Source: Rhodovarius lipocyclicus (GTDB lineage: Bacteria; Pseudomonadota; Alphaproteobacteria; Acetobacterales; Acetobacteraceae). Taken from it: a DNA stretch of 52,167 nt. Under the pieces are notes generated by a model. It searched no databases and was not told the DNA's origin. It saw only the letters and a list, made by a program, of their open reading frames with translations. Made by a program: the position numbers and the translations under genes. This document shows positions 1-52,167 of the stretch, in pieces (the first letter of the stretch is position 1; each line of letters starts with the position of its first letter). The stretch is taken from contig NZ_JAAABL010000025.1 in assembly GCF_009900765.1 (NCBI RefSeq), forward strand, positions 1 through 52,167. Reading direction: 5' to 3'.

Positions 1-557
1 GCCTGATCCTGACCAATGACGAGGCGCTGGCGAAGAAGATCAACTCCGCGATCTTCCCCGGGCTGCAGGGCGGGCCGTTGATGCATGTGATCGCGGCCAA
101 GGCGGTGGCCTTCGGTGAGGCGCTGCGCCCCGAATTCCGCGCCTATGCGAAGCAGGTGGTGACCAATGCCGCCGTGCTGGCCGAGACGCTGAAGGGGCTG
201 GGCTTCGGCATCGTGACGGGTGGCACGGACAACCACCTGATGCTGGTGGACCTGCGGCCGAAGGGCGTGACGGGCAAGGCGGCCGAGGGCGCGCTGGGCC
301 GGGCGCACCTGACCTGCAACAAGAACGCCATCCCCTTCGACCCGGAGAAGCCGATGGTGACGTCGGGCGTGCGGCTGGGCTCGCCCGCCGCCACGACGCG
401 GGGCTTCGGGGAGGCGGAGTTCCGCCAGATCGGGCAGATGATCGGGCGCGTGCTGGAAGGGCTGGCGGGGGCGAACAACCCCGACGGCAACGCGGCCATC
501 GAGGCCGCCATCGGCGCTGAGGTCCAGGAGCTGTGCCGGCGCTTTCCGGTTTATTGA
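1..557 (+). CDS. glyA: Serine hydroxymethyltransferase, C-terminal part (5' end outside window)
   Basis: The reading frame is open from the first base of the window (first full codon at position 3) and ends with TGA at 555-557. SHMT interconverts serine plus tetrahydrofolate with glycine plus 5,10-methylene-tetrahydrofolate in the cytoplasm, using PLP. The visible part begins just after the PLP-lysine region: it contains the family stretch [20 protein letters not shown], then the C-terminal small domain with [13 protein letters not shown] and [18 protein letters not shown], which are typical of bacterial GlyA. About 185 of the roughly 430 residues are present. The next gene starts 108 bases downstream with its own ribosome binding site, so the two need not be co-transcribed. 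The family call is secure; only the start is missing. Confidence 0.97.
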
Positions 558-665
558 CAGCCGTCGCACCGCTTCAGGGCGATGTCGCGCACGGACAATT
601 CCGGTCGCATCGCCCATGCAACATTTCCGTCATGCGGGGCCCTGCCCCGAGGAGTCCAAGCAACC

Positions 666-2321
666 ATGCCCAGCGGGCCTGAAGCAGATTTCATCGTGGT
701 GGGCGCGGGCTCGGCGGGCTGCGTTCTGGCGGCGCGCCTGTCGGAGGATGCGGGCAGCCGTGTCGTCCTGCTGGAAGCCGGCGAGATGCGCCGCAGCCCG
801 ATTTACACTTGGCCCTTGCTGCAAGGCTTCGCCTTCAGCAACCCCGCCAGCAACTGGGGTTATGAGACGGAGCCGCAGGCCCAATTGGCCGGCCAGCGCC
901 TGGCCTGGCCGCGCGGGCGCATGGTGGGCGGCAGCCACGCCATGAACGGCATGCTGTATGTGCGCGGCAACCGGCAGGACTATGACCACTGGCGCCAGCT
1001 CGGCAACCGCGGCTGGGGCTATCGGGACGTGCTGCCCTATTTCCGCCGGTCGGAGGACCATGAGCGCGGCGAGGATGCCTATCACGGCACCGGCGGGCCG
1101 CTGCATGTGCGCGGCGCCCGGCGCAGCAACCCGGTCTTCGCGGCCTTCGTGCAGGCGGGGGTGCAGGCGGGCTTCCCCGAGAACCCGGATTTCAACGGTG
1201 CGGAGCAGGAAGGCTTCGGCACCTTCGACTTCACCATCCGCAAGGGGCTGCGCTGGACCACCGCGCGCGGCTTCCTGGCCCCGGCGCTGAAGCGCGGCAA
1301 CCTGCGGCTGGAAACCGGCGCCCAGGCCACGCGCCTGCTGTTCGAGGGCCGGCGCGCCGTGGGCGTCGCCTTCCGTCAGAGCGGGCGGGATGTCGAGCTA
1401 CGCGCTCGGCGGGAGGTGATCCTGGCCGGCGGCGCCATCAATTCCCCACAGCTGCTCATGCTGTCGGGTATCGGCGACGCGGAGCATCTGCGCAGCCTTG
1501 GCATCGCGCCGCTGCACCACCTGCCGGGCGTGGGCCAAAACCTGCAGGACCATTGCGACGCGGAGATCGACACGCTCTGCACCCAGCCCATCAGCGTGGT
1601 GGACCGGCTACAATTCGAGCGCGCCACGGCCGATGTGCTGAAGGCGCTGCTGCTGCGGCGCGGCCCCTTCACCGAATCCCCCATGGAGGCCGGGGCCTTC
1701 CTGCGCGTGGACCCGGCCGCCGCCGCCCCCGATTGCCAGGTGCATTTCAAGCCCTTCGCCGGCCGCTTCAAGGATGCGCGGCTGCGCCTGCCCTTCCGCC
1801 CGCCGAACCCGGCGCGCGGGGAGCTTTCGGCCATCTCGCTGCGCGTGGGGCCCATCCGCCCCGAAAGCCGGGGCGAGCTGCGGCTGCGCTCGGCCGACCC
1901 CTTTGCGCATCCGGCGATGGACCCGCGCTATCTGACCGCGCCGCATGACATGTGGCTGGTGCGCGAGAGCCTGAAGATCATGCGCCGGGTGATGGCCCAG
2001 CCCGCCCTGGCGCCCTTCCGGGGGGCGGAGCTGCGCCCCGGCGCGGCGGTGAGCACCGATGCGGAATGGGAGGACTACATCCGCGCCAACCTGCTGACCG
2101 TGCACCACATGGCCGGCACGGCCCGCATGGGCGCGGACCCGATGGCCGTGGTCAGCGACGAATTGCGCGTGCACGGCATCGAGGGGCTGCGCGTCGCCGA
2201 TGCCTCGGTGATGCCCACGCTGACCTCCGGCAACACCAACGCGCCGACCATCATGATCGCCGAGAAGGCCGCGGACCTGATCCGGGGCCGCGCCCCCCCG
2301 CCGCCTGCCGAACACATCTGA
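666..2321 (+). CDS. GMC-family FAD-dependent oxidoreductase (choline dehydrogenase-like)
   Basis: A 551-residue flavoprotein of the glucose-methanol-choline family, which oxidises an alcohol to an aldehyde or ketone. The FAD-binding GxGxxG is at residues 13-18 (VVGAGSAG). GMC signature 1 (GRMVGGSHAMNGMLYVRG) and signature 2 (GAINSPQLLMLSGIG) follow, and the C-terminal part has HHMAGTARMG plus VMPTLTSGNTNAPTIMIAEK, which carry the active-site His and Asn positions. I chose ATG 666 over the longer frame (from 582) because GAGGAG lies about 12 bases upstream and the FAD motif then falls at the usual distance from the N-terminus. There is no signal peptide, so it is probably cytoplasmic. A binding protein gene follows after 29 bases, suggesting one operon for import and oxidation of a hydroxylated compound; the substrate cannot be named. 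Confidence 0.93.
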   Translation: MPSGPEADFIVVGAGSAGCVLAARLSEDAGSRVVLLEAGEMRRSPIYTWPLLQGFAFSNPASNWGYETEPQAQLAGQRLAWPRGRMVGGSHAMNGMLYVRGNRQDYDHWRQLGNRGWGYRDVLPYFRRSEDHERGEDAYHGTGGPLHVRGARRSNPVFAAFVQAGVQAGFPENPDFNGAEQEGFGTFDFTIRKGLRWTTARGFLAPALKRGNLRLETGAQATRLLFEGRRAVGVAFRQSGRDVELRARREVILAGGAINSPQLLMLSGIGDAEHLRSLGIAPLHHLPGVGQNLQDHCDAEIDTLCTQPISVVDRLQFERATADVLKALLLRRGPFTESPMEAGAFLRVDPAAAAPDCQVHFKPFAGRFKDARLRLPFRPPNPARGELSAISLRVGPIRPESRGELRLRSADPFAHPAMDPRYLTAPHDMWLVRESLKIMRRVMAQPALAPFRGAELRPGAAVSTDAEWEDYIRANLLTVHHMAGTARMGADPMAVVSDELRVHGIEGLRVADASVMPTLTSGNTNAPTIMIAEKAADLIRGRAPPPPAEHI

Positions 2322-2350
2322 CACCCCCAGCCCGAAAGCCACGGAAGCCC

Positions 2351-3931
2351 ATGGAACCGAACCGCCGCCAGCTCCTCAGCGCCGCCGCCGCTTTCCCAGC
2401 CATGGGGGCCGCACCGGCCCTGGCGCAAGGCAACCGCCGCGTGCTGCGCTGGACGCCCAACGCCGATCTCTCACAGATCGACCCGATGATCTCGACCGCC
2501 AACCTGCTGCGGGCGCACGGGTATATGGTCTATGACACGCTCTATGCCATCGACGCCCAGGGCACGCCCCGCCCGCAGATGGCCGAGGGGCACACTGTCT
2601 CCGCCGACGGGCTGATCTGGACCATCCGCCTGCGGGAGGGGCTGCGCTTCCACGACAATGAGCGCGTGCGCCCGCGCGACTGCGTGGCCAGCCTGCGCCG
2701 CTGGGGCGCGCGGGACGGGCTGGGCGGCACGCTCATGGCCTCGGTCGATGTGATGGAGGAGGTGGACGACCGCACCCTGCGCATCGTGCTGAAGCGCCCC
2801 TTCCCCCTGCTGCTGGACGCGATCGGCAAGATGGCGATGAACGTCGCCTTCATCATGCCCGAGCGCCTGGCGCTGACACCCCCCACCACCCCGGTGCGGG
2901 AGGCCGTGGGCTCCGGCCCGTTCCGCTTCGTGCCGGGCGAATGGGCCCCGGGCAACCGCGCGGTGTGGGAGAAGTTCCAGGGCTATATCCCCCGGCAAGA
3001 ACCGCCCAGCTGGGCCTCCGGCGGCAAGGTGGTGCATGTGGACCGGGTGGAATGGGTCACCATCCCCGACGCCGCCACCGCCGCCGCCGCCCTGTCCACC
3101 GGCGAGATCGACTGGTGGGAGGAACCCACCGCCGACCTGCTGCCGCTGCTGCGCCGCAACCGCGACGTGCGGCTGGTGACGCTGGACAATATCGGCTCCA
3201 TGCCCTTCCTGCGCTTCAACGCCCTGCACGCCCCGTTCAACCGGCTGGAGGTGCGCGCGGCCGTCGCCGCCGCGATCCGGCAGGAGGATTATCTGCAGGC
3301 CATCGCGGGCTCGCCGGATTTCTTCTCCACCTGCAAATCCTTCTTCCCCTGCGGCCTGCCGAGCTCCACCGGCGCGGGCGGGGAGGCCATGACCGGCAGC
3401 CTGGAGCGCGGCCGCCAGGCGTTGCAGAGCGCGGGCTACAACGGGGAGAAGATCGTCATCATCTCCCCCACCGATGTGCCCACCGTGCAGCCCATGGGCC
3501 AGATCACCTTCGACCTGCTGCGCCGGCTGGGGATGAACGCGGAGCTGATCTCGATGGATTGGGGCTCCATGCTCGCCCGCCGTGGCTCGCGTGAGGCACC
3601 GGAGCGCGGGGGCTGGAGCATCTTCCACACCTGGCTGCGCGGCTCCGACGTCGCGAGCCCCGCGCTGAGCTTCCTGACGCGCGGGGATGAGGCCAACCCA
3701 TTCCCCGGCGGCTTCCGCAGCGCAACCCTCACCGCCCTGCGGGAGGAATGGTTCAACGCCCCCGACGACGCCACGCGCCTGGCCATCACGGCGCGGATCG
3801 AACAGGCGGCCTTCCAGGAATGGCCAATCGTGCCGCTGGGCCTGTTCCGCCAGCCCACCGCGCACCGGGCCAACATCACCGGCATGCTGGAAAGCCCCGC
3901 GCCGCTCGCCTGGAACATCCGCAAGGAATAG
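2351..3931 (+). CDS. Periplasmic peptide/nickel-type ABC substrate-binding protein (SBP_bac_5), orphan
   Basis: A 526-residue family-5 solute-binding protein. The N-terminus MEPNRRQLLSAAAAFPAMG, ending at ALAQG, is a twin-arginine-type leader with a likely cleavage after ALA-Q. The mature part has the family pattern: DPMISTANLL, VYDTLYAID, PQMAEG, LREGLRFHDNERVRPRDCVAS and VGSGPFRF. No permease or ATPase gene is adjacent, so it must share a transporter encoded elsewhere or act as a receptor. It sits 29 bases after the GMC oxidoreductase and 25 bases before a TctC-type binding protein. It is a clear paralogue of the protein at 26128-27708: the length is identical (526 residues) and both contain IPDAATAAAAL and GEIDWW. 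ATG 2351 is preceded by GGAAG. Confidence 0.93.
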   Translation: MEPNRRQLLSAAAAFPAMGAAPALAQGNRRVLRWTPNADLSQIDPMISTANLLRAHGYMVYDTLYAIDAQGTPRPQMAEGHTVSADGLIWTIRLREGLRFHDNERVRPRDCVASLRRWGARDGLGGTLMASVDVMEEVDDRTLRIVLKRPFPLLLDAIGKMAMNVAFIMPERLALTPPTTPVREAVGSGPFRFVPGEWAPGNRAVWEKFQGYIPRQEPPSWASGGKVVHVDRVEWVTIPDAATAAAALSTGEIDWWEEPTADLLPLLRRNRDVRLVTLDNIGSMPFLRFNALHAPFNRLEVRAAVAAAIRQEDYLQAIAGSPDFFSTCKSFFPCGLPSSTGAGGEAMTGSLERGRQALQSAGYNGEKIVIISPTDVPTVQPMGQITFDLLRRLGMNAELISMDWGSMLARRGSREAPERGGWSIFHTWLRGSDVASPALSFLTRGDEANPFPGGFRSATLTALREEWFNAPDDATRLAITARIEQAAFQEWPIVPLGLFRQPTAHRANITGMLESPAPLAWNIRKE

Positions 3932-3956
3932 CCGCTTCAACCCAAGGATTGCCCGC

Positions 3957-4949
3957 ATGCACGAGACATCCCTCCCTCGCCGCGACCTTCTGGGGGGCCT
4001 GCTGGGCCTGGGCGCGGCCCTGGCACCTTTGCCCGCCCTGGCGCAGGACGCCTACCCGGCGCGGCCGGTGCGCATCATCATCCCCTGGCCGCCGGGCTCC
4101 CTGACCGACATGTCCACCCGCCTGGCGGCAGACCAGCTGCAGGCGGAGATGCGCCAGCCCTTCGTCATCGACTACCGCCCCGGCGGCAACGGCATGATCG
4201 GCACCGAGGCCGCGGCGCGCGCGGCGGCGGATGGCTACACGCTGGCGCTGGGCACGGCGGAGACGATCTGCATCAACCCCACCCTGTTCCGCAACGTGCC
4301 CTACAACGCGGCGCGGGATTTCACGCCGGTGGCCTCGCTGGCGGTGCAGCCGCTGGTGCTGCTGGCCAACCCGGGCTTCGCGGCCAATGACCTGCCGGCG
4401 CTGATCGCGCGCGCTAAGGCTGAGCCCGGCGCCGTGCGCTTCGGCTCCTGGGGCGAGGGCAGCAGCGCCCATCTGGCCATGGAGATGCTGAAGGCCGCCA
4501 CCGGCATCGACGTGCTGCACGTGACCTATCGCGGCTCTCCGCAGGTGGTCAGCGACCTGGCGGCGGGGGTGATCGACATCGCCTTCGCCGGGCAATGGGC
4601 GATGCAGGAGCTCGTGCCCTCCGGCCGGGTGAAGGCGCTGGCGGTGACGGCACCCCAGCGCGTGGCCCTGGCCCCCAGCCTGCCCGCCGTGGCGGAGACG
4701 GTGCCCGGCTATGCCGTTTCCCTATGGTACGGGCTGATGGCGCCGACCGGCACGCCGGAGGCGGTGATCCAGAAGCTGAACGCCGGGGTGCAGCGCGCCC
4801 TGGCGGTGCCCGAGGTGCGGCAGCGGCTGGAAGGGGCGGGCGGTTCGGCCATGCCGCTGTCCGTGCCCGCCTTCGCCGCCTTCCTGGAGGCCGAGACCGC
4901 GCGCTGGCAGGCGGCGATCCGCAGCTCCGGCGTGCAGCTGTCGATCTGA
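3957..4949 (+). CDS. Bug/TctC-family tripartite tricarboxylate-type binding protein
   Basis: A 330-residue extracytoplasmic receptor of the Bug (TctC) family. The leader has RR at residues 8-9 (PRRDLLGGLLGLGAALAPLPALAQ), cleavage being likely after ALA. The mature protein begins with YPARPVRIIIPWPPGSLTD, the family's anion-binding loop. RPGGNGMIGTEAAARAAADG and the later GSSAHLAMEMLKAATGIDVLHV and YRGSPQVVSDLAAGVID are standard Bug motifs. No TctA/TctB membrane genes are nearby, as is usual for this expanded family. ATG 3957 has AAGGA at a good distance, 25 bases after the stop of the preceding binding protein. The two unlike receptors with the oxidoreductase probably form one operon; ligands are unknown. 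Confidence 0.93.
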   Translation: MHETSLPRRDLLGGLLGLGAALAPLPALAQDAYPARPVRIIIPWPPGSLTDMSTRLAADQLQAEMRQPFVIDYRPGGNGMIGTEAAARAAADGYTLALGTAETICINPTLFRNVPYNAARDFTPVASLAVQPLVLLANPGFAANDLPALIARAKAEPGAVRFGSWGEGSSAHLAMEMLKAATGIDVLHVTYRGSPQVVSDLAAGVIDIAFAGQWAMQELVPSGRVKALAVTAPQRVALAPSLPAVAETVPGYAVSLWYGLMAPTGTPEAVIQKLNAGVQRALAVPEVRQRLEGAGGSAMPLSVPAFAAFLEAETARWQAAIRSSGVQLSI

Positions 4950-4958
4950 CCGCCGGCC

Positions 4959-5966
4959 TTATGCGGGGGTGGCCAGCCACTCCCGCACGGCATCGCGGAT
5001 GAAGGCCGTGTCGGCCGCGTTGCCCATGGGGTTGCCCGCGCGGTGGCCCCAGATGCTGAGGATGGGCAGCAGCTTGCCATGGCGCAGATGCGGCAGTTCG
5101 GCCGCGTTGTCCGCCACGCGGAAATACAGGTCGGTGTCGCCCGGCATCAGCAGCACCCGCGCCTGGATGGCCCCCAGCGCCCGGGGCAGATCCCCCCCGT
5201 AAGCCTGGCCGATATCCCCCGCATCCCAGCATTTCAGCTGCGCATACAGGTTGGCGGCGCGGCGGATGGCCCAGCGCGCCTCCCACTGGTTGCGCAGGAA
5301 GCTTTCCAGGTCGGGCTCCGAGGCCAGGTGCAGCCCGGCGCGGTAGAAATCCTGGCTCAGCGCCCAGCCGGCATAGCTGCGGGCAAAGGCGCGGACGGCC
5401 GCCACCGGCTCCGCCGAGAAGCGCCCCTGGCCCTGGTATTCGGGCGCCGCTTCCAGAATGGCCATCAGGCTGCGCAGGAACACCTGGTTGTGCGGCGAGG
5501 TGCGGGCGGTGCCGCAGATGGCCACGATGCGCTCCACCGCCTCCGGGAATTCCGCCGCCCAGTGATAAGCCTGCTGCGCGCCCATGGACCAGCCATAGAC
5601 GCAGGCCACGCGCTCCACCCCGAACACCTCCCGCAGCAGGCGCCGCTGCGCGCGCACATTGTCGAAGGCGGTGACGAGCGCCGGGTAGTCATCGCTGTTC
5701 GACGGGCTGCTGGACAGGCCGTTGCCGAACATGTCCGGCTGGATGATGAACCAGCGCGTGGGGTCCAGGATTCCCTCCGGCCCCAGCAGCCATTGCAGTT
5801 CCGGGCTCTGCGCCGAATAGCTGGTGGGATAGACGATCACATTGTCCCGCGCGGGGGAAAGCGTGCCATGCGCCCGCCAGTTCAGCCGCGCGTCCCGCAG
5901 GGTGCCGCCCGCCGACAGCGGCAGGTCCCCCAGCGCGAAAATGCCTTCCTTGATCGACCAATCCAT
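4959..5966 (-). CDS. Alpha/beta hydrolase, homoserine acetyltransferase (MetX)-like fold
   Basis: A 335-residue alpha/beta-hydrolase. The N-terminal part (LRDARLNWRAHGTLSPARDNVIVYPTSYS) looks like the MetX/homoserine acetyltransferase branch. The nucleophile elbow is GWSMG with Ser127, and the protein contains the oxyanion-type stretch PTRWFIIQPDMFGNGLSSSPSN. The C-terminal LLMPGDTDLYFRVADNAAEL supplies the acid, and ILSIWGHRAGNP the His. The family includes acyltransferases and esterases and the sequence does not separate them; a plain hydrolase is likelier because no methionine pathway gene is nearby. ATG 5966 was preferred to an upstream in-frame ATG because the conserved part starts at once and GGGAAG lies just upstream. 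It diverges from the MATE gene, and the gap holds one copy of the shared inverted-repeat operator. Confidence 0.85.
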   Translation of the reverse strand: MDWSIKEGIFALGDLPLSAGGTLRDARLNWRAHGTLSPARDNVIVYPTSYSAQSPELQWLLGPEGILDPTRWFIIQPDMFGNGLSSSPSNSDDYPALVTAFDNVRAQRRLLREVFGVERVACVYGWSMGAQQAYHWAAEFPEAVERIVAICGTARTSPHNQVFLRSLMAILEAAPEYQGQGRFSAEPVAAVRAFARSYAGWALSQDFYRAGLHLASEPDLESFLRNQWEARWAIRRAANLYAQLKCWDAGDIGQAYGGDLPRALGAIQARVLLMPGDTDLYFRVADNAAELPHLRHGKLLPILSIWGHRAGNPMGNAADTAFIRDAVREWLATPA

Positions 5967-6070
5967 TGGGGCTTCCCGTGCATGCGCGGCACGCCGGCGC
6001 CACGTCCTGGCCGCAGTCTGCACGGCGGGTGGGCGGGGCGCCAGCGGCCCCCCTCACTCCCCCGAGGGTC

Positions 6071-6105
6071 GGGAATGTCCTGAATCGCGGCATCTCTGAC
6101 ATTCC
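6071..6105 (+). promoter_or_regulatory. Operator-like inverted repeat, copy 1 (GGAATGTC-N18-GACATTCC)
   Basis: In the gap between the divergent hydrolase and MATE genes, GGAATGTC (6072-6079) and GACATTCC (6098-6105) form a perfect 8-bp inverted repeat with an 18-base spacer. The left half continues as CTGAA. The same arrangement, read on the minus strand, occurs at 9443-9476 and matches at 25 of 31 aligned positions including the spacer. It ends 73 bases before the MATE start codon, close to the 80 bases seen for the other copy and the SDR gene. A transcription-factor site is the simplest reading; the neighbouring GlxA-type regulator is the first candidate. This is inference from sequence alone. 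Confidence 0.6.
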
Positions 6106-6178
6106 TGCCGTGGCGGCAGCCCGGCACTCTGCCCCCCTGGGCGCGCCGGTGATGCGCCCTTGTGAGGACCGTCAGAGC

Positions 6179-7558
6179 ATGAGCGCGACAACCGCCGCTT
6201 CCCCCCTTTCCCCGCCGCGCACGGACCAGCGCACCCAGCGCCTGTTGCAGGCGCCCGTCGTGCCGCTGCTGCTGCGCATGGCCTGGCCCAATGTGCTGAT
6301 CATGCTGGCCCAGGCCGCCACCGGGCTGATCGAGACCTGGTGGGTGTCCCGGCTGGGCACCGCGGCGCTGGCGGGCATGGCGCTGACCTTCCCCGCCGTC
6401 ATGCTGATGACCATGATCTCCGGCGGGGCGATGGGTGGGGGCATATCCTCGGCCGTGGCGCGCGCGCTGGGGGCCGGCAGGCGTGACCAGGCGGACGCGC
6501 TGGTGCTGCACGCGGTCTTCATCAACCTGGTGCTGGGCCTGGCGATCTCCGCCCTGTTCCTGCTGTTCGGGGAGAACCTCTACCGCGCCATGGGCGGCGA
6601 GGGGGAGGAGCTGCGCGCCGCCATGATCTATTCCGACACGGTGTTCAGCGGCGTCGTCTTCATCTGGCTGATGAACGGGCTGGCCAGCGTCATCCGCGGC
6701 ACGGGCAACATGGCCTATCCGGCCACGGTGATCTGCGTGGGGGTGGTGTTCCTGGTGCCGCTCTCGCCGCTGCTGATCTTCGGCTGGGGGCCCATCCCGG
6801 CCATGGGCATCGCGGGCGGGGGCGTCGCGCTGCTGCTGTTCTTCGTGGGCGGCACCATCGCCATGGCCTGGTACATCCTGTCGGGGCGCAACGTCGCGCG
6901 GTTCCGCTGGGTGCGGCTGCGCTGGGCGCCGCTGAGCGCCATCCTGCGCATCGGCGCGGTCTCGGCCATCACCTCGGTGCTGACCAACATCACCATTGGC
7001 GGCGCCACCGGGCTGGTGGCCGCCGCCGGCGGGGTGGGCGCCATCGCGGGGTTCGGCACCGGCGCGCGGCTGGAATACCTGCTGGTGCCGCTCAGCTTCG
7101 GCATCGGCGCGCCGCTGGTGGCGCTGGTGGGCACCAATATCGGGGCGGGCCAGCGGGACCGCGCGCTGCGCATCGCACTCACCGGCGGCGCCATGGCCTT
7201 CCTGATCACGGAGGGGCTGGGCCTCTGCGCCGCCATCTGGCCGGAGTTGTGGCTGCGCCTGTTCAGCGATGAGCCGGAGATGCTGGCGGCGGGCAGCCAG
7301 TACCTGCGCGTCGTGGGGCCGGCTTATGGCTTCTTCGGGCTGGGGCTGACGCTGTATTTCGCCTCCCAGGGGGCGGGGCGGCTGTTCTGGCCGCTGACGG
7401 CGGGCTTTCTCCGGTTGGCCATCGCGCTGGGCGGGGGCTGGGCCGCGATCCGGCTGACCGGCTCGCTGACCGCGCTGTACGCCACGCTGGCGGCGGCGCT
7501 CGTGGTCTATGGGCTGGCGATCGCGGTGGCGGTGCGCTCGGGCGCCTGGTTCAGGTGA
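6179..7558 (+). CDS. MATE-family multidrug/toxin efflux transporter
   Basis: A 459-residue integral membrane protein with about twelve hydrophobic segments in two pseudo-repeats (MatE domains roughly at residues 25-185 and 245-410). It exports cationic drugs or metabolites in exchange for Na+ or H+. Typical features are LLLRMAWPNVLIMLAQAATG, ETWWVSRLGTAALAGMAL and MGGGISSAVARALGAGRRDQA, with the matching second-half stretch GIGAPLVALVGTNIGAGQRD. The ATG at 6179 has GAGGA about ten bases upstream; an in-frame ATG at 6152 is possible. The 3' end overlaps the convergent regulator gene by eight bases. Copy 1 of the shared operator is upstream, so co-regulation with the SDR gene at 9362 is plausible. 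Confidence 0.92.
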   Translation: MSATTAASPLSPPRTDQRTQRLLQAPVVPLLLRMAWPNVLIMLAQAATGLIETWWVSRLGTAALAGMALTFPAVMLMTMISGGAMGGGISSAVARALGAGRRDQADALVLHAVFINLVLGLAISALFLLFGENLYRAMGGEGEELRAAMIYSDTVFSGVVFIWLMNGLASVIRGTGNMAYPATVICVGVVFLVPLSPLLIFGWGPIPAMGIAGGGVALLLFFVGGTIAMAWYILSGRNVARFRWVRLRWAPLSAILRIGAVSAITSVLTNITIGGATGLVAAAGGVGAIAGFGTGARLEYLLVPLSFGIGAPLVALVGTNIGAGQRDRALRIALTGGAMAFLITEGLGLCAAIWPELWLRLFSDEPEMLAAGSQYLRVVGPAYGFFGLGLTLYFASQGAGRLFWPLTAGFLRLAIALGGGWAAIRLTGSLTALYATLAAALVVYGLAIAVAVRSGAWFR

Positions 7559-8501
7559 GGGCGGGGCGCTGGGTCTCCGCCACGCGGCGGAGGACCTGGG
7601 GCGGCTGGCCGAAGGCGCGGACGAAGGCGCGGCGCATGCGCTCCCGGTCGGCGAAGCCGGTCTCGCGCGCCACCTCGTCCAGGCTGCGCCGGCCTTCCTC
7701 CATCATCATCCGCGCGGCCTCCAGCCGCAGATGCTCCACCGCCTTGGCGGGGGATTGGCCGGTCTCCTCGCGGAACAGGCGGCTGAACTGGCGGGGGCTG
7801 AGGCTCGCCGTCTCCGCCAGTTCCTCCACCGAGAGCGCGTCGCGCAGGTTCTCCTTCGCGTGGATGAGGGCGCGGCGGATACGGTCGGAGCGCGGCTCCA
7901 GCTCCAGCAGGGCGGAGAACTGGGACTGCCCGCCGGGCCGGCGCAGATACACCACCAGGCTGCGGGCGGTGGCCTTGGCGACCTTGTGGCCGAAATCATG
8001 CTCGACCAGGGCCAGGGCCAGGTCGATGCCCGCACTCATCCCCGCCGAGGTCCAGATCGGGCCATCGACGGTGAAGATCCGGTCCTCCTCCACCTTCACC
8101 AGGGGGTAGCGGGCCTGCAGGGCGCGGGCATGGGCCCAATGGGTGGTGGCGCGGCGGCCGTCCAGCAGCCCGGCCTCCGCCAGCACATAGGCGCCGGTGC
8201 AGATGCCCGCGACCCGGCGGGAGGATCGGGCGGCGGCGCGCAGATAGCGCAGCAGCCCGGGCGTGCCGGTCCGCGCATCGGCCGAACCGCCGGTGATGGT
8301 GGTGTCGGCGAAATCGTCGTCCCAGGGCTGGGTGTCGATGGAAAAGCCCAGCGTGTTGCGCACCGGCCCGCCGCGCTCGGACATCACCCGCACCTCATAG
8401 GCGCGGCGGCCCAGCACGGTGTTCGCCATCTCGAAGGCGGACATGGCCGCCAGGCCCATCACCTGGAAGCCGTCATAGACGAGGTAGCCGATGCTGGGCA
8501 T
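7551..8501 (-). CDS. GlxA-family transcriptional regulator (DJ-1/PfpI domain plus AraC HTH)
   Basis: A 316-residue regulator. Residues about 3-170 form a DJ-1/PfpI amidotransferase-like domain (MPSIGYLVYDGFQVMGLAAM) with the nucleophile elbow GICTGAYVLAEAGLL at Cys101 and the trailing RATTHW. The C-terminal hundred residues are an AraC-type double HTH (LSVEELAETASLSPRQFSRL, FADRERMRRAFVRAFGQ). GlxA-type proteins usually activate catabolic or stress genes in response to small metabolites. It lies downstream of the SDR gene on the same strand and probably shares its transcript; a near-perfect 36-bp palindrome sits in the 60-base gap between them. It is a plausible cognate factor for the operator copies at 6071 and 9443. 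Confidence 0.92.
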   Translation of the reverse strand: MPSIGYLVYDGFQVMGLAAMSAFEMANTVLGRRAYEVRVMSERGGPVRNTLGFSIDTQPWDDDFADTTITGGSADARTGTPGLLRYLRAAARSSRRVAGICTGAYVLAEAGLLDGRRATTHWAHARALQARYPLVKVEEDRIFTVDGPIWTSAGMSAGIDLALALVEHDFGHKVAKATARSLVVYLRRPGGQSQFSALLELEPRSDRIRRALIHAKENLRDALSVEELAETASLSPRQFSRLFREETGQSPAKAVEHLRLEAARMMMEEGRRSLDEVARETGFADRERMRRAFVRAFGQPPQVLRRVAETQRPALT

Positions 8502-8510
8502 GAGGCCTCC

Positions 8511-8546
8511 ATGGCGTAAATCGCCGTATACGTCGATTTACGCCAT
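8511..8546. promoter_or_regulatory. Near-perfect 36-bp palindrome upstream of the GlxA-type regulator
   Basis: ATGGCGTAAATCG at 8511-8523 is exactly repeated in inverse as CGATTTACGCCAT at 8534-8546, and the ten-base centre itself contains the palindrome CGTATACG (8525-8532). Only one base pair of the whole 36-bp dyad (8524/8533) fails to match. It begins ten bases upstream of the regulator's start codon. There is no T-run on either side, which argues against a simple terminator; an operator for autoregulation, or an mRNA hairpin masking translation, are the alternatives. Confidence 0.55.
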
Positions 8547-8561
8547 GCGCGGCGCGGCCCG

Positions 8562-9362
8562 TCAAGCCGCCTGGGGCGTGGCGTAGCGCGGCGCGACGCG
8601 GGAGGTGGAGAGGTTCGGCATCATCGCCTGGCGCGCGGCCTCGAAGGCCTCCCACTGGGCGCCGTCCTGCAGGGCGGGCAGGGTGGCGAATTCGCCGCGG
8701 TCGAAGCCCACCAGCGCGGCCGCCACCAGGTCGGTCGCGGACATCACCATCTCCGGCGGGACATTGCCGACATCGGCGCCCGCCGTTTCCCAGAATTCCG
8801 TGGCGGTGGCACCCGGCAGCACCACCTGCACGCCGAGGCCGGTGCCCGCGAATTCCTTCCGCAGGGATTGGCTGAAGGCCAGCACGAAGGCCTTGGTGGC
8901 GCCATAGACGCCGTGGAACACCTCCGGCGCCACCGCCAGCACGGAGGCGATGTTCGCCACCCGCCCGGCCCCGCGCGCCAGGAAGCCCGGCACCACGGCA
9001 CGGGTCAGCCGCGTCAACGCCGTGACGTTCAGCGCCACCATGGCATCCAAACGCGCCGGATCGGTCTGCGCCAGCGTGCCGGTGGCGCCGATGCCCGCAT
9101 TGTTCACCAGCACGGTGATGCCCGCATCGGCGGCCAGCGTGGCCTCCAGCGCCCGCAGCTGCGCGGGGTCGGACAGATCGGCGGCGATGCCGCGCGCGGC
9201 CACGCCGTGGCGGGCGCGAATGCGGGCGGCCGTAGCCTCCAGCCGTTCGGCGTTGCGCGCCACCAGGATCACGTCATGGCCGCGCGCCGCCAGACCCTCC
9301 GCGAAAAGGGCGCCGATCCCTGTCGAGGCGCCGGTGATCACCGCTGTACCCTTGCTGGCCAT
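8562..9362 (-). CDS. Short-chain dehydrogenase/reductase (SDR)
   Basis: A 266-residue classical SDR using NAD(P)H. The cofactor motif TGASTGIG is at residues 10-17, followed by the acidic-site motif NNAG (VLVNNAGIGATG). The catalytic Ser is in NIASVLAVAP and the catalytic pair in YGATK (Tyr and Lys). The arrangement resembles the family often labelled YqjQ/DltE-like, but the substrate is unknown. ATG 9362 is chosen because GGAAG precedes it and the Rossmann motif follows at the usual spacing; the upstream in-frame extension lacks similarity to SDRs. It is transcribed toward the GlxA-type regulator and diverges from the desaturase, with operator copy 2 in the divergent promoter region. Confidence 0.93.
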   Translation of the reverse strand: MASKGTAVITGASTGIGALFAEGLAARGHDVILVARNAERLEATAARIRARHGVAARGIAADLSDPAQLRALEATLAADAGITVLVNNAGIGATGTLAQTDPARLDAMVALNVTALTRLTRAVVPGFLARGAGRVANIASVLAVAPEVFHGVYGATKAFVLAFSQSLRKEFAGTGLGVQVVLPGATATEFWETAGADVGNVPPEMVMSATDLVAAALVGFDRGEFATLPALQDGAQWEAFEAARQAMMPNLSTSRVAPRYATPQAA

Positions 9363-9442
9363 GGGCCTGCTTCCTTGCCTGTGGTGCCGCGAGCGGAATG
9401 CCGCGGCGGTTGGGCGCAGGTTAGGGCAAGGCGGGTTTGTCC

Positions 9443-9476
9443 CAAATGTCATTGATACCACTTTTCAGGACATTCA
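9443..9476 (-). promoter_or_regulatory. Operator-like inverted repeat, copy 2 (AATGTC-N18-GACATT)
   Basis: AATGTC at 9445-9450 and GACATT at 9469-9474 form an inverted repeat with an 18-base spacer, exactly as at 6071-6105. Read on the minus strand the site starts TGAATGTCCTGAA and ends TGACATT. It matches copy 1 at 25 of 31 positions, including the asymmetric CTGAA and ATC parts of the spacer. It lies 80 bases upstream of the SDR start codon in the same orientation that copy 1 has toward the MATE gene, and 148 bases from the desaturase start. Two copies with fixed spacing in neighbouring promoters are unlikely to be chance, but no factor has been shown to bind. Confidence 0.6.
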
Positions 9477-9624
9477 CGCCTGTCTCCGCCGCCGCCTGGA
9501 TGGGCAGCTTCTGCCCGGTAGCGGTGCGCGGCCCTTCCCGGCCGCCCCATGGCGCGCGCCCGCACGCTCGACAGCGCCCCGCCCGGCTGCTGTGCTGGCC
9601 ATGCCTCAGCCAGGAGCCACCAGC

Positions 9625-10542
9625 ATGAGCGGACTGACCCATGAGCAGGCCCATATCCGGGCCCCCGCGCCCGCGGCGATGATGCATCTGGCCGGGCGTT
9701 CGGATGCCGAGGGGCTGCGGCACCTGGCCATCCATCTGGGGCTGCTGCTGCTGACGGGCACGCTGGTGGCGCTGCTGCCGGGCTGGTGGAAAACCCCGGC
9801 GGTGCTGGCGCTGGGCGTGGTGCAGGCGGCCTTCTTCGCGCCTTTCCATGAGACGATGCACCAGACCGCCTTCGCCAGCCGCCGGCTGAACGCGGTGGTG
9901 GGCTGGCTGGCCGGCGCGCCCTCCCTGTTCAACTGGCATTTCTATCAGGCCTATCACCTGGCCCATCACCGCCACACCCAGGACCCCGAGCGCGACCCGG
10001 AGCTGATGATGCAGCCCCCGCCGACGCGGTTCCGCGGCTATCTGCTGCGGCTGACCACCCTGCCCTACTGGCGCTCGCGCTTCCGCATCGCGGTGGATGG
10101 GCTGCGCGGGGATTTCTCGGCCTATCCCTATATCCACCCCGATGCGGCGCTGCGCATCGTGCGCAGCGTGCGCTGGATGCTGGCCTTCGTGGCGGGGGCG
10201 GTGCTGCTGGCCGGGCTGACCCTGGGCTGGCAGGCGGTGCTGCTGTTCTGGGTGCTGCCGCAGCTGTTCGGGCAATCCCTGCTGCGCTGCTATCTGCTGA
10301 CGGAACACACCTTCTGCTCGCATGAGCGCGACGGGCTGACCAACACCCGCACCATGCTGACCAACCCGCTGCTGCGGCTGCTGATGTGGAACATGCCCTA
10401 TCACGCGGAGCACCACCTGTACCCCTTCATCCCCTTCCACCGCCTGGCGGAGGCGCATGGGGTGCTGCGGGACAGGCTGGCGCATGTGCATCCGGGCTAT
10501 GTGGACTGGCACCGGCAGTATCTGGCGCGGATCAGGGGCTGA
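9625..10542 (+). CDS. Membrane fatty acid desaturase / hydroxylase-type di-iron protein
   Basis: A 305-residue member of the FA_desaturase superfamily. It has the three histidine boxes that bind the di-iron centre: HETMH (residues 75-79), HLAHH (111-115, followed by RH) and, near the C-terminus, HAEHH. Hydrophobic segments flank the boxes (LLLLTGTLVALLPG; VLLAGLTLGWQAVLLFWVLP), consistent with an inner-membrane enzyme. Members desaturate or hydroxylate acyl chains or carotenoids; the substrate cannot be read here. ATG 9625 has AGGAG at a good distance; an ATG at 9601 is an alternative. The gene converges on the ABC operon with only six bases between the stop codons. Confidence 0.9.
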   Translation: MSGLTHEQAHIRAPAPAAMMHLAGRSDAEGLRHLAIHLGLLLLTGTLVALLPGWWKTPAVLALGVVQAAFFAPFHETMHQTAFASRRLNAVVGWLAGAPSLFNWHFYQAYHLAHHRHTQDPERDPELMMQPPPTRFRGYLLRLTTLPYWRSRFRIAVDGLRGDFSAYPYIHPDAALRIVRSVRWMLAFVAGAVLLAGLTLGWQAVLLFWVLPQLFGQSLLRCYLLTEHTFCSHERDGLTNTRTMLTNPLLRLLMWNMPYHAEHHLYPFIPFHRLAEAHGVLRDRLAHVHPGYVDWHRQYLARIRG

Positions 10543-10548
10543 GGGGCG

Positions 10549-11325
10549 TCAGGCCCCATCCAGCCGGTTCAACCCGGGCGGCAGCACCGAGGCGATCAGC
10601 GCGCGCGTATAGGCATCGCGGGGCGCGTGCAGCACCTCCGCCACCGGGCCCTGCTCCACGATCGCGCCCTGGCGCAGCACCGCCACCTCCTCGCACAGCA
10701 GCTGCACCACCGCCAGGTTGTGGGAGATGAACAGGAAGGCCAGCTTGTGGCGTTCCCGCAGGCCCCGCAGCAGTTCGATGATCTGCGCCTGCACCGAGAC
10801 ATCCAGCGCCGAGGTCGGTTCATCCAGCAGCAGGGCGCGGGGGCCGGGGGCCAGCGCGCGGGCGATGCAGACGCGCTGCTTCTGCCCACCCGATAGCTCA
10901 TGCGGGTAGCGCCACAGGAATTCCCCGCCCAGCCCCACATCGTCCAGCAATGCGGCGACACGGTCGCGGATCTGCCGCCGGGTCAGCCCGCCCTGGATCA
11001 GCAGGGGCTCGGCCACGCTGTCATGCACGCTGTGGCGCGGGTTCAGCGCGGAATGCGGGTTCTGGAACACCACCTGCACATCGCGGCGCAGGGCGCGCAG
11101 CCGGGCCTCCCGCGCCTGGGTGATATCGGTGCCATCCATCAGCACATGGCCCTCGGCCACGGATTGCAGGCGCAGCAGCACCCGCAGCAGGGTGGATTTG
11201 CCGGAGCCCGATTCCCCCACCAGCCCCAGCGCGGCCCCGGGGCGCAGCGCCAGGCTGACATCGTTCACCGCCGCCTGCGCGCCGAAGCGCACCGTCACGC
11301 GCCGTGCCTCCAGCAGCGCGGTCAT
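10549..11325 (-). CDS. Dipeptide/oligopeptide-type ABC transporter ATPase (DppF-like)
   Basis: A 258-residue ABC ATPase and last gene of the operon. Walker A is GESGSGKSTLL, the signature LSGGQKQRVCIARAL, Walker B LLLDEPTSALD, and the H-loop FISHNLAVV. It couples ATP hydrolysis to import through the adjacent permeases. It is shorter than most DppF proteins (about 320-330 residues): it ends soon after DAYTRALIASVLPPGL and lacks the cysteine-containing C-terminal extension that the neighbouring ATPase has. Its start overlaps the stop of that gene by four bases (ATGA), indicating translational coupling. The ABC call is secure; the ligand is inferred from the linked oxoprolinase. Confidence 0.93.
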   Translation of the reverse strand: MTALLEARRVTVRFGAQAAVNDVSLALRPGAALGLVGESGSGKSTLLRVLLRLQSVAEGHVLMDGTDITQAREARLRALRRDVQVVFQNPHSALNPRHSVHDSVAEPLLIQGGLTRRQIRDRVAALLDDVGLGGEFLWRYPHELSGGQKQRVCIARALAPGPRALLLDEPTSALDVSVQAQIIELLRGLRERHKLAFLFISHNLAVVQLLCEEVAVLRQGAIVEQGPVAEVLHAPRDAYTRALIASVLPPGLNRLDGA

Positions 11326-12284
11326 GCCGGCACCATGTGGCAGGCCACGGCATGGGGCGCGCCGCGCAGCTCCGGCTTCTCCTGCCGGCAGATCTCGGCC
11401 GCCAGCGGGCAGCGCGGGTGGAAGCGGCAGCCCCGCGGCGGGTCGCGCAGGTTGGGGATGCTGCCCGGAATGCCCTGGGGCATGTGGCCGGGCCGGCGCA
11501 GGTCGGGCATCGCGGCCAGCAGGCCCTGGGTGTAGGGGTGGCGGGGGGCCGCGAACAGCAGGGCCGCCGGCGCGTCCTCCACCACATTGCCGGCATACAT
11601 CACCACGATGCGGCGGCAGGCGGCGCCGATCACGCCCAGATCGTGGCTGATCAGCAGCAGCGTCAGCCCCAGCCGCTCCACCAGATCGGCGATCAGCGCC
11701 AGCACCTGGCGCTGGATGGTCACGTCCAGCGCCGTGGTGGGTTCGTCCGCGATCAGCACGCGCGGGTTGCCCGCCAGCGCCTGGGCGATCAGCACGCGCT
11801 GGCGCATGCCCCCCGAGAGTTCGTGCGGATAGCGGTCCAGCAACGCCGCCGGGCCGGGCAGGCGCACGGAATCCAGCAGGGCCACGGCGCGGTCGCGGCG
11901 CGCGGCGCGCGGCATGGCGGGTTCATGGGCGCGCAGCACCTCCTCCATCTGCCGGCCGATGGTGAAGACCGGGTTGAGGTAGGTGACCGGGTCCTGGAAG
12001 ACCATGCCCATGGTGCCGCCGCGCAGCCGCCGCAGCCCGGCCGCGTCCATCGCCAGGACATCCGCGCCGTCGAAGCGGATGGCGCCGGAGACCACCCGCG
12101 CGGGCGGCGCCGGGTTCAGCCGCAGCAGGCTGCGGGCCAGCACCGACTTGCCGCAGCCCGTCTCCCCCACGATGCCCACGGCCTCGCCCGCCTCGACCGC
12201 CAGGTCGATGCCGTCCAGCACATGCACCCGCCCCTCGAACCCATCGAAGGCAAGGCGGTAGTCGCTGATCTCGATCAGGCTCAT
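11322..12284 (-). CDS. Dipeptide/oligopeptide-type ABC transporter ATPase (DppD-like)
   Basis: A 320-residue ABC ATPase with Walker A GETGCGKSVLA, signature LSGGMRQRVLIAQAL, Walker B LIADEPTTALD and H-loop LLISHDLGVIG. It keeps the C-terminal oligopeptide-ABC extension: HPYTQGLLAAMPDL is followed by cysteines in GCRFHPRCPLAAEIC, the pattern known in Dpp/Opp ATPases to hold an Fe-S cluster. It overlaps both neighbours by four bases at ATGA junctions. ATG 12284 is fixed by the overlap with the upstream permease stop. It should form a heterodimer with the shorter ATPase downstream. Confidence 0.94.
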   Translation of the reverse strand: MSLIEISDYRLAFDGFEGRVHVLDGIDLAVEAGEAVGIVGETGCGKSVLARSLLRLNPAPPARVVSGAIRFDGADVLAMDAAGLRRLRGGTMGMVFQDPVTYLNPVFTIGRQMEEVLRAHEPAMPRAARRDRAVALLDSVRLPGPAALLDRYPHELSGGMRQRVLIAQALAGNPRVLIADEPTTALDVTIQRQVLALIADLVERLGLTLLLISHDLGVIGAACRRIVVMYAGNVVEDAPAALLFAAPRHPYTQGLLAAMPDLRRPGHMPQGIPGSIPNLRDPPRGCRFHPRCPLAAEICRQEKPELRGAPHAVACHMVPA

Positions 12285-13177
12285 CCGCGCGCGCTCCGGG
12301 GGTCCAGCGTGTCGCGCAGACCGTCGCCGAACAGGTTGAAGCCCAGCACCGTCAGGAAGATGCACAGGCCCGGAAAGGCCGAATACCACCACCAGTCGGG
12401 CATGTAGCTGCGGCCGGTGGCGATCATGGCGCCCCATTCCGGCGCGGGCGGCTTGGCGCCGAGCCCGATGAACCCCAGCGACGCCGCGGCCAGGATCGCC
12501 ATGCCCATGTCCATGCTGGCCTTCACCACCAGCGGCCCCATGCAGTTGGGCAGGATATGGCGGAACAGGATGCGCGTGTGGGAGGCACCCATGGTGCGCG
12601 CGGCCTCCACATAGGCCTCGGAGCGCAGGGTCAGCGCCTTGGCCTCGATCAGCCGCACATAGCCGGGCCACCACACCACCGCCAGCGCCAGCACCCCGTG
12701 CAGGATGCCGGGGCCGAGGGCGGCCACGATGGCCAGCGCCAGCACCAGCCCGGGCACGGCCAGGAACACGTCCGTCACGCGCATGAGGACGGTGCGGACG
12801 CGCCCGCCGAAATACCCCGCCGCCACCCCCAGCGGCACGCCCACCAGGGCGGCGAGGCCCGTGATGGTCAGCCCGATCCAGAAGCTGGTGCGGGTGCCGA
12901 TGACCACGCGGGTCAAGATGTCGTTGCCCATCTCATCCGTGCCGAACCAATGCGCGGCGGAGGGCGGGCGCAGCCGGTTCGCCAGATCCACCGCGCCGCG
13001 CGCGTGCTCCGGGTACGGCACGATCCAGGGGCCGATCAGCGTCAGGATGCAGAAGGCCAGCACCAGCACCAGCCCCAGCAGGGCCGAGGGGCTGCGCGCG
13101 AAGGTCCAGGCGAAGAAGCGCAGCCGGCGCAGGCTGCCCGCATGTTCCAGCCGCAGGCGTTGCAGGGTGGCGCTCAT
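12281..13177 (-). CDS. Dipeptide/oligopeptide-type ABC transporter permease (DppC-like)
   Basis: A 298-residue inner-membrane permease with about six membrane helices. A DppC-type N-terminal segment (FARSPSALLGLVLVLAFCIL) precedes the periplasmic part HWFGTDEMGNDILTRVVIGTR, which is characteristic of the C subunit. The EAA loop that contacts the ATPase is EAARTMGASHTRILFRHILP. It pairs with the DppB-like permease encoded just upstream. Both ends overlap neighbouring genes by four bases, so translation of the whole transporter is probably coupled. ATG 13177 is set by this overlap. Confidence 0.94.
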   Translation of the reverse strand: MSATLQRLRLEHAGSLRRLRFFAWTFARSPSALLGLVLVLAFCILTLIGPWIVPYPEHARGAVDLANRLRPPSAAHWFGTDEMGNDILTRVVIGTRTSFWIGLTITGLAALVGVPLGVAAGYFGGRVRTVLMRVTDVFLAVPGLVLALAIVAALGPGILHGVLALAVVWWPGYVRLIEAKALTLRSEAYVEAARTMGASHTRILFRHILPNCMGPLVVKASMDMGMAILAAASLGFIGLGAKPPAPEWGAMIATGRSYMPDWWWYSAFPGLCIFLTVLGFNLFGDGLRDTLDPRSARG

Positions 13178-14187
13178 GCGCCGCGCGTCCGCGGGTCCAG
13201 CCAGCCATAGGCGAGGTCGACCAGAAGGTTGCTCAGCATGAACAGGAACCCGATCACCAGCGTGACCCCCATCACGGGTTTGAAATCGGCCGCGATGGCG
13301 GAATTCACGGCGTAGAGGCCGATGCCCGGCCAGTCGAACACCGTCTCCACCAGCACCGTGCTGCCCAGCATCCAGCCGAAGCGCAGGCCGATCATCGCCA
13401 GCGTCGGCAGCATGGCGTTCTTCAGCGCGAGCCGCCCCACCAGCCGCCCGGGCGCCACGCCATGGGCGCGCGCGGCGGTGATGTGGTCGGAGCCCAGCAC
13501 CTCGATCATCTCCGCCCGGTTCACCCGCAGCACGGAGGCGAGGCACGGCAGCGACAGCACCAGCGCCGGCAGCACCGCATGCCGGGCGGCATCCAGGAAG
13601 GTGCCCCATTCCCCCGCCAGCAGCGCATCGAACAGCACCATGCCCGTGAGGGTGGGCGGCGGGTCCGCCGCGATGGACAGCATGCCCCCGGTCGGCAGCC
13701 AGCCCCACCACACCGCCACCACCAATTGCAGCAGCAGCGCGATCCAGAAGGCCGGCAGCGCGACACCCGAGACCGCCAGCACCCGGATGCCGTGGTCCAG
13801 CCAGGATTGCCGCCGGACCGCCGCCAGCATGCCGAGCGGTATCCCCACCGCGCAGGCGAAGCCCATGGCCAGGATCACCAGCTGCAGCGTGGCCGGCACA
13901 TAGCGCGCCAGATCCTGCGCCACCTCATTGCCGCTCTGGATCGAGCGGCCGAGGCGGCCATGCAGCAGGTCGTCCGCATAGCGCAGGAACTGCTGCGGCA
14001 GGGGCCGGTCCAGCCCGTATTCCCGGCGCAGCGTCGCCACCATCTCCGGCGTCGCATCCGGCCCGGCCGCCAGCGCCGCCGGGTCCGCCGGCGTGACGTT
14101 GGAGATCACGAAGGTGATCAGCACCAGCCCCGCCAGCATCATGCCGACATAGGCCAGGCGCCGGGCCAGATAGCGCAGCATGCTCAT
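13174..14187 (-). CDS. Dipeptide/oligopeptide-type ABC transporter permease (DppB-like)
   Basis: A 337-residue permease with about six membrane segments. The N-terminus LRYLARRLAYVGMMLAGLVLITFVI and the following periplasmic REYGLDRPLPQQFLRYADDLLHGRLGRSI are hallmarks of the B subunit. The EAA-like loop is ITAARAHGVAPGRLVGRLALKNAMLP. Start ATG 14187 overlaps the stop of the binding-protein gene (TCAT on the + strand), and a second ATG two codons later is possible. With the C subunit it forms the translocation channel of the oxoprolinase-linked importer. Confidence 0.93.
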   Translation of the reverse strand: MSMLRYLARRLAYVGMMLAGLVLITFVISNVTPADPAALAAGPDATPEMVATLRREYGLDRPLPQQFLRYADDLLHGRLGRSIQSGNEVAQDLARYVPATLQLVILAMGFACAVGIPLGMLAAVRRQSWLDHGIRVLAVSGVALPAFWIALLLQLVVAVWWGWLPTGGMLSIAADPPPTLTGMVLFDALLAGEWGTFLDAARHAVLPALVLSLPCLASVLRVNRAEMIEVLGSDHITAARAHGVAPGRLVGRLALKNAMLPTLAMIGLRFGWMLGSTVLVETVFDWPGIGLYAVNSAIAADFKPVMGVTLVIGFLFMLSNLLVDLAYGWLDPRTRGA

Positions 14188-15767
14188 CCACGCGCCGCGT
14201 AGAGCGGGAACAGATCGACCTCGCCCGTCAGGTTCAGCGGCTGGTTGGCGAAGCCGCGCACGTAATTGCGCATGGCCCAACGCTGGTTGGCCGTCATGCA
14301 GAACACCGCCGGCTGCAATTCCAGCACGCGGCGCTGGATGGCGGCATACATCTCCCGCCGCTTCGGCGCGTCCAGCTCCACGGCGGCCTCGGCCACCATG
14401 GCGTCGATCCGCGCGTCGCGCAGGTGATGGATGCCCCAGAACTGCCCCGCCGCGCTGGATGCGTATTGCGACGCCACCGTATCGGGGGAGGTGGTGACGG
14501 GCGTGACATAGACCGCCGTCATCGCCGCCGCCGTGTCCGGGTTGGCGCCGCGCCCGATCAGCGTGGGCCAGGGCTGGCCCACCAGGTTCACCCGGATGCC
14601 CAGCGGCTGCAGCGCGTTCAGCAGCACCAGGCCGATCTGGCGCTGCACCTCATGGCCCGCCACATGCAGGTATTCCAGCTCGAACCCGCCCTGGGGGGTG
14701 GCGCTTCGCGCCATGAAGGCGCGGGCCTTGTCCAGGTCCCGCCGCGGCATGTCGAGCGCGATGCGCCCGGCCGTGACCACCGGAAAGGGCCCATCCAGCA
14801 GCCTGGCATCGCCCTTGTGGATGGTGATCAGCGCGTCGTAGTCGAAGGCATGCGCGATGGCCTTTCGCAGGTTCAGGTCCGCCGTCGGGCCCTTCTGCGT
14901 GTTCATCATGATGAAGAAGGGCGCGGCGCCGGGATCGTTGGTGACCACCATGCCCGGCACGCGCTCCAGCTGCTCCAGGTCATCGGGCGTCAGGCCGGCC
15001 GCGATATCCACCTCGCCGCGCTGCAAGGCGGCCTTGCGGGGGGCGGATTCGCGCATCACGCGGAAGATCACGCCGGCGGGGCGGTCGGCCTCGGCCATCG
15101 GCCAGCCCTTCCAGTACTCCGGCACCGCCTCCAGCGACATCACCGTCTGGCCATCCCAGCGGCGGATGCGGAACGGGCCAGAGCCCGCGGCATTGGCCGT
15201 CAGCCATTTCTGGCCGTCGTCGTCGCCGTCCACATTCGCCAGCACCTGCTTCGGGTTCACGATGAACCACAGCGGCAGGAAGGCGATGAAATCCGGATAG
15301 GGGCGTTCCAGCGTGAAGCGCACCGTGCGCGCGTCCAGCGCCTCGATCTTCTCGGGCTTCAGATGGCGCGACAGCATCCAGGAGATGCCCTTGTTCAGCC
15401 GCAGGCCCCGCGCGAAGGAAAAGCGCACCGCCTCCGCATCCAGCGCGTCGCCGTTGTTGAACTTCGCGGCCGCCGCCAGCTTGAAGGTCCAGGTCAGGCC
15501 ATCCGCGCTGGTTTCCCAGCTTTCGGCCAGCCACGGGATCACGCGGGCGGGCGTGCCGTCATAGCGCACCAGCGCATCGTACAGGCAGCGCTGCATCATG
15601 CGGGTGGACCAGTCATAGCGCTGGTGCGGGTCCAGGATGGGCACCGGCTGGTTGCCGGAGAACACCAGGATGCGGCGGTTGCCCTCGCGCTCGAAGCCGA
15701 AGGCGGGATCCAGGGAGGAAGCGGCCACCAGGCCGCCCGCGCCCAGCAGGAAATCGCGGCGTTGCAT
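14184..15767 (-). CDS. Periplasmic peptide-type ABC substrate-binding protein (SBP_bac_5) of the oxoprolinase operon
   Basis: A 527-residue family-5 binding protein with a twin-arginine-like leader (MQRRDFLLGAGGLVAASSLD). Family features include LVFSGNQPVPILDPHQRYDW, RCLYDALVRYD, PWLAESWETSADGLTWTFKL and AAGSGPFRIRRWD. It delivers its ligand to the permeases encoded immediately downstream. It lies 14 bases after the HyuA-HyuB enzyme gene, so the likely ligand is a substrate or relative of that enzyme (5-oxoproline, a hydantoin, or a peptide derivative); that is inference. It is less similar to the two 526-residue paralogues elsewhere in this window than those are to each other. Confidence 0.93.
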   Translation of the reverse strand: MQRRDFLLGAGGLVAASSLDPAFGFEREGNRRILVFSGNQPVPILDPHQRYDWSTRMMQRCLYDALVRYDGTPARVIPWLAESWETSADGLTWTFKLAAAAKFNNGDALDAEAVRFSFARGLRLNKGISWMLSRHLKPEKIEALDARTVRFTLERPYPDFIAFLPLWFIVNPKQVLANVDGDDDGQKWLTANAAGSGPFRIRRWDGQTVMSLEAVPEYWKGWPMAEADRPAGVIFRVMRESAPRKAALQRGEVDIAAGLTPDDLEQLERVPGMVVTNDPGAAPFFIMMNTQKGPTADLNLRKAIAHAFDYDALITIHKGDARLLDGPFPVVTAGRIALDMPRRDLDKARAFMARSATPQGGFELEYLHVAGHEVQRQIGLVLLNALQPLGIRVNLVGQPWPTLIGRGANPDTAAAMTAVYVTPVTTSPDTVASQYASSAAGQFWGIHHLRDARIDAMVAEAAVELDAPKRREMYAAIQRRVLELQPAVFCMTANQRWAMRNYVRGFANQPLNLTGEVDLFPLYAARG

Positions 15768-15781
15768 GTCTCGCTCTCCTC

Positions 15782-18700
15782 TCACTCGGCGGCCCGCTGG
15801 GCCGCCCGGGGGGTGACGTAGCCTTCCTGGATGTCGCGCTCGATCAGTTCCGCCGGGCGCTCCCCGGCCGGGCCGAAGCCGGAGCCGCCGCACAGGCGGA
15901 TCTCGATCATTTTGCTGGTGTCGGTCAGCGTCACCAGCTCACCGGTGCCGCAATCGCGCAGCAGGTTGCCCTCGCGGTCCAGGATGGCGCCGCGCGCGGC
16001 CCCGCCCTGGGCGCCGCCGAACAGGCCGGGGGCCTGCACGCCCACCCCCTCGGCGGCGACGGAGGCCTGGGTGGGCAGCCCGTCATCATGCAGCTTGCGC
16101 ATGCGGGTGCGGGTGCCGAGCCCGCCGCGATGCCGCCCCTGCCCGCCGGAATCGGCGATCAGCGACTTCTCCACCACCAGCACGGGGGACCGCGTCTCGA
16201 ACAGCTCGATGGAGGTATTGGCGGCCGAGGTGGGCCACAGCAGCGCCGACTTGCCATCCCCGCGCGCGCCGGCCCCCTGGCCGCCGCCCATGAAGAAATG
16301 GTCCGAATACAGATGCCCCGAGGCATCGCGCCCATGCACCTTGATGGAGACCGGCAGGCCGGTATGCGCCTGCACGCGGTCGGGGGCTGCCTCCGACAGG
16401 GCGCGGAACACGTTGGGCGCCAGGTACCAGCCGGTGCGGGTGCGCAGCGCCACCGCCGCCGGGCGGGTGCAGTTCAGCACCGAACCCTCCGGCGCCTTCA
16501 CCGTGATGGGCCGGTAGCAGCCGGCATTGCCGCGCACCTGCGGGCTGAGGATGCATTTCAGCGGATAGGACCCATGCGCCTCGGTGTAGCTGTAGGTGCA
16601 GTTGAGCCCGCCCGCCGGCAGCTGCGGGGGCGCGCCCGCGAAATCCAGCTCGATCTCGTCGCCCGAGACCGTCAGCTTCAGCGGGTAATGCAGGGTCTGG
16701 CCCAGCATGTTGTTGCTGACAGTGGAATGATACTCGCCATCCGGCAGGGCGCGGATGGCGTCGCGCATCGCGCGCTCCGCCCGGCCCTGCACCACGGCGG
16801 CCAGCGCCCGCAGGTCCTGCATGCCGTAGTCGCGCATGAAGTCCAGCAGCCGCTCGCCGCCCTGGGCATTGGCCGCGATGAAGGCGTGCAGGTCGCCCAG
16901 CACCTCCTCCGGCTTGCGGACATTCTCGGCGATGATGTCGAACAGCGTGTCGTTGGCCTCGCCCGCGCGGTACAGCTTGGCCATCGGGATCTGCAGGCCC
17001 TCGTCGAACACCTCCTGCGCCTTCAGCCCGTCCTTGATGCCGCCGATGTCGCCCACATGGCCGACGGTGCCCAGCAGCGCGACCATGCGCCCGTTCATGA
17101 ACACCGGGGTGACGATGGCGATGTCGTACAGATGCCCCGCGCACAGCCAGGGATCGTTGGTGATCAGCACATCGCCCGGGCGCAGCGTCTCGGCCGGATA
17201 TTTGGCCAGCATCGCCTTCACCGCGCGCGGCAGGGTCAGGTTGAACACCGGCATGGCGCGCGGCGAATGCGCCAGGGATTCGCCATCGGCGTCCAGGATA
17301 TCGCAGGCGAAATCCTGCGCCTCGGAGACGATGAGGCTGAAGGCGGTGCGGCAGATCGCGTGCCACATCTCCTCCACGATCGTGACCAGCCGGCTCCACA
17401 TGATCTCGAGCGAGACCGGGTCCGCCTCGATCAGCGCGCGGGCTTCCTCGATGGGCGTCAGCGGCGTGATGCGCGCGGCGACGGGGGCCGAAACGCCCAC
17501 CGCGATGCGCAGCATGCCCGCCGCCCCCACCGTCACGCTGTCGCGCGGGCCGATGATGGTGGTGGCCTCGCGTTCCTCGATGATGGCCGGGCCCCGCACC
17601 ACCTGCCCGGCGGGCAGGGAGTAGCGGTCATAGACGGGCGTGTCGTGGAAGGCATCGCCGAACCAGGCCATGCGGCGGCCCTTCAGGGCCACCCCGCCCT
17701 CCGGCGTGCCGGCCTGCACCACGGTCAGTTCCGGATAAGGCCCGACGGCGCGCACGCGGAAGGAAATGACCTGCGCCGACACCCCCTCATAGACCGAGGT
17801 GAAGCGCGCGGAATACACGCGGCGGAAGGCCTCCATCACGGCGGGCAGGCTTTCGGCCGTGATCGGGCCCGCGGGCAGCGGCACGTTGATCTCATGGATC
17901 TGGCCCGACAGGCGCATGTCCGCGCTGCGCTCGATGGCGATGTCGGCGGCGGAAATGCCCGCACCCGTCAGCATGGACGCCGTCTCGGCCGAAAGCTCGG
18001 CCAGCACGGCCTCCATCGCGGCGGGCGCGCCCGGGTCATCGAGCGCCACCGGCAGGGAGCGCACGCCCTCGAAGGACAGGGGCGCGGCCAGGAAGCCTAG
18101 CGCCGAGGCGGCGCCGGAAGCGGGCGGGATCAGCACCTCCTCCACGCCCAGGATGCGCGCGACCTCCACCGCATGGGCGGGGCCGGCGCCGCCGAAGCCC
18201 ACCATGGCGTAGCGGCGCGGGTCCTTGCCCTTCTCCACGATATGGATGCGCGCGGCGGCGGCCATGCTCTCGGTCACGGTGCGGTGGATGCCCCAGGCGG
18301 TCTCCACCGCCGACAGCCCGATCCGCCCGCCCACGGCGGCCAGCGCGGCCTCCGCCGCCGGCTTGTCCAGCGCCATGCGCCCGCCCAGGAAGAAGCCCGG
18401 GTCGTAATAGCCCAGCACCAGGTTGGCGTCGGTCACGGTCGGCTGCGCGCCGCCGCGCCCGTAGCAGGCCGGGCCCGGATCGGCGCCAGCCGAATGCGGG
18501 CCCACCTTCAGCAGCCCCACCTCGTCGATCGCGGCGATCGAGCCGCCGCCCGCGCCGATCTCGATCATGTCGATCACGGGCGCCTTGATGGGCAGGCCGG
18601 AGCCCTTCTTGAAGCGGTGCAGCCGCGCCACCTCCATCATGGGCGAGACCTCGCAGCGGCCGTCGGCGATCATGCAGGCCTTGGCGGTGGTGCCGCCCAT

Positions 18701-19576
18701 GTCGAAGGAGATCACATCCCGCTTGCCGACCAGCCCGCCGAAGAAGGCGGTGGCGAGCCCGCCGCCCGCCGGCCCCGATTCCAGCAGCCGGATCGGGAAG
18801 GCGCGCGCCACATCCGGGGAGACGAGCCCGCCCGCCGACTGCATCAGCCGGAGCGCGCCCCGGAAGCCGCCGCTCCACAATTCGCGCTCCAGCCGCTTCA
18901 GGTAGCGGTCCATCAGCGGCTGCACATAGGCGTTGGCGCAGGTGGTGACGAAGCGCTGATACTCCCACAGCTCGGCCACCACCTCCGAGGATAGGGAGAG
19001 CGCGATGTCCGGGAATTCCTCGCGGATCGCGGCGGCGGCGGCTTTCTCGTGCGCGGGGTTGCGATAGGCGTGCAGGAAGCAGACGGCGATAGCCTCGGCC
19101 CCGCCCTCCACCAGCTCGCGCGCCGCGCGCTTCACCGCCACCAGATCGAGCGGCGTGACCACGGCGCCGTCGCGGTCCATGCGCTCGGCCACTTCCAGCC
19201 GGCGGCGGCGGGTCACCAGCGGGTCCGGGTATTGCAGGAACAGGTCGTAGATGTCGTAGCGCTGCTCGGTGCCCATCTCGATCACGTCGCGGAAGCCCGC
19301 GCTGGTGATCATGCCGAGTGTGGCGCCCTTGCGCTCGATCAGCGCGTTGGTCACCAGGGTGGTGCCGTGCACGATCTCGCTGATATCGGCCAGGGCGAGG
19401 CCGGCGCCGGCCACCAGTTCCGCCAGGCCCGCCAGCGCGCCCTCGGACGGGTCATGCGGGGTGGTCAGGCATTTGTGCAGCCGGATGGTGGAATCGCTGC
19501 GGTCCAGCAGGATGAAATCCGTGAAGGTTCCGCCAATGTCGAAACCGATCCGGTAACGAGACGCCGCATCCGCCAT
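15782..19576 (-). CDS. Single-chain hydantoinase/5-oxoprolinase (HyuA-HyuB fusion)
   Basis: A 1264-residue ATP-dependent cyclic-amide hydrolase. The N-terminal half is HyuA-like: RIGFDIGGTFTDFILLD is the ASKHA nucleotide-binding start, then VHGTTLVTNALIERKGA, DMGGTTAKACMI and GFGGAGPAHAVEVARILG. The C-terminal half, from about residue 715, is HyuB-like (MWHAICRTAFSLIVSEAQDF, ITNDPWLCAGHLYDIAI, GGQGRHRGG). Most bacteria encode the halves separately; the fused form with this length resembles eukaryotic-type 5-oxoprolinase. It would open 5-oxoproline to glutamate, or a related hydantoin, in the cytoplasm. The first Met before the conserved start was chosen (19576); the ribosome binding site is weak and an upstream GTG is possible. 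The ABC importer genes follow directly. Confidence 0.93.
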   Translation of the reverse strand: MADAASRYRIGFDIGGTFTDFILLDRSDSTIRLHKCLTTPHDPSEGALAGLAELVAGAGLALADISEIVHGTTLVTNALIERKGATLGMITSAGFRDVIEMGTEQRYDIYDLFLQYPDPLVTRRRRLEVAERMDRDGAVVTPLDLVAVKRAARELVEGGAEAIAVCFLHAYRNPAHEKAAAAAIREEFPDIALSLSSEVVAELWEYQRFVTTCANAYVQPLMDRYLKRLERELWSGGFRGALRLMQSAGGLVSPDVARAFPIRLLESGPAGGGLATAFFGGLVGKRDVISFDMGGTTAKACMIADGRCEVSPMMEVARLHRFKKGSGLPIKAPVIDMIEIGAGGGSIAAIDEVGLLKVGPHSAGADPGPACYGRGGAQPTVTDANLVLGYYDPGFFLGGRMALDKPAAEAALAAVGGRIGLSAVETAWGIHRTVTESMAAAARIHIVEKGKDPRRYAMVGFGGAGPAHAVEVARILGVEEVLIPPASGAASALGFLAAPLSFEGVRSLPVALDDPGAPAAMEAVLAELSAETASMLTGAGISAADIAIERSADMRLSGQIHEINVPLPAGPITAESLPAVMEAFRRVYSARFTSVYEGVSAQVISFRVRAVGPYPELTVVQAGTPEGGVALKGRRMAWFGDAFHDTPVYDRYSLPAGQVVRGPAIIEEREATTIIGPRDSVTVGAAGMLRIAVGVSAPVAARITPLTPIEEARALIEADPVSLEIMWSRLVTIVEEMWHAICRTAFSLIVSEAQDFACDILDADGESLAHSPRAMPVFNLTLPRAVKAMLAKYPAETLRPGDVLITNDPWLCAGHLYDIAIVTPVFMNGRMVALLGTVGHVGDIGGIKDGLKAQEVFDEGLQIPMAKLYRAGEANDTLFDIIAENVRKPEEVLGDLHAFIAANAQGGERLLDFMRDYGMQDLRALAAVVQGRAERAMRDAIRALPDGEYHSTVSNNMLGQTLHYPLKLTVSGDEIELDFAGAPPQLPAGGLNCTYSYTEAHGSYPLKCILSPQVRGNAGCYRPITVKAPEGSVLNCTRPAAVALRTRTGWYLAPNVFRALSEAAPDRVQAHTGLPVSIKVHGRDASGHLYSDHFFMGGGQGAGARGDGKSALLWPTSAANTSIELFETRSPVLVVEKSLIADSGGQGRHRGGLGTRTRMRKLHDDGLPTQASVAAEGVGVQAPGLFGGAQGGAARGAILDREGNLLRDCGTGELVTLTDTSKMIEIRLCGGSGFGPAGERPAELIERDIQEGYVTPRAAQRAAE

Positions 19577-19632
19577 GTTCCAGCACACCCATGCCTTGCC
19601 GGGCCGCGCCCCTGGCACGCCCGGTATTCCCG

Positions 19633-19685
19633 ATCCCCCGGGGATACAGGAGTGCGCCTGGCGGTCCCATAAGGTCGGACCCTTA
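19633..19685. promoter_or_regulatory. Two dyads in the oxoprolinase upstream region (candidate regulator sites)
   Basis: The 164-base gap upstream of the oxoprolinase gene holds a GC-rich dyad ATCCCC-C-GGGGAT (19633-19645) and a second dyad TAAGG-N6-CCTTA (19670-19685). The second has the size and spacing of a LuxR/NarL-type site, and the neighbouring gene encodes an AroM-LuxR fusion. No clear -35/-10 pair was found. The proposal that the fusion protein binds here is inference. Confidence 0.3.
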
Positions 19686-19740
19686 CCCGGGCCGGGGCGG
19701 GCTGTGCGAAAATCAGGCGGTCGGCCCGGAAATTGGGCAG

Positions 19741-20679
19741 CTATCGCCCCCGCGCGATCACCAGCCGCCGCAGCAGCTCCGCCGGGGAGCTGGCATTGAG
19801 CTTGGCCATGACCCGGCCGCGATGGATCTCCACTGTGCGATAGCTGATGCCCAGCCGCCGGCCGATCTCCTTGTTGCCGGCGCCGTCCAGCACGCCCGCC
19901 AGCACCTCGCGCTCCCGCGGGGTCAGTTGCTCGGTCTGGCCCGGCAGGCGTTCGAGCAGGGCGTGGGGGGAGGCCTCCTCGGGCACCGGCGGCAGGGCGC
20001 GCGCGGCCAGGGAGACGAGCTGCAGCCGCACCGCGCCCGCCACGATGCGCCGGGCGGTGACCACCGGCTTGCCGGTGCGCAGGGCCATCTGCGCCGCCAT
20101 CGCCTCCGTGTAGCCCACCGAGTGCATCAGGATCAGGTTGGCGGCCGCCAGCCGGTCCACCGCCTCATCCAGGTCGGTCAGGTCGTCCTCCCGCATCACG
20201 GCCCGCGCATCCTGGATCAGCATGCCGTGGGAAAAGCCGCGATGCTGCTGGGCGATGGAATGCAGCACGCCCAGCCGGGCCTCCCCCATCACCAGCGCGG
20301 CCACCCAGGCATCGACCACCTGCTGGGCGTGCACGAAGGGCGTGCGCAGGCGATAGGGCTGGAACAGGCTGGTGCTGAGCAGCACGATCAGGTCGAACCC
20401 CTCCCCATCCAGCCGGTGCAGCAGGGGTTCCAGCCGGCGGGCGAGGAAGCCCGCCCCCAGCCTGGTGCGCCCGCCATCGGCCAGGCGGGTGTACAGCACC
20501 GGCTCCCGTGGTCTGGGGGCGCCGGCGGCGATGGCCGCGGCGTCCAGCCCATCCAGCACGCCGTATTCGCGCGCCTCCACCTCGGCCGGCGCGGCGCCGG
20601 CCAGGGCGAGCACCTCCGGCACCACATCCTCACGCGGGGATTGGCCGATGGTCACGAAGGCGATGCGTGGCGGGGCCAT
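19741..20679 (-). CDS. AroM-like domain fused to a LuxR-type DNA-binding domain (regulator)
   Basis: A 312-residue protein with an unusual architecture. Residues 1-225 match the AroM family (RIAFVTIGQSPREDVVPEVL, LIVLLSTSLFQP, MLIQDARAVMREDDLTDL, LILMHSVGYTEAM). The last 65 residues are a LuxR/FixJ-type HTH: LTPREREVLAGVLDGAGNKE, RRLGISYRTVEIHRGRVMAK. AroM itself has no settled function. Here it probably acts as a ligand-sensing domain controlling DNA binding, as no receiver domain is present. The gene lies upstream of, and on the same strand as, the oxoprolinase/ABC operon, 164 bases away, which suggests it controls that operon. ATG 20679 directly precedes the conserved AroM start. Confidence 0.88.
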   Translation of the reverse strand: MAPPRIAFVTIGQSPREDVVPEVLALAGAAPAEVEAREYGVLDGLDAAAIAAGAPRPREPVLYTRLADGGRTRLGAGFLARRLEPLLHRLDGEGFDLIVLLSTSLFQPYRLRTPFVHAQQVVDAWVAALVMGEARLGVLHSIAQQHRGFSHGMLIQDARAVMREDDLTDLDEAVDRLAAANLILMHSVGYTEAMAAQMALRTGKPVVTARRIVAGAVRLQLVSLAARALPPVPEEASPHALLERLPGQTEQLTPREREVLAGVLDGAGNKEIGRRLGISYRTVEIHRGRVMAKLNASSPAELLRRLVIARGR

Positions 20680-20741
20680 CCCCTCTCCCTGCGCTGCTGG
20701 GGGGATTATCCGGGCGGGAGGCGCGCGGGGCCAGCCCTTCC

Positions 20742-21647
20742 TCAGGCTTGCGCCGCGCCGCCCTCGATCATGTCGCGTTTCTCCGCGATCTGCGCGGCCA
20801 GGCTGTCCATCAGCGCCCGCACGCGCGGGGTGTGGCGCAGGTCCGGGTGGGTCAGCAGCCACAGGTCGGAGGCATATTCCGGCCGGGGCGGCGCCAGCCG
20901 GGTCAGCGTGGGCCACAGGTCGCCGATGAAGCAGGGCAGATGCCCCACCCCCACCCCGGCCGCCACCGCCTGGGCCAGGCCCAGCACCGTGTCGAAGCGC
21001 CCGGCCAGGCGCTCGGGCGGCACCATGGCGCGGGCATGGCGCACCACCTGCAGCCCGGCCAGATTGTCACCCAGGCACACCCAGTCGGCCTCGGCCTCCG
21101 GGTCATGCGGCGGGGGGGCCATGACGGAGCCGTACAGCGCCCAGGCGATGCGCGCGGCGCGGCGGCCCACCAGCGTGTCGGGCGGGTTGTCGGTGGCGCG
21201 CACCGCCACGTCCGCGTCGCGGCGCGACAGGTTCAGCGCGGCGTTGCCCGTCACCACATCCAGCCGGATGGCCGGGTTGGCGTGGCGGAAGCGCGCCAGC
21301 ATGGGCATCAGCAATTCCATCAGCAGGCTGTCGCTGGTGGCCAGCCGCACCTCGCCCGAGGGCACCGGCAGGCTGCCGGACAGGCGGCGGGTGACGGCGG
21401 TGATGTCCTCATCCACCCGGGCGGCCAGGGCGGCCATTTCCTCCCCGGCGGGGGTCAGGGTGTAGCCTGCGCGGTGGCGCTCGAACAACGGCGTGCCCAG
21501 CAGCGCCTCCACCTGGCGCAGGCGGCGGAAGACGGTGGAATGGTCGATGCCCAGCCGCGCCGCGGCGGCGGGCAGGTTGCGGGTCTCGGCCACCGCGGCG
21601 ATCAGGCGGAAATCGTCCCAGGCCAGGGTCCGGGCAGGTTCCTTCAC
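20742..21647 (-). CDS. LysR-family transcriptional regulator
   Basis: A 301-residue LTTR. The N-terminal winged HTH is clear (RLIAAVAETRNLPAAAARLG, HSTVFRRLRQVEALLGTPLF, then a wing ending TLTPAGEEM). The effector-binding part follows with SGEVRLATSDSLLMELLMPM and RRDADVAVRATDNPPD. I chose GTG 21647 because a strong GGGGGAG lies eight bases upstream; the in-frame ATG 21665 would place that site inside the gene. It is downstream of doxX on the same strand, and may regulate the divergent doxX/dioxygenase promoter, where an ATTGCAT dyad is found. This part of the LysR family often activates genes for oxidoreductases and stress proteins. Confidence 0.9.
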   Translation of the reverse strand: MKEPARTLAWDDFRLIAAVAETRNLPAAAARLGIDHSTVFRRLRQVEALLGTPLFERHRAGYTLTPAGEEMAALAARVDEDITAVTRRLSGSLPVPSGEVRLATSDSLLMELLMPMLARFRHANPAIRLDVVTGNAALNLSRRDADVAVRATDNPPDTLVGRRAARIAWALYGSVMAPPPHDPEAEADWVCLGDNLAGLQVVRHARAMVPPERLAGRFDTVLGLAQAVAAGVGVGHLPCFIGDLWPTLTRLAPPRPEYASDLWLLTHPDLRHTPRVRALMDSLAAQIAEKRDMIEGGAAQA

Positions 21648-21712
21648 GCGTCTCCCCCCTCGCATGCGGCAGGCCGGCGGCACGGTTCCCCGCACCGCCG
21701 GCCGGATGTTAG

Positions 21713-21727
21713 CGCCCCAAAGGGGCG
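21713..21727. terminator. Short GC hairpin after the DoxX gene
   Basis: CGCCCC-AAA-GGGGCG forms a six-pair hairpin in the 98-base gap between the doxX stop and the LysR start. There is no T-run, so termination would be weak; it may only stabilise the doxX transcript. Confidence 0.25.
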
Positions 21728-21745
21728 TGCCGGAACCGGGCCGGT

Positions 21746-22171
21746 TCAGACGGCCACAGGGCCGCCCAGCACCGGCACCGGGGTGCGGCGCAGCGCCAGC
21801 GCGCCGTCGCCGGCCAGGGCCTGCACCACCGCGCCCACGATCAGGAAGGCCGGATATTCCCAGCCGCCATTGGGCGCGTTGAACACCCAGCCATTGCCGA
21901 TATGCACCAGCAGCGCGCCGCCCAGCACCGGCAGCATCACGACCGCCACGGCCCGGGCATACAGGCCCAGCAGGATGGCGACACCGCCGATCAGCTCGGC
22001 CAGCACCACCGGCCAGGCCAGGGCGGAGGGAAAGCCCACCTGCGCCATGAAGGCGGCGAAGCCGGGCACGGTGAAGACCGCGATCTTCAGCCAGGCATGG
22101 GCGATGAACATCACCCCCAGCGAAAGGCGCAGCAGCAACAGGGCATAGGGGGCGAGGCGAAGGTCGATCAT
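21746..22171 (-). CDS. DoxX-family small membrane protein
   Basis: A 141-residue protein with four hydrophobic helices. DoxX features are YALLLLRLSLGVMFIAHAWLKI, followed by PVVLAELIGGVAILLGLYAR and the C-terminal GGWEYPAFLIVGAVVQALAGDG. DoxX proteins sit in the inner membrane and are linked to thiol/quinone redox stress; the Bacillus CatD protein beside the CatE dioxygenase is one example. ATG 22171 is chosen because the first helix follows directly; the longer frame would run into the divergent promoter. The neighbouring dioxygenase and esterase genes diverge from it across a 209-base gap. Confidence 0.88.
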   Translation of the reverse strand: MIDLRLAPYALLLLRLSLGVMFIAHAWLKIAVFTVPGFAAFMAQVGFPSALAWPVVLAELIGGVAILLGLYARAVAVVMLPVLGGALLVHIGNGWVFNAPNGGWEYPAFLIVGAVVQALAGDGALALRRTPVPVLGGPVAV

Positions 22172-22280
22172 GGGAATTCTCCGGTTCGGGATCCCGTCCC
22201 GGAATGGGGCGGCGATCATGCTGGGGCGGAGAATGAGCCACGCTTTCGCGCAATTCCACGGCCGATACAGCAAGACTTCC

Positions 22281-22305
22281 ATTGCATCCATGCAATCGGA
22301 TTGCG
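22281..22305. promoter_or_regulatory. Overlapping GCAAT dyads in the doxX/dioxygenase divergent promoter
   Basis: ATTGCAT-CC-ATGCAAT (22281-22296) is a perfect 16-bp palindrome, and its right arm takes part in a second palindrome GCAAT-CGG-ATTGC (22292-22304). Three alternating copies of the same half-site are therefore packed into 25 bases, with a further GCAAT at 22250. The position between divergent genes suits an operator for the neighbouring LysR regulator, although the dyad spacing is not the textbook T-N11-A. Confidence 0.5.
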
Positions 22306-22380
22306 CTGGCTTTCCGGGCGCCGGCAGCCAATTCCTATGGCCATCGGCGCAGCGAGGCTGCCCTTCAGGAGATTGCGATC

Positions 22381-23304
22381 ATGACCACCCACGGCATCCA
22401 CCACGTCACCGCCATCGCCGGCAAGGCGCAGCAGAACCTGGATTTCTACACCCGGGTGCTGGGCCTGCGGCTGGTGAAGAAGACGGTGAATTTCGACGAT
22501 CCGGGCGCCTATCACTTCTACTACGGCGACGCGGCCGGCAGCCCGGGCACCATCCTGACCTTCTTCCCATGGGAGCACGCGGCCCCCGGCCGCGCCGGGG
22601 TGGGAGAGCTGCAGGAGACGGTGTTCCGCATCCCCCAGGCCGCCATCGGCTACTGGACCGCCCGCCTGCTGGGCCACGATCTGGAACGCGAAACCCGCTT
22701 CGGTGAGACGCTGCTGCGCTTCCGCGACCCGGACGGGCTGCGCCTGGCGCTGCTGGGCATCCCCGGCATCGAGGCCGAGCCCGCCTGGGCCGGCGGCGAG
22801 GTGCCCGTGGAGCACGCCATCCGCGGCTTCCACAGCGTCAGCCTGATGCTGGAGAAGACCGAGGCGACCGGCGCCATCCTGACCGATGTGTTCGGCTTCC
22901 AGGAAGTGGCGAGGGAGGGCGACACCACCCGCTATGCCGTGCCGGGCACCACGCTCGGCGGCATCGTGGATCTGCGGGCGGTGGGCGGCTTCCTGCCGGC
23001 GCGGCTGGGGCGCGGCTCGGTGCACCACCTGGCCTTCCGCGCCGCCGACGACGCGGAGGAGATGGAGATGGCGCGCAAGCTGATGGCCAATCACGGCCTG
23101 CGCACCACGGAGCAGAAGAACCGCGACTACTTCCGCTCGGTCTATTTCCGGGAGCCGGGGCACGTGCTGTTCGAGATCGCGACCGACATCCCGGGCTTCG
23201 CCGTGGATGAACCGGCGGAGAGCCTGGGCGCCGCGCTGAAGCTGCCGGCCTTCCTCGAAGGGCACCGCGCGCAGATCGAGGCGGCGCTGCCCGCCCTTGC
23301 CTGA
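22381..23304 (+). CDS. VOC-family ring-cleaving dioxygenase (MhqO/CatE/LinE-like)
   Basis: A 307-residue protein with two vicinal-oxygen-chelate domains. The N-terminal one starts GIHHVTAIAGKAQQNLDFYT and contains VLGLRLVKKTVNFDDPGAYH and FYYGDAAGSPGT. The second starts IRGFHSVSLMLEKTEAT and contains SVHHLAFRAADD. The His of IHHVT and HHLAF and a C-terminal Glu are the expected metal ligands. This branch (MhqO/MhqE type) is annotated as extradiol hydroquinone/catechol dioxygenase and is induced by quinone-like electrophiles in Bacillus. The start ATG has AGGAG nine bases upstream. It is followed 43 bases later by an esterase of the type that accompanies it in Mhq clusters. Confidence 0.9.
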   Translation: MTTHGIHHVTAIAGKAQQNLDFYTRVLGLRLVKKTVNFDDPGAYHFYYGDAAGSPGTILTFFPWEHAAPGRAGVGELQETVFRIPQAAIGYWTARLLGHDLERETRFGETLLRFRDPDGLRLALLGIPGIEAEPAWAGGEVPVEHAIRGFHSVSLMLEKTEATGAILTDVFGFQEVAREGDTTRYAVPGTTLGGIVDLRAVGGFLPARLGRGSVHHLAFRAADDAEEMEMARKLMANHGLRTTEQKNRDYFRSVYFREPGHVLFEIATDIPGFAVDEPAESLGAALKLPAFLEGHRAQIEAALPALA

Positions 23305-23347
23305 ACCGTCATGGCGGGCCGCCGGCGCGGCCCGCGGAGGACGCCCC

Positions 23348-23965
23348 ATGACCACCGATTTCATCCATGTGTACGAACCCGGCACCGATGCCGCCCGCCC
23401 GCCCCTGCTGCTGCTGCACGGCACCGGCGGGGATGAGCGGGACCTGCTGCCGCTCGGCCGGCTGGTGGCGCCGGGGGCGGCGCTGCTCTCGCCGCGCGGC
23501 CGGGTGCTGGAACACGGCATGCCGCGCTTCTTCCGCCGCCTGGCGGAGGGGGTGTTCGACGAGGACGACCTGCGCCTGCGCAGCGATGAGTTGGCCGGAT
23601 TCATCCGCGCCGCCCGAGCGCGCCATGGCCTGGCGGCGCCGGTGGCGCTGGGGTTTTCCAACGGCGCCAACATCGCGGCCGCCCTGCTGCTGCGCCACCC
23701 CGGCCTGCTGGCGGGCGCCGCGCTGCTGCGGGCGATGGTGCCCTTCGCCCAGCCGCCCGCGGCTGATCTCTCGGGCACGCCGGTGTTGCTGCTGTCGGGC
23801 GTGTCGGACCCGATCGTGCCCGCCGCGAACAGCGCCCGGCTGGCCGCGCTGCTGCGCGCGGACGGCGCGGCCGTGACCCATCAGGAACTGCCGCTGGGCC
23901 ATGGCCTGTCGCGGATGGACAGCGCGCTGACAGGGCAGTGGCTCACCACGCTCAACGCGGGGTGA
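23348..23965 (+). CDS. Phospholipase/carboxylesterase-type alpha/beta hydrolase (MhqD/YodD-like)
   Basis: A 205-residue small serine hydrolase. The oxyanion loop is LLLLHGTGGDERDLLPL, the nucleophile elbow GFSNGANIAAALLLRHP, the catalytic Asp lies in SGVSDPIVP and the His in PLGHGLS. GFSNGA rather than GxSxG with Gly is typical of this MhqD branch. The start ATG is preceded by GGAGG, and the gene forms an operon with the dioxygenase. The pair fits a detoxification route for hydroquinones and similar electrophiles, though a role in aromatic degradation is equally possible. It overlaps the convergent TetR gene by 14 bases. Confidence 0.88.
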   Translation: MTTDFIHVYEPGTDAARPPLLLLHGTGGDERDLLPLGRLVAPGAALLSPRGRVLEHGMPRFFRRLAEGVFDEDDLRLRSDELAGFIRAARARHGLAAPVALGFSNGANIAAALLLRHPGLLAGAALLRAMVPFAQPPAADLSGTPVLLLSGVSDPIVPAANSARLAALLRADGAAVTHQELPLGHGLSRMDSALTGQWLTTLNAG

Positions 23966-24587
23966 CCATCGCCAGCATCTCCCGCAGCAGGCGGTCGCGC
24001 AGCGCGGGCGCGATCGTCTCCGGCATGAACAGCAGGTGGAACCAGATGGCGCCGGAAGCCATCTCCACCGCCAGTTCGATGTCCAGGTCCAGGCGCACCT
24101 GCCCCTCCGCCCGCAGACGGCGCAGGATGCGGCGGCCCATCTCCAGCCGGGGATGGGTGATGCGCGCCAGCATCACCGCCCGCAGCGCCAGGTCGTCCTG
24201 CGCGGTCACGGCCAGGCTGCGCAACAGGTTCTGGTTCCAGGGCCGGTACAGCCGCTGGATGCTGGCATCCAGCCAGGCGCCCAGCGCCTGCTCCACCGGC
24301 AGGCCGGGCTGCTCGCCGTCGGGGTCGCTCAGCTCGTCCATGTAGTACAGGTCGATCATCAGCTCGGCGCGGGACGGCCAGCGGCGGTACAGCGTCTGCT
24401 TGCCCACCCCCGCGCGGGCCGCCACCCCCTCCATGGTGAAGCCGCCGCAGCCGAGCTCGGCCAGCAATTCCCGCGCGGCGGCCAGGATGGCGACATCCAC
24501 GGCCGGGTTGCGCGGCCGGCCCGGACGGCCGGCGACAGGCGGCGCGGATTGCGATTGACTTACGGAACGCTGCGTCTTCTTATTCAA
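23952..24587 (-). CDS. TetR-family transcriptional regulator
   Basis: A protein of about 211 residues with an N-terminal TetR HTH: AILAAARELLAELGCGGFTM, EGVAARAGVGKQTLYRRWPS. A C-terminal TetR_C-like ligand domain follows (EQALGAWLDASIQRLYRPWN, LLREMLAMVTPR). No ATG lies near the expected start. I place the start at TTG 24587, which has AGGA nine bases upstream; a GTG further upstream or the ATG at 24677 are alternatives. It diverges from the amidase gene and may repress it; the start region overlaps a possible amidase promoter. Confidence 0.88.
   Translation of the reverse strand: MNKKTQRSVSQSQSAPPVAGRPGRPRNPAVDVAILAAARELLAELGCGGFTMEGVAARAGVGKQTLYRRWPSRAELMIDLYYMDELSDPDGEQPGLPVEQALGAWLDASIQRLYRPWNQNLLRSLAVTAQDDLALRAVMLARITHPRLEMGRRILRRLRAEGQVRLDLDIELAVEMASGAIWFHLLFMPETIAPALRDRLLREMLAMVTPR
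24555..24583 (+). promoter_or_regulatory. Possible sigma-70-type promoter for the amidase gene
   Basis: TTGACT (24555-24560) and TCTTAT (24578-24583) are separated by 17 bases and point toward the amidase, giving a leader of about 100 bases. The match is modest (5/6 and 4/6) and the element would lie inside the start of the TetR gene as called here, so the regulator could act by covering it. Confidence 0.3.
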
Positions 24588-24694
24588 TCCACGAGGTCCT
24601 GATCGGCTTTGCAACACGCTGGCACCACCCGGCGGGGGCCGCAATCTCCGGGCCCACGGGGAAGGAATTGCCAGCACCTGAGGAGGTGTTGGGA

Positions 24695-26131
24695 ATGGTG
24701 AGTGACGAGCTCGGCTTCATGCCGGCCGCGGAATTGCAGCGCGCCTACGCGGCGCGCGACCTGTCGCCGGTGGAGGTGACACAGGCGCTGCTGGCGCGCA
24801 TCGAGGCGCTGGACCCCAAGATCAACGCGATCACGATGCTGACGCCGGAGCTGGCGCTGGCCCAGGCCCGCGCGGCCGAGGCCGCCTATGCCCCCGGCGG
24901 CACCCCCCGCCCGCTGGAGGGCGTGCCCGTCACGCTGAAGGACATGCACCCGACCAAGGGGCTGGTCACCGGCGGCGGGTCGCTGGCCACCAAGGATTGG
25001 GTGCCCACCGAGGACGCCCCCTGCATCGCCCGCCTGCACGCGGCGGGCACCATCACGCTGGGCAAGACCACCGTGCCGGAATTCGGCTGGAAGGGCGTCA
25101 GCCAGAGCACGCTGAACGGCATCACCCACAACCCGTGGAAGCACGGCTACAATGCGGGCGCGTCCTCGGCCGGGGCGGCGGCGGGGGCGGCGGCGGGGTA
25201 TGGGCCGCTGCACCTGGGCTCGGATGGCGGGGGCTCGGTGCGGATGCCCGCGCATTTCTGCGGCGTGTTCGGCATGAAGCCGACCTATGGCCGCATCCCC
25301 TACTGGCCCGTGCCCAACAACGACTACGCCACCCATATGGGCCCGCTGACCCGCACCGTGCTGGACGGCGCGATGATGCTGAAGGCGATGGCGGGGCCCC
25401 ACCCCTGGGACCATACCTCCTGCGAGACCCCGCCCGCCGATTACCCGGCGCTGCTGAAGGCCGACATGCGCGGCAAGCGCATCGCCTACAGCCCCGACCT
25501 GGGCCATGCCCGCGTCGATGCGGATGTGGCGGCGCTGGTCGCCCAGGCCGTGACCGCCTTCGAGGACATGGGCGCGACGGTGGAGCTGGTGACCCCCGCC
25601 TGGGGCACGCAGGGGCCGGAACTCGCGCGCTTCTTCTGGCCCGCCGGCTATCTGGCCCGCGCCAACCTGTATCTGGACACCTGGCGCGAGAAGATGGACC
25701 CCGGCTTGGTCGCCATGATGGAGGCGGGCCGCGGCTTCGGCGCCGAGCAGTACCATGTGATGCGCGCCCGCAAGCTGGAGTATGTGGAGGCGATCCACCG
25801 TTTCTTCGCCGACTACGACTTCCTGCTGACGCCCGCCGTCAGCACCGCCGCCTTCCCCGCGCATCTGTTGCAGCCGGAGGACTGGCCGCAGCACCCGTGG
25901 GATTGGCTGATGTGGGCGGAATTCTCCTATCCGTTCAACTTCTCGGGCAATCCGGCGGCCAGCCTGCCCTGCGGCTTCACCCCGGCCGGCCTGCCAGTGG
26001 GGTTGCAGGTGGTGGGCCGGCGGTTCGACGATCTGGGCGTGCTCCAGGCCTCCGCCGCCTTCGAGGCCGCGCGGCCCTGGGCGCAGCACCGCCCGCCCGT
26101 CTCCGTCCTGGCCACGGAGGCGGTGGCATGA
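24695..26131 (+). CDS. Amidase (amidase-signature family)
   Basis: A 478-residue amidase-signature enzyme that hydrolyses a carboxamide to acid plus ammonia or amine. The Ser-cisSer-Lys triad is visible: Lys82 in PVTLKDMHPTKG, Ser157 in NAGASSAGAAAGAAAG, and the nucleophile Ser181 in GSDGGGSVRMPAHFCGVFG. The C-terminal part has NPAASLPCGFTPAGLPVGLQ and VVGRRFDDLGVL, typical of the family. ATG 24695 is fixed by the excellent GAGGAGGTG eight bases upstream. No signal peptide is seen, so it should be cytoplasmic. The stop codon overlaps the start of the next gene, an orphan binding protein, implying coupled production of a receptor for the amide substrate. Confidence 0.94.
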   Translation: MVSDELGFMPAAELQRAYAARDLSPVEVTQALLARIEALDPKINAITMLTPELALAQARAAEAAYAPGGTPRPLEGVPVTLKDMHPTKGLVTGGGSLATKDWVPTEDAPCIARLHAAGTITLGKTTVPEFGWKGVSQSTLNGITHNPWKHGYNAGASSAGAAAGAAAGYGPLHLGSDGGGSVRMPAHFCGVFGMKPTYGRIPYWPVPNNDYATHMGPLTRTVLDGAMMLKAMAGPHPWDHTSCETPPADYPALLKADMRGKRIAYSPDLGHARVDADVAALVAQAVTAFEDMGATVELVTPAWGTQGPELARFFWPAGYLARANLYLDTWREKMDPGLVAMMEAGRGFGAEQYHVMRARKLEYVEAIHRFFADYDFLLTPAVSTAAFPAHLLQPEDWPQHPWDWLMWAEFSYPFNFSGNPAASLPCGFTPAGLPVGLQVVGRRFDDLGVLQASAAFEAARPWAQHRPPVSVLATEAVA

Positions 26132-27708
26132 TCGGGCGCCGCACCCTTCTGGGCTCCGCCGGCGCCATGGCCGGCCCCGCCCTGGCCAGCGCGCAGAACC
26201 AGCGCGTGCTGAAATTCGTCCCGCAGGCGGACCTGGCTTTGCTGGACCCGGTGCAGACCACGGGCCTCGTCACCCGCAACCACGGAATGCTGGTGTTCGA
26301 CACGCTGTATGGCGTGGATATGGAGCTGCGCGCCCACCCGCAGATGGTCGAGGGCCATGTGGTGGAGAATGACGGGCTGCTGTGGAAGCTGACCCTGCGC
26401 CCGGGGCTGAAATTCCATGACGGCGAGCCGGTGCGCGCGCGCGACTGCGTGGCCAGCATCCGGCGCTGGGCCTCCCGCGATGCCTATGCCGCCTCGCTGA
26501 TGGCCGCCACCGATGAACTCTCGGCGCCCGACGACCGCACCATCGCCTTCCGCCTCAAGCGCCCCTTTCCGCTGCTGCCGGATGTGCTGGGCAAGCCCGG
26601 CTCCAACATTTGCGTCATCATGCCGGAGCGCCTGGCCAGCCGCGACGGCTTGCAGCAGATCACGGAGATGGTGGGCAGCGGCCCCTATCGCTTCGTCGCC
26701 AATGAGCGCGTGCCCGGCTCCCGCGCCGTCTATGCGAGGTTCGACGGCTATGTGCCGCGCCCCAGCGGCACGCCGAGCTACCTCTCGGGCCCCAAGCACG
26801 TGCATTTCGACCGGGTGGAGTGGCTGACCATCCCCGATGCCGCCACCGCCGCCGCCGCCCTGCAACGCGGCGAGATCGACTGGTGGGACCAGCCCATCTC
26901 GGACTTCCTGCCGCTGCTGCAACGCAGGCGGGACATGAAGGTGGAGGTGCTGGACACCTTCGGCTTCCTGCCCATGCTGCGCTTCAACCACCTGCTGCCG
27001 CCCTTCGACAATCCGGCGATCCGCCGCGCGCTGCTGGGGGCGATCAAGCAGGCCGACTACATGATCGCCGTGGCGGGCGAGGATCGTAGCCGCTGGCGGG
27101 AGGATGTGGGCTTCTTCACCCCCGGCTCCCCCATGGCCAGCGAGGAAGGGCTCGGCGCCCTGCGCGGCCCGCGCGATTTCGAGGCGGTGAAGCGCGCCCT
27201 GCAACAGGCGGGCTATCGCGGGGAGCGCATCATCTTCCCCGTGCCCACCGATTTCGCGGCGCTGAACGCGATCAGCGAGGTGGCGGGCGACATGTTCCGC
27301 CGCGTGGGGCTGAACCTGGACTATCAGGCGCTGGACTGGGGCACGGTGCTGCAGCGCGTGGCCTCCCAACAGCCGGCGGAACAGGGCGGCTGGCACATCT
27401 GGGCGAACTACACGCTGGGCGTCAGCGGGGTGAACCCGGCGGCGGCGGCCTATCTGCGCGGCATCGGGCGGGCGGCCACCTTCGGCTGGCCCACCAGCCC
27501 GGGGCTGGAGGCGCTGCGCGACCGCTGGTTCCAGGCGCCGGACCTGGCGGCGCAACAGGCGATCTGCCGGGAGATGCAGGCGCTGTGCTTCCAGGAAGTG
27601 CCCTACCTGCCGCTCGGCGCCTTCTACCAGCCCACGGCCTATCGCGCGGACCTGACGGGGATGCTGAAGGGCTTCCCGCTGTTCTGGAACGTGCGGCGCG
27701 GCGCCTGA
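26128..27708 (+). CDS. Periplasmic peptide/nickel-type ABC substrate-binding protein (SBP_bac_5), orphan
   Basis: A 526-residue family-5 binding protein with an RR leader (MIGRRTLLGSAGAMAGPALAS) and probable cleavage after ASA. Typical features are KFVPQADLALLDPVQTTGLV, PQMVEGHVVE and LRPGLKFHDGEPVRARDCVA, with VGSGPYRF further on. Its ATG overlaps the amidase stop by four bases. No permease or ATPase genes are adjacent. It is a paralogue of the protein at 2351-3931 with the same length and shared blocks such as RDCVAS, IPDAATAAAAL and GEIDWW. The two presumably compete for, or specialise, a common transporter encoded elsewhere. Confidence 0.94.
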   Translation: MIGRRTLLGSAGAMAGPALASAQNQRVLKFVPQADLALLDPVQTTGLVTRNHGMLVFDTLYGVDMELRAHPQMVEGHVVENDGLLWKLTLRPGLKFHDGEPVRARDCVASIRRWASRDAYAASLMAATDELSAPDDRTIAFRLKRPFPLLPDVLGKPGSNICVIMPERLASRDGLQQITEMVGSGPYRFVANERVPGSRAVYARFDGYVPRPSGTPSYLSGPKHVHFDRVEWLTIPDAATAAAALQRGEIDWWDQPISDFLPLLQRRRDMKVEVLDTFGFLPMLRFNHLLPPFDNPAIRRALLGAIKQADYMIAVAGEDRSRWREDVGFFTPGSPMASEEGLGALRGPRDFEAVKRALQQAGYRGERIIFPVPTDFAALNAISEVAGDMFRRVGLNLDYQALDWGTVLQRVASQQPAEQGGWHIWANYTLGVSGVNPAAAAYLRGIGRAATFGWPTSPGLEALRDRWFQAPDLAAQQAICREMQALCFQEVPYLPLGAFYQPTAYRADLTGMLKGFPLFWNVRRGA

Positions 27709-27724
27709 GCATCAGGGGGCGGGG

Positions 27725-28366
27725 TCACACCCGCCCCAGCGCGCGCTCCACATACATGTCGGCCAGCGGCGCGTATTCGCCCCACAGCCGCCGCAGCGCG
27801 GCGGTGGGGTCGGGGGCGCTGTCCACGCGCAGGTCGGCGTAGGGGAAGCTTTCACGGTCCACCACCAGCAGCGAGGCCGAGACCAGTTCCCGGATCTCGC
27901 CGCCCGCCGCCGTGCCGGCATCCAGCGCCGCCAGCAGGCGTTCGGGCAGCGGGGCCGCGGGGTCGGCATCGAAGGCTGCGACCATGGCGGCCGGCACCTG
28001 GTCGTTCTTCAGGATATTGCCCACGGCCACGCTGTCGGCACCCTGCGCGGCACCCAGGATGGAGGTGATCCCCGCCCCCGAGAAATGCGCGCTGGCGCCA
28101 TCGCGCGCCAGCACCGCCAATTGGCGGATGGCGTGGTGCGGCGTGCTGGCCACCAGGGCGGCGATGGTCTCGGCGGGGGCGCAGCCTTCGGCCAGCAGGG
28201 CCAGGCCACGGGGGCCGAGGCGCGGGTCGGTCAGGTTCTGCGTCAGCACCACGCCCACCCCGGCACGGGCGAACAGGCAGCGGCTGCCGACGGCGGGGGA
28301 GGAGGTGGTGATGACACCGCCCAGCATCCCGGTGCGGGCGCAGCGGCCCGCCAGCGAGTAGGTCAT
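27725..28366 (-). CDS. DUF1028 family protein (Ntn-hydrolase-like)
   Basis: A 213-residue protein matching the DUF1028 family. It begins MTYSLAGRCARTGMLGGVIT, continues FARAGVGVVLTQNLTDPRLG and contains RQLAVLARDGASAHFSG, the usual order of blocks in this family. The family has an Ntn-hydrolase-like fold with Thr/Ser near the N-terminus, and is often found beside amidohydrolases and aminotransferases; no reaction is established. I chose ATG 28366 because the conserved start follows at once. It is the last gene of the catabolic island, 54 bases after the aldolase gene, with a small hairpin between them. Confidence 0.85.
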   Translation of the reverse strand: MTYSLAGRCARTGMLGGVITTSSPAVGSRCLFARAGVGVVLTQNLTDPRLGPRGLALLAEGCAPAETIAALVASTPHHAIRQLAVLARDGASAHFSGAGITSILGAAQGADSVAVGNILKNDQVPAAMVAAFDADPAAPLPERLLAALDAGTAAGGEIRELVSASLLVVDRESFPYADLRVDSAPDPTAALRRLWGEYAPLADMYVERALGRV

Positions 28367-28384
28367 GGCTTCAGCTTTCCGCAA

Positions 28385-28400
28385 GGCCGCGAATGCGGCC
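28385..28400. terminator. Hairpin between the class II aldolase and DUF1028 genes
   Basis: GGCCGC-GAAT-GCGGCC is a perfect six-pair hairpin with a four-base loop in the 54-base gap. There is no T-run. It may partly terminate transcripts or define an mRNA end before the last gene. Confidence 0.35.
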
Positions 28401-28420
28401 CGGCGTCCGAGGGCAAAACA

Positions 28421-29203
28421 TCATTCCGCATAGCCCGGGTTCACGCGGTCCAGCAGGCGCAGCATGGCGGGCCAGGCGCGCACGCCCGTCTCCTTCGGCT
28501 TGCGCTGGCTGCTGTACTGGCTGGCGGTGTGCAACTGCACCTCCCGCGACGGGGTGATGATCTTCCCGCCGGAGGCCATCACATCCATCTGCACCCGGGC
28601 CGCCTGCTCCAGGTAGTAGTACAGGTAGAAGGCGCCGGGCACCGTGTAGCCGCCCGTCAGCAGCCCATGGTTGCGCAGCACCAGCGCGTAGTGCGGGCCC
28701 AGATCGGCCACCAGCCGCTCGCGCTCCGCCAGGTTCAGCGCGATGCCTTCATAATCGTGGTAGCCGATGTGGTCCGCGAATTCGAGCGCGAACTGGTTGA
28801 TCGGCAGCACCCCTTCCTCCAGGCAGGAGAGTGCGACACCCGCCCGGGTGTGGGTGTGGATCACGCAGTTCACATCCGGCCGCGCGGCATGGATGGCGCT
28901 GTGGATCACGAAGCCCGCGGCGTTCACCGGCTTGCCGGATTCCAGCGATTTTCCCTCATGGTCGATCTTCACCAGGGAGGAGGCCGTGATCTCCGAATAC
29001 AGCGCCCCGAAGGGGTTGATCAGGAACTCGTTCGGGCTGCCGGGCACGCGGACCGTGGCATGGCCGAAGATGGTGTCGTCCATCCCGAAATGCGCGATCA
29101 GGCGATAGCAGGCGGCCAGGTCCACGCGCGCCTGCCATTCCGTGTCGCAGGCATAGGCCGGCGGCGCGCGGTCCTCGATGGTGGTGTCGGGCTTGTCGAG
29201 CAT
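28421..29203 (-). CDS. Class II aldolase/adducin family protein
   Basis: A 260-residue member of the class II aldolase/adducin family, which covers fuculose- and rhamnulose-phosphate aldolases and several decarboxylases of aromatic or sugar acids. The metal-binding His pattern is CVIHTHTRAGVALSC, and NHG in ALVLRNHGLLTGG supplies a further His. Other blocks are HFGMDDTIFGHATVRVPGS and NPFGALYSEITASSLVKID. Sequence does not tell aldol cleavage from decarboxylation. It lies 11 bases after the LLM monooxygenase gene with GAGGAAGG upstream, so the two are co-transcribed and probably act in series. Confidence 0.9.
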   Translation of the reverse strand: MLDKPDTTIEDRAPPAYACDTEWQARVDLAACYRLIAHFGMDDTIFGHATVRVPGSPNEFLINPFGALYSEITASSLVKIDHEGKSLESGKPVNAAGFVIHSAIHAARPDVNCVIHTHTRAGVALSCLEEGVLPINQFALEFADHIGYHDYEGIALNLAERERLVADLGPHYALVLRNHGLLTGGYTVPGAFYLYYYLEQAARVQMDVMASGGKIITPSREVQLHTASQYSSQRKPKETGVRAWPAMLRLLDRVNPGYAE

Positions 29204-29214
29204 CGGGGCCTTCC

Positions 29215-30516
29215 TCAGCCGGGGTTGCGCAGGTTTTCCCGCAGGGTGCGGCCGGCGTATTCGCGGCGGAACACGCCGCGCTTCTGCAATTCGGGGACCA
29301 CCATGCGGCCGAAATCCTCATAGGTCAGCGGAAACACGGCCGGCGGCAGCACGAAGCCGTCGCAGGCGCCGGAGCGGAACCAGTCCTCCATGATGTCCGC
29401 GATCATGGCGGGCGTGCCCGCGATCAGCCCGCGCGGCTTGCGGGCGGCCTGGGCATAGCTGATGCCCTGGGCGGCCGCCGTCTGCTTCATGCGGTCGCGT
29501 GAGCCCTGCACGCCCGCGCTGCCGGCCCCCTTGTCGGCGGCCTCCGGGCTGTCGATGTCGCTCAAGTCCACGCCCAGCAGCGCGGAGTTTGAGGCCAGCA
29601 CCAGTTCCGGGTCCACGATGGACTCCAGAAATTCCTTCTTCTCGATGGCGATCGATTCCGTCTCTCCCACCACCACCGACAGGGAGGGCAGGATGACGCA
29701 TTCCTCGGGCGCCCGGCCATGGGCGCGCAGGCGCTTCACCATGTCCTCGCGGAATTCCAGGCAGGCTTCCTTGGTGGCCGGGGAGCAGAAGACCATCTCG
29801 GCCCATTTCGCCGCGAAATCCCGCCCGCGCGGGGAAGACCCGGCCTGCAAGATCACCGGCCGCCCCTGCGGGCTGCGCGGCATGGACATCGGCCCGCGCG
29901 TGGAGACGTATGGCCCCTTGTAGTCGGCGTAATGGATCTTGCTGGTGTCGGCGTAGACCCCGCTCTCGCGGTCCAGCACCAGCGCGTCCTCCTCCCAGCA
30001 ATCCCACAGCGCGGCGCAGGCGGCGACGACATCCTCCGCGCGGTCATAGCGCATGGCCTTGTCGGGCATCTCGTCATAGCCGTGGTTGCGCGCCTCGGCA
30101 TTGTGGCTGGAGGTGACGACGTTCCACGCCACGCGCCCCTTGCTCAGCAGGTCCAGCGAGGCCAGGCCCCGCGCCAGCCAATAGGGGTTGTTGAAGGTGG
30201 TGGACAGCGTGGCGCCCAGGCCCAGCCGGGATGTCACGCGCGCCATGATCGGCAGCACCGTCATCGGGTCCAGCAGGCTGACCTGCCCGCCGCGGCCGAC
30301 ATAATCCGCGAAGGTGTTGCGATACACGTCGGGGATGCCGAGGCCATCGGCGAAGAAGCCCGCGTCGAAGCGCGCGTCCTCCAGCAGCTTGGCCATGTAT
30401 TCGAAGCGCGAGGGCTCGAACAGATCGTCCAGCGTGGCGGAGGGGTGGCGCCAGCCGCTGGCGAAGCTGGCGGTGGGCCCGGTCTTCAGATAGGCGACCA
30501 GGTGCATCTTGCTCAT
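29215..30516 (-). CDS. LLM-class flavin-dependent monooxygenase (NtaA/SnaA/DszA family)
   Basis: A 433-residue FMNH2-dependent monooxygenase of the luciferase-like superfamily. Motifs of the NtaA/SnaA/DszA branch are visible: SGWRHPSATLDDLFEPSRFE, LARGLASLDLLSKGRVAWNV, NVVTSSHNAEARNHG and GRPVILQAGSSPRGRDFAA. The C-terminal DGFVLPPAVFPLTYEDFGRM also fits. Family members oxidise nitrilotriacetate, dibenzothiophene sulfone or similar compounds, with reduced flavin supplied by a separate reductase; none is encoded in this island. ATG 30516 has GAGGAA upstream and follows the permease stop by 12 bases. Substrate unknown. Confidence 0.92.
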   Translation of the reverse strand: MSKMHLVAYLKTGPTASFASGWRHPSATLDDLFEPSRFEYMAKLLEDARFDAGFFADGLGIPDVYRNTFADYVGRGGQVSLLDPMTVLPIMARVTSRLGLGATLSTTFNNPYWLARGLASLDLLSKGRVAWNVVTSSHNAEARNHGYDEMPDKAMRYDRAEDVVAACAALWDCWEEDALVLDRESGVYADTSKIHYADYKGPYVSTRGPMSMPRSPQGRPVILQAGSSPRGRDFAAKWAEMVFCSPATKEACLEFREDMVKRLRAHGRAPEECVILPSLSVVVGETESIAIEKKEFLESIVDPELVLASNSALLGVDLSDIDSPEAADKGAGSAGVQGSRDRMKQTAAAQGISYAQAARKPRGLIAGTPAMIADIMEDWFRSGACDGFVLPPAVFPLTYEDFGRMVVPELQKRGVFRREYAGRTLRENLRNPG

Positions 30517-30528
30517 GAGCGGCGTTCC

Positions 30529-31323
30529 TCAACCATGGCGGATCAGTTTCTCCAGCCCGATGACCTTTTCCAGCACCAGCACGAAGACCAGCGCCACCAG
30601 CGTCAGCACCGTGGCCATGGCGGCGACCGTCGGGTCATCGAAATCGCGGACATGCTCATAGGCCGCGATGGGCAGGGTTCTCGTGCGGGTGTCGGCCAGG
30701 AAGACGGCGATGGAGAAATTGTCCGTCGCCTCGACGAAGGCGAAGATGGCGCCCGCCAGCACCCCGGCCTTCAGCTGCGGCAGGGTCACGCCCCAATAGG
30801 CGCGCAGCGGCGTGGCACCGAGGTCCCGCGCCGCTTCCTCCGGCCGGCGGTCCAGCCCGGCATAGCTGGCGTTCAGCGCGCGCAGCGAGAAGGGCAGGCA
30901 GAACACCGAAAGCCCGATGGTCAGCCGCGTCATCGCATCGCCCACCCCCAGCATGCCGAACAGGCCGAGAAAGGCGATGCCGGTGACCACGCCGGGCACC
31001 ACCACCGGGGCGGTCAGCGCGGCGCCGAGCCACGCCTGACCCTTGCCCCGCGCCATCAGATGCGCGGTGGGCAGGGCCACCAGCAGCGTGGCGGGCACCA
31101 CGATCGCCGCGATCACCAGCGTGGCGCGCAGGGCGGGCTGGAACTGGTCGGAATCGAAGAAGGCCCGGTACCAGCGCAGCGACAGCGCGCCCACCGGCAG
31201 GCGGAACATCGTCGCGTCGTTGAAGCTGTAGAACACCACGAACAGCACCGGCGCCAGCAGGAAGCCCATCACCAGCGCCAGATACAGCGTCCACAGGGCG
31301 CGCCCGAGCGGCCCGCGCCTCAT
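30529..31323 (-). CDS. ABC transporter permease (PotC/YdcV-like)
   Basis: A 264-residue inner-membrane permease of the spermidine/putrescine-type (MalFGK-like) class. It begins MRRGPLGRALWTLYLALVMG, contains VVFYSFND as in PotC proteins, has about six membrane segments, and its EAA loop is EAARDLGATPLRAYWGVTLP. It overlaps the upstream permease gene by four bases. With that partner it forms the channel of the island's transporter. Related systems carry polyamines, thiamine, phosphonates or aromatic acids, so the ligand cannot be named from sequence. Confidence 0.92.
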   Translation of the reverse strand: MRRGPLGRALWTLYLALVMGFLLAPVLFVVFYSFNDATMFRLPVGALSLRWYRAFFDSDQFQPALRATLVIAAIVVPATLLVALPTAHLMARGKGQAWLGAALTAPVVVPGVVTGIAFLGLFGMLGVGDAMTRLTIGLSVFCLPFSLRALNASYAGLDRRPEEAARDLGATPLRAYWGVTLPQLKAGVLAGAIFAFVEATDNFSIAVFLADTRTRTLPIAAYEHVRDFDDPTVAAMATVLTLVALVFVLVLEKVIGLEKLIRHG

Positions 31324-32177
31324 GTGAGGCCTCCGGTGGCGAAGCGGCGCAGCAGCAGGCGCTGCAACCCCGCCATCACCAGCAGCGCCGCGCAGGAACA
31401 CACCAGAAAGCCCGCCGAGACCACCGCCGCGAAGGGAATGTCGAAGGCCACAAAGATCTGGTCGTAGATGTAGTTCGCCACCAGCCGCACCCGCCCGCCG
31501 CCCAGCATCAGCGGGAACAGGAAGGCGCTGAGCGCCAGCGCCAGCGACAGCGCCATCCCCTCCGCCACCGCGGGCAGGGACAGCGGCAGCGTGACCCGCA
31601 TGAAGGTGCGCGCGGGCCCGCAGCCCAGATCGCGGGAGGCTTCCTCCAGCGCGCGCGGCACGTTGCGGATGCCGCCCACCACCGTCAGCACGAAGAAGGG
31701 CAGCAGGAAATGCACCAGCGCGATGCCCACGCCCAATTGCCGGTACAGGATGCGGAAGGGCTGCTCGATCAGCCCGGCATTCAGCAGCAGGCTGTTCAGC
31801 AGGCCCCGGTTGCCCAGGATCACCATCCAACCATAGGCGCGCGTCACGCTGCCCGACAGGAAGGTGGCGACCAGCACCGCCAGGAAGAACACGCGCAGGA
31901 AGCGGCTTTCCGTCCGCGCGATGAAATAGGCCAGCGGATAGCCGATCAGCGCCGTGATCAGCGTCAGCAGCACCGCGAAGCCGAACGTGTCCAGGAAGAC
32001 CGGCACCTGCCCGCCGCCCGCCAGGAAGCGGAGGTAGTTGTCCAGGCTCAGCGGCCCCGCCACGCTGGCGGTGCCCGGCACCTGGCGCAGCAGCCCGGTG
32101 GCGAAGAAACTGCCATAGGCCCCGGCCAGCACGGCCAGCACCACCATGGCCGGCAGGGCGACAAGGTTGCGCTTCAT
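31320..32177 (-). CDS. ABC transporter permease (PotB/YdcU-like)
   Basis: A 285-residue permease with about six membrane segments. The N-terminus [20 protein letters not shown] is a membrane segment, and the periplasmic SLDNYLRFLAGGGQVPVFLD and the following LLTLITALIGYPLAYFIART are typical of PotB-like subunits. The EAA loop is EASRDLGCGPARTFMRVTLP. ATG 32177 overlaps the stop of the ATPase gene by four bases, and its own stop overlaps the next permease start, so the transporter genes are translationally coupled. Confidence 0.92.
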   Translation of the reverse strand: MKRNLVALPAMVVLAVLAGAYGSFFATGLLRQVPGTASVAGPLSLDNYLRFLAGGGQVPVFLDTFGFAVLLTLITALIGYPLAYFIARTESRFLRVFFLAVLVATFLSGSVTRAYGWMVILGNRGLLNSLLLNAGLIEQPFRILYRQLGVGIALVHFLLPFFVLTVVGGIRNVPRALEEASRDLGCGPARTFMRVTLPLSLPAVAEGMALSLALALSAFLFPLMLGGGRVRLVANYIYDQIFVAFDIPFAAVVSAGFLVCSCAALLVMAGLQRLLLRRFATGGLT

Positions 32178-33244
32178 GCCGCCAGCACCACCGCCTGAGA
32201 GGGCTCGGCCAGCGCCACGCCCACGCGCGCGCCCGTCACCGGCGCGCCGGGGCGGCGCGGCACCGCCACCTGCAGGGCCCCGCCGGGGCAGGCGATCTCG
32301 CACAGCGCCTCGGCGCCGGTCATGGCGACGAAACCCACCTCTCCCACCGCGCAGGCCGCGGGGTCGCCCGGTTCCACCAGCCGCAGCGCGCCGGGGCGCA
32401 GGCCCAGCAGCGAGCCGGGCGGCGCGGCCGCGGGCAGCGGAAAGCGGCCGATACCGGGCACGACGAATTCCTGCCCCTCGGCCTGGCCTTCCAGCAGGTT
32501 GGTCATGCCGGTGAAGCTGGCGACGAAGCGCGTGGCCGGGGCGTCATACACCCCCGCCGGGCGGTCGAACTGGTGCAGCCGCCCCGCATTCATCACCGCC
32601 ACCCAATCCGAGAGGATGAACGCCTCCTGCTGGTCATGCGTCACGACCACGGTGGTGATGCCCAGCCGCTGCTGCAGCTTGCGCAGCTCCACCTGCATTT
32701 CCTCACGCAGGTTGCGGTCCAGGGCGGAAAACGGTTCGTCCAGCAGCAGGATGCGCGGGCGCACCACCAGGCAGCGGGCCAGCGCCACGCGCTGCTGCTG
32801 CCCGCCCGAGAGCTGGGAGGGCATGCGCTCCGCCATCGCGGAAAGCTGCACGGCGGCCAGGGCATCGCGCACGCGGCCCGCGATCTCGGCACGGGGGATG
32901 CGCTGCATCTTCAGCCCATAGGCGACATTGGCGGCCACACTCATGTGCGGGAACAGGGCATAGCCCTGGAACACGGTGGCGGTGGGCCGGCGTTCCGGCG
33001 GCAGGGCGCCGATATCCTGCCCCTCCACCAGGATGCGCCCGGCATCGGCCGCGACGAAGCCCCCGATCGCGCGCAGCAGCGTGGTCTTGCCGCAGCCGGA
33101 GGGGCCGAGCAGCGTCAGCAGCGCGCCGCGCTCCAGCCGAAAGCCGATCTGCTGGATGGCGGCATGGGCCCCGTAATGCTTGGTGAGGCCCGAAACCTCC
33201 AACCCGGCGGCGGAGATACCGCCGGGTTCCTTCTCACCGATCAA
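32174..33244 (-). CDS. ABC transporter ATPase (PotA-like)
   Basis: A 356-residue ATPase of the spermidine/sulfate-type class. Walker A is [17 protein letters not shown], the signature [16 protein letters not shown], Walker [12 protein letters not shown], and the H-loop [11 protein letters not shown]-terminal TOBE domain follows (about residues 270-345). The reading frame starts at TTG 33244 with GAGG six bases upstream, overlapping the stop of the binding-protein gene as TTGA; no ATG or GTG is better placed. It energises the two permeases encoded downstream. Confidence 0.92.
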
Positions 33245-34260
33245 GAGGCGACCTCACGGCTGAAGCGCTCATTCCAGGCGCCGATATTGGCGTTGATGAT
33301 GTCGTCGTCGTAGCTGACGCGATCCTCGGGCTTGGGCAGGGTGGCCGCGATCTCCGGCAGGGTGCTGGCACCCGGATGCACCGGGCCCATGCCCTGGCCC
33401 TGGGCGATCACGTCCTGCATGTCCTTGCTCAGGCAGAAGTCGATGAAGCGGGCGGCGGCCTCACGCTTGGGCGTGTTCACCAGCATCATCGAATCATACA
33501 TCATGGGCGAGGGCGGGGGGCTGATCATGCGGGCCTGCACGCCGGCATCGGTCACGCGCTTCAGCGCGGCCGGGGGCGCCACCAGCACCGCCAGTTCGCC
33601 CTGCGCCAGCGCCTGGCGGGCCGTGGTGTCGGAGGAATACCAGGTGACCACATTGGGCTTCAGCCGCTTCAGCGCCTCGAAGCCCGGCTCCACATTGGCG
33701 ATGCCGCCGCCGTTCAGCGTGGCCGCCACCAGCAGCATGCGCGCCTGGTAGCTGTTCATGGTCGGCACGCCCAGCTTCTGCGCGAAGCGCGGCGCCCACA
33801 GATCCTGCCAGGAGGCGATCGGCTCCCGCACCTGGTCCGTGCGCCAGACGATGCCGAGCTGGTAGAAATACACGCCCAGCCAATGGCTGGCCCGCGCGCC
33901 CGCCTCGATCTGCGCGGCGTTGGAGATGGCGGCCATGGGCAGCGGCAGGAACAGCTGCGCGTCGGTCTTCGCGCGCTCGGCCACCGAGGCGGTGGTGAAC
34001 CACACGTCGATGGTGGGGGCCGCGCGCATGCTCTGCAGCCGCACCAGCCCCTCACCCGAGGTCGCCTGGGTGACGGCGTTCACCTTGATGCCCGTCGCCG
34101 CCTCGAACCGCTGGGCGACCGTGCGGACGGAGGAGGTCCAGGTGGTGCCCCAGATCTGGATGGTGATGTCGCGCGCCTGGGCACGCGCCAGCGACGGCGC
34201 CGCCAGCAGACCCCCGGAGGCGCCCAACAGGTGACGCCGCCCCATGATGAATTCAGCCAC
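33241..34260 (-). CDS. Periplasmic ABC substrate-binding protein (PotD/Fe3+-type family)
   Basis: A 339-residue family-1/8-type binding protein. The leader has RR (GRRHLLGASGGLLAAPSLAR) and likely cleavage after ARA. The mature part starts DITIQIWGTTWTSSVRTVAQ, and the hinge and lobe-two motifs PTMNSYQARMLLVAATLNGG, MMYDSMMLVNTPKREAAARF and DFCLSKDMQDVIAQGQGMG fit this family. The start GTG 34260 has AAGGAG at ideal spacing; ATG 34245 would start the protein at MGRRH. It overlaps the ATPase gene by four bases. It should bind the compound degraded by the neighbouring monooxygenases. Confidence 0.91.
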   Translation of the reverse strand: MAEFIMGRRHLLGASGGLLAAPSLARAQARDITIQIWGTTWTSSVRTVAQRFEAATGIKVNAVTQATSGEGLVRLQSMRAAPTIDVWFTTASVAERAKTDAQLFLPLPMAAISNAAQIEAGARASHWLGVYFYQLGIVWRTDQVREPIASWQDLWAPRFAQKLGVPTMNSYQARMLLVAATLNGGGIANVEPGFEALKRLKPNVVTWYSSDTTARQALAQGELAVLVAPPAALKRVTDAGVQARMISPPPSPMMYDSMMLVNTPKREAAARFIDFCLSKDMQDVIAQGQGMGPVHPGASTLPEIAATLPKPEDRVSYDDDIINANIGAWNERFSREVAS

Positions 34261-34323
34261 GAAACTCTCCTTCTGCGGTCGGTGAAAGGGTCTCGTGTGC
34301 GGTGTGTCCTCGTAGTCTTTTCG

Positions 34324-35025
34324 TTAGCCCCGGGGGTTTGGCCCGGTGGCGGGTGTCGTCGCGGCCGCGAGGCTGCGGGCATAGGCGTTGCGCAAGTGGC
34401 GCCGCGCGATCTGTTCGGCCTGCGGCCCGTCGCCGGAGGCGATGGCGGCGGCGATGCTGCTGTGGTCGTCCAGCGCCAGCTGCGTCTCGTCGGCCGTCAT
34501 CAGCCGCATCAGCCGCGGGCTGGCGAAGAACATGCGATAGCTCTCGGCCAGCGCGGTCAGGCGCGGGGAATGGGCGGCGGCCAGCACGGCGTCGTGGAAG
34601 GCCGCGTTCAGCTCGATCCGAAGATCGAGCTCGGAGGGGTCGCGGCGCTTGCTTTCCTCCGCCAGCGCCGCGATGCGGGCGGCCTGTTCCGGCGTGGCGC
34701 GGGTGGCGGCCAGGCGGGCGGCGCAGCCCTCCAGCGCCTCTCGCGTCATGACCAGCTCCTCCAGATCCGCCAGCGGGTCCACCACGATCACGCCGGCGGG
34801 CTCGGCCGGGCGCAGCAGGCCGGCGGCCAGCAGGCGCGTCAGCGCCTCGCGCACCGGGGTGCGGCTGACGCCCATGCGCGCGGCGATATGGGCCTCGCTC
34901 AGGCGCGAGCCGTGGCCGATCTCGCCCTCCACGATGCGGCGGCGCAGCTGCTCGAACACCAGCTCCCCGGCATTGCGGGCCGGGGGCAGGCGCCAGTCGT
35001 CGGCGTCCAGGCCGGAAGGCTGCAT
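34324..35025 (-). CDS. GntR-family transcriptional regulator with FCD domain
   Basis: A 233-residue regulator. Residues about 20-85 are a GntR winged HTH (ELVFEQLRRRIVEGEIGHGS, RLSEAHIAARMGVSRTPVRE, ALTRLLAAGLL). The rest is an FCD ligand domain with the metal-site pattern RIELNAAFHDAVLAAAHSPR. FCD regulators commonly repress catabolic operons until a pathway acid is bound. It shares one base with the stop of the HpaB-type gene (TGATG), and 63 bases separate it from the transporter genes, so it probably controls the whole island including itself. A candidate operator lies upstream of the HpaB-type gene. Confidence 0.92.
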   Translation of the reverse strand: MQPSGLDADDWRLPPARNAGELVFEQLRRRIVEGEIGHGSRLSEAHIAARMGVSRTPVREALTRLLAAGLLRPAEPAGVIVVDPLADLEELVMTREALEGCAARLAATRATPEQAARIAALAEESKRRDPSELDLRIELNAAFHDAVLAAAHSPRLTALAESYRMFFASPRLMRLMTADETQLALDDHSSIAAAIASGDGPQAEQIARRHLRNAYARSLAAATTPATGPNPRG

Positions 35026-36473
35026 CAGGCGGCCTCCAGCCCGGCCACGGCGCGGGCGCGGGCGATGGCGCCGTCCCGGTCGAAGGTGGCGAACAGCGCG
35101 GCTTCCTGCGCGTGCACCGGGGTTTCGGCGAACATCTGGTACGCCTGGGCCCGCCCGGCATAGGGCGAGGCCGTCAGGTCGTTCAGCAGGGCCAGGGTGC
35201 GCAGCCGGGTTTCGGCCGAGTGGTTGCCCACGCGGAAATACTTCTCGATGTCGGGCGCGGTTTCCGGGCTTTCCAGCATGGCGCGGTCGGGCAGCATCAC
35301 GGGCGTGCCGCCGGCGATGTCGCGCAGCAGGTTCACCATGGGCGAGTAGTTCATCGAGCAATAGACGCGCCCGGCATTCTGGATCGCCTGGTTGGGCATG
35401 ATGAAGCCGGCCTCGGTGGTCTCGCAGGCGGCCTCCGCACCCAGCAGATAGGCGTCGATCGTGGCCTTGAAGACCATCAGCTGGCTGATGCGGCTGCGCA
35501 CCGGCGGCAGCTTGATGGTGCCCGCCTGCTCGGCTGCCAGCAGGGCCGCGCCCACCAGCAGGTCGGCCTTGGCCTGGCAGCGCGCCAGATAGGCCTGGGC
35601 GGACCAGCGGCTGAACTCGCTGCGCAGCAGGGCGGCGAGCTCCGGCTGGCGGCTGAACAGCACATTCTCCCACGGGATGAACACGTCATCCATGACGATC
35701 AACGTGTCCAGCTCATCGAAGCGCGCGCCCAGCGGCTGGTCGAAGGGGTCGAAAGCGTCGCCGTGGCGCGACAGCGGCGCGCGGCACAGGTGCCGCACCC
35801 CCGGCGCGTTCAACGGCAGGATGCAGGAGATCGCGTAGTCCCGGTTCTCCTCCACCCAGGCGCCGACGGTGGGCTTGATGAAAGCGATGTGGCCATAGGG
35901 CGCGCCGGTCTCGAACTTGGCGCCGCGGATGACGATGCCGGCGTCGGTTTCCTTCACCACCCGGGTGTTCATGTCCAGGTCGTGCTGCTGGAAGGGCTGC
36001 AGCGAGCGGTCGCCCTTGGGGTCGGTGTTGCCGCTGGTCAGGAACAGGTTCTCGCGCTGCAGCCGGTGCAGCCAGCCCATCGCGGCCTTGGCATAGCGGG
36101 TGTCGTACTTGTCCAGCAGCGGCTGGCGGTTGGCCAGCACGAACAGCGGCGTGACCGTCTCATCCCCGAAGCGGTCCATGGTGGGGCAGATGTCGCCCAG
36201 GATGGCGGCCGTGATCAGCCGGCGCTTGGACAGCTCCTCCCGCGTCGTCGGGATCTGGTAGATGCGCGCGCCGCGCCCGCCCTCGGGCAACTCGAAGGTC
36301 ATGAGATCCGCGTAGAGCGGGTCATGGTGCATGTCGTAGATGCGGGCCACCGCATCGACCATGCCCTTCAGTGCCGGGTGGTTGGGCACATCCGTGACCC
36401 GTTCGCCGGAGATCCAGACCTGGCGGCCGTCACGAAGGCTTTCGCGATAATCGTCACCGGTCAGGAGGGGCAT
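35025..36473 (-). CDS. HpaB-family FADH2-dependent monooxygenase (4-hydroxyphenylacetate 3-hydroxylase type)
   Basis: A 482-residue two-component flavin monooxygenase, oxygenase subunit. It begins TGDDYRESLRDGRQVWISGE, and has YDMHHDPLYADLMTFELPEG. The family signature SGNTDPKGDRSLQP is followed by TDAGIVIRGAKFETGAPYGH, and RFDELDTLIVMDDVFIPWEN lies in the middle domain. HpaB relatives hydroxylate phenols, or dechlorinate or denitrate them; pyrrole-2-carboxylate oxygenases also belong here. No HpaC-type reductase is encoded nearby. ATG 36473 has GGAG upstream and the conserved N-terminus follows directly. It is the first gene of the island. Confidence 0.92.
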   Translation of the reverse strand: MPLLTGDDYRESLRDGRQVWISGERVTDVPNHPALKGMVDAVARIYDMHHDPLYADLMTFELPEGGRGARIYQIPTTREELSKRRLITAAILGDICPTMDRFGDETVTPLFVLANRQPLLDKYDTRYAKAAMGWLHRLQRENLFLTSGNTDPKGDRSLQPFQQHDLDMNTRVVKETDAGIVIRGAKFETGAPYGHIAFIKPTVGAWVEENRDYAISCILPLNAPGVRHLCRAPLSRHGDAFDPFDQPLGARFDELDTLIVMDDVFIPWENVLFSRQPELAALLRSEFSRWSAQAYLARCQAKADLLVGAALLAAEQAGTIKLPPVRSRISQLMVFKATIDAYLLGAEAACETTEAGFIMPNQAIQNAGRVYCSMNYSPMVNLLRDIAGGTPVMLPDRAMLESPETAPDIEKYFRVGNHSAETRLRTLALLNDLTASPYAGRAQAYQMFAETPVHAQEAALFATFDRDGAIARARAVAGLEAA

Positions 36474-36494
36474 CGGCTCGGTCGCTCCAGGCTG

Positions 36495-36541
36495 CGTATC
36501 GGCAGGTTGTGGACGGTATACGTATTCGTTCGCCTTCGTAT
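36495..36541. promoter_or_regulatory. Candidate GntR operator upstream of the HpaB-type gene
   Basis: GTATAC (36516-36521) overlaps the palindrome ATACGTAT (36518-36525), and CGTAT recurs at 36495-36499, 36521-36525 and 36537-36541. Short GTATAC-type dyads are common in FCD-GntR operators. The site lies 22-68 bases upstream of the first gene of the island. Confidence 0.4.
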
Positions 36542-36634
36542 CGTCAACGCCAGGATTGCCGCGCCGGCAGGCGTCCGGGGCGCCAGCCGGGCGCGCAGGC
36601 GGGCATTTGCCTGGATATTGGGCGGAACAGGCCG

Positions 36635-37087
36635 TCAGATCGGCAGCTCGGCGGTGTTCTTCACCTCCTCCATCACCGTGTAGGTGTGGGTCTGGCGGAT
36701 GCCCGGCAGCTTCACCAGGCTGTCGCCCAGGAAGCGGCGATAGGCCGCCATGTCCCGCACCCGCACCTTGATCAGGTAATCGAAGCCACCGGCCAGCATG
36801 TGGCATTCCTGGATTTCGGGGATGCGGCGCACGGCGGCGGCGAAATCCTCGAACACGGTGGTGCTGGTGCGATCCAACGTCACCTCCACGAAAACCAGCA
36901 GCGCGCGCTCCAGCAGGGCGGGGTTCAGCCGCACGGCATAGCCCTCGATGATGCCCTCCCGTTGCAGGCGGCGCACCCGCTCGCTGGTCGCGGCCTGGCT
37001 CAGATGGGCCTGGCGGGCCAGCTCCACATTCGGCATGCGGCCATCCTTTTGCAGCAGCCGCAGCAGGCGCCTGTCGGTATCATCCAT
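36635..37087 (-). CDS. Lrp/AsnC-family transcriptional regulator (probable PutR)
   Basis: A 150-residue Lrp/AsnC protein. The N-terminal HTH is DDTDRRLLRLLQKDGRMPNV with RQAHLSQAATSERVRRLQRE; the C-terminal RAM ligand domain contains LVFVEVTLDRTSTTVFEDFA and GGFDYLIKVRVRDMAAYRRF. Proteins of this kind divergent from putA (PutR in Rhodobacter and Agrobacterium) activate it in response to proline. This PutA lacks its own DNA-binding domain, which fits an external regulator. ATG 37087 has AGGAAAGG upstream. The 104-base divergent gap contains repeated TTCGGC boxes. Confidence 0.93.
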   Translation of the reverse strand: MDDTDRRLLRLLQKDGRMPNVELARQAHLSQAATSERVRRLQREGIIEGYAVRLNPALLERALLVFVEVTLDRTSTTVFEDFAAAVRRIPEIQECHMLAGGFDYLIKVRVRDMAAYRRFLGDSLVKLPGIRQTHTYTVMEEVKNTAELPI

Positions 37088-37088
37088 C

Positions 37089-37172
37089 GCCGAACCTTTC
37101 CTGGTGGATCGTGCCACGCAGCAGGAAACATTCGGCAAATCGGGTCAAGATACGAAACCTGTTCGGCACATC
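37089..37172. promoter_or_regulatory. TTCGGC repeats in the putR/putA divergent promoter (candidate Lrp-type sites)
   Basis: TTCGGCAAATC (37131-37141) and TTCGGCACATC (37162-37172) are direct repeats differing at one base, with starts 31 bases apart (about three helical turns, the same face of DNA). An inverted copy of the core TTCGGC lies at 37089-37094, just before the regulator's start codon. Multiple phased sites fit cooperative binding by an Lrp-type octamer. The binding protein is inferred. Confidence 0.45.
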
Positions 37173-37191
37173 ACCCGTTAAGCGAGGGTCC

Positions 37192-40100
37192 ATGCCGCCA
37201 TTCGACGCCTTCGCCGAAGCCCTGCCCCCGCAATCCCCGTCGCGGGCGCGCATCACCGCCGCCTGCCGCCCGCCCGAACCCGAATGCCTGCCGCCCCTGA
37301 TCGCGGCCGCCACCCTGCCCGCCGAAACCTCCGCCCAGGCCACGGCGCTGGCCACGCGCCTCGTCACCGCGCTGCGCGCCAAGGGCACGCGCGGCCCGGT
37401 GGAGGGGCTGGTGCACGAATACTCGCTCTCCTCGCAGGAAGGCGTGGCCCTGATGTGCCTGGCCGAGGCCCTGCTGCGCATCCCCGATGCCGCGACGCGC
37501 GACGCGCTGATCCGCGACAAGATCGCCCCCGGCGACTGGCGGCGGCATGTCGGGCACTCGCCATCGCTGTTCGTGAACGCGGCCACCTGGGGGCTGGTGA
37601 TCACCGGCAAGCTGACCGCCACCACCGCCGAGGCAGGGCTGGCCCAGGCCCTGACCCGGCTGGTGGCCAAGGGCGGCGAGCCGCTGATCCGCCAGGGGGT
37701 CGCCATGGCTATGCGGATGATGGGCGAGCAGTTCGTCACCGGCCAGACCATCATGGAGGCCCTGACCCGCGCGCGGCGGCTGGAGGCGCGCGGCTTCCGC
37801 TATTCCTACGACATGCTGGGGGAAGCGGCGACGACCGCCGCGGACGCCGCGCGCTACTGCGCCGATTACGAGGCCGCGATCCATGCGATCGGCCAGGCCG
37901 CGGCGGGGCTGGGGCCCTATGAGGGGCCGGGCATCTCCATCAAGCTGTCGGCGCTGCACCCGCGCTATTCCCGCGCCCAGCGCGGGCGGGTGATGACGGA
38001 GCTGCTGCCGCGCCTGCGCGCCCTGGCGGGGCTCGCCCGGCGCTACGACATCGGCCTGAACATCGACGCGGAGGAAGCCGACCGGCTGGAACTCTCGCTC
38101 GACCTGCTGGAGGCGCTGTGCCTGGACCCGGCGCTGGCGGGCTGGAAGGGCATCGGCTTCGTGGTCCAGGCCTATCAGAAGCGCGCGCCCTTCGTGCTGG
38201 ATTGGGTGATCGAGCTGGCGCGGCGCAGCGGCCACCGGCTGATGGTGCGGCTGGTGAAGGGCGCCTATTGGGATGCCGAGATCAAGCGCGCGCAGGTGGA
38301 TGGGCTGGCGGATTTCCCGGTCTTCACCCGCAAGGCGCACACCGATGTCTCCTACATCGCCTGCGCGCGGAAGCTGCTGGCGGCACCCGATGCGGTGTTC
38401 CCGCAATTCGCCACCCACAATGCCCGCACGCTGGCCACCATCCACGCCCTGGCGGGCGAGGGTTTCCACCCCGGCCAATACGAATTCCAGTGCCTGCATG
38501 GCATGGGCGAGCCGCTGTACGAGGAGGTGGTGGGGCCGGACAAGCTCGGCCGCCCCTGCCGCATCTACGCCCCCGTCGGCACGCATGAGACGCTGCTGGC
38601 CTATCTGGTGCGGCGCCTGCTGGAAAACGGGGCCAATTCCTCCTTCGTGAACCGCATCCAGGACCCGGCGGTGCCGGTGGCGGAACTCGCGGCCGACCCG
38701 GTGCCGCTGGTGGCGGCGGGTGGCGGCGCGCCGCATCCGCGCATCGCCCTGCCGCGCGAGACCGTGGCCCATGGCGGCGCCCGGGGGCTGGACCTGGCCA
38801 GCGAGGCCACGCTGGCCGCCCTGGCCCCCGCCCTGCGCGCCGCACAGGACTGGCGCGCCGGCACGGATGGCCCCTGGCAGCCCGTGCGCAACCCCGCCGA
38901 CCACCGCGACATCGTGGGCCAGGTGGCCCATGCCGCGCCCGCCGCCATCGAGGCCGCCCTGGCCGGTGCCGAGGCCGCCTTCCCCGCCTGGTCCGCCACC
39001 CCGCCCGCCGAGCGCGCCGCCTGCCTGGACCGCGCCGCCGCCCTGCTGGAAGCGCGCATGCCCGCCCTGCTGGGGCTGATCGTGCGGGAGGCCGGGAAAT
39101 CCCTGCCCAACGCCGTCTCCGAGGTACGGGAGGCGGTGGATTTCCTGCGCTACTATGCGTCGCAGGCCCGGGGGTTCGGGGCGGGCCATGTGCCGCTCGG
39201 GCCCATCGCCTGCATCTCGCCCTGGAATTTCCCGCTGGCGATCTTCCTGGGGCAGGTCTCGGCGGCGCTGGCGGCGGGCAACACCGTGCTGGCCAAACCC
39301 GCCGAGGAAACGCCCCTGACCGCCGCCGCCGCCCTGGCCATCCTGCATGAGGCCGGGGTGCCCCTGGCCGCCCTGCACCTGCTGCCCGGGCTGGGCGAGG
39401 TCGGCGCCCGGCTGGTGGCCGATGCGCGGGTGTGCGGGGTGGTCTTCACCGGCTCCACCGCCGTCGCGCGGCTGATCCAGCGGGAGCTGGCCCGGCGCCT
39501 GAACCCCGATGGCCGCCCGGTGCCGCTGATCGCCGAGACCGGCGGGCAGAACGCGCTGGTGGTGGACAGCTCCGCGCTGGCGGAACAGGTGGTGGGCGAT
39601 GTGCTCGCCTCCGCCTTCGACAGCGCGGGGCAGCGTTGTTCGGCCCTCCGCGTGCTCTGCCTGCAGGAGGATGTGGCCGACCGCATCCTGGCCATGCTGA
39701 AGGGCGCGCTGGCGGAGCTGGCGGTGGGCAACCCGGAGCATCTGGCCACCGATATCGGCCCGGTGATCACGCCCGGGGCACGGGATGCCATCCTGGCCCA
39801 TATCGGGCGCCTGCGCGCCGCCGGGCTGCCGGTGCACCAGCCGCCGCTGCCCGAGGCCTGCGCCCAGGGCAGCTTCGTGCCGCCCACCATCATCGAGCTG
39901 GACGACCTCTCCCGCCTGACGGCGGAGGTGTTCGGCCCCGTGCTGCATGTGGTGCGCTGGCGGCGGGAGGGGCTGGACGCCCTGCTGCGCGCCATCGACG
40001 CCACCGGCTACGCGCTGACCTTCGGCGTGCACAGCCGCATCGAGGAGACGATCCAGCGCGCGCTCGGCCTCTCGGCGGCGGGCAATGCCTATGTGAACCG

Positions 40101-40737
40101 CAACCTGATCGGGGCGGTGGTGGGCGTGCAGCCCTTCGGCGGGCATGGGCTGTCGGGCACCGGGCCCAAGGCGGGCGGGCCGCTGTATCTGCGGCGGCTG
40201 CTGGCGGCGCGCCCCCTGGATGCCGGGCTGCCCGGCCAAGCCAGCCACACCCCCTGGCGGGACTGGCTGGCCGCCCACCACCCCCAGGCGCTGCCGGGTT
40301 TCGAGGCGATGCTGGCCGCCACCCCCCTGGGCGTGGCGCTGGACCTGCCCGGCCCGGTGGGCGAGCGCAACCAGTACCGGACCACTCCGCGCGGCGACGT
40401 GCTGTGCCTGGGGCCGGACGCGGCGGCGGCGATCGCGCAGATCGGCGCCGCCCTGGCCACCGGCAACCGCCCCGTCGTGCCGGCCGGGCTGGATGTGGAA
40501 CTGCCCGGCTGGATCGCCCGGGGCGAGGCCGGTGCCGCCATCCTCTCCGCCGCCGGGCCGGGGGCCCTGATCGCCCTGAACCAGCGCCTGGCGGCACTGG
40601 AGGGGCCCATCCTGCCCCTGCTGGTGCCCGGCGCGGATGGCGCCTATCCGCTGGACCCGCTGGTGCTGGAGCGCAGCATCAGCACCAATACGGCCGCGGC
40701 GGGCGGCAATGCCAGCCTGATGAGTCTTGAAGGTTAA
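37192..40737 (+). CDS. putA: Bifunctional proline dehydrogenase / glutamate-semialdehyde dehydrogenase
   Basis: A 1181-residue PutA that oxidises proline to glutamate in two steps: FAD-dependent PRODH, then NAD+-dependent GSALDH, on the inner face of the membrane. PRODH motifs are FVVQAYQKRAPFVLDWVIEL, VRLVKGAYWDAEIKRA and PVGTHETLLAYLVRRLLENG. The aldehyde dehydrogenase domain has CISPWNFPLAIFLGQVSAAL, general base Glu782 (AETGGQN) and nucleophile Cys816 (GQRCSALRV). A C-terminal tail domain follows (about residue 1030 on). There is no N-terminal ribbon-helix-helix domain, so the protein is not an autorepressor. ATG 37192 has GAGGG three bases away; an upstream in-frame extension is unlikely because it would run through the operator boxes. 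The 3' end overlaps kdpE by four bases. Confidence 0.96.
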   Translation: MPPFDAFAEALPPQSPSRARITAACRPPEPECLPPLIAAATLPAETSAQATALATRLVTALRAKGTRGPVEGLVHEYSLSSQEGVALMCLAEALLRIPDAATRDALIRDKIAPGDWRRHVGHSPSLFVNAATWGLVITGKLTATTAEAGLAQALTRLVAKGGEPLIRQGVAMAMRMMGEQFVTGQTIMEALTRARRLEARGFRYSYDMLGEAATTAADAARYCADYEAAIHAIGQAAAGLGPYEGPGISIKLSALHPRYSRAQRGRVMTELLPRLRALAGLARRYDIGLNIDAEEADRLELSLDLLEALCLDPALAGWKGIGFVVQAYQKRAPFVLDWVIELARRSGHRLMVRLVKGAYWDAEIKRAQVDGLADFPVFTRKAHTDVSYIACARKLLAAPDAVFPQFATHNARTLATIHALAGEGFHPGQYEFQCLHGMGEPLYEEVVGPDKLGRPCRIYAPVGTHETLLAYLVRRLLENGANSSFVNRIQDPAVPVAELAADPVPLVAAGGGAPHPRIALPRETVAHGGARGLDLASEATLAALAPALRAAQDWRAGTDGPWQPVRNPADHRDIVGQVAHAAPAAIEAALAGAEAAFPAWSATPPAERAACLDRAAALLEARMPALLGLIVREAGKSLPNAVSEVREAVDFLRYYASQARGFGAGHVPLGPIACISPWNFPLAIFLGQVSAALAAGNTVLAKPAEETPLTAAAALAILHEAGVPLAALHLLPGLGEVGARLVADARVCGVVFTGSTAVARLIQRELARRLNPDGRPVPLIAETGGQNALVVDSSALAEQVVGDVLASAFDSAGQRCSALRVLCLQEDVADRILAMLKGALAELAVGNPEHLATDIGPVITPGARDAILAHIGRLRAAGLPVHQPPLPEACAQGSFVPPTIIELDDLSRLTAEVFGPVLHVVRWRREGLDALLRAIDATGYALTFGVHSRIEETIQRALGLSAAGNAYVNRNLIGAVVGVQPFGGHGLSGTGPKAGGPLYLRRLLAARPLDAGLPGQASHTPWRDWLAAHHPQALPGFEAMLAATPLGVALDLPGPVGERNQYRTTPRGDVLCLGPDAAAAIAQIGAALATGNRPVVPAGLDVELPGWIARGEAGAAILSAAGPGALIALNQRLAALEGPILPLLVPGADGAYPLDPLVLERSISTNTAAAGGNASLMSLEG

Positions 40738-41426
40738 CCCGCCTCACCGAAGCGATACCCCACCCCGGGCTCGGTGCGGATCAGCCGGGCGGCCTCGCCC
40801 AGCTTCTGGCGCAGCTGGCCGATATAGACGCGCAGATACTGCGTGTCCTCCACATGGGCGGGGCCCCAGACGGCGGCCAGCAATTGCCGCTGCGTCACCA
40901 CCCTGCCCTGCCCGGCGCGCGCCAGCGCGGCCAGCAGATCCCATTCGCGCGGGGTCAGGTGCAGCACCGCGCCATCCACCCGGGCCAGGCGATGCGGCAT
41001 GTCCACCTCCAGCGGGCCGGCGCGGATCACCTCCGGCGGGGCCTCGGCGCCGGAGGCCCGGCGCAGCGCCGCCCGCAGCCGTGCCAGCAGCTCCGCCAGG
41101 GCGAAGGGCTTTTCCACATAGTCGTCGGCGCCGGCATCCAGGGCGGCCACCTTCTCCTCCTCCCGGTCGCGGGCCGAGAGCACGATGACCGGCGCCGCGC
41201 TGAACCCACGCAGGCGCGGCAGCAGCGCCTTGCCGTCCATGTCCGGCAGGCCGAGGTCCAGCAGCACGGCGCGGGGGGCGCGCTCGGCCGCCAGGCGCAG
41301 GCCCTCGGCACCGGTCAGGGCGCGCAGGGGGGTGTAGCCCGCGGCCTCCAGCGCGGGGGCCAGGAAGCGGTGGATCTGCGGTTCGTCATCCACCACCAGG
41401 ATGCGGGGCCGGGCCAGGTCGCTCAT
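40734..41426 (-). CDS. kdpE: KdpE response regulator
   Basis: A 230-residue OmpR/PhoB-type response regulator. The receiver domain has the acidic pair Asp13-Asp14 (LVVDDE), phosphoacceptor Asp57 (VLLDLGLPDMDG) and the conserved Lys in DYVEKPF. The winged HTH contains LTPREWDLLAALARAGQGRV and DTQYLRVYIGQLRQKLGEAA, the KdpE pattern, and ends GVGYRFGE. It is phosphorylated by KdpD and should activate the kdp structural genes under potassium limitation. It overlaps kdpD by four bases and the convergent putA stop by four bases. Confidence 0.95.
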   Translation of the reverse strand: MSDLARPRILVVDDEPQIHRFLAPALEAAGYTPLRALTGAEGLRLAAERAPRAVLLDLGLPDMDGKALLPRLRGFSAAPVIVLSARDREEEKVAALDAGADDYVEKPFALAELLARLRAALRRASGAEAPPEVIRAGPLEVDMPHRLARVDGAVLHLTPREWDLLAALARAGQGRVVTQRQLLAAVWGPAHVEDTQYLRVYIGQLRQKLGEAARLIRTEPGVGYRFGEAG

Positions 41427-44065
41427 ACGGGGAACCTCATGACGATGCGGGTGCCGCCCCCGCCAGGGAAGGCCGGGCTTTCGGCCGCGATCCGCCCGCC
41501 CATGGCCGCCACCAGCCCCCGGCAGATGGCCAGCCCCAGCCCGGTGCCGGCGGCGATGCGGTCGGTGCGGGAAGCCCGGTGGAACGGGTCGAAGATGCGC
41601 GGCAGGTCGGCGGCGGGAATACCCGGCCCGTCATCCTCCACCGCGATGGCCAGGTCGTGGCCCTCGCGCCAGGCGCGCACCCGCACCGTGCCGCCCGGGC
41701 CCGAGAATTTCAGCGCATTGTCCATCACATTGCCCAGCACCTGGTCCAGCAAGGCGGGGTCCAGCGGCGCCAGCGGCAGGGGCGGTACCTCCCGCGTGAT
41801 GGTGCGGCCGGTCACGCGTTCCAGCCTGCCGGCGGCGGCCTCGATGGCCTCGGGGATGTCGGTGGGTTCGCGGCGGGGCACCACCTGGCCGTTCTCGATC
41901 CGCACCATGTCCAGGATATTGGCGATGTAGCGGGCCAGCCGCGCCGTCTCCTCCTCCGCCGTCAGCAGCAGATCGTCGCGGGTGGCCGCACTCAGCGCCG
42001 CGCCGCTTTCGCGCAGCGTGCCCAGGGCGCCGCGGATGGCCGTCAGCGGCGTGCGCAGGTCATGGCCCAGGGAGGTCAGCAGGGCGGTGCGCAGCTGCTC
42101 GGTCTCAGCCCGGGCGGTGCCGCGGGCCTGTTCCTCCATCAGCTGCGCGCGCTCGATCGCCACCGCCGCCTGGTCCAGCAGGGCCGAGAGGGTGCGCTCG
42201 CGCTCCGCATCCGGCGCGGGCGGACGGATGCCCACCAGCCCCACCACCCCATGGGCGGTGCGCATCGGCAGGAAGCGCCAGGCGGCATCCGGCAGCGTGT
42301 CCGTACCGGTGCCGGTGGGCTTGCCGTGCCGCAGCGCCCAACGGGCGGCGGCCATGGCGCCCTCGTCGGGCTCGGCCTCCACCGGCACGGCGGCGCGCAC
42401 CACGGGCTCCGGCCCGTCATCGGGGCCGAGCGGCGGCAGGGGCAAAATCACCACGGCCGAGCCTCCCACCGCGCGGGCCGCTTCCTGGGCCACGGCCGGC
42501 AGCAGCTCCGGCAGGCCGCCCGGCCCGCCCAGGCGGCGGCTGAATTCCAGCAGGCGGCGCAGCGCGCCCACCCGCGCGCGGGTGATGCGCATCGACCGCC
42601 CCAGCCGCCCCGTGGTGCCCGCCAGCAGCAGCGCCACCAGCGCGAACACCACCGCCCCCACCACATCCTGCGGCCCGGCGATGGTCAGCGTGTAGCGTGG
42701 CGGCAGGAACAGGAAATTCCAGCTGAGGAAGGACAGCGCCGCCGCCAGCAGCCCGTGCCAGGGCCCGAACCCCACCGCCGCCACCACGATCGGCACCAGA
42801 TAGACCATGCCCAGCGCACCCTCCGGCACGCTGCCATCGGTGGCGACCCCCACCAGCGTGGCCAGCGCCACCAGCACCGGCACCGCCAGCCAGGCCAGCC
42901 ATTCCGGCGCGCGCGGCGGCCGGGCCCGGGAGCGCGCGGCGGCGGCCGGGCGGGGCACCAGGTGCAGCACGAAATCCTCCGCCCGGCGCAGCATCTGCGC
43001 CGACAGCGTGCGGCCCGTCAGCCGCCGCCACAGCGCCGGCCGGCCGCGCCCCATCACCAGATGCGTGGCGTTGCGCGCGCGGGCATGGGCCAGGATGGCG
43101 CCTGGCATGTTGCCCGCAGCCACCGTCTCCACCTCCGCCCCCAGGCTTTCCGCCAGGCGCAGGGCCGGGCCGGGGTCCAGCGGGTCCGCCCGGCCGGGCT
43201 GTTCCACATGCAGCGCGATCAGCGGCGCGCGCAGCGCATCGGCGATGCGCCGGGCGTGGCGCACCACGCTCTCGGCCGCCGCATCCGAGCCGATCAGCGC
43301 CAGCACCCGGTCGCCCGAGGGCCAGGGCCCCGCGATGGCGTTGGCGCGCATCCAGCCGGTGATGTCGGCGTCCACGCGCTCCGCCACGCGGCGCAGGGCC
43401 ATCTCCCGCAGAGCGGCCAGATTGCCCTCCCGGAAAAAGCCGCGCATGGCGCGCTTGGCCTGATCGGGGCGATAGATGCGGCCCTGTTTCAGCCGGTCCA
43501 GCAACTCGGCGGGCGGGATATCGACCAGTTCCACCGCATCCGCACCGGCCAGCACGGCATCGGGCACGGTTTCCGCCACGCGCACCCCCGTGATGCGCGC
43601 CACGGCATCGCCCAGGCTTTCCAGATGCTGGACATTCATGGTCGTCCAGACCTCGATGCCGGCCGCGCGCAGCTCCTCCACATCCTGCCAGCGCTTGGGG
43701 TGGCGGCTGCCCGGGGCGTTGCTGTGCGCCAGCTCGTCCAGCAGCAGAATGGCGGGGCGGCGGGCCAGGGCGGCGTCCAGGTCGAACTCCTCCAGCACCT
43801 GGCCGCGATGGCCGAGCGTGGCACGCGGCAGCACCGGCAAGGCACCGATCTGGGCGATGGTCTCGGCCCGGCCATGGGTCTCGACAATGCCGATCAGCAC
43901 GTCCTCGCCGCCGGCGGCACGGCGATGGGCCTCGGCCAGCATCTCGAAGGTCTTGCCCACGCCAGGGGCGGCACCCAGGAAGACCTTGAGACGGCCGCGC
44001 CCCTCCTTCGCGGCCAAGGCCAGCAAGGCGTCAGGGTCGGGACGGGGAGGCTCGGGGGCACTCAT
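41423..44065 (-). CDS. kdpD: KdpD sensor histidine kinase
   Basis: An 880-residue membrane sensor kinase. The N-terminal KdpD domain has Walker A GAAPGVGKTFEMLAEAHRRA. A UspA-like domain follows (VLALIGSDAAAESVVRHARR). Four membrane segments span about residues 390-500 (LAWLAVPVLVALATLVGVAT, VGAVVFALVALLLAGTTGRL). A GAF-like region precedes the HisKA domain with His668 (SLGHDLRTPLTAIRGAL). The HATPase domain shows the N box VMDNALKFSG, VEDDGPGIP and GTGLGLAICRGL. It senses potassium/osmotic status with KdpE. It is separated from kdpC by a 261-base gap filled with an inverted hairpin repeat. Confidence 0.96.
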   Translation of the reverse strand: MSAPEPPRPDPDALLALAAKEGRGRLKVFLGAAPGVGKTFEMLAEAHRRAAGGEDVLIGIVETHGRAETIAQIGALPVLPRATLGHRGQVLEEFDLDAALARRPAILLLDELAHSNAPGSRHPKRWQDVEELRAAGIEVWTTMNVQHLESLGDAVARITGVRVAETVPDAVLAGADAVELVDIPPAELLDRLKQGRIYRPDQAKRAMRGFFREGNLAALREMALRRVAERVDADITGWMRANAIAGPWPSGDRVLALIGSDAAAESVVRHARRIADALRAPLIALHVEQPGRADPLDPGPALRLAESLGAEVETVAAGNMPGAILAHARARNATHLVMGRGRPALWRRLTGRTLSAQMLRRAEDFVLHLVPRPAAAARSRARPPRAPEWLAWLAVPVLVALATLVGVATDGSVPEGALGMVYLVPIVVAAVGFGPWHGLLAAALSFLSWNFLFLPPRYTLTIAGPQDVVGAVVFALVALLLAGTTGRLGRSMRITRARVGALRRLLEFSRRLGGPGGLPELLPAVAQEAARAVGGSAVVILPLPPLGPDDGPEPVVRAAVPVEAEPDEGAMAAARWALRHGKPTGTGTDTLPDAAWRFLPMRTAHGVVGLVGIRPPAPDAERERTLSALLDQAAVAIERAQLMEEQARGTARAETEQLRTALLTSLGHDLRTPLTAIRGALGTLRESGAALSAATRDDLLLTAEEETARLARYIANILDMVRIENGQVVPRREPTDIPEAIEAAAGRLERVTGRTITREVPPLPLAPLDPALLDQVLGNVMDNALKFSGPGGTVRVRAWREGHDLAIAVEDDGPGIPAADLPRIFDPFHRASRTDRIAAGTGLGLAICRGLVAAMGGRIAAESPAFPGGGGTRIVMRFPV

Positions 44066-44100
44066 GCTGGGGGGAGGATAGAACAGGGCAAGGCAAAGAC

Positions 44101-44303
44101 CGAGGGGGCACCGCCCCCTCGGGCTCCCCCGCCAGGAGCCGAAAGGCCCCTGGACCCCATCAGTTTAGCGCTGGCCTTGGGAAGTTTTATATCATTGAAA
44201 TTAATAATAATTTGGTGCCCCACTTCCCAGGACAAAGCGCCATTTCATGGTTTCCAAAGGCCTCTCGGCCTTTGGCGGGGTTCCAAGGGGCAGCGCCCCT
44301 TGG
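44101..44303. repeat. Large inverted repeat of REP-like hairpin units around an AT-rich core (between kdpC and kdpD)
   Basis: Two similar units face each other. The left one has a nine-pair hairpin at 44101-44121 and a second hairpin at 44132-44153 with a GAAA tetraloop. The right unit, read on the minus strand, has a nine-pair hairpin at 44283-44303 and one at 44254-44275 with a GAGA tetraloop. In both, CCCCGCCA joins the hairpins, and the similarity continues inward to GCGCT and GGGAAG (44168-44183 and mirror image 44223-44240). The centre (about 44184-44213) is strikingly AT-rich against the surrounding genome. It looks like a BIME/MITE-type intergenic element; no coding sequence fits. The core may also hold a promoter for kdpDE. 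Confidence 0.65.
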
Positions 44304-44312
44304 TGGGGGTTG

Positions 44313-44327
44313 GGGGGCAACGCCCCC
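44313..44327 (-). terminator. GC hairpin at the end of kdpC
   Basis: GGGGGC-AAC-GCCCCC is a perfect six-pair hairpin that ends on the first base of the kdpC stop codon. No T-run follows in the transcript sense, so it may act as a weak terminator or as part of the adjoining repeat. Confidence 0.35.
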
Positions 44328-44872
44328 TACCGCGCCCCATCCAGCGCCAGGTTCAGCTTCAGCACATTCACCCGCGCCTCCCCCAGCACGCCGAAGGTCC
44401 GCCCTTCGATATGCTGTTCCATCAGCCCCAGCACCCGCTGCGGCGTCAGCCCCCGGGCGGCGGCGATGCGCGGGATCTGCGCCATCGCGTTCTCCGGGCT
44501 GATATGCGGGTCGAGGCCAGAGCCAGAGGCGGTGGCCGCATCGGCCGCCACCCCGCGCCGGCCTTCCAGGCGGCCGGTCACGGCCTCCAGCAGGGCGGCG
44601 CTGGTGGGGCCGAGGTTGGTGGCGCCGGAGGCCCCGCCATCATAGCCCTGCCCGGCGTTGGAGGCACGCGGGTGGAAATAGCCCGGCCCCTCGAACCCCT
44701 GGGCGAGCAGCTCGGAGCCCACCACCCGGGCATTGCGCTCGATCAGGGAGCCATTGGCCTGGTGGGGGAACACCAGCTGGGCCAGGGCGGTGAAGGCCAG
44801 CGGCACCGCCAGCCCCAGGATCAGGGTGAAGCCGCCCAGGAACACCAGGGCCGGACGCAGCAGAGCGATCAT
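44327..44872 (-). CDS. kdpC: K+-transporting ATPase subunit C
   Basis: A 181-residue KdpC. It has one N-terminal membrane helix (LRPALVFLGGFTLILGLAVP) and a periplasmic domain with NGSLIERNARVVGSELLAQG, YFHPRASNAGQGYDGGASGA, SGSGLDPHISPENAMAQIPR and VNVLKLNLAL, all standard for the family. It assists high-affinity K+ binding in the KdpFABC complex. It begins two bases after the kdpB stop. A hairpin touches its stop codon and a repeat element follows before kdpD. Confidence 0.95.
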   Translation of the reverse strand: MIALLRPALVFLGGFTLILGLAVPLAFTALAQLVFPHQANGSLIERNARVVGSELLAQGFEGPGYFHPRASNAGQGYDGGASGATNLGPTSAALLEAVTGRLEGRRGVAADAATASGSGLDPHISPENAMAQIPRIAAARGLTPQRVLGLMEQHIEGRTFGVLGEARVNVLKLNLALDGAR

Positions 44873-44874
44873 GG

Positions 44875-46896
44875 TCAGAACACCCCCATCACGGAGAGAA
44901 GCAGGTCGATCAACTTGATGCCGATAAAGGGCGCGGCAACGCCGCCGAGCCCATAGATCAGCAGGTTCCGCCGCAGCAGGGCGGCGGCCCCCACGGGCGC
45001 GTAGCGCACCCCGCGCAGCGCCAGCGGCACCAGCGCCACGATGATCAGCGCGTTGAAGATGACGGCCGAGAGGATGGCGCTCTCGGGGCTGGCCAGCCCC
45101 ATCACGTTCAGCGCCGCCAGCCCCGGGTATTGCGCCACGAAGATGGCGGGCAGGATGGCGAAGTATTTCGCCACGTCATTGGCGATGGAGAAGGTGGTCA
45201 GCGCGCCGCGCGTGATCAGCAGCTGCTTGCCGATCTCCACCACCTCGATCAGCTTGGTGGGGTCGCTGTCCAGATCCACCATGTTCCCGGCCTCACGCGC
45301 GGCCTGGGTGCCGGTCTGCATGGCCAGGCCCACATCGGCCTGGGCCAGGGCGGGCGCGTCGTTGGTGCCGTCGCCCGCCATGGCGACCAGGCGGCCTTCC
45401 TTCTGCGCGTTGCGGATATAGGCCAGCTTGTCCTCGGGCGTGGCCTCCGCGATGAAATCGTCCACCCCGGCCTCGGCGGCGATGGCGGCCGCCGTCAGGC
45501 GGTTGTCGCCGGTGACCATCACGGTGCGGATGCCCATGCGGCGCAGCGCGTCGAACCGGGCGCGCATGCCGGGCTTCACGATGTCCTTCAGCTCGATCAC
45601 GCCCAGCATCCGCCCGTCGCGGGAAACCGCGAGGGGCGTGGCACCCGCGCGGGCGATGCGCTCCACCGCTTCCTTCAGCGCGGCCGGCGGCTCGATGCCC
45701 AATGCGCGGGAGAGGCTGTCCACCGCGCCCTTGCGGAAGCTGCCCTGGCCCGGGATGTCCAGGCCCGAAAGCCGGGTCTGGGCGGTGAAGGGCACCACCG
45801 TGGCGCCCTCCGGCCGGGTGGCCGTCAGGCCGTGGCGCTCGCGGGCATAGGCCAGGATGGAGCGGCCCTCCGGCGTCTCGTCGGCCAGCGAGGCCAGCAG
45901 GGCGGCCTGGGCCAGTTCGGCCTCGGCCACGCCGGGGGCGGCGAAGAAGCCCGCCGCCTGGCGGTTGCCCAGCGTGATGGTGCCGGTCTTGTCCAGCAGC
46001 AGCACATCCACATCGCCCGCGGCCTCCACCGCGCGGCCGGAGGTGGCGACGACATTGAACCGCACCAGCCGGTCCATGCCCGCGATGCCGATGGCCGAGA
46101 GCAGCCCGCCGATCGTGGTCGGGATCAGCGTGACCAGCAGCGCGGCCAGTACGGGCACGGAAGGCGCCACGCCGTTGAAGCTGGCCAGCCCCACCACGCT
46201 GGCGACGGCGACCAGGAACACGATGGTCAGCCCCGCCAGCAGGATATCCAGCGCGATCTCATTGGGTGTCTTCTGGCGGGAGGCGCCCTCGACCAGCGCG
46301 ATCATGCGGTCGAGGAAGGAGTTGCCGGGGGCGGCGGTGACGCGCACCACCAGCCAGTCCGACACCACCAGCGTGCCGCCGGTGACGGCGCTGCGGTCGC
46401 CGCCGGATTCGCGGATGACCGGGGCGCTTTCGCCCGTCACCGCCGCCTCGTTCACGCTGGCGATGCCCTGGATCACCTCGCCATCGGCGGGAACCAGGTC
46501 CCCGGCCTCGACGAGAACCACGTCGTTCTCGCGCAGTTCCGGCGCGTCGCGCCAGTGCCACAGGGCGCGGTCGTCGGGGCGGGCCAGCAGCTTGGCGCGG
46601 GTCTCGCCCCGAGCGCGGCGCAGGCTTTCGGCCCGCGCGCGGCCCCGGCCCTCGGCCACCGCCTCGGCGGCGTTGGCGAACAGCACGGTCAGCCACAGCC
46701 AGACGGCGATGCCGGCCTGGAAGGCCCAGGGGGCGCCCCGCCAGGCCGCCAGCGCGGCCAGCAGCGTGACCAGCAGCGATACCACCTCGGTGACGAAGAT
46801 CACCGGGTTGCGCAGCAGGGTGACCGGGTTGAGCTTGCGCAGCGCGTCGAGCACCACGCGGGAGAGCGGCACGGCCGCCATGGTCTGGGTGTGCAT
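44875..46896 (-). CDS. kdpB: K+-transporting ATPase subunit B (P-type ATPase)
   Basis: A 673-residue P-type ATPase, the catalytic subunit of KdpFABC. The phosphorylation site is Asp302 in [14 protein letters not shown]. The TGES loop is [15 protein letters not shown], and the nucleotide and hinge motifs are [20 protein letters not shown] and [20 protein letters not shown]. Several membrane helices occur at the N-terminus and C-terminus ([18 protein letters not shown]). It sits in the inner membrane and drives K+ uptake with ATP. Start ATG 46896 has GAGG upstream and follows the kdpA stop by seven bases. Confidence 0.96.
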
Positions 46897-46903
46897 GGGA
46901 ACC

Positions 46904-48601
46904 TCAGAAGGTCTGGCCGGCGAGCATCGCGAAATGCTCCGCCAGGGGACCGAGGAAGAGGGAGGGCAGGAATTGCAGCCCGCCCAGGATCAGGATGACG
47001 CCCGCGAGCAGCCCCACGAACAGCGGCCCATGGGTGGGGAAGCTGCCCGCGGATTGCGGCAGGCGCGGCTTGGCGGCGATGCTGCCCGCGATGGCCAGCA
47101 CCGGCACGATCACCGCGAAGCGCCCCAGCAGCATGACGATGCCGAGCGTGGTGTTCATCCAGGGCGTATCCGCCGTCAGCCCGCCGAAGGCCGAGCCGTT
47201 GTTCCCGGCCGCCGAGCTGTAGGCGTAGAGCAGCTCGGACAGCCCATGCGGCCCGGCATCCTGCACGGAGGCGAGCGCCACCGGCAGCACGGCCGCCACT
47301 GCCGTGAAGCCCAGGATGCAGAGGGGCACGATCAGCACCGCCAGCATGGCCAGCTTCACCTCCCGCGCCTGCACCTTCTTGCCCAGGTATTCGGGCGTGC
47401 GGCCCACCATCAGCCCGGCCACGAACACCGCCAGCAGCACGAACACCAGCATGCCGTACAGGCCGGAACCCACGCCGCCCGGCAGCACCTCTCCCAGCTG
47501 GATCAAGAACAGCGGCACCAGCCCGCCCAGCGGCATGAAGCTGTCATGCATGGCGTTCACCGCGCCGTTGGAGGCACCGGTGGTGATCACCGCCCACAGG
47601 GCGGAGGCGGAGGTGCCGAAGCGCACTTCCTTGCCCTCCATGTTGCCCAGGCCCTGGGCCACGCCCTGCGCCAGGTGCAGCGGGTTGCCCCCGGCCTCGG
47701 CGGCATAGGTGGCGAGCGTGCCGGCGACGACGAACAGCATCATCACCGCGAAGATCGCCCAGCCCTGCCGGCGGTCGCCCACCATGCGGCCGAAGGTCAG
47801 CGCCAGGCCCATGGGCAGGGCGATGATGGCCCAGCTCTGCAGGAAGTTGGTCCAGGGGGTGGGGTTCTCGAACGGGTGGGCCGAGTTCACGCCGAAGAAG
47901 CCGCCACCATTGGTGCCCAGCTGCTTGATCGCGATCTGGAACGCCGCCGGGCCCATCGGGATGGTCTGGGTGCCGCCCTCGACGGTGTTGGCGGTGACAT
48001 AGGCCGACAGGCTCTGCGGCACGCCGCCCGCCACCATGAAAGCCGCGAAGACCAGGCACAGCGGCAGCAGTAGATAGAGCGTGACGCGCGTCAGATCCGC
48101 CCAGAAATTGCCGAGGTCGCTGGCGCCGCCGCGCGCGAAGGCGCGGATCACCGCGAAGGCCAGCGCGATGCCGGTGGCGGCGGAGAGGAAATTCTGCACC
48201 GCCAGCCCCGCCATCTGCGACAGGTAGCTCATCGCCGCCTCGCCGCTATAGGCCTGCCAGTTGGTGTTGGTGACGAAGCTGATGGCCGTGTTGAACGCCA
48301 GCCAAGGCGGCACGCCGTCGAGGCCCTGCGGGTTGAAGGGCAGCACCCCCTGCAGGCGCAGCAGCGCATACAGCAGCAGGAAGCCCGCCAGGTTCACCGC
48401 CAGCATCGCCAGCACATAGGCCCGCCAGCCCATGCCGCGCGCGGGGTCGATGCCGGCCGCGCGGTACAGCAGGTTTTCCACGGGGGCCAGGACGCGCCAC
48501 CGCCCCTCGGCGATCGCGGCCATGGCGCCGCCCAGCGGCACCGCCGTGGCCGTGACGGCCAGCAGCACGAGCGCGATCTGCGCCCAACCGATCCAGCTCA
48601 T
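46904..48601 (-). CDS. kdpA: K+-transporting ATPase subunit A (K+-binding channel-like)
   Basis: A 565-residue integral membrane protein that binds and translocates K+. It shows the KdpA repeats with selectivity-filter loops: [40 protein letters not shown] and [20 protein letters not shown]. The N-terminus [20 protein letters not shown] and the internal [20 protein letters not shown] are also typical. Length is normal for the family. It lies between kdpF (16 bases upstream) and kdpB in a standard kdpFABC order. Confidence 0.97.
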
Positions 48602-48617
48602 GATCAGAAATCCCCCG

Positions 48618-48704
48618 TCAAAGGGTTTCCGGGCGCAGCAGCGCCCAGAACAGGTAGAGGAGAAGGCCCAGCGCCACCGCGCCGCCGAGGAGAAGCTCCA
48701 GCAT
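48618..48704 (-). CDS. kdpF: K+-transporting ATPase subunit F (28-residue membrane peptide)
   Basis: A short gene of 29 codons. The translation is a single hydrophobic helix ([20 protein letters not shown]) followed by ALLRPETL, and ends at TGA 48618-48620. The tail ALLRPE is the hallmark of KdpF. It stabilises the KdpABC complex in the inner membrane. GGAG-like sequence is weak, and the start lies five bases after the stop of another small membrane peptide. kdpA follows after 16 bases. Confidence 0.9.
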
Positions 48705-48709
48705 GGCGG

Positions 48710-48793
48710 TCAGACCCGGTCGCAGGCGAAGGTGTACAGGGCCATCAGGGCGAAGCCGCCGAGGCCGAGGAGAATGAGGGTGATGTCGAGCAT
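48710..48793 (-). CDS. Small single-helix membrane peptide upstream of kdpF (27 residues)
   Basis: A 28-codon frame directly upstream of kdpF, five bases away on the same strand. The peptide starts MLDITLILLGLGGFALMALY and ends with TFACDRV, one membrane helix with a short charged tail. It resembles KdpF in size and polarity but lacks its LLRPE end. Similar unnamed peptides precede kdpF in some other proteobacteria as I recall; this was not checked. It is placed as first gene of the kdp transcript, and could be a second regulatory or assembly peptide. Confidence 0.6.
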   Translation of the reverse strand: MLDITLILLGLGGFALMALYTFACDRV

Positions 48794-48884
48794 GATGTTC
48801 CCGCTGGCGGTCCGGGCATGGGCCGGCGCCGGGCGGAGATTCAGCCAGGAGGCCGCAAGGGTGCGATGGGGAAGGACGGCGGGC

Positions 48885-48906
48885 GGCGTAAAGAAGGCGT
48901 AAGGAA
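48885..48906 (-). promoter_or_regulatory. Candidate KdpE box: tandem 11-bp direct repeat upstream of the kdp operon
   Basis: GGCGTAAAGAA (48885-48895) is followed directly by GGCGTAAGGAA (48896-48906), differing at one base. On the minus strand, the direction of kdp, this reads TTCCTTACGCC then TTCTTTACGCC. Tandem 11-base repeats are the usual arrangement for OmpR/PhoB-type regulators, to which KdpE belongs. It lies 91 bases upstream of the first small gene of the operon. Confidence 0.5.
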
Positions 48907-48970
48907 GCGGCCTCGACCGCCGGGCCGGGCCAGGGCAGAGAGGGTTCACGCCCTGGCAGAAGGATATCCG

Positions 48971-49504
48971 ATGCGCCCAGACCCGACGCTGCGTCCGCTC
49001 CCGCTGCCGGCCGGGGTTCCGGGCGGCCTGTTCCTGACCGCCATGCCCGGGCGCTTCGGCCCGGTGGAAGCCTTCACCGCCGCCCTGGCCGGGCAGCGGA
49101 TCGGGCATGTGCTGTGCCTGACGGGAGAGGCGGAGATCGCCGCCAAATCACCCGGCTATGCGGCACTGCTGGCCGGGGGCGGGCTGCCGGCCCGGCTGCA
49201 TGCCCATCCCATCCCCGATTTCGCCACCCCCGCCGATGAGGCGGCCTTCGCCGCCTGGGCGGGGCGGGCCGCCGCCCTGCTGATGGCCGGCGAGCGCGCC
49301 GTGCTGCATTGCGCGGCCGGCATCGGGCGCACCGGCACCGCCGCCCTGTGCCTGCTGCACCTGCTGGGCGAGGACGCGGCGCGCGCCGAGGCGCTGGTGC
49401 AGGCGGCGGGCTCCGGGCCGGAAACCGAGGCCCAGCGGGAGTTTGTGGCGCGCTTCGCCCTCAATCCCCCGGGCGCAGCCCGGCCGACTGGATCACCTGC
49501 CTGA
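48971..49504 (+). CDS. Dual-specificity/tyrosine protein phosphatase-like protein
   Basis: A 177-residue protein with the cysteine-phosphatase P-loop HCAAGIGRTG: nucleophile Cys114 and Arg120. The upstream PIPDFATPADEAAF contributes the general-acid Asp loop. The N-terminal stretch PAGVPGGLFLTAMPGRFGPV resembles the small ADP-ribosylglycohydrolase-linked or archaeal-type DSPs. It would dephosphorylate a protein or small phosphate ester in the cytoplasm. ATG 48971 has AAGGA eight bases upstream. It diverges from kdp, and its 3' end overlaps the convergent Bug gene by 44 bases. Confidence 0.88.
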   Translation: MRPDPTLRPLPLPAGVPGGLFLTAMPGRFGPVEAFTAALAGQRIGHVLCLTGEAEIAAKSPGYAALLAGGGLPARLHAHPIPDFATPADEAAFAAWAGRAAALLMAGERAVLHCAAGIGRTGTAALCLLHLLGEDAARAEALVQAAGSGPETEAQREFVARFALNPPGAARPTGSPA

Positions 49505-50393
49505 ACTTCTCCAGCTCCGCCGCCTGGAAGGCCGCGAAATCGGCCTGGCCACGGAAGGTGATCGGGGTGGCCAGACGCTCGAACCCGTCGATCACGGGGG
49601 CGGCGCCGAGGGCACGCTGGCAGGCGGCCTCCAGCCTGGCCAGGGTGGCGGGCGGCGTGGCGGCGGGGGCATAGAGCCCGGCCCAGATGGAATAGACCAT
49701 GTCCACGCCCTGTTCCCGCAGGGTGGGGGTTTCCGGGAATTCGGCGGTGCGGCGCTCGGCCATCACGCCCACCGGCACCAGGTTGTTGGCGCGCAGCCCC
49801 CCCGGCAGGTCGGCATAGATCGACACGTCGTTGCGCAGCAGCGCGATGATGGATTCGGCGCTGCCCCGGAAGGGCACATGCGTCATCTGCGTGCCCGTCC
49901 GCTGGGCGAGCGCCGCCATCACGATGTGCGGGATGGAGCCAGGCCCGGCCGAGCCGTAGTTGAAGCCGCTGTCGCGCCGCGCGCGGGCGATCACGTCGGC
50001 CACGTTGCGGATGCCGCTGACGGGGGCCGCCATCATCATCACCGGCGCGTCGCCCAGCAGGCAGACCGGCGCGAAATCTGCAACGCGATAGGGCAGGTCA
50101 GCGCGGAAATGGGGCTGAATGGCCATGGGGCCGGTGGTGGTCAGCAACAGGGTGGTGCCATCCGGCCGGGCGCGCGCGACCTCGGTCGCGCCGATGGCGC
50201 CGGCGGCACCGGTGGTGTTCTTCACCACCACCTGGGTTTCCAGCACCGCGCCCATTTCGGGCGCGATCAGCCGCGCCATGCGGTCGGCGCTGCCGCCCGC
50301 GCCGAAATTGACCACGATGGTCGTGGCATTCTGCGCCAGGGCCGAGGCCATGGCGCAACCGTAGAACAGCAAACCCAACAGGCATTGGCGCAA
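49461..50393 (-). CDS. Bug/TctC-family tripartite tricarboxylate-type binding protein
   Basis: A 310-residue Bug-family receptor. The mature part starts TTIVVNFGAGGSADRMARLI, an unusual variant of the family's PxPPGGxxD loop, and includes KNTTGAAGAIGATEVARARP, the family's PGG/AxxIG block, and VPFRGSAESIIALLRNDVSI. The start is TTG 50393, supported by AAGGA eight bases upstream; it gives a Sec-type leader RQCLLGLLFYGCAMASALAQ without twin arginine. A longer frame from ATG 50483 would run into the agmatinase gene. It lies 56 bases after the ureohydrolase gene on the same strand, so its ligand may be related to guanidino or amino compounds (inference). Confidence 0.9.
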   Translation of the reverse strand: MRQCLLGLLFYGCAMASALAQNATTIVVNFGAGGSADRMARLIAPEMGAVLETQVVVKNTTGAAGAIGATEVARARPDGTTLLLTTTGPMAIQPHFRADLPYRVADFAPVCLLGDAPVMMMAAPVSGIRNVADVIARARRDSGFNYGSAGPGSIPHIVMAALAQRTGTQMTHVPFRGSAESIIALLRNDVSIYADLPGGLRANNLVPVGVMAERRTAEFPETPTLREQGVDMVYSIWAGLYAPAATPPATLARLEAACQRALGAAPVIDGFERLATPITFRGQADFAAFQAAELEKFRQVIQSAGLRPGD

Positions 50394-50449
50394 GCGACGG
50401 ATCCTTTCGGAACAGGGGCGATCCGTTCGCCTAGCAACCTTGGGGCCAG

Positions 50450-51421
50450 TCAGGCGGCGCCGCGCGCCTCCGCCATCAGGCACAGGATCTCGAACATCAT
50501 GTTCGCGCCGATCAGCGCGGTGCAGCCGCCCTGGTCGAAGGGGGGGGCCACCTCCACCACATCCGCGCCCACGATGTTCAGGCCGCGCAGGGCGCGCAGC
50601 ATGCGCTGGGCCTCACGCGGGGTCAGCCCGCCGATCTCGGGCGTGCCGGTGCCGGGCGCGAAGGCGGGGTCCAGGCTGTCCACGTCGAAGGTGAGGTAGG
50701 CGGGCTTGTCGCCCACCACCCGCCGGGCCTCGGCCATCGTGGCGTCCACGCCCAGCGCCTCGAACTCCTCGATGGTGATGATGCGCACGCCCTGGTCGCG
50801 GGCCCATTCCATATCCTCGGGGTCGAACAGGGAGCCGCGGATGCCGATCTGCACGATCCGTTTCGGGTCCAGCAGCCCTTCCTCGATGGCGCGGCGGAAG
50901 GGCGTGCCGTGGGTGAAGCGCATGCCGCCGAAATAGGTGTCGTTGGTGTCGGAATGGGCGTCGAAATGCACCATGCCGAGCGGCCCCAGCCCCGGTTCCG
51001 CCCGATGGATGCCGCGCAGGATGGGCAGGGAGATCAGGTGGTCGCCCCCCAGGCACAGCGTCCAGGCGCCGGCCGCGCGGATCTCGGCCACGCGGTCCTC
51101 GATCATGGCCAGGGAGACCATCAGGTCGGCGGGGTTGGTGGGCGTATCCCCCGCATCGGCCACGCGGCACAGCCGGCAGGGCTCCACCCGCGTCACCGGG
51201 TGCACGCGGCGGATGATGGAGGACATGTTGCGGATCTCACGCGGGCCATGGCGCGGCCCGGCACGGTTGGTGGTGCCGAGGTCGAACGGCACGCCCAGCA
51301 GCGCGATATCCAGCGTCGAGGCATCCTCGACCTGCGGCAGCCGCATGAAGGTGACGGGGCCCGCGAAGCGCGGCGTCGTCATGCCGTCCATCGGTTGCGG
51401 CCAGGCGGATGGCTCGGTCAT
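50450..51421 (-). CDS. speB: Agmatinase-family ureohydrolase
   Basis: A 323-residue binuclear-manganese ureohydrolase. The metal ligands are visible in GGDHLISLPILRG, VHFDAHSDTNDTYFGG and FDVDSLDPAFAPGTGTPEIG. RAGPRHGPREIRN is the conserved N-terminal block. Such enzymes hydrolyse agmatine, guanidinobutyrate or guanidinopropionate to urea plus an amine; the sequence resembles the agmatinase/guanidinobutyrase group and I cannot separate them. ATG 51421 is supported by GGAG upstream. A Bug receptor gene follows. Nitrogen scavenging from guanidino compounds is the likely role. Confidence 0.9.
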   Translation of the reverse strand: MTEPSAWPQPMDGMTTPRFAGPVTFMRLPQVEDASTLDIALLGVPFDLGTTNRAGPRHGPREIRNMSSIIRRVHPVTRVEPCRLCRVADAGDTPTNPADLMVSLAMIEDRVAEIRAAGAWTLCLGGDHLISLPILRGIHRAEPGLGPLGMVHFDAHSDTNDTYFGGMRFTHGTPFRRAIEEGLLDPKRIVQIGIRGSLFDPEDMEWARDQGVRIITIEEFEALGVDATMAEARRVVGDKPAYLTFDVDSLDPAFAPGTGTPEIGGLTPREAQRMLRALRGLNIVGADVVEVAPPFDQGGCTALIGANMMFEILCLMAEARGAA

Positions 51422-51520
51422 GTCGGTCTCCGGTTCAGAAGGCCGCAGGCTAGAGCAGAGGCGGGCCGGTTGGAATCGCCCGGCGGGCATGCGAAGCCCT
51501 GAACAGCAAGGAGAATGTCC

Positions 51521-51865
51521 GTGAGCGTCACCATCCATGGCATCAAGAACTGCGACACCATGAAGAAGGCCCGTGCCTGGCTGGACGCCCATGGCGTCGC
51601 CTATGCCTTCCACGACTACAAGACCCAGGGGATCGCGCCCGAAAAACTGCGGGAATGGTGCGCGGCCCTGGGGTGGGAGGTGCTGCTGAACCGCGCCGGC
51701 ACCACCTTCCGCAAACTGCCCGATGCCGAGAAGACCGGGCTGGACGAGGCGCGCGCCATCGCGCTGATGGCGGCGCAGCCTTCCATGATCAAGCGCCCGG
51801 TGCTGGATGTGGATGGGGTGCTGACCGTGGGGTTTTCGCCGGAGCGTTACGCGGCGGTGTTCTAG
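51521..51865 (+). CDS. ArsC/Spx-like protein (YffB type, thioredoxin fold)
   Basis: A small ArsC-family protein of 114 residues. It starts SVTIHGIKNCDTMKKARAWL, with a single Cys in the NCDT position, and ends LDVDGVLTVGFSPERYAAVF. The KRPVL block fits the YffB/Spx-ArsC branch. Members are glutathione-dependent thiol reductases or regulators; arsenate reduction is not implied. I prefer GTG 51521 because AAGGAG lies seven bases upstream; ATG 51515 is only one base from it but is the usual annotation. It is followed by a strong hairpin and a convergent chemotaxis gene. Confidence 0.9.
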   Translation: MSVTIHGIKNCDTMKKARAWLDAHGVAYAFHDYKTQGIAPEKLREWCAALGWEVLLNRAGTTFRKLPDAEKTGLDEARAIALMAAQPSMIKRPVLDVDGVLTVGFSPERYAAVF

Positions 51866-51879
51866 CGGTTTGTTTTCGC

Positions 51880-51926
51880 GATCATCCTGACCCGATCGGA
51901 TGAGACCATCCGATCGGGTGATGATC
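51880..51926. terminator. Bidirectional hairpin between the ArsC-like and chemotaxis genes
   Basis: ACCCGATCGGATG (51890-51902) pairs perfectly with CATCCGATCGGGT (51907-51919) around an AGAC loop; GATCATC (51880-51886) and GATGATC (51920-51926) extend the stem with a three-base bulge. The genes on both sides converge, as expected of a shared terminator. There is no long T-run. Confidence 0.6.
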
Positions 51927-52167
51927 TAAGCCGCCCTCACATCCGCCACGAACCCGCCCACGGTCTTGGTCAGCTGTTCCGACTGCCGCGCCAGTTCCGA
52001 CGCCGCCCCCAGAACCTGCGCCGCCGCCGCACCCGTCTCGCCCGAACCCTGGCTCACCGCCGCGATGTTCTGGCTCACGGCATCCGTCGCCTGCGCCGTC
52101 CGCTGCACCGTCCGCGCGATCTCGCCGGTGGCCGTGCTCTGCTGCTCCACCGCCGCCGCGATCGCCA
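51926..52167 (-). CDS. Methyl-accepting chemotaxis protein, C-terminal end (truncated by the window)
   Basis: The frame is open to the end of the window and stops at TAG 51926-51928. The visible 80 residues are the last helix of an MCP signalling domain: AIAAAVEQQSTATGEIARTV, QRTAQATDAVSQNIAAVSQG, ELARQSEQLTKTVGGFVADV. EQQxxATxEIARxVQ is the standard motif of the coiled-coil leg after the hairpin tip. The sensor part and the tip lie outside, so the signal is unknown. Confidence 0.93.
   Translation of the reverse strand, partial: AIAAAVEQQSTATGEIARTVQRTAQATDAVSQNIAAVSQGSGETGAAAAQVLGAASELARQSEQLTKTVGGFVADVRAA

Follow-up and report, generated by a model that had tools for sequence, protein, structure and literature searches.

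The two copies of a long sequence element in the promoters of neighboring genes for a MATE family exporter and an SDR family oxidoreductase of Rhodovarius lipocyclicus (O1 and O2, respectively) very likely serve as operators for the product of the intervening gene, a GlxA-type AraC regulator. Comparative genomics lends strong support to the prediction that this regulator has a shared operator before both genes. The exporter, the dehydrogenase, and the regulator probably form a small control circuit, which is also present in related bacteria. The analyzed window is the whole stretch of 52,167 nucleotides, positions 1-52,167 of contig NZ_JAAABL010000025.1 (assembly GCF_009900765.1, genome of 4.59 Mb), and its relevant features are listed in Table 1.

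Table 1. Genes, predicted operators, and proposed promoter elements of the GlxA locus of R. lipocyclicus. E-values are for the R1 site model, whose 19 training sites all come from outside the genus.
Feature	Positions	Strand	Basis
O1, predicted operator copy upstream of MATE	6074..6110	+	35-nt core 6076-6110, TGTCCTGAATCGCGGCATCTCTGACATTCCTGCCG; R1 E 2.9e-4 in own genome
Proposed -10 element of MATE promoter, CACTCT	6125..6130	+	weak match (CA, not TA), 14 nt past O1
MATE family exporter, 459 aa, proposed target	6179..7558	+	TIGR00797, 154.1 bits (cut-off 147.4); PF01554
glxA, DJ-1/PfpI and AraC-HTH regulator, 316 aa, proposed to bind O1 and O2	7551..8501	-	PF01965, PF12833, PF00165; orthologs adjoin the site in other genera
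O3, palindrome with 14-bp arms, CATGGCGTAAATCG-N10-CGATTTACGCCATG	8510..8547	strand-neutral	8 nt upstream of the start codon of glxA
SDR family oxidoreductase, 266 aa, main proposed target	8562..9362	-	PF00106; SDR homolog near 19/20 glxA orthologs
Proposed -10 element of SDR promoter, TAACCT	9418..9423	-	14 nt after O2
O2, predicted operator copy upstream of SDR	9438..9474	-	35-nt core 9472-9438, TGTCCTGAAAAGTGGTATCAATGACATTTGGGACA; R1 E 1.8e-6 in own genome

A preliminary description of this DNA reported a 31-bp dyad operator in the two promoters, and its positions, identity count, and distances proved correct. The inverted repeat AATGTC-N18-GACATT is perfect at 6074-6103 and, read on the reverse strand, at 9445-9474, with identical spacing and no other exact match in the window. 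These are also the only two perfect sites in the 4.59-Mb genome, where about 0.02 would be expected by an estimate from base composition; none of the four genomic sites with one mismatch contains the asymmetric bases CCTGAA. The copies coincide in 24 of 30 positions (25 of 31 if the leading G is counted), and all six differences fall within the spacer, leaving the core bases intact. They lie in the same orientation to their genes, with 73 nt from position 6105 to the MATE start codon and 80 nt from position 9443 to that of the SDR gene. At up to three mismatches the window shows no excess (seven matches versus a mean of 5.63 in shuffled sequences), so only perfect matches to the repeat are informative. 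Genome-wide, near-matches (14 with two mismatches) do not exceed the roughly 29 expected under even base composition and as a set were not accepted as further sites; a reversed control pattern yields fewer matches at up to three mismatches (21/19 versus 99/107), and hence base composition influences the count of near-matches. A near-site about 5 kb from the GlxA-type paralog on contig C7 (C7:121793), with 5 of 20 mismatches and no TA at offset 14, was taken as a chance occurrence.

Though the dyad is perfect in both copies, it is not the conserved feature, and as a recognition element it was rejected. Among the 15 sites that were not selected by the dyad pattern, none retains the perfect inverted repeat, whereas all 15 carry three GNC triplets spaced by 21 and 9 bp, and GNC occupies columns 4-6 and 25-27 in all 19 aligned sites. 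The conserved element is thus asymmetric, with TGTCCT-like and YGACAT-like half-sites, and similarity to the sites of other genomes extends past the dyad, to GACA at 9438-9441 after O2. The central TATATA was considered as a -10 element of glxA, lost where glxA is not divergent, and the window and R. crocodyli agree with this idea. However, at locus L120 the SDR site lying away from glxA keeps ATATA and the glxA-side site lacks it, and L122 retains T22 and A23 without a divergent glxA; the idea was therefore dropped.

The preliminary description suggested searching this and related genomes for the motif, which turned out not to be scattered and to be conserved in orthologous promoters. Scanning 84,980 genomes for exact occurrences of AATGTCCTGAAN12TGACATT yielded 20 matches, six of them alphaproteobacterial, and five of these six adjoin a glxA ortholog (58-82% identical); three of the five were unknown when the pattern was chosen. 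A protein search yielded 20 GlxA orthologs at least 57% identical, and in 18 cases glxA or the SDR gene has a clear site (R1 E at most 0.0031), 16 of these 18 sites belonging to the R1 training set. In 25 genomes scanned with R1, all 20 matches with E below 0.01, four of them outside the training set, adjoin a GlxA-type gene or its SDR gene. Since these are largely orthologous promoters, conservation is not independent in every count. Variants occur: a 36-nt site in G143 (R1 E 0.70), and, for the ortholog of G672 (61% identical), only a site with 5 of 20 mismatches before a hydrolase gene, with no R1 match there. The recognition helices are nearly invariant among site-bearing orthologs, and they do not discriminate, since orthologs whose sites vary in length (L101, L104, L063) retain them too.

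R1 finds exactly O2 and O1 in the genome of R. lipocyclicus at E up to 10. In R. crocodyli it finds two sites at E up to 5, one before the SDR gene and one before a MATE gene, 87-89% identical, located about 212 kb from glxA. The latter site is weak by itself (E 0.023) and ends just 26 nt before the start codon. The regulon was earlier proposed to be local, but the circuit is not merely so, as the distant R. crocodyli MATE gene bears a site. Among nine genomes of the genus, a glxA ortholog (E at most 1e-80), a close MATE homolog, and any site with E below 0.05 occur only in these two species. The single case of a MATE site observed outside Rhodovarius is G775, where an SDR and a MATE gene lie by glxA and each is preceded by a site; that of MATE is degenerate, with 6 of 20 mismatches, no TA at offset 14, and no R1 match at E up to 5. 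Across 18 genomes with glxA orthologs, only two of 17 MATE homologs (G188 and G775) are preceded by a site. In G011, the SDR and MATE genes overlap as an operon with no site seen in front of it, which counts against a universal rule.

The downstream end of the site is placed where a -35 element would overlap it. In 20 of 23 sites a -10-like TA (TAnnnY), assigned from sequence, follows at an offset of exactly 14 nt, and A is found at offset 15 in all 23; this count omits L101, L104, L112, L063, L127, and L133, where the site differs in length or was not found by consensus, as well as two MATE sites, that of R. crocodyli, where offset 14 reads GATCAT, and that of G775 (TCGCCC, no TA). Such a fixed gap suggests activation, perhaps of the class II AraC type, in which the site overlaps the -35 region at a set distance from the -10 element. 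The -10-like elements are oriented toward SDR (O2) and toward MATE (O1). The preliminary description tentatively included a MetX-like hydrolase and a desaturase in the regulon, and this part is not upheld: besides the direction of the -10-like elements, the compared glxA loci yielded no homolog of the desaturase, and the only two model matches in R. crocodyli belong to SDR and MATE, with none at MetX.

The conserved sites, their linkage to regulator orthologs, their occurrence before SDR as well as MATE in two species, and the fixed TAnnnY spacing are apparent from the genomes, and we propose the following mechanism. A GlxA dimer would bind the site TGTCCTGAA-N12-YGACATT-N3-GNC, which is asymmetric and directional and spans about 35 bp, its downstream end lying 14 nt before the -10 element and overlapping the -35 position. 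Contact with a small-molecule ligand, as would be expected of a GATR-type regulator, or modification of the conserved cysteine in the DJ-1-like domain may render the bound regulator active. GlxA would then switch on, rather than repress, the SDR promoter from O2 and the MATE promoter from O1, and a reductase and an exporter would be produced together.

The opposite sign of regulation, in which GlxA would keep SDR and MATE off until released by an inducer, seems rather unlikely. The site covers the -35 region, so that a bound protein could block polymerase, and at divergent loci the distance from the glxA start codon to the beginning of the site is mostly about 10-21 nt (37 nt in L062), which would fit repression of glxA itself; but the fixed 14-nt gap to the -10 element in the absence of a recognizable -35 is what is expected of an activator contacting polymerase, and CdhR, a characterized relative, activates its catabolic operon according to PMC5806209. 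It is also improbable that another regulator binds O1 and O2 and that glxA is a mere neighbor. Such a candidate could be the distant GlxA-type paralog on contig C7 (33-34% identical), and GlxA itself might prefer O3, whose sequence differs from O1 and O2. Yet O3 has nearly the same length and weakly matches model positions 8-21 on both strands (E 2.6 and 3), five of the six alphaproteobacterial exact matches adjoin glxA orthologs, and among the seven genus members lacking a glxA ortholog six give no R1 match and one gives a partial match (E 0.34). There is very little likelihood that O1 is merely a relic of the SDR promoter, arisen by chance or as a copy without function: its six differences from O2 and its poor -10 element would favor this, but the differences spare the core, the leader after O1 is by eye unrelated to the SDR leader, and the R. 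crocodyli MATE gene bears a site at a different location.

GlxA remains the predicted binder of O1 and O2. As the preliminary description recognized, a GlxA-type AraC regulator lies between the copies: PF01965 covers residues 29-167 at the N-terminus and PF12833 residues 228-306 at the C-terminus, the architecture of GATR-type AraC regulators. O3, which shares the combination of perfect 12-bp arms and a loop of 6-16 nt with just one other place in the window, is a candidate autoregulatory operator or RNA hairpin; its counterpart in R. crocodyli (L053, 7335-7368) has diverged yet is symmetric.

GlxA-type regulators are often met in genome annotation. With a defined site, a promoter spacing, and two targets, a previously anonymous regulator becomes part of a circuit open to testing, and the pattern can be used to annotate alphaproteobacterial genomes. 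R. crocodyli and G775 suggest that a transporter can become linked to an enzyme by gain of an operator and not by a move into its operon. A speculative extension is that this is an undescribed, widespread alphaproteobacterial circuit, in which the cysteine-containing DJ-1-like domain might sense a reactive small molecule and turn on a matching reductase, SDR, and in some lineages the MATE exporter, through the highly conserved 35-bp operator, the exporter having been recruited more than once by gain of operator copies.

The sensor half of GlxA resembles in sequence the isonitrile hydratase InhA, of the DJ-1 fold, and the cysteine of the CTG(A/S) motif is kept in all 30 compared rows; unlike InhA, GlxA is fused to a DNA-binding domain, and enzymatic activity is not implied. 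Like GlxA, AdpA of Streptomyces combines ThiJ/PfpI/DJ-1-like and AraC-type domains (PMC9239190), and it provides the closest solved DNA-binding domain by sequence (3w6v). The left half of O1, TGTCCTGAAT, differs at one base from the AdpA consensus TGGCSNGWWY (PMC4021200), and that of O2, TGTCCTGAAA, at two. However, AdpA is described as acting on hundreds of genes through this short 10-nt consensus, with up to five sites per promoter (PMC4021200), whereas the site considered here is long, composite, and present in two genomic copies. The same GATase1-like (DJ-1) domain and AraC HTH are found in the GATR subfamily (GbdR and CdhR, with the related SouR and ArgR of Pseudomonas), although GlxA does not reach the NCBIfam cut-offs for FtrA (221.8 of 425 bits) and GbdR (160.5 of 480 bits). 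CdhR is reported to contact 34 bp containing GGTCGC half-sites, direct repeats with a 15-bp spacer and a 21-bp period, and to be a class I activator that binds upstream (PMC5806209). At the level of sequence, the GlxA site shares two direct half-sites, the 21-bp period (of its GNC triplets), and a similar length (35 nt), but its half-sites are TGTCCT and YGACAT rather than GGTCGC, and it abuts the -10 element. Our literature search found no operator for the SDR-linked GlxA clade.

The preliminary description had reported two copies of one operator, 73 nt before the start codon of the MATE exporter gene and 80 nt before that of the SDR gene, on either side of a GlxA-type AraC regulator gene. 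Both copies (O1 and O2) and both distances were confirmed, and the flanked gene, glxA, was found to encode a protein with DJ-1/PfpI and AraC-HTH domains. O1 and O2 are identical in 24 of 30 bases and are the only perfect sites of the dyad AATGTC-N18-GACATT in the window and in the whole genome (4,585,642 bases, 98.9% complete) alike.

Positions of the genes, sites, and side observations discussed in the text
Feature	Sequence	Position	Strand	Description
O1	window	6074-6110	+	operator copy before MATE
O2	window	9438-9474	-	operator copy before SDR
O3	window	8510-8547		38-bp palindrome, 14-bp perfect arms, 8 nt before glxA
MATE	window	6179-7558	+	exporter gene
glxA	window	7551-8501	-	GlxA-type regulator
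SDR	window	8562-9362	-	
Other inverted repeat	window	51890-51919		near window's end; perfect 12-bp arms ACCCGATCGGAT-N6-ATCCGATCGGGT
O3 counterpart	R. crocodyli, L053	7335-7368		compensated changes
glxA ortholog	G672, L155	5466-6281		without SDR
Weak site	G672, L155	6332-6366		after glxA ortholog
SDR-MATE upstream region	G011, L151	4851-5210		TTGACA promoter-like sequence; possible divergent TetR-type gene (by eye only)
OsmC/Ohr-type-looking gene	AFS032198, L037	3118-3534		138 aa; resemblance judged by eye; divergent from glxA across the site
30-mer	G082, L014	149-178		without CCTGAA core
30-mer	G014, C219	15508-15537		without CCTGAA core

An independent, sequence-only site model, R1, comprises 19 sites and no sequence from the window or the genus Rhodovarius; in whole-genome scans the best 150 first-look candidates were scored per genome, with rough E-values. 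In the R. lipocyclicus genome (E up to 10) R1 has two matches, O2 (1.8e-6) and O1 (2.9e-4), and in R. crocodyli (E up to 5) again two, the promoters of SDR (7.8e-5) and of the MATE ortholog (0.023); about 212 kb separate the latter gene from glxA. Among the nine genomes of the genus, a glxA ortholog (E up to 1e-80), a close MATE, and R1 sites with E <0.05 are confined to these two species; of the other seven, some of which are incomplete (69-97%), six contain MATE homologs just 38-40% identical and one has none at E up to 1e-50. One further partial R1 match in the genus has an E-value of 0.34. Across 25 genomes, all 20 R1 matches with E <0.01 among the best 150 candidates each, 16 from the training set and four from outside it, adjoin a GlxA-type gene or its SDR.

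Protein searches in 385 genomes of the class and 397 of the family (overlapping sets; best five candidates or fewer scored per genome, and loci taken up to a fixed limit) identified at least 20 orthologous glxA loci with at least 57% identity by our own comparison. The motif proved to be conserved in the orthologous promoters: an R1 site (E up to 0.0031) precedes glxA or SDR at 18 of 20 loci, 16 of these sites belonging to the training set, and an SDR homolog is nearby at 19. The G143 locus has a 36-nt site variant (R1 E 0.70), and the G672 locus only a site with 5 of 20 mismatches, downstream of glxA and upstream of an alpha/beta hydrolase gene, a layout that suggests hydrolases as further targets in some genera. 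TAGCCT stands 14 nt past this weak site, before the ORF that by eye resembles an alpha/beta hydrolase.

The perfect dyad is present in 29 of 200 family genomes, R. lipocyclicus included, and is joined by the asymmetric CCTGAA and TGACATT only there, in R. crocodyli (upstream of SDR), and in Acidisoma (between SDR and a divergent GlxA gene). When 84,980 genomes were scanned for exact matches to AATGTCCTGAAN12TGACATT, 20 were obtained; about 7 are expected by chance according to our simple arithmetic, and more in AT-rich genomes. By record titles six are alphaproteobacterial, and five of these (Rhizobiales AFS032198, Aestuariivirga, Rhodovarius crocodyli, Acidisoma, and Afipia) adjoin a GlxA gene with 58-82% identity to that of the window, together with an SDR in all except AFS032198. 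At the sixth (Roseovarius) and the 14 non-alphaproteobacterial matches, no GlxA gene was found in ORFs of at least 150 aa within about 1.3 kb, as judged from the starts of the translations. In AFS032198, an epoxide-hydrolase-like gene lies behind the OsmC/Ohr-type-looking gene, and these neighbors hint at a detoxification theme. A different, near-symmetric 30-mer, AATGTCCG(G/C)AAT...ATT(G/C)CGGACATT, seen in two family members from different genera, is possibly an operator for a different regulator.

The pairing of glxA/SDR with MATE recurs through differing arrangements, because glxA, MATE (50-52% identical), and SDR are clustered in G775 with one site before each, MATE genes 42-43% identical lie 1.5-1.6 kb from glxA without their own site in G174 (once) and G767 (twice), and SDR and MATE overlap in one site-free operon in G011. 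The MATE site of G775 is degenerate, with 6 of 20 mismatches, no R1 match, and no TA at offset 14. However, in the 18 genomes with a glxA ortholog a site stands in front of only 2 of 17 MATE homologs (R. crocodyli and G775), which counts against recurrent pairing; even homologs 62-71% identical, in G011, G473, G550, and G006, have no site in front. In G011, the possible TetR-type gene occupies the place where the GlxA site would stand, and the SDR-MATE pair may be under another regulator.

Within the window, perfect 12-bp arms with a 6-16 nt loop occur in O3 and only one other place. The RNA fold of the O3 stretch has an energy of -37.3 kcal/mol (z -4.4) in the window and -28.2 (z -2.5) in R. 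crocodyli. O3 may act as an operator through which GlxA controls its own gene, or it may form a hairpin in RNA.

The perfect inverted repeat pointed out in the preliminary description is not the conserved feature. In 15 sites from protein-search loci, selected without the AATGTC pattern, the perfect dyad is never present (0/15), whereas three GNC triplets occur in all, the GTC triplet likewise in 15 and GACATT in 13; the site is thus directional. Invariant in 19 aligned sites are the GNC triplets, which occupy columns 4-6, 25-27, and 34-36, and the single bases A10, G17, T20, T22, A23, T29, and T30; O1 and O2 both retain the triplets, A10, G17, T20, T29, and T30, O1 lacking A23 and O2 lacking T22. 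Of 23 sites, 20 have a TA that starts exactly 14 nt downstream, and all 23 carry an A at offset 15; at the remaining offsets up to 44, TA occurs in five sites at offset 0 and in single cases at 2, 3, 22, and 25. A -35 box, if usually spaced, would fall within the site, and we infer from sequence that this would be the layout of an activator contacting polymerase at -35, as in the concept of class II activation.

Site-bearing orthologs share near-invariant recognition helices (SPRQFSRxF...ETGQSPAKA and GFxDRxRMRRAFLRAFGQPPQ), which are also largely retained in orthologs with variant-length sites and differ in the 33% paralog. Cys101, in the CTGA motif of the DJ-1-like domain, is present in all 30 aligned rows, including the paralog. 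Literature listings on regulators of this type in connection with SDR, operators, or MATE, from a collection with few subscription papers, contain no description of the operator; the consensus and family facts on the comparison regulators are from excerpts of PMC4021200, PMC5806209, and PMC9239190. The closest solved DNA-binding domain by sequence is that of AdpA (3w6v). Since Cys62 of AdpA is modified by sulfane sulfur, according to PMC9239190, chemical sensing is thinkable, by analogy, in this regulator class. For CdhR, PMC5806209 describes a half-site GGTCGC, a 15-bp spacer, and a 34-bp contact; here the first two GNC triplets repeat with a period of 21 bp, equal to that of the CdhR half-sites.
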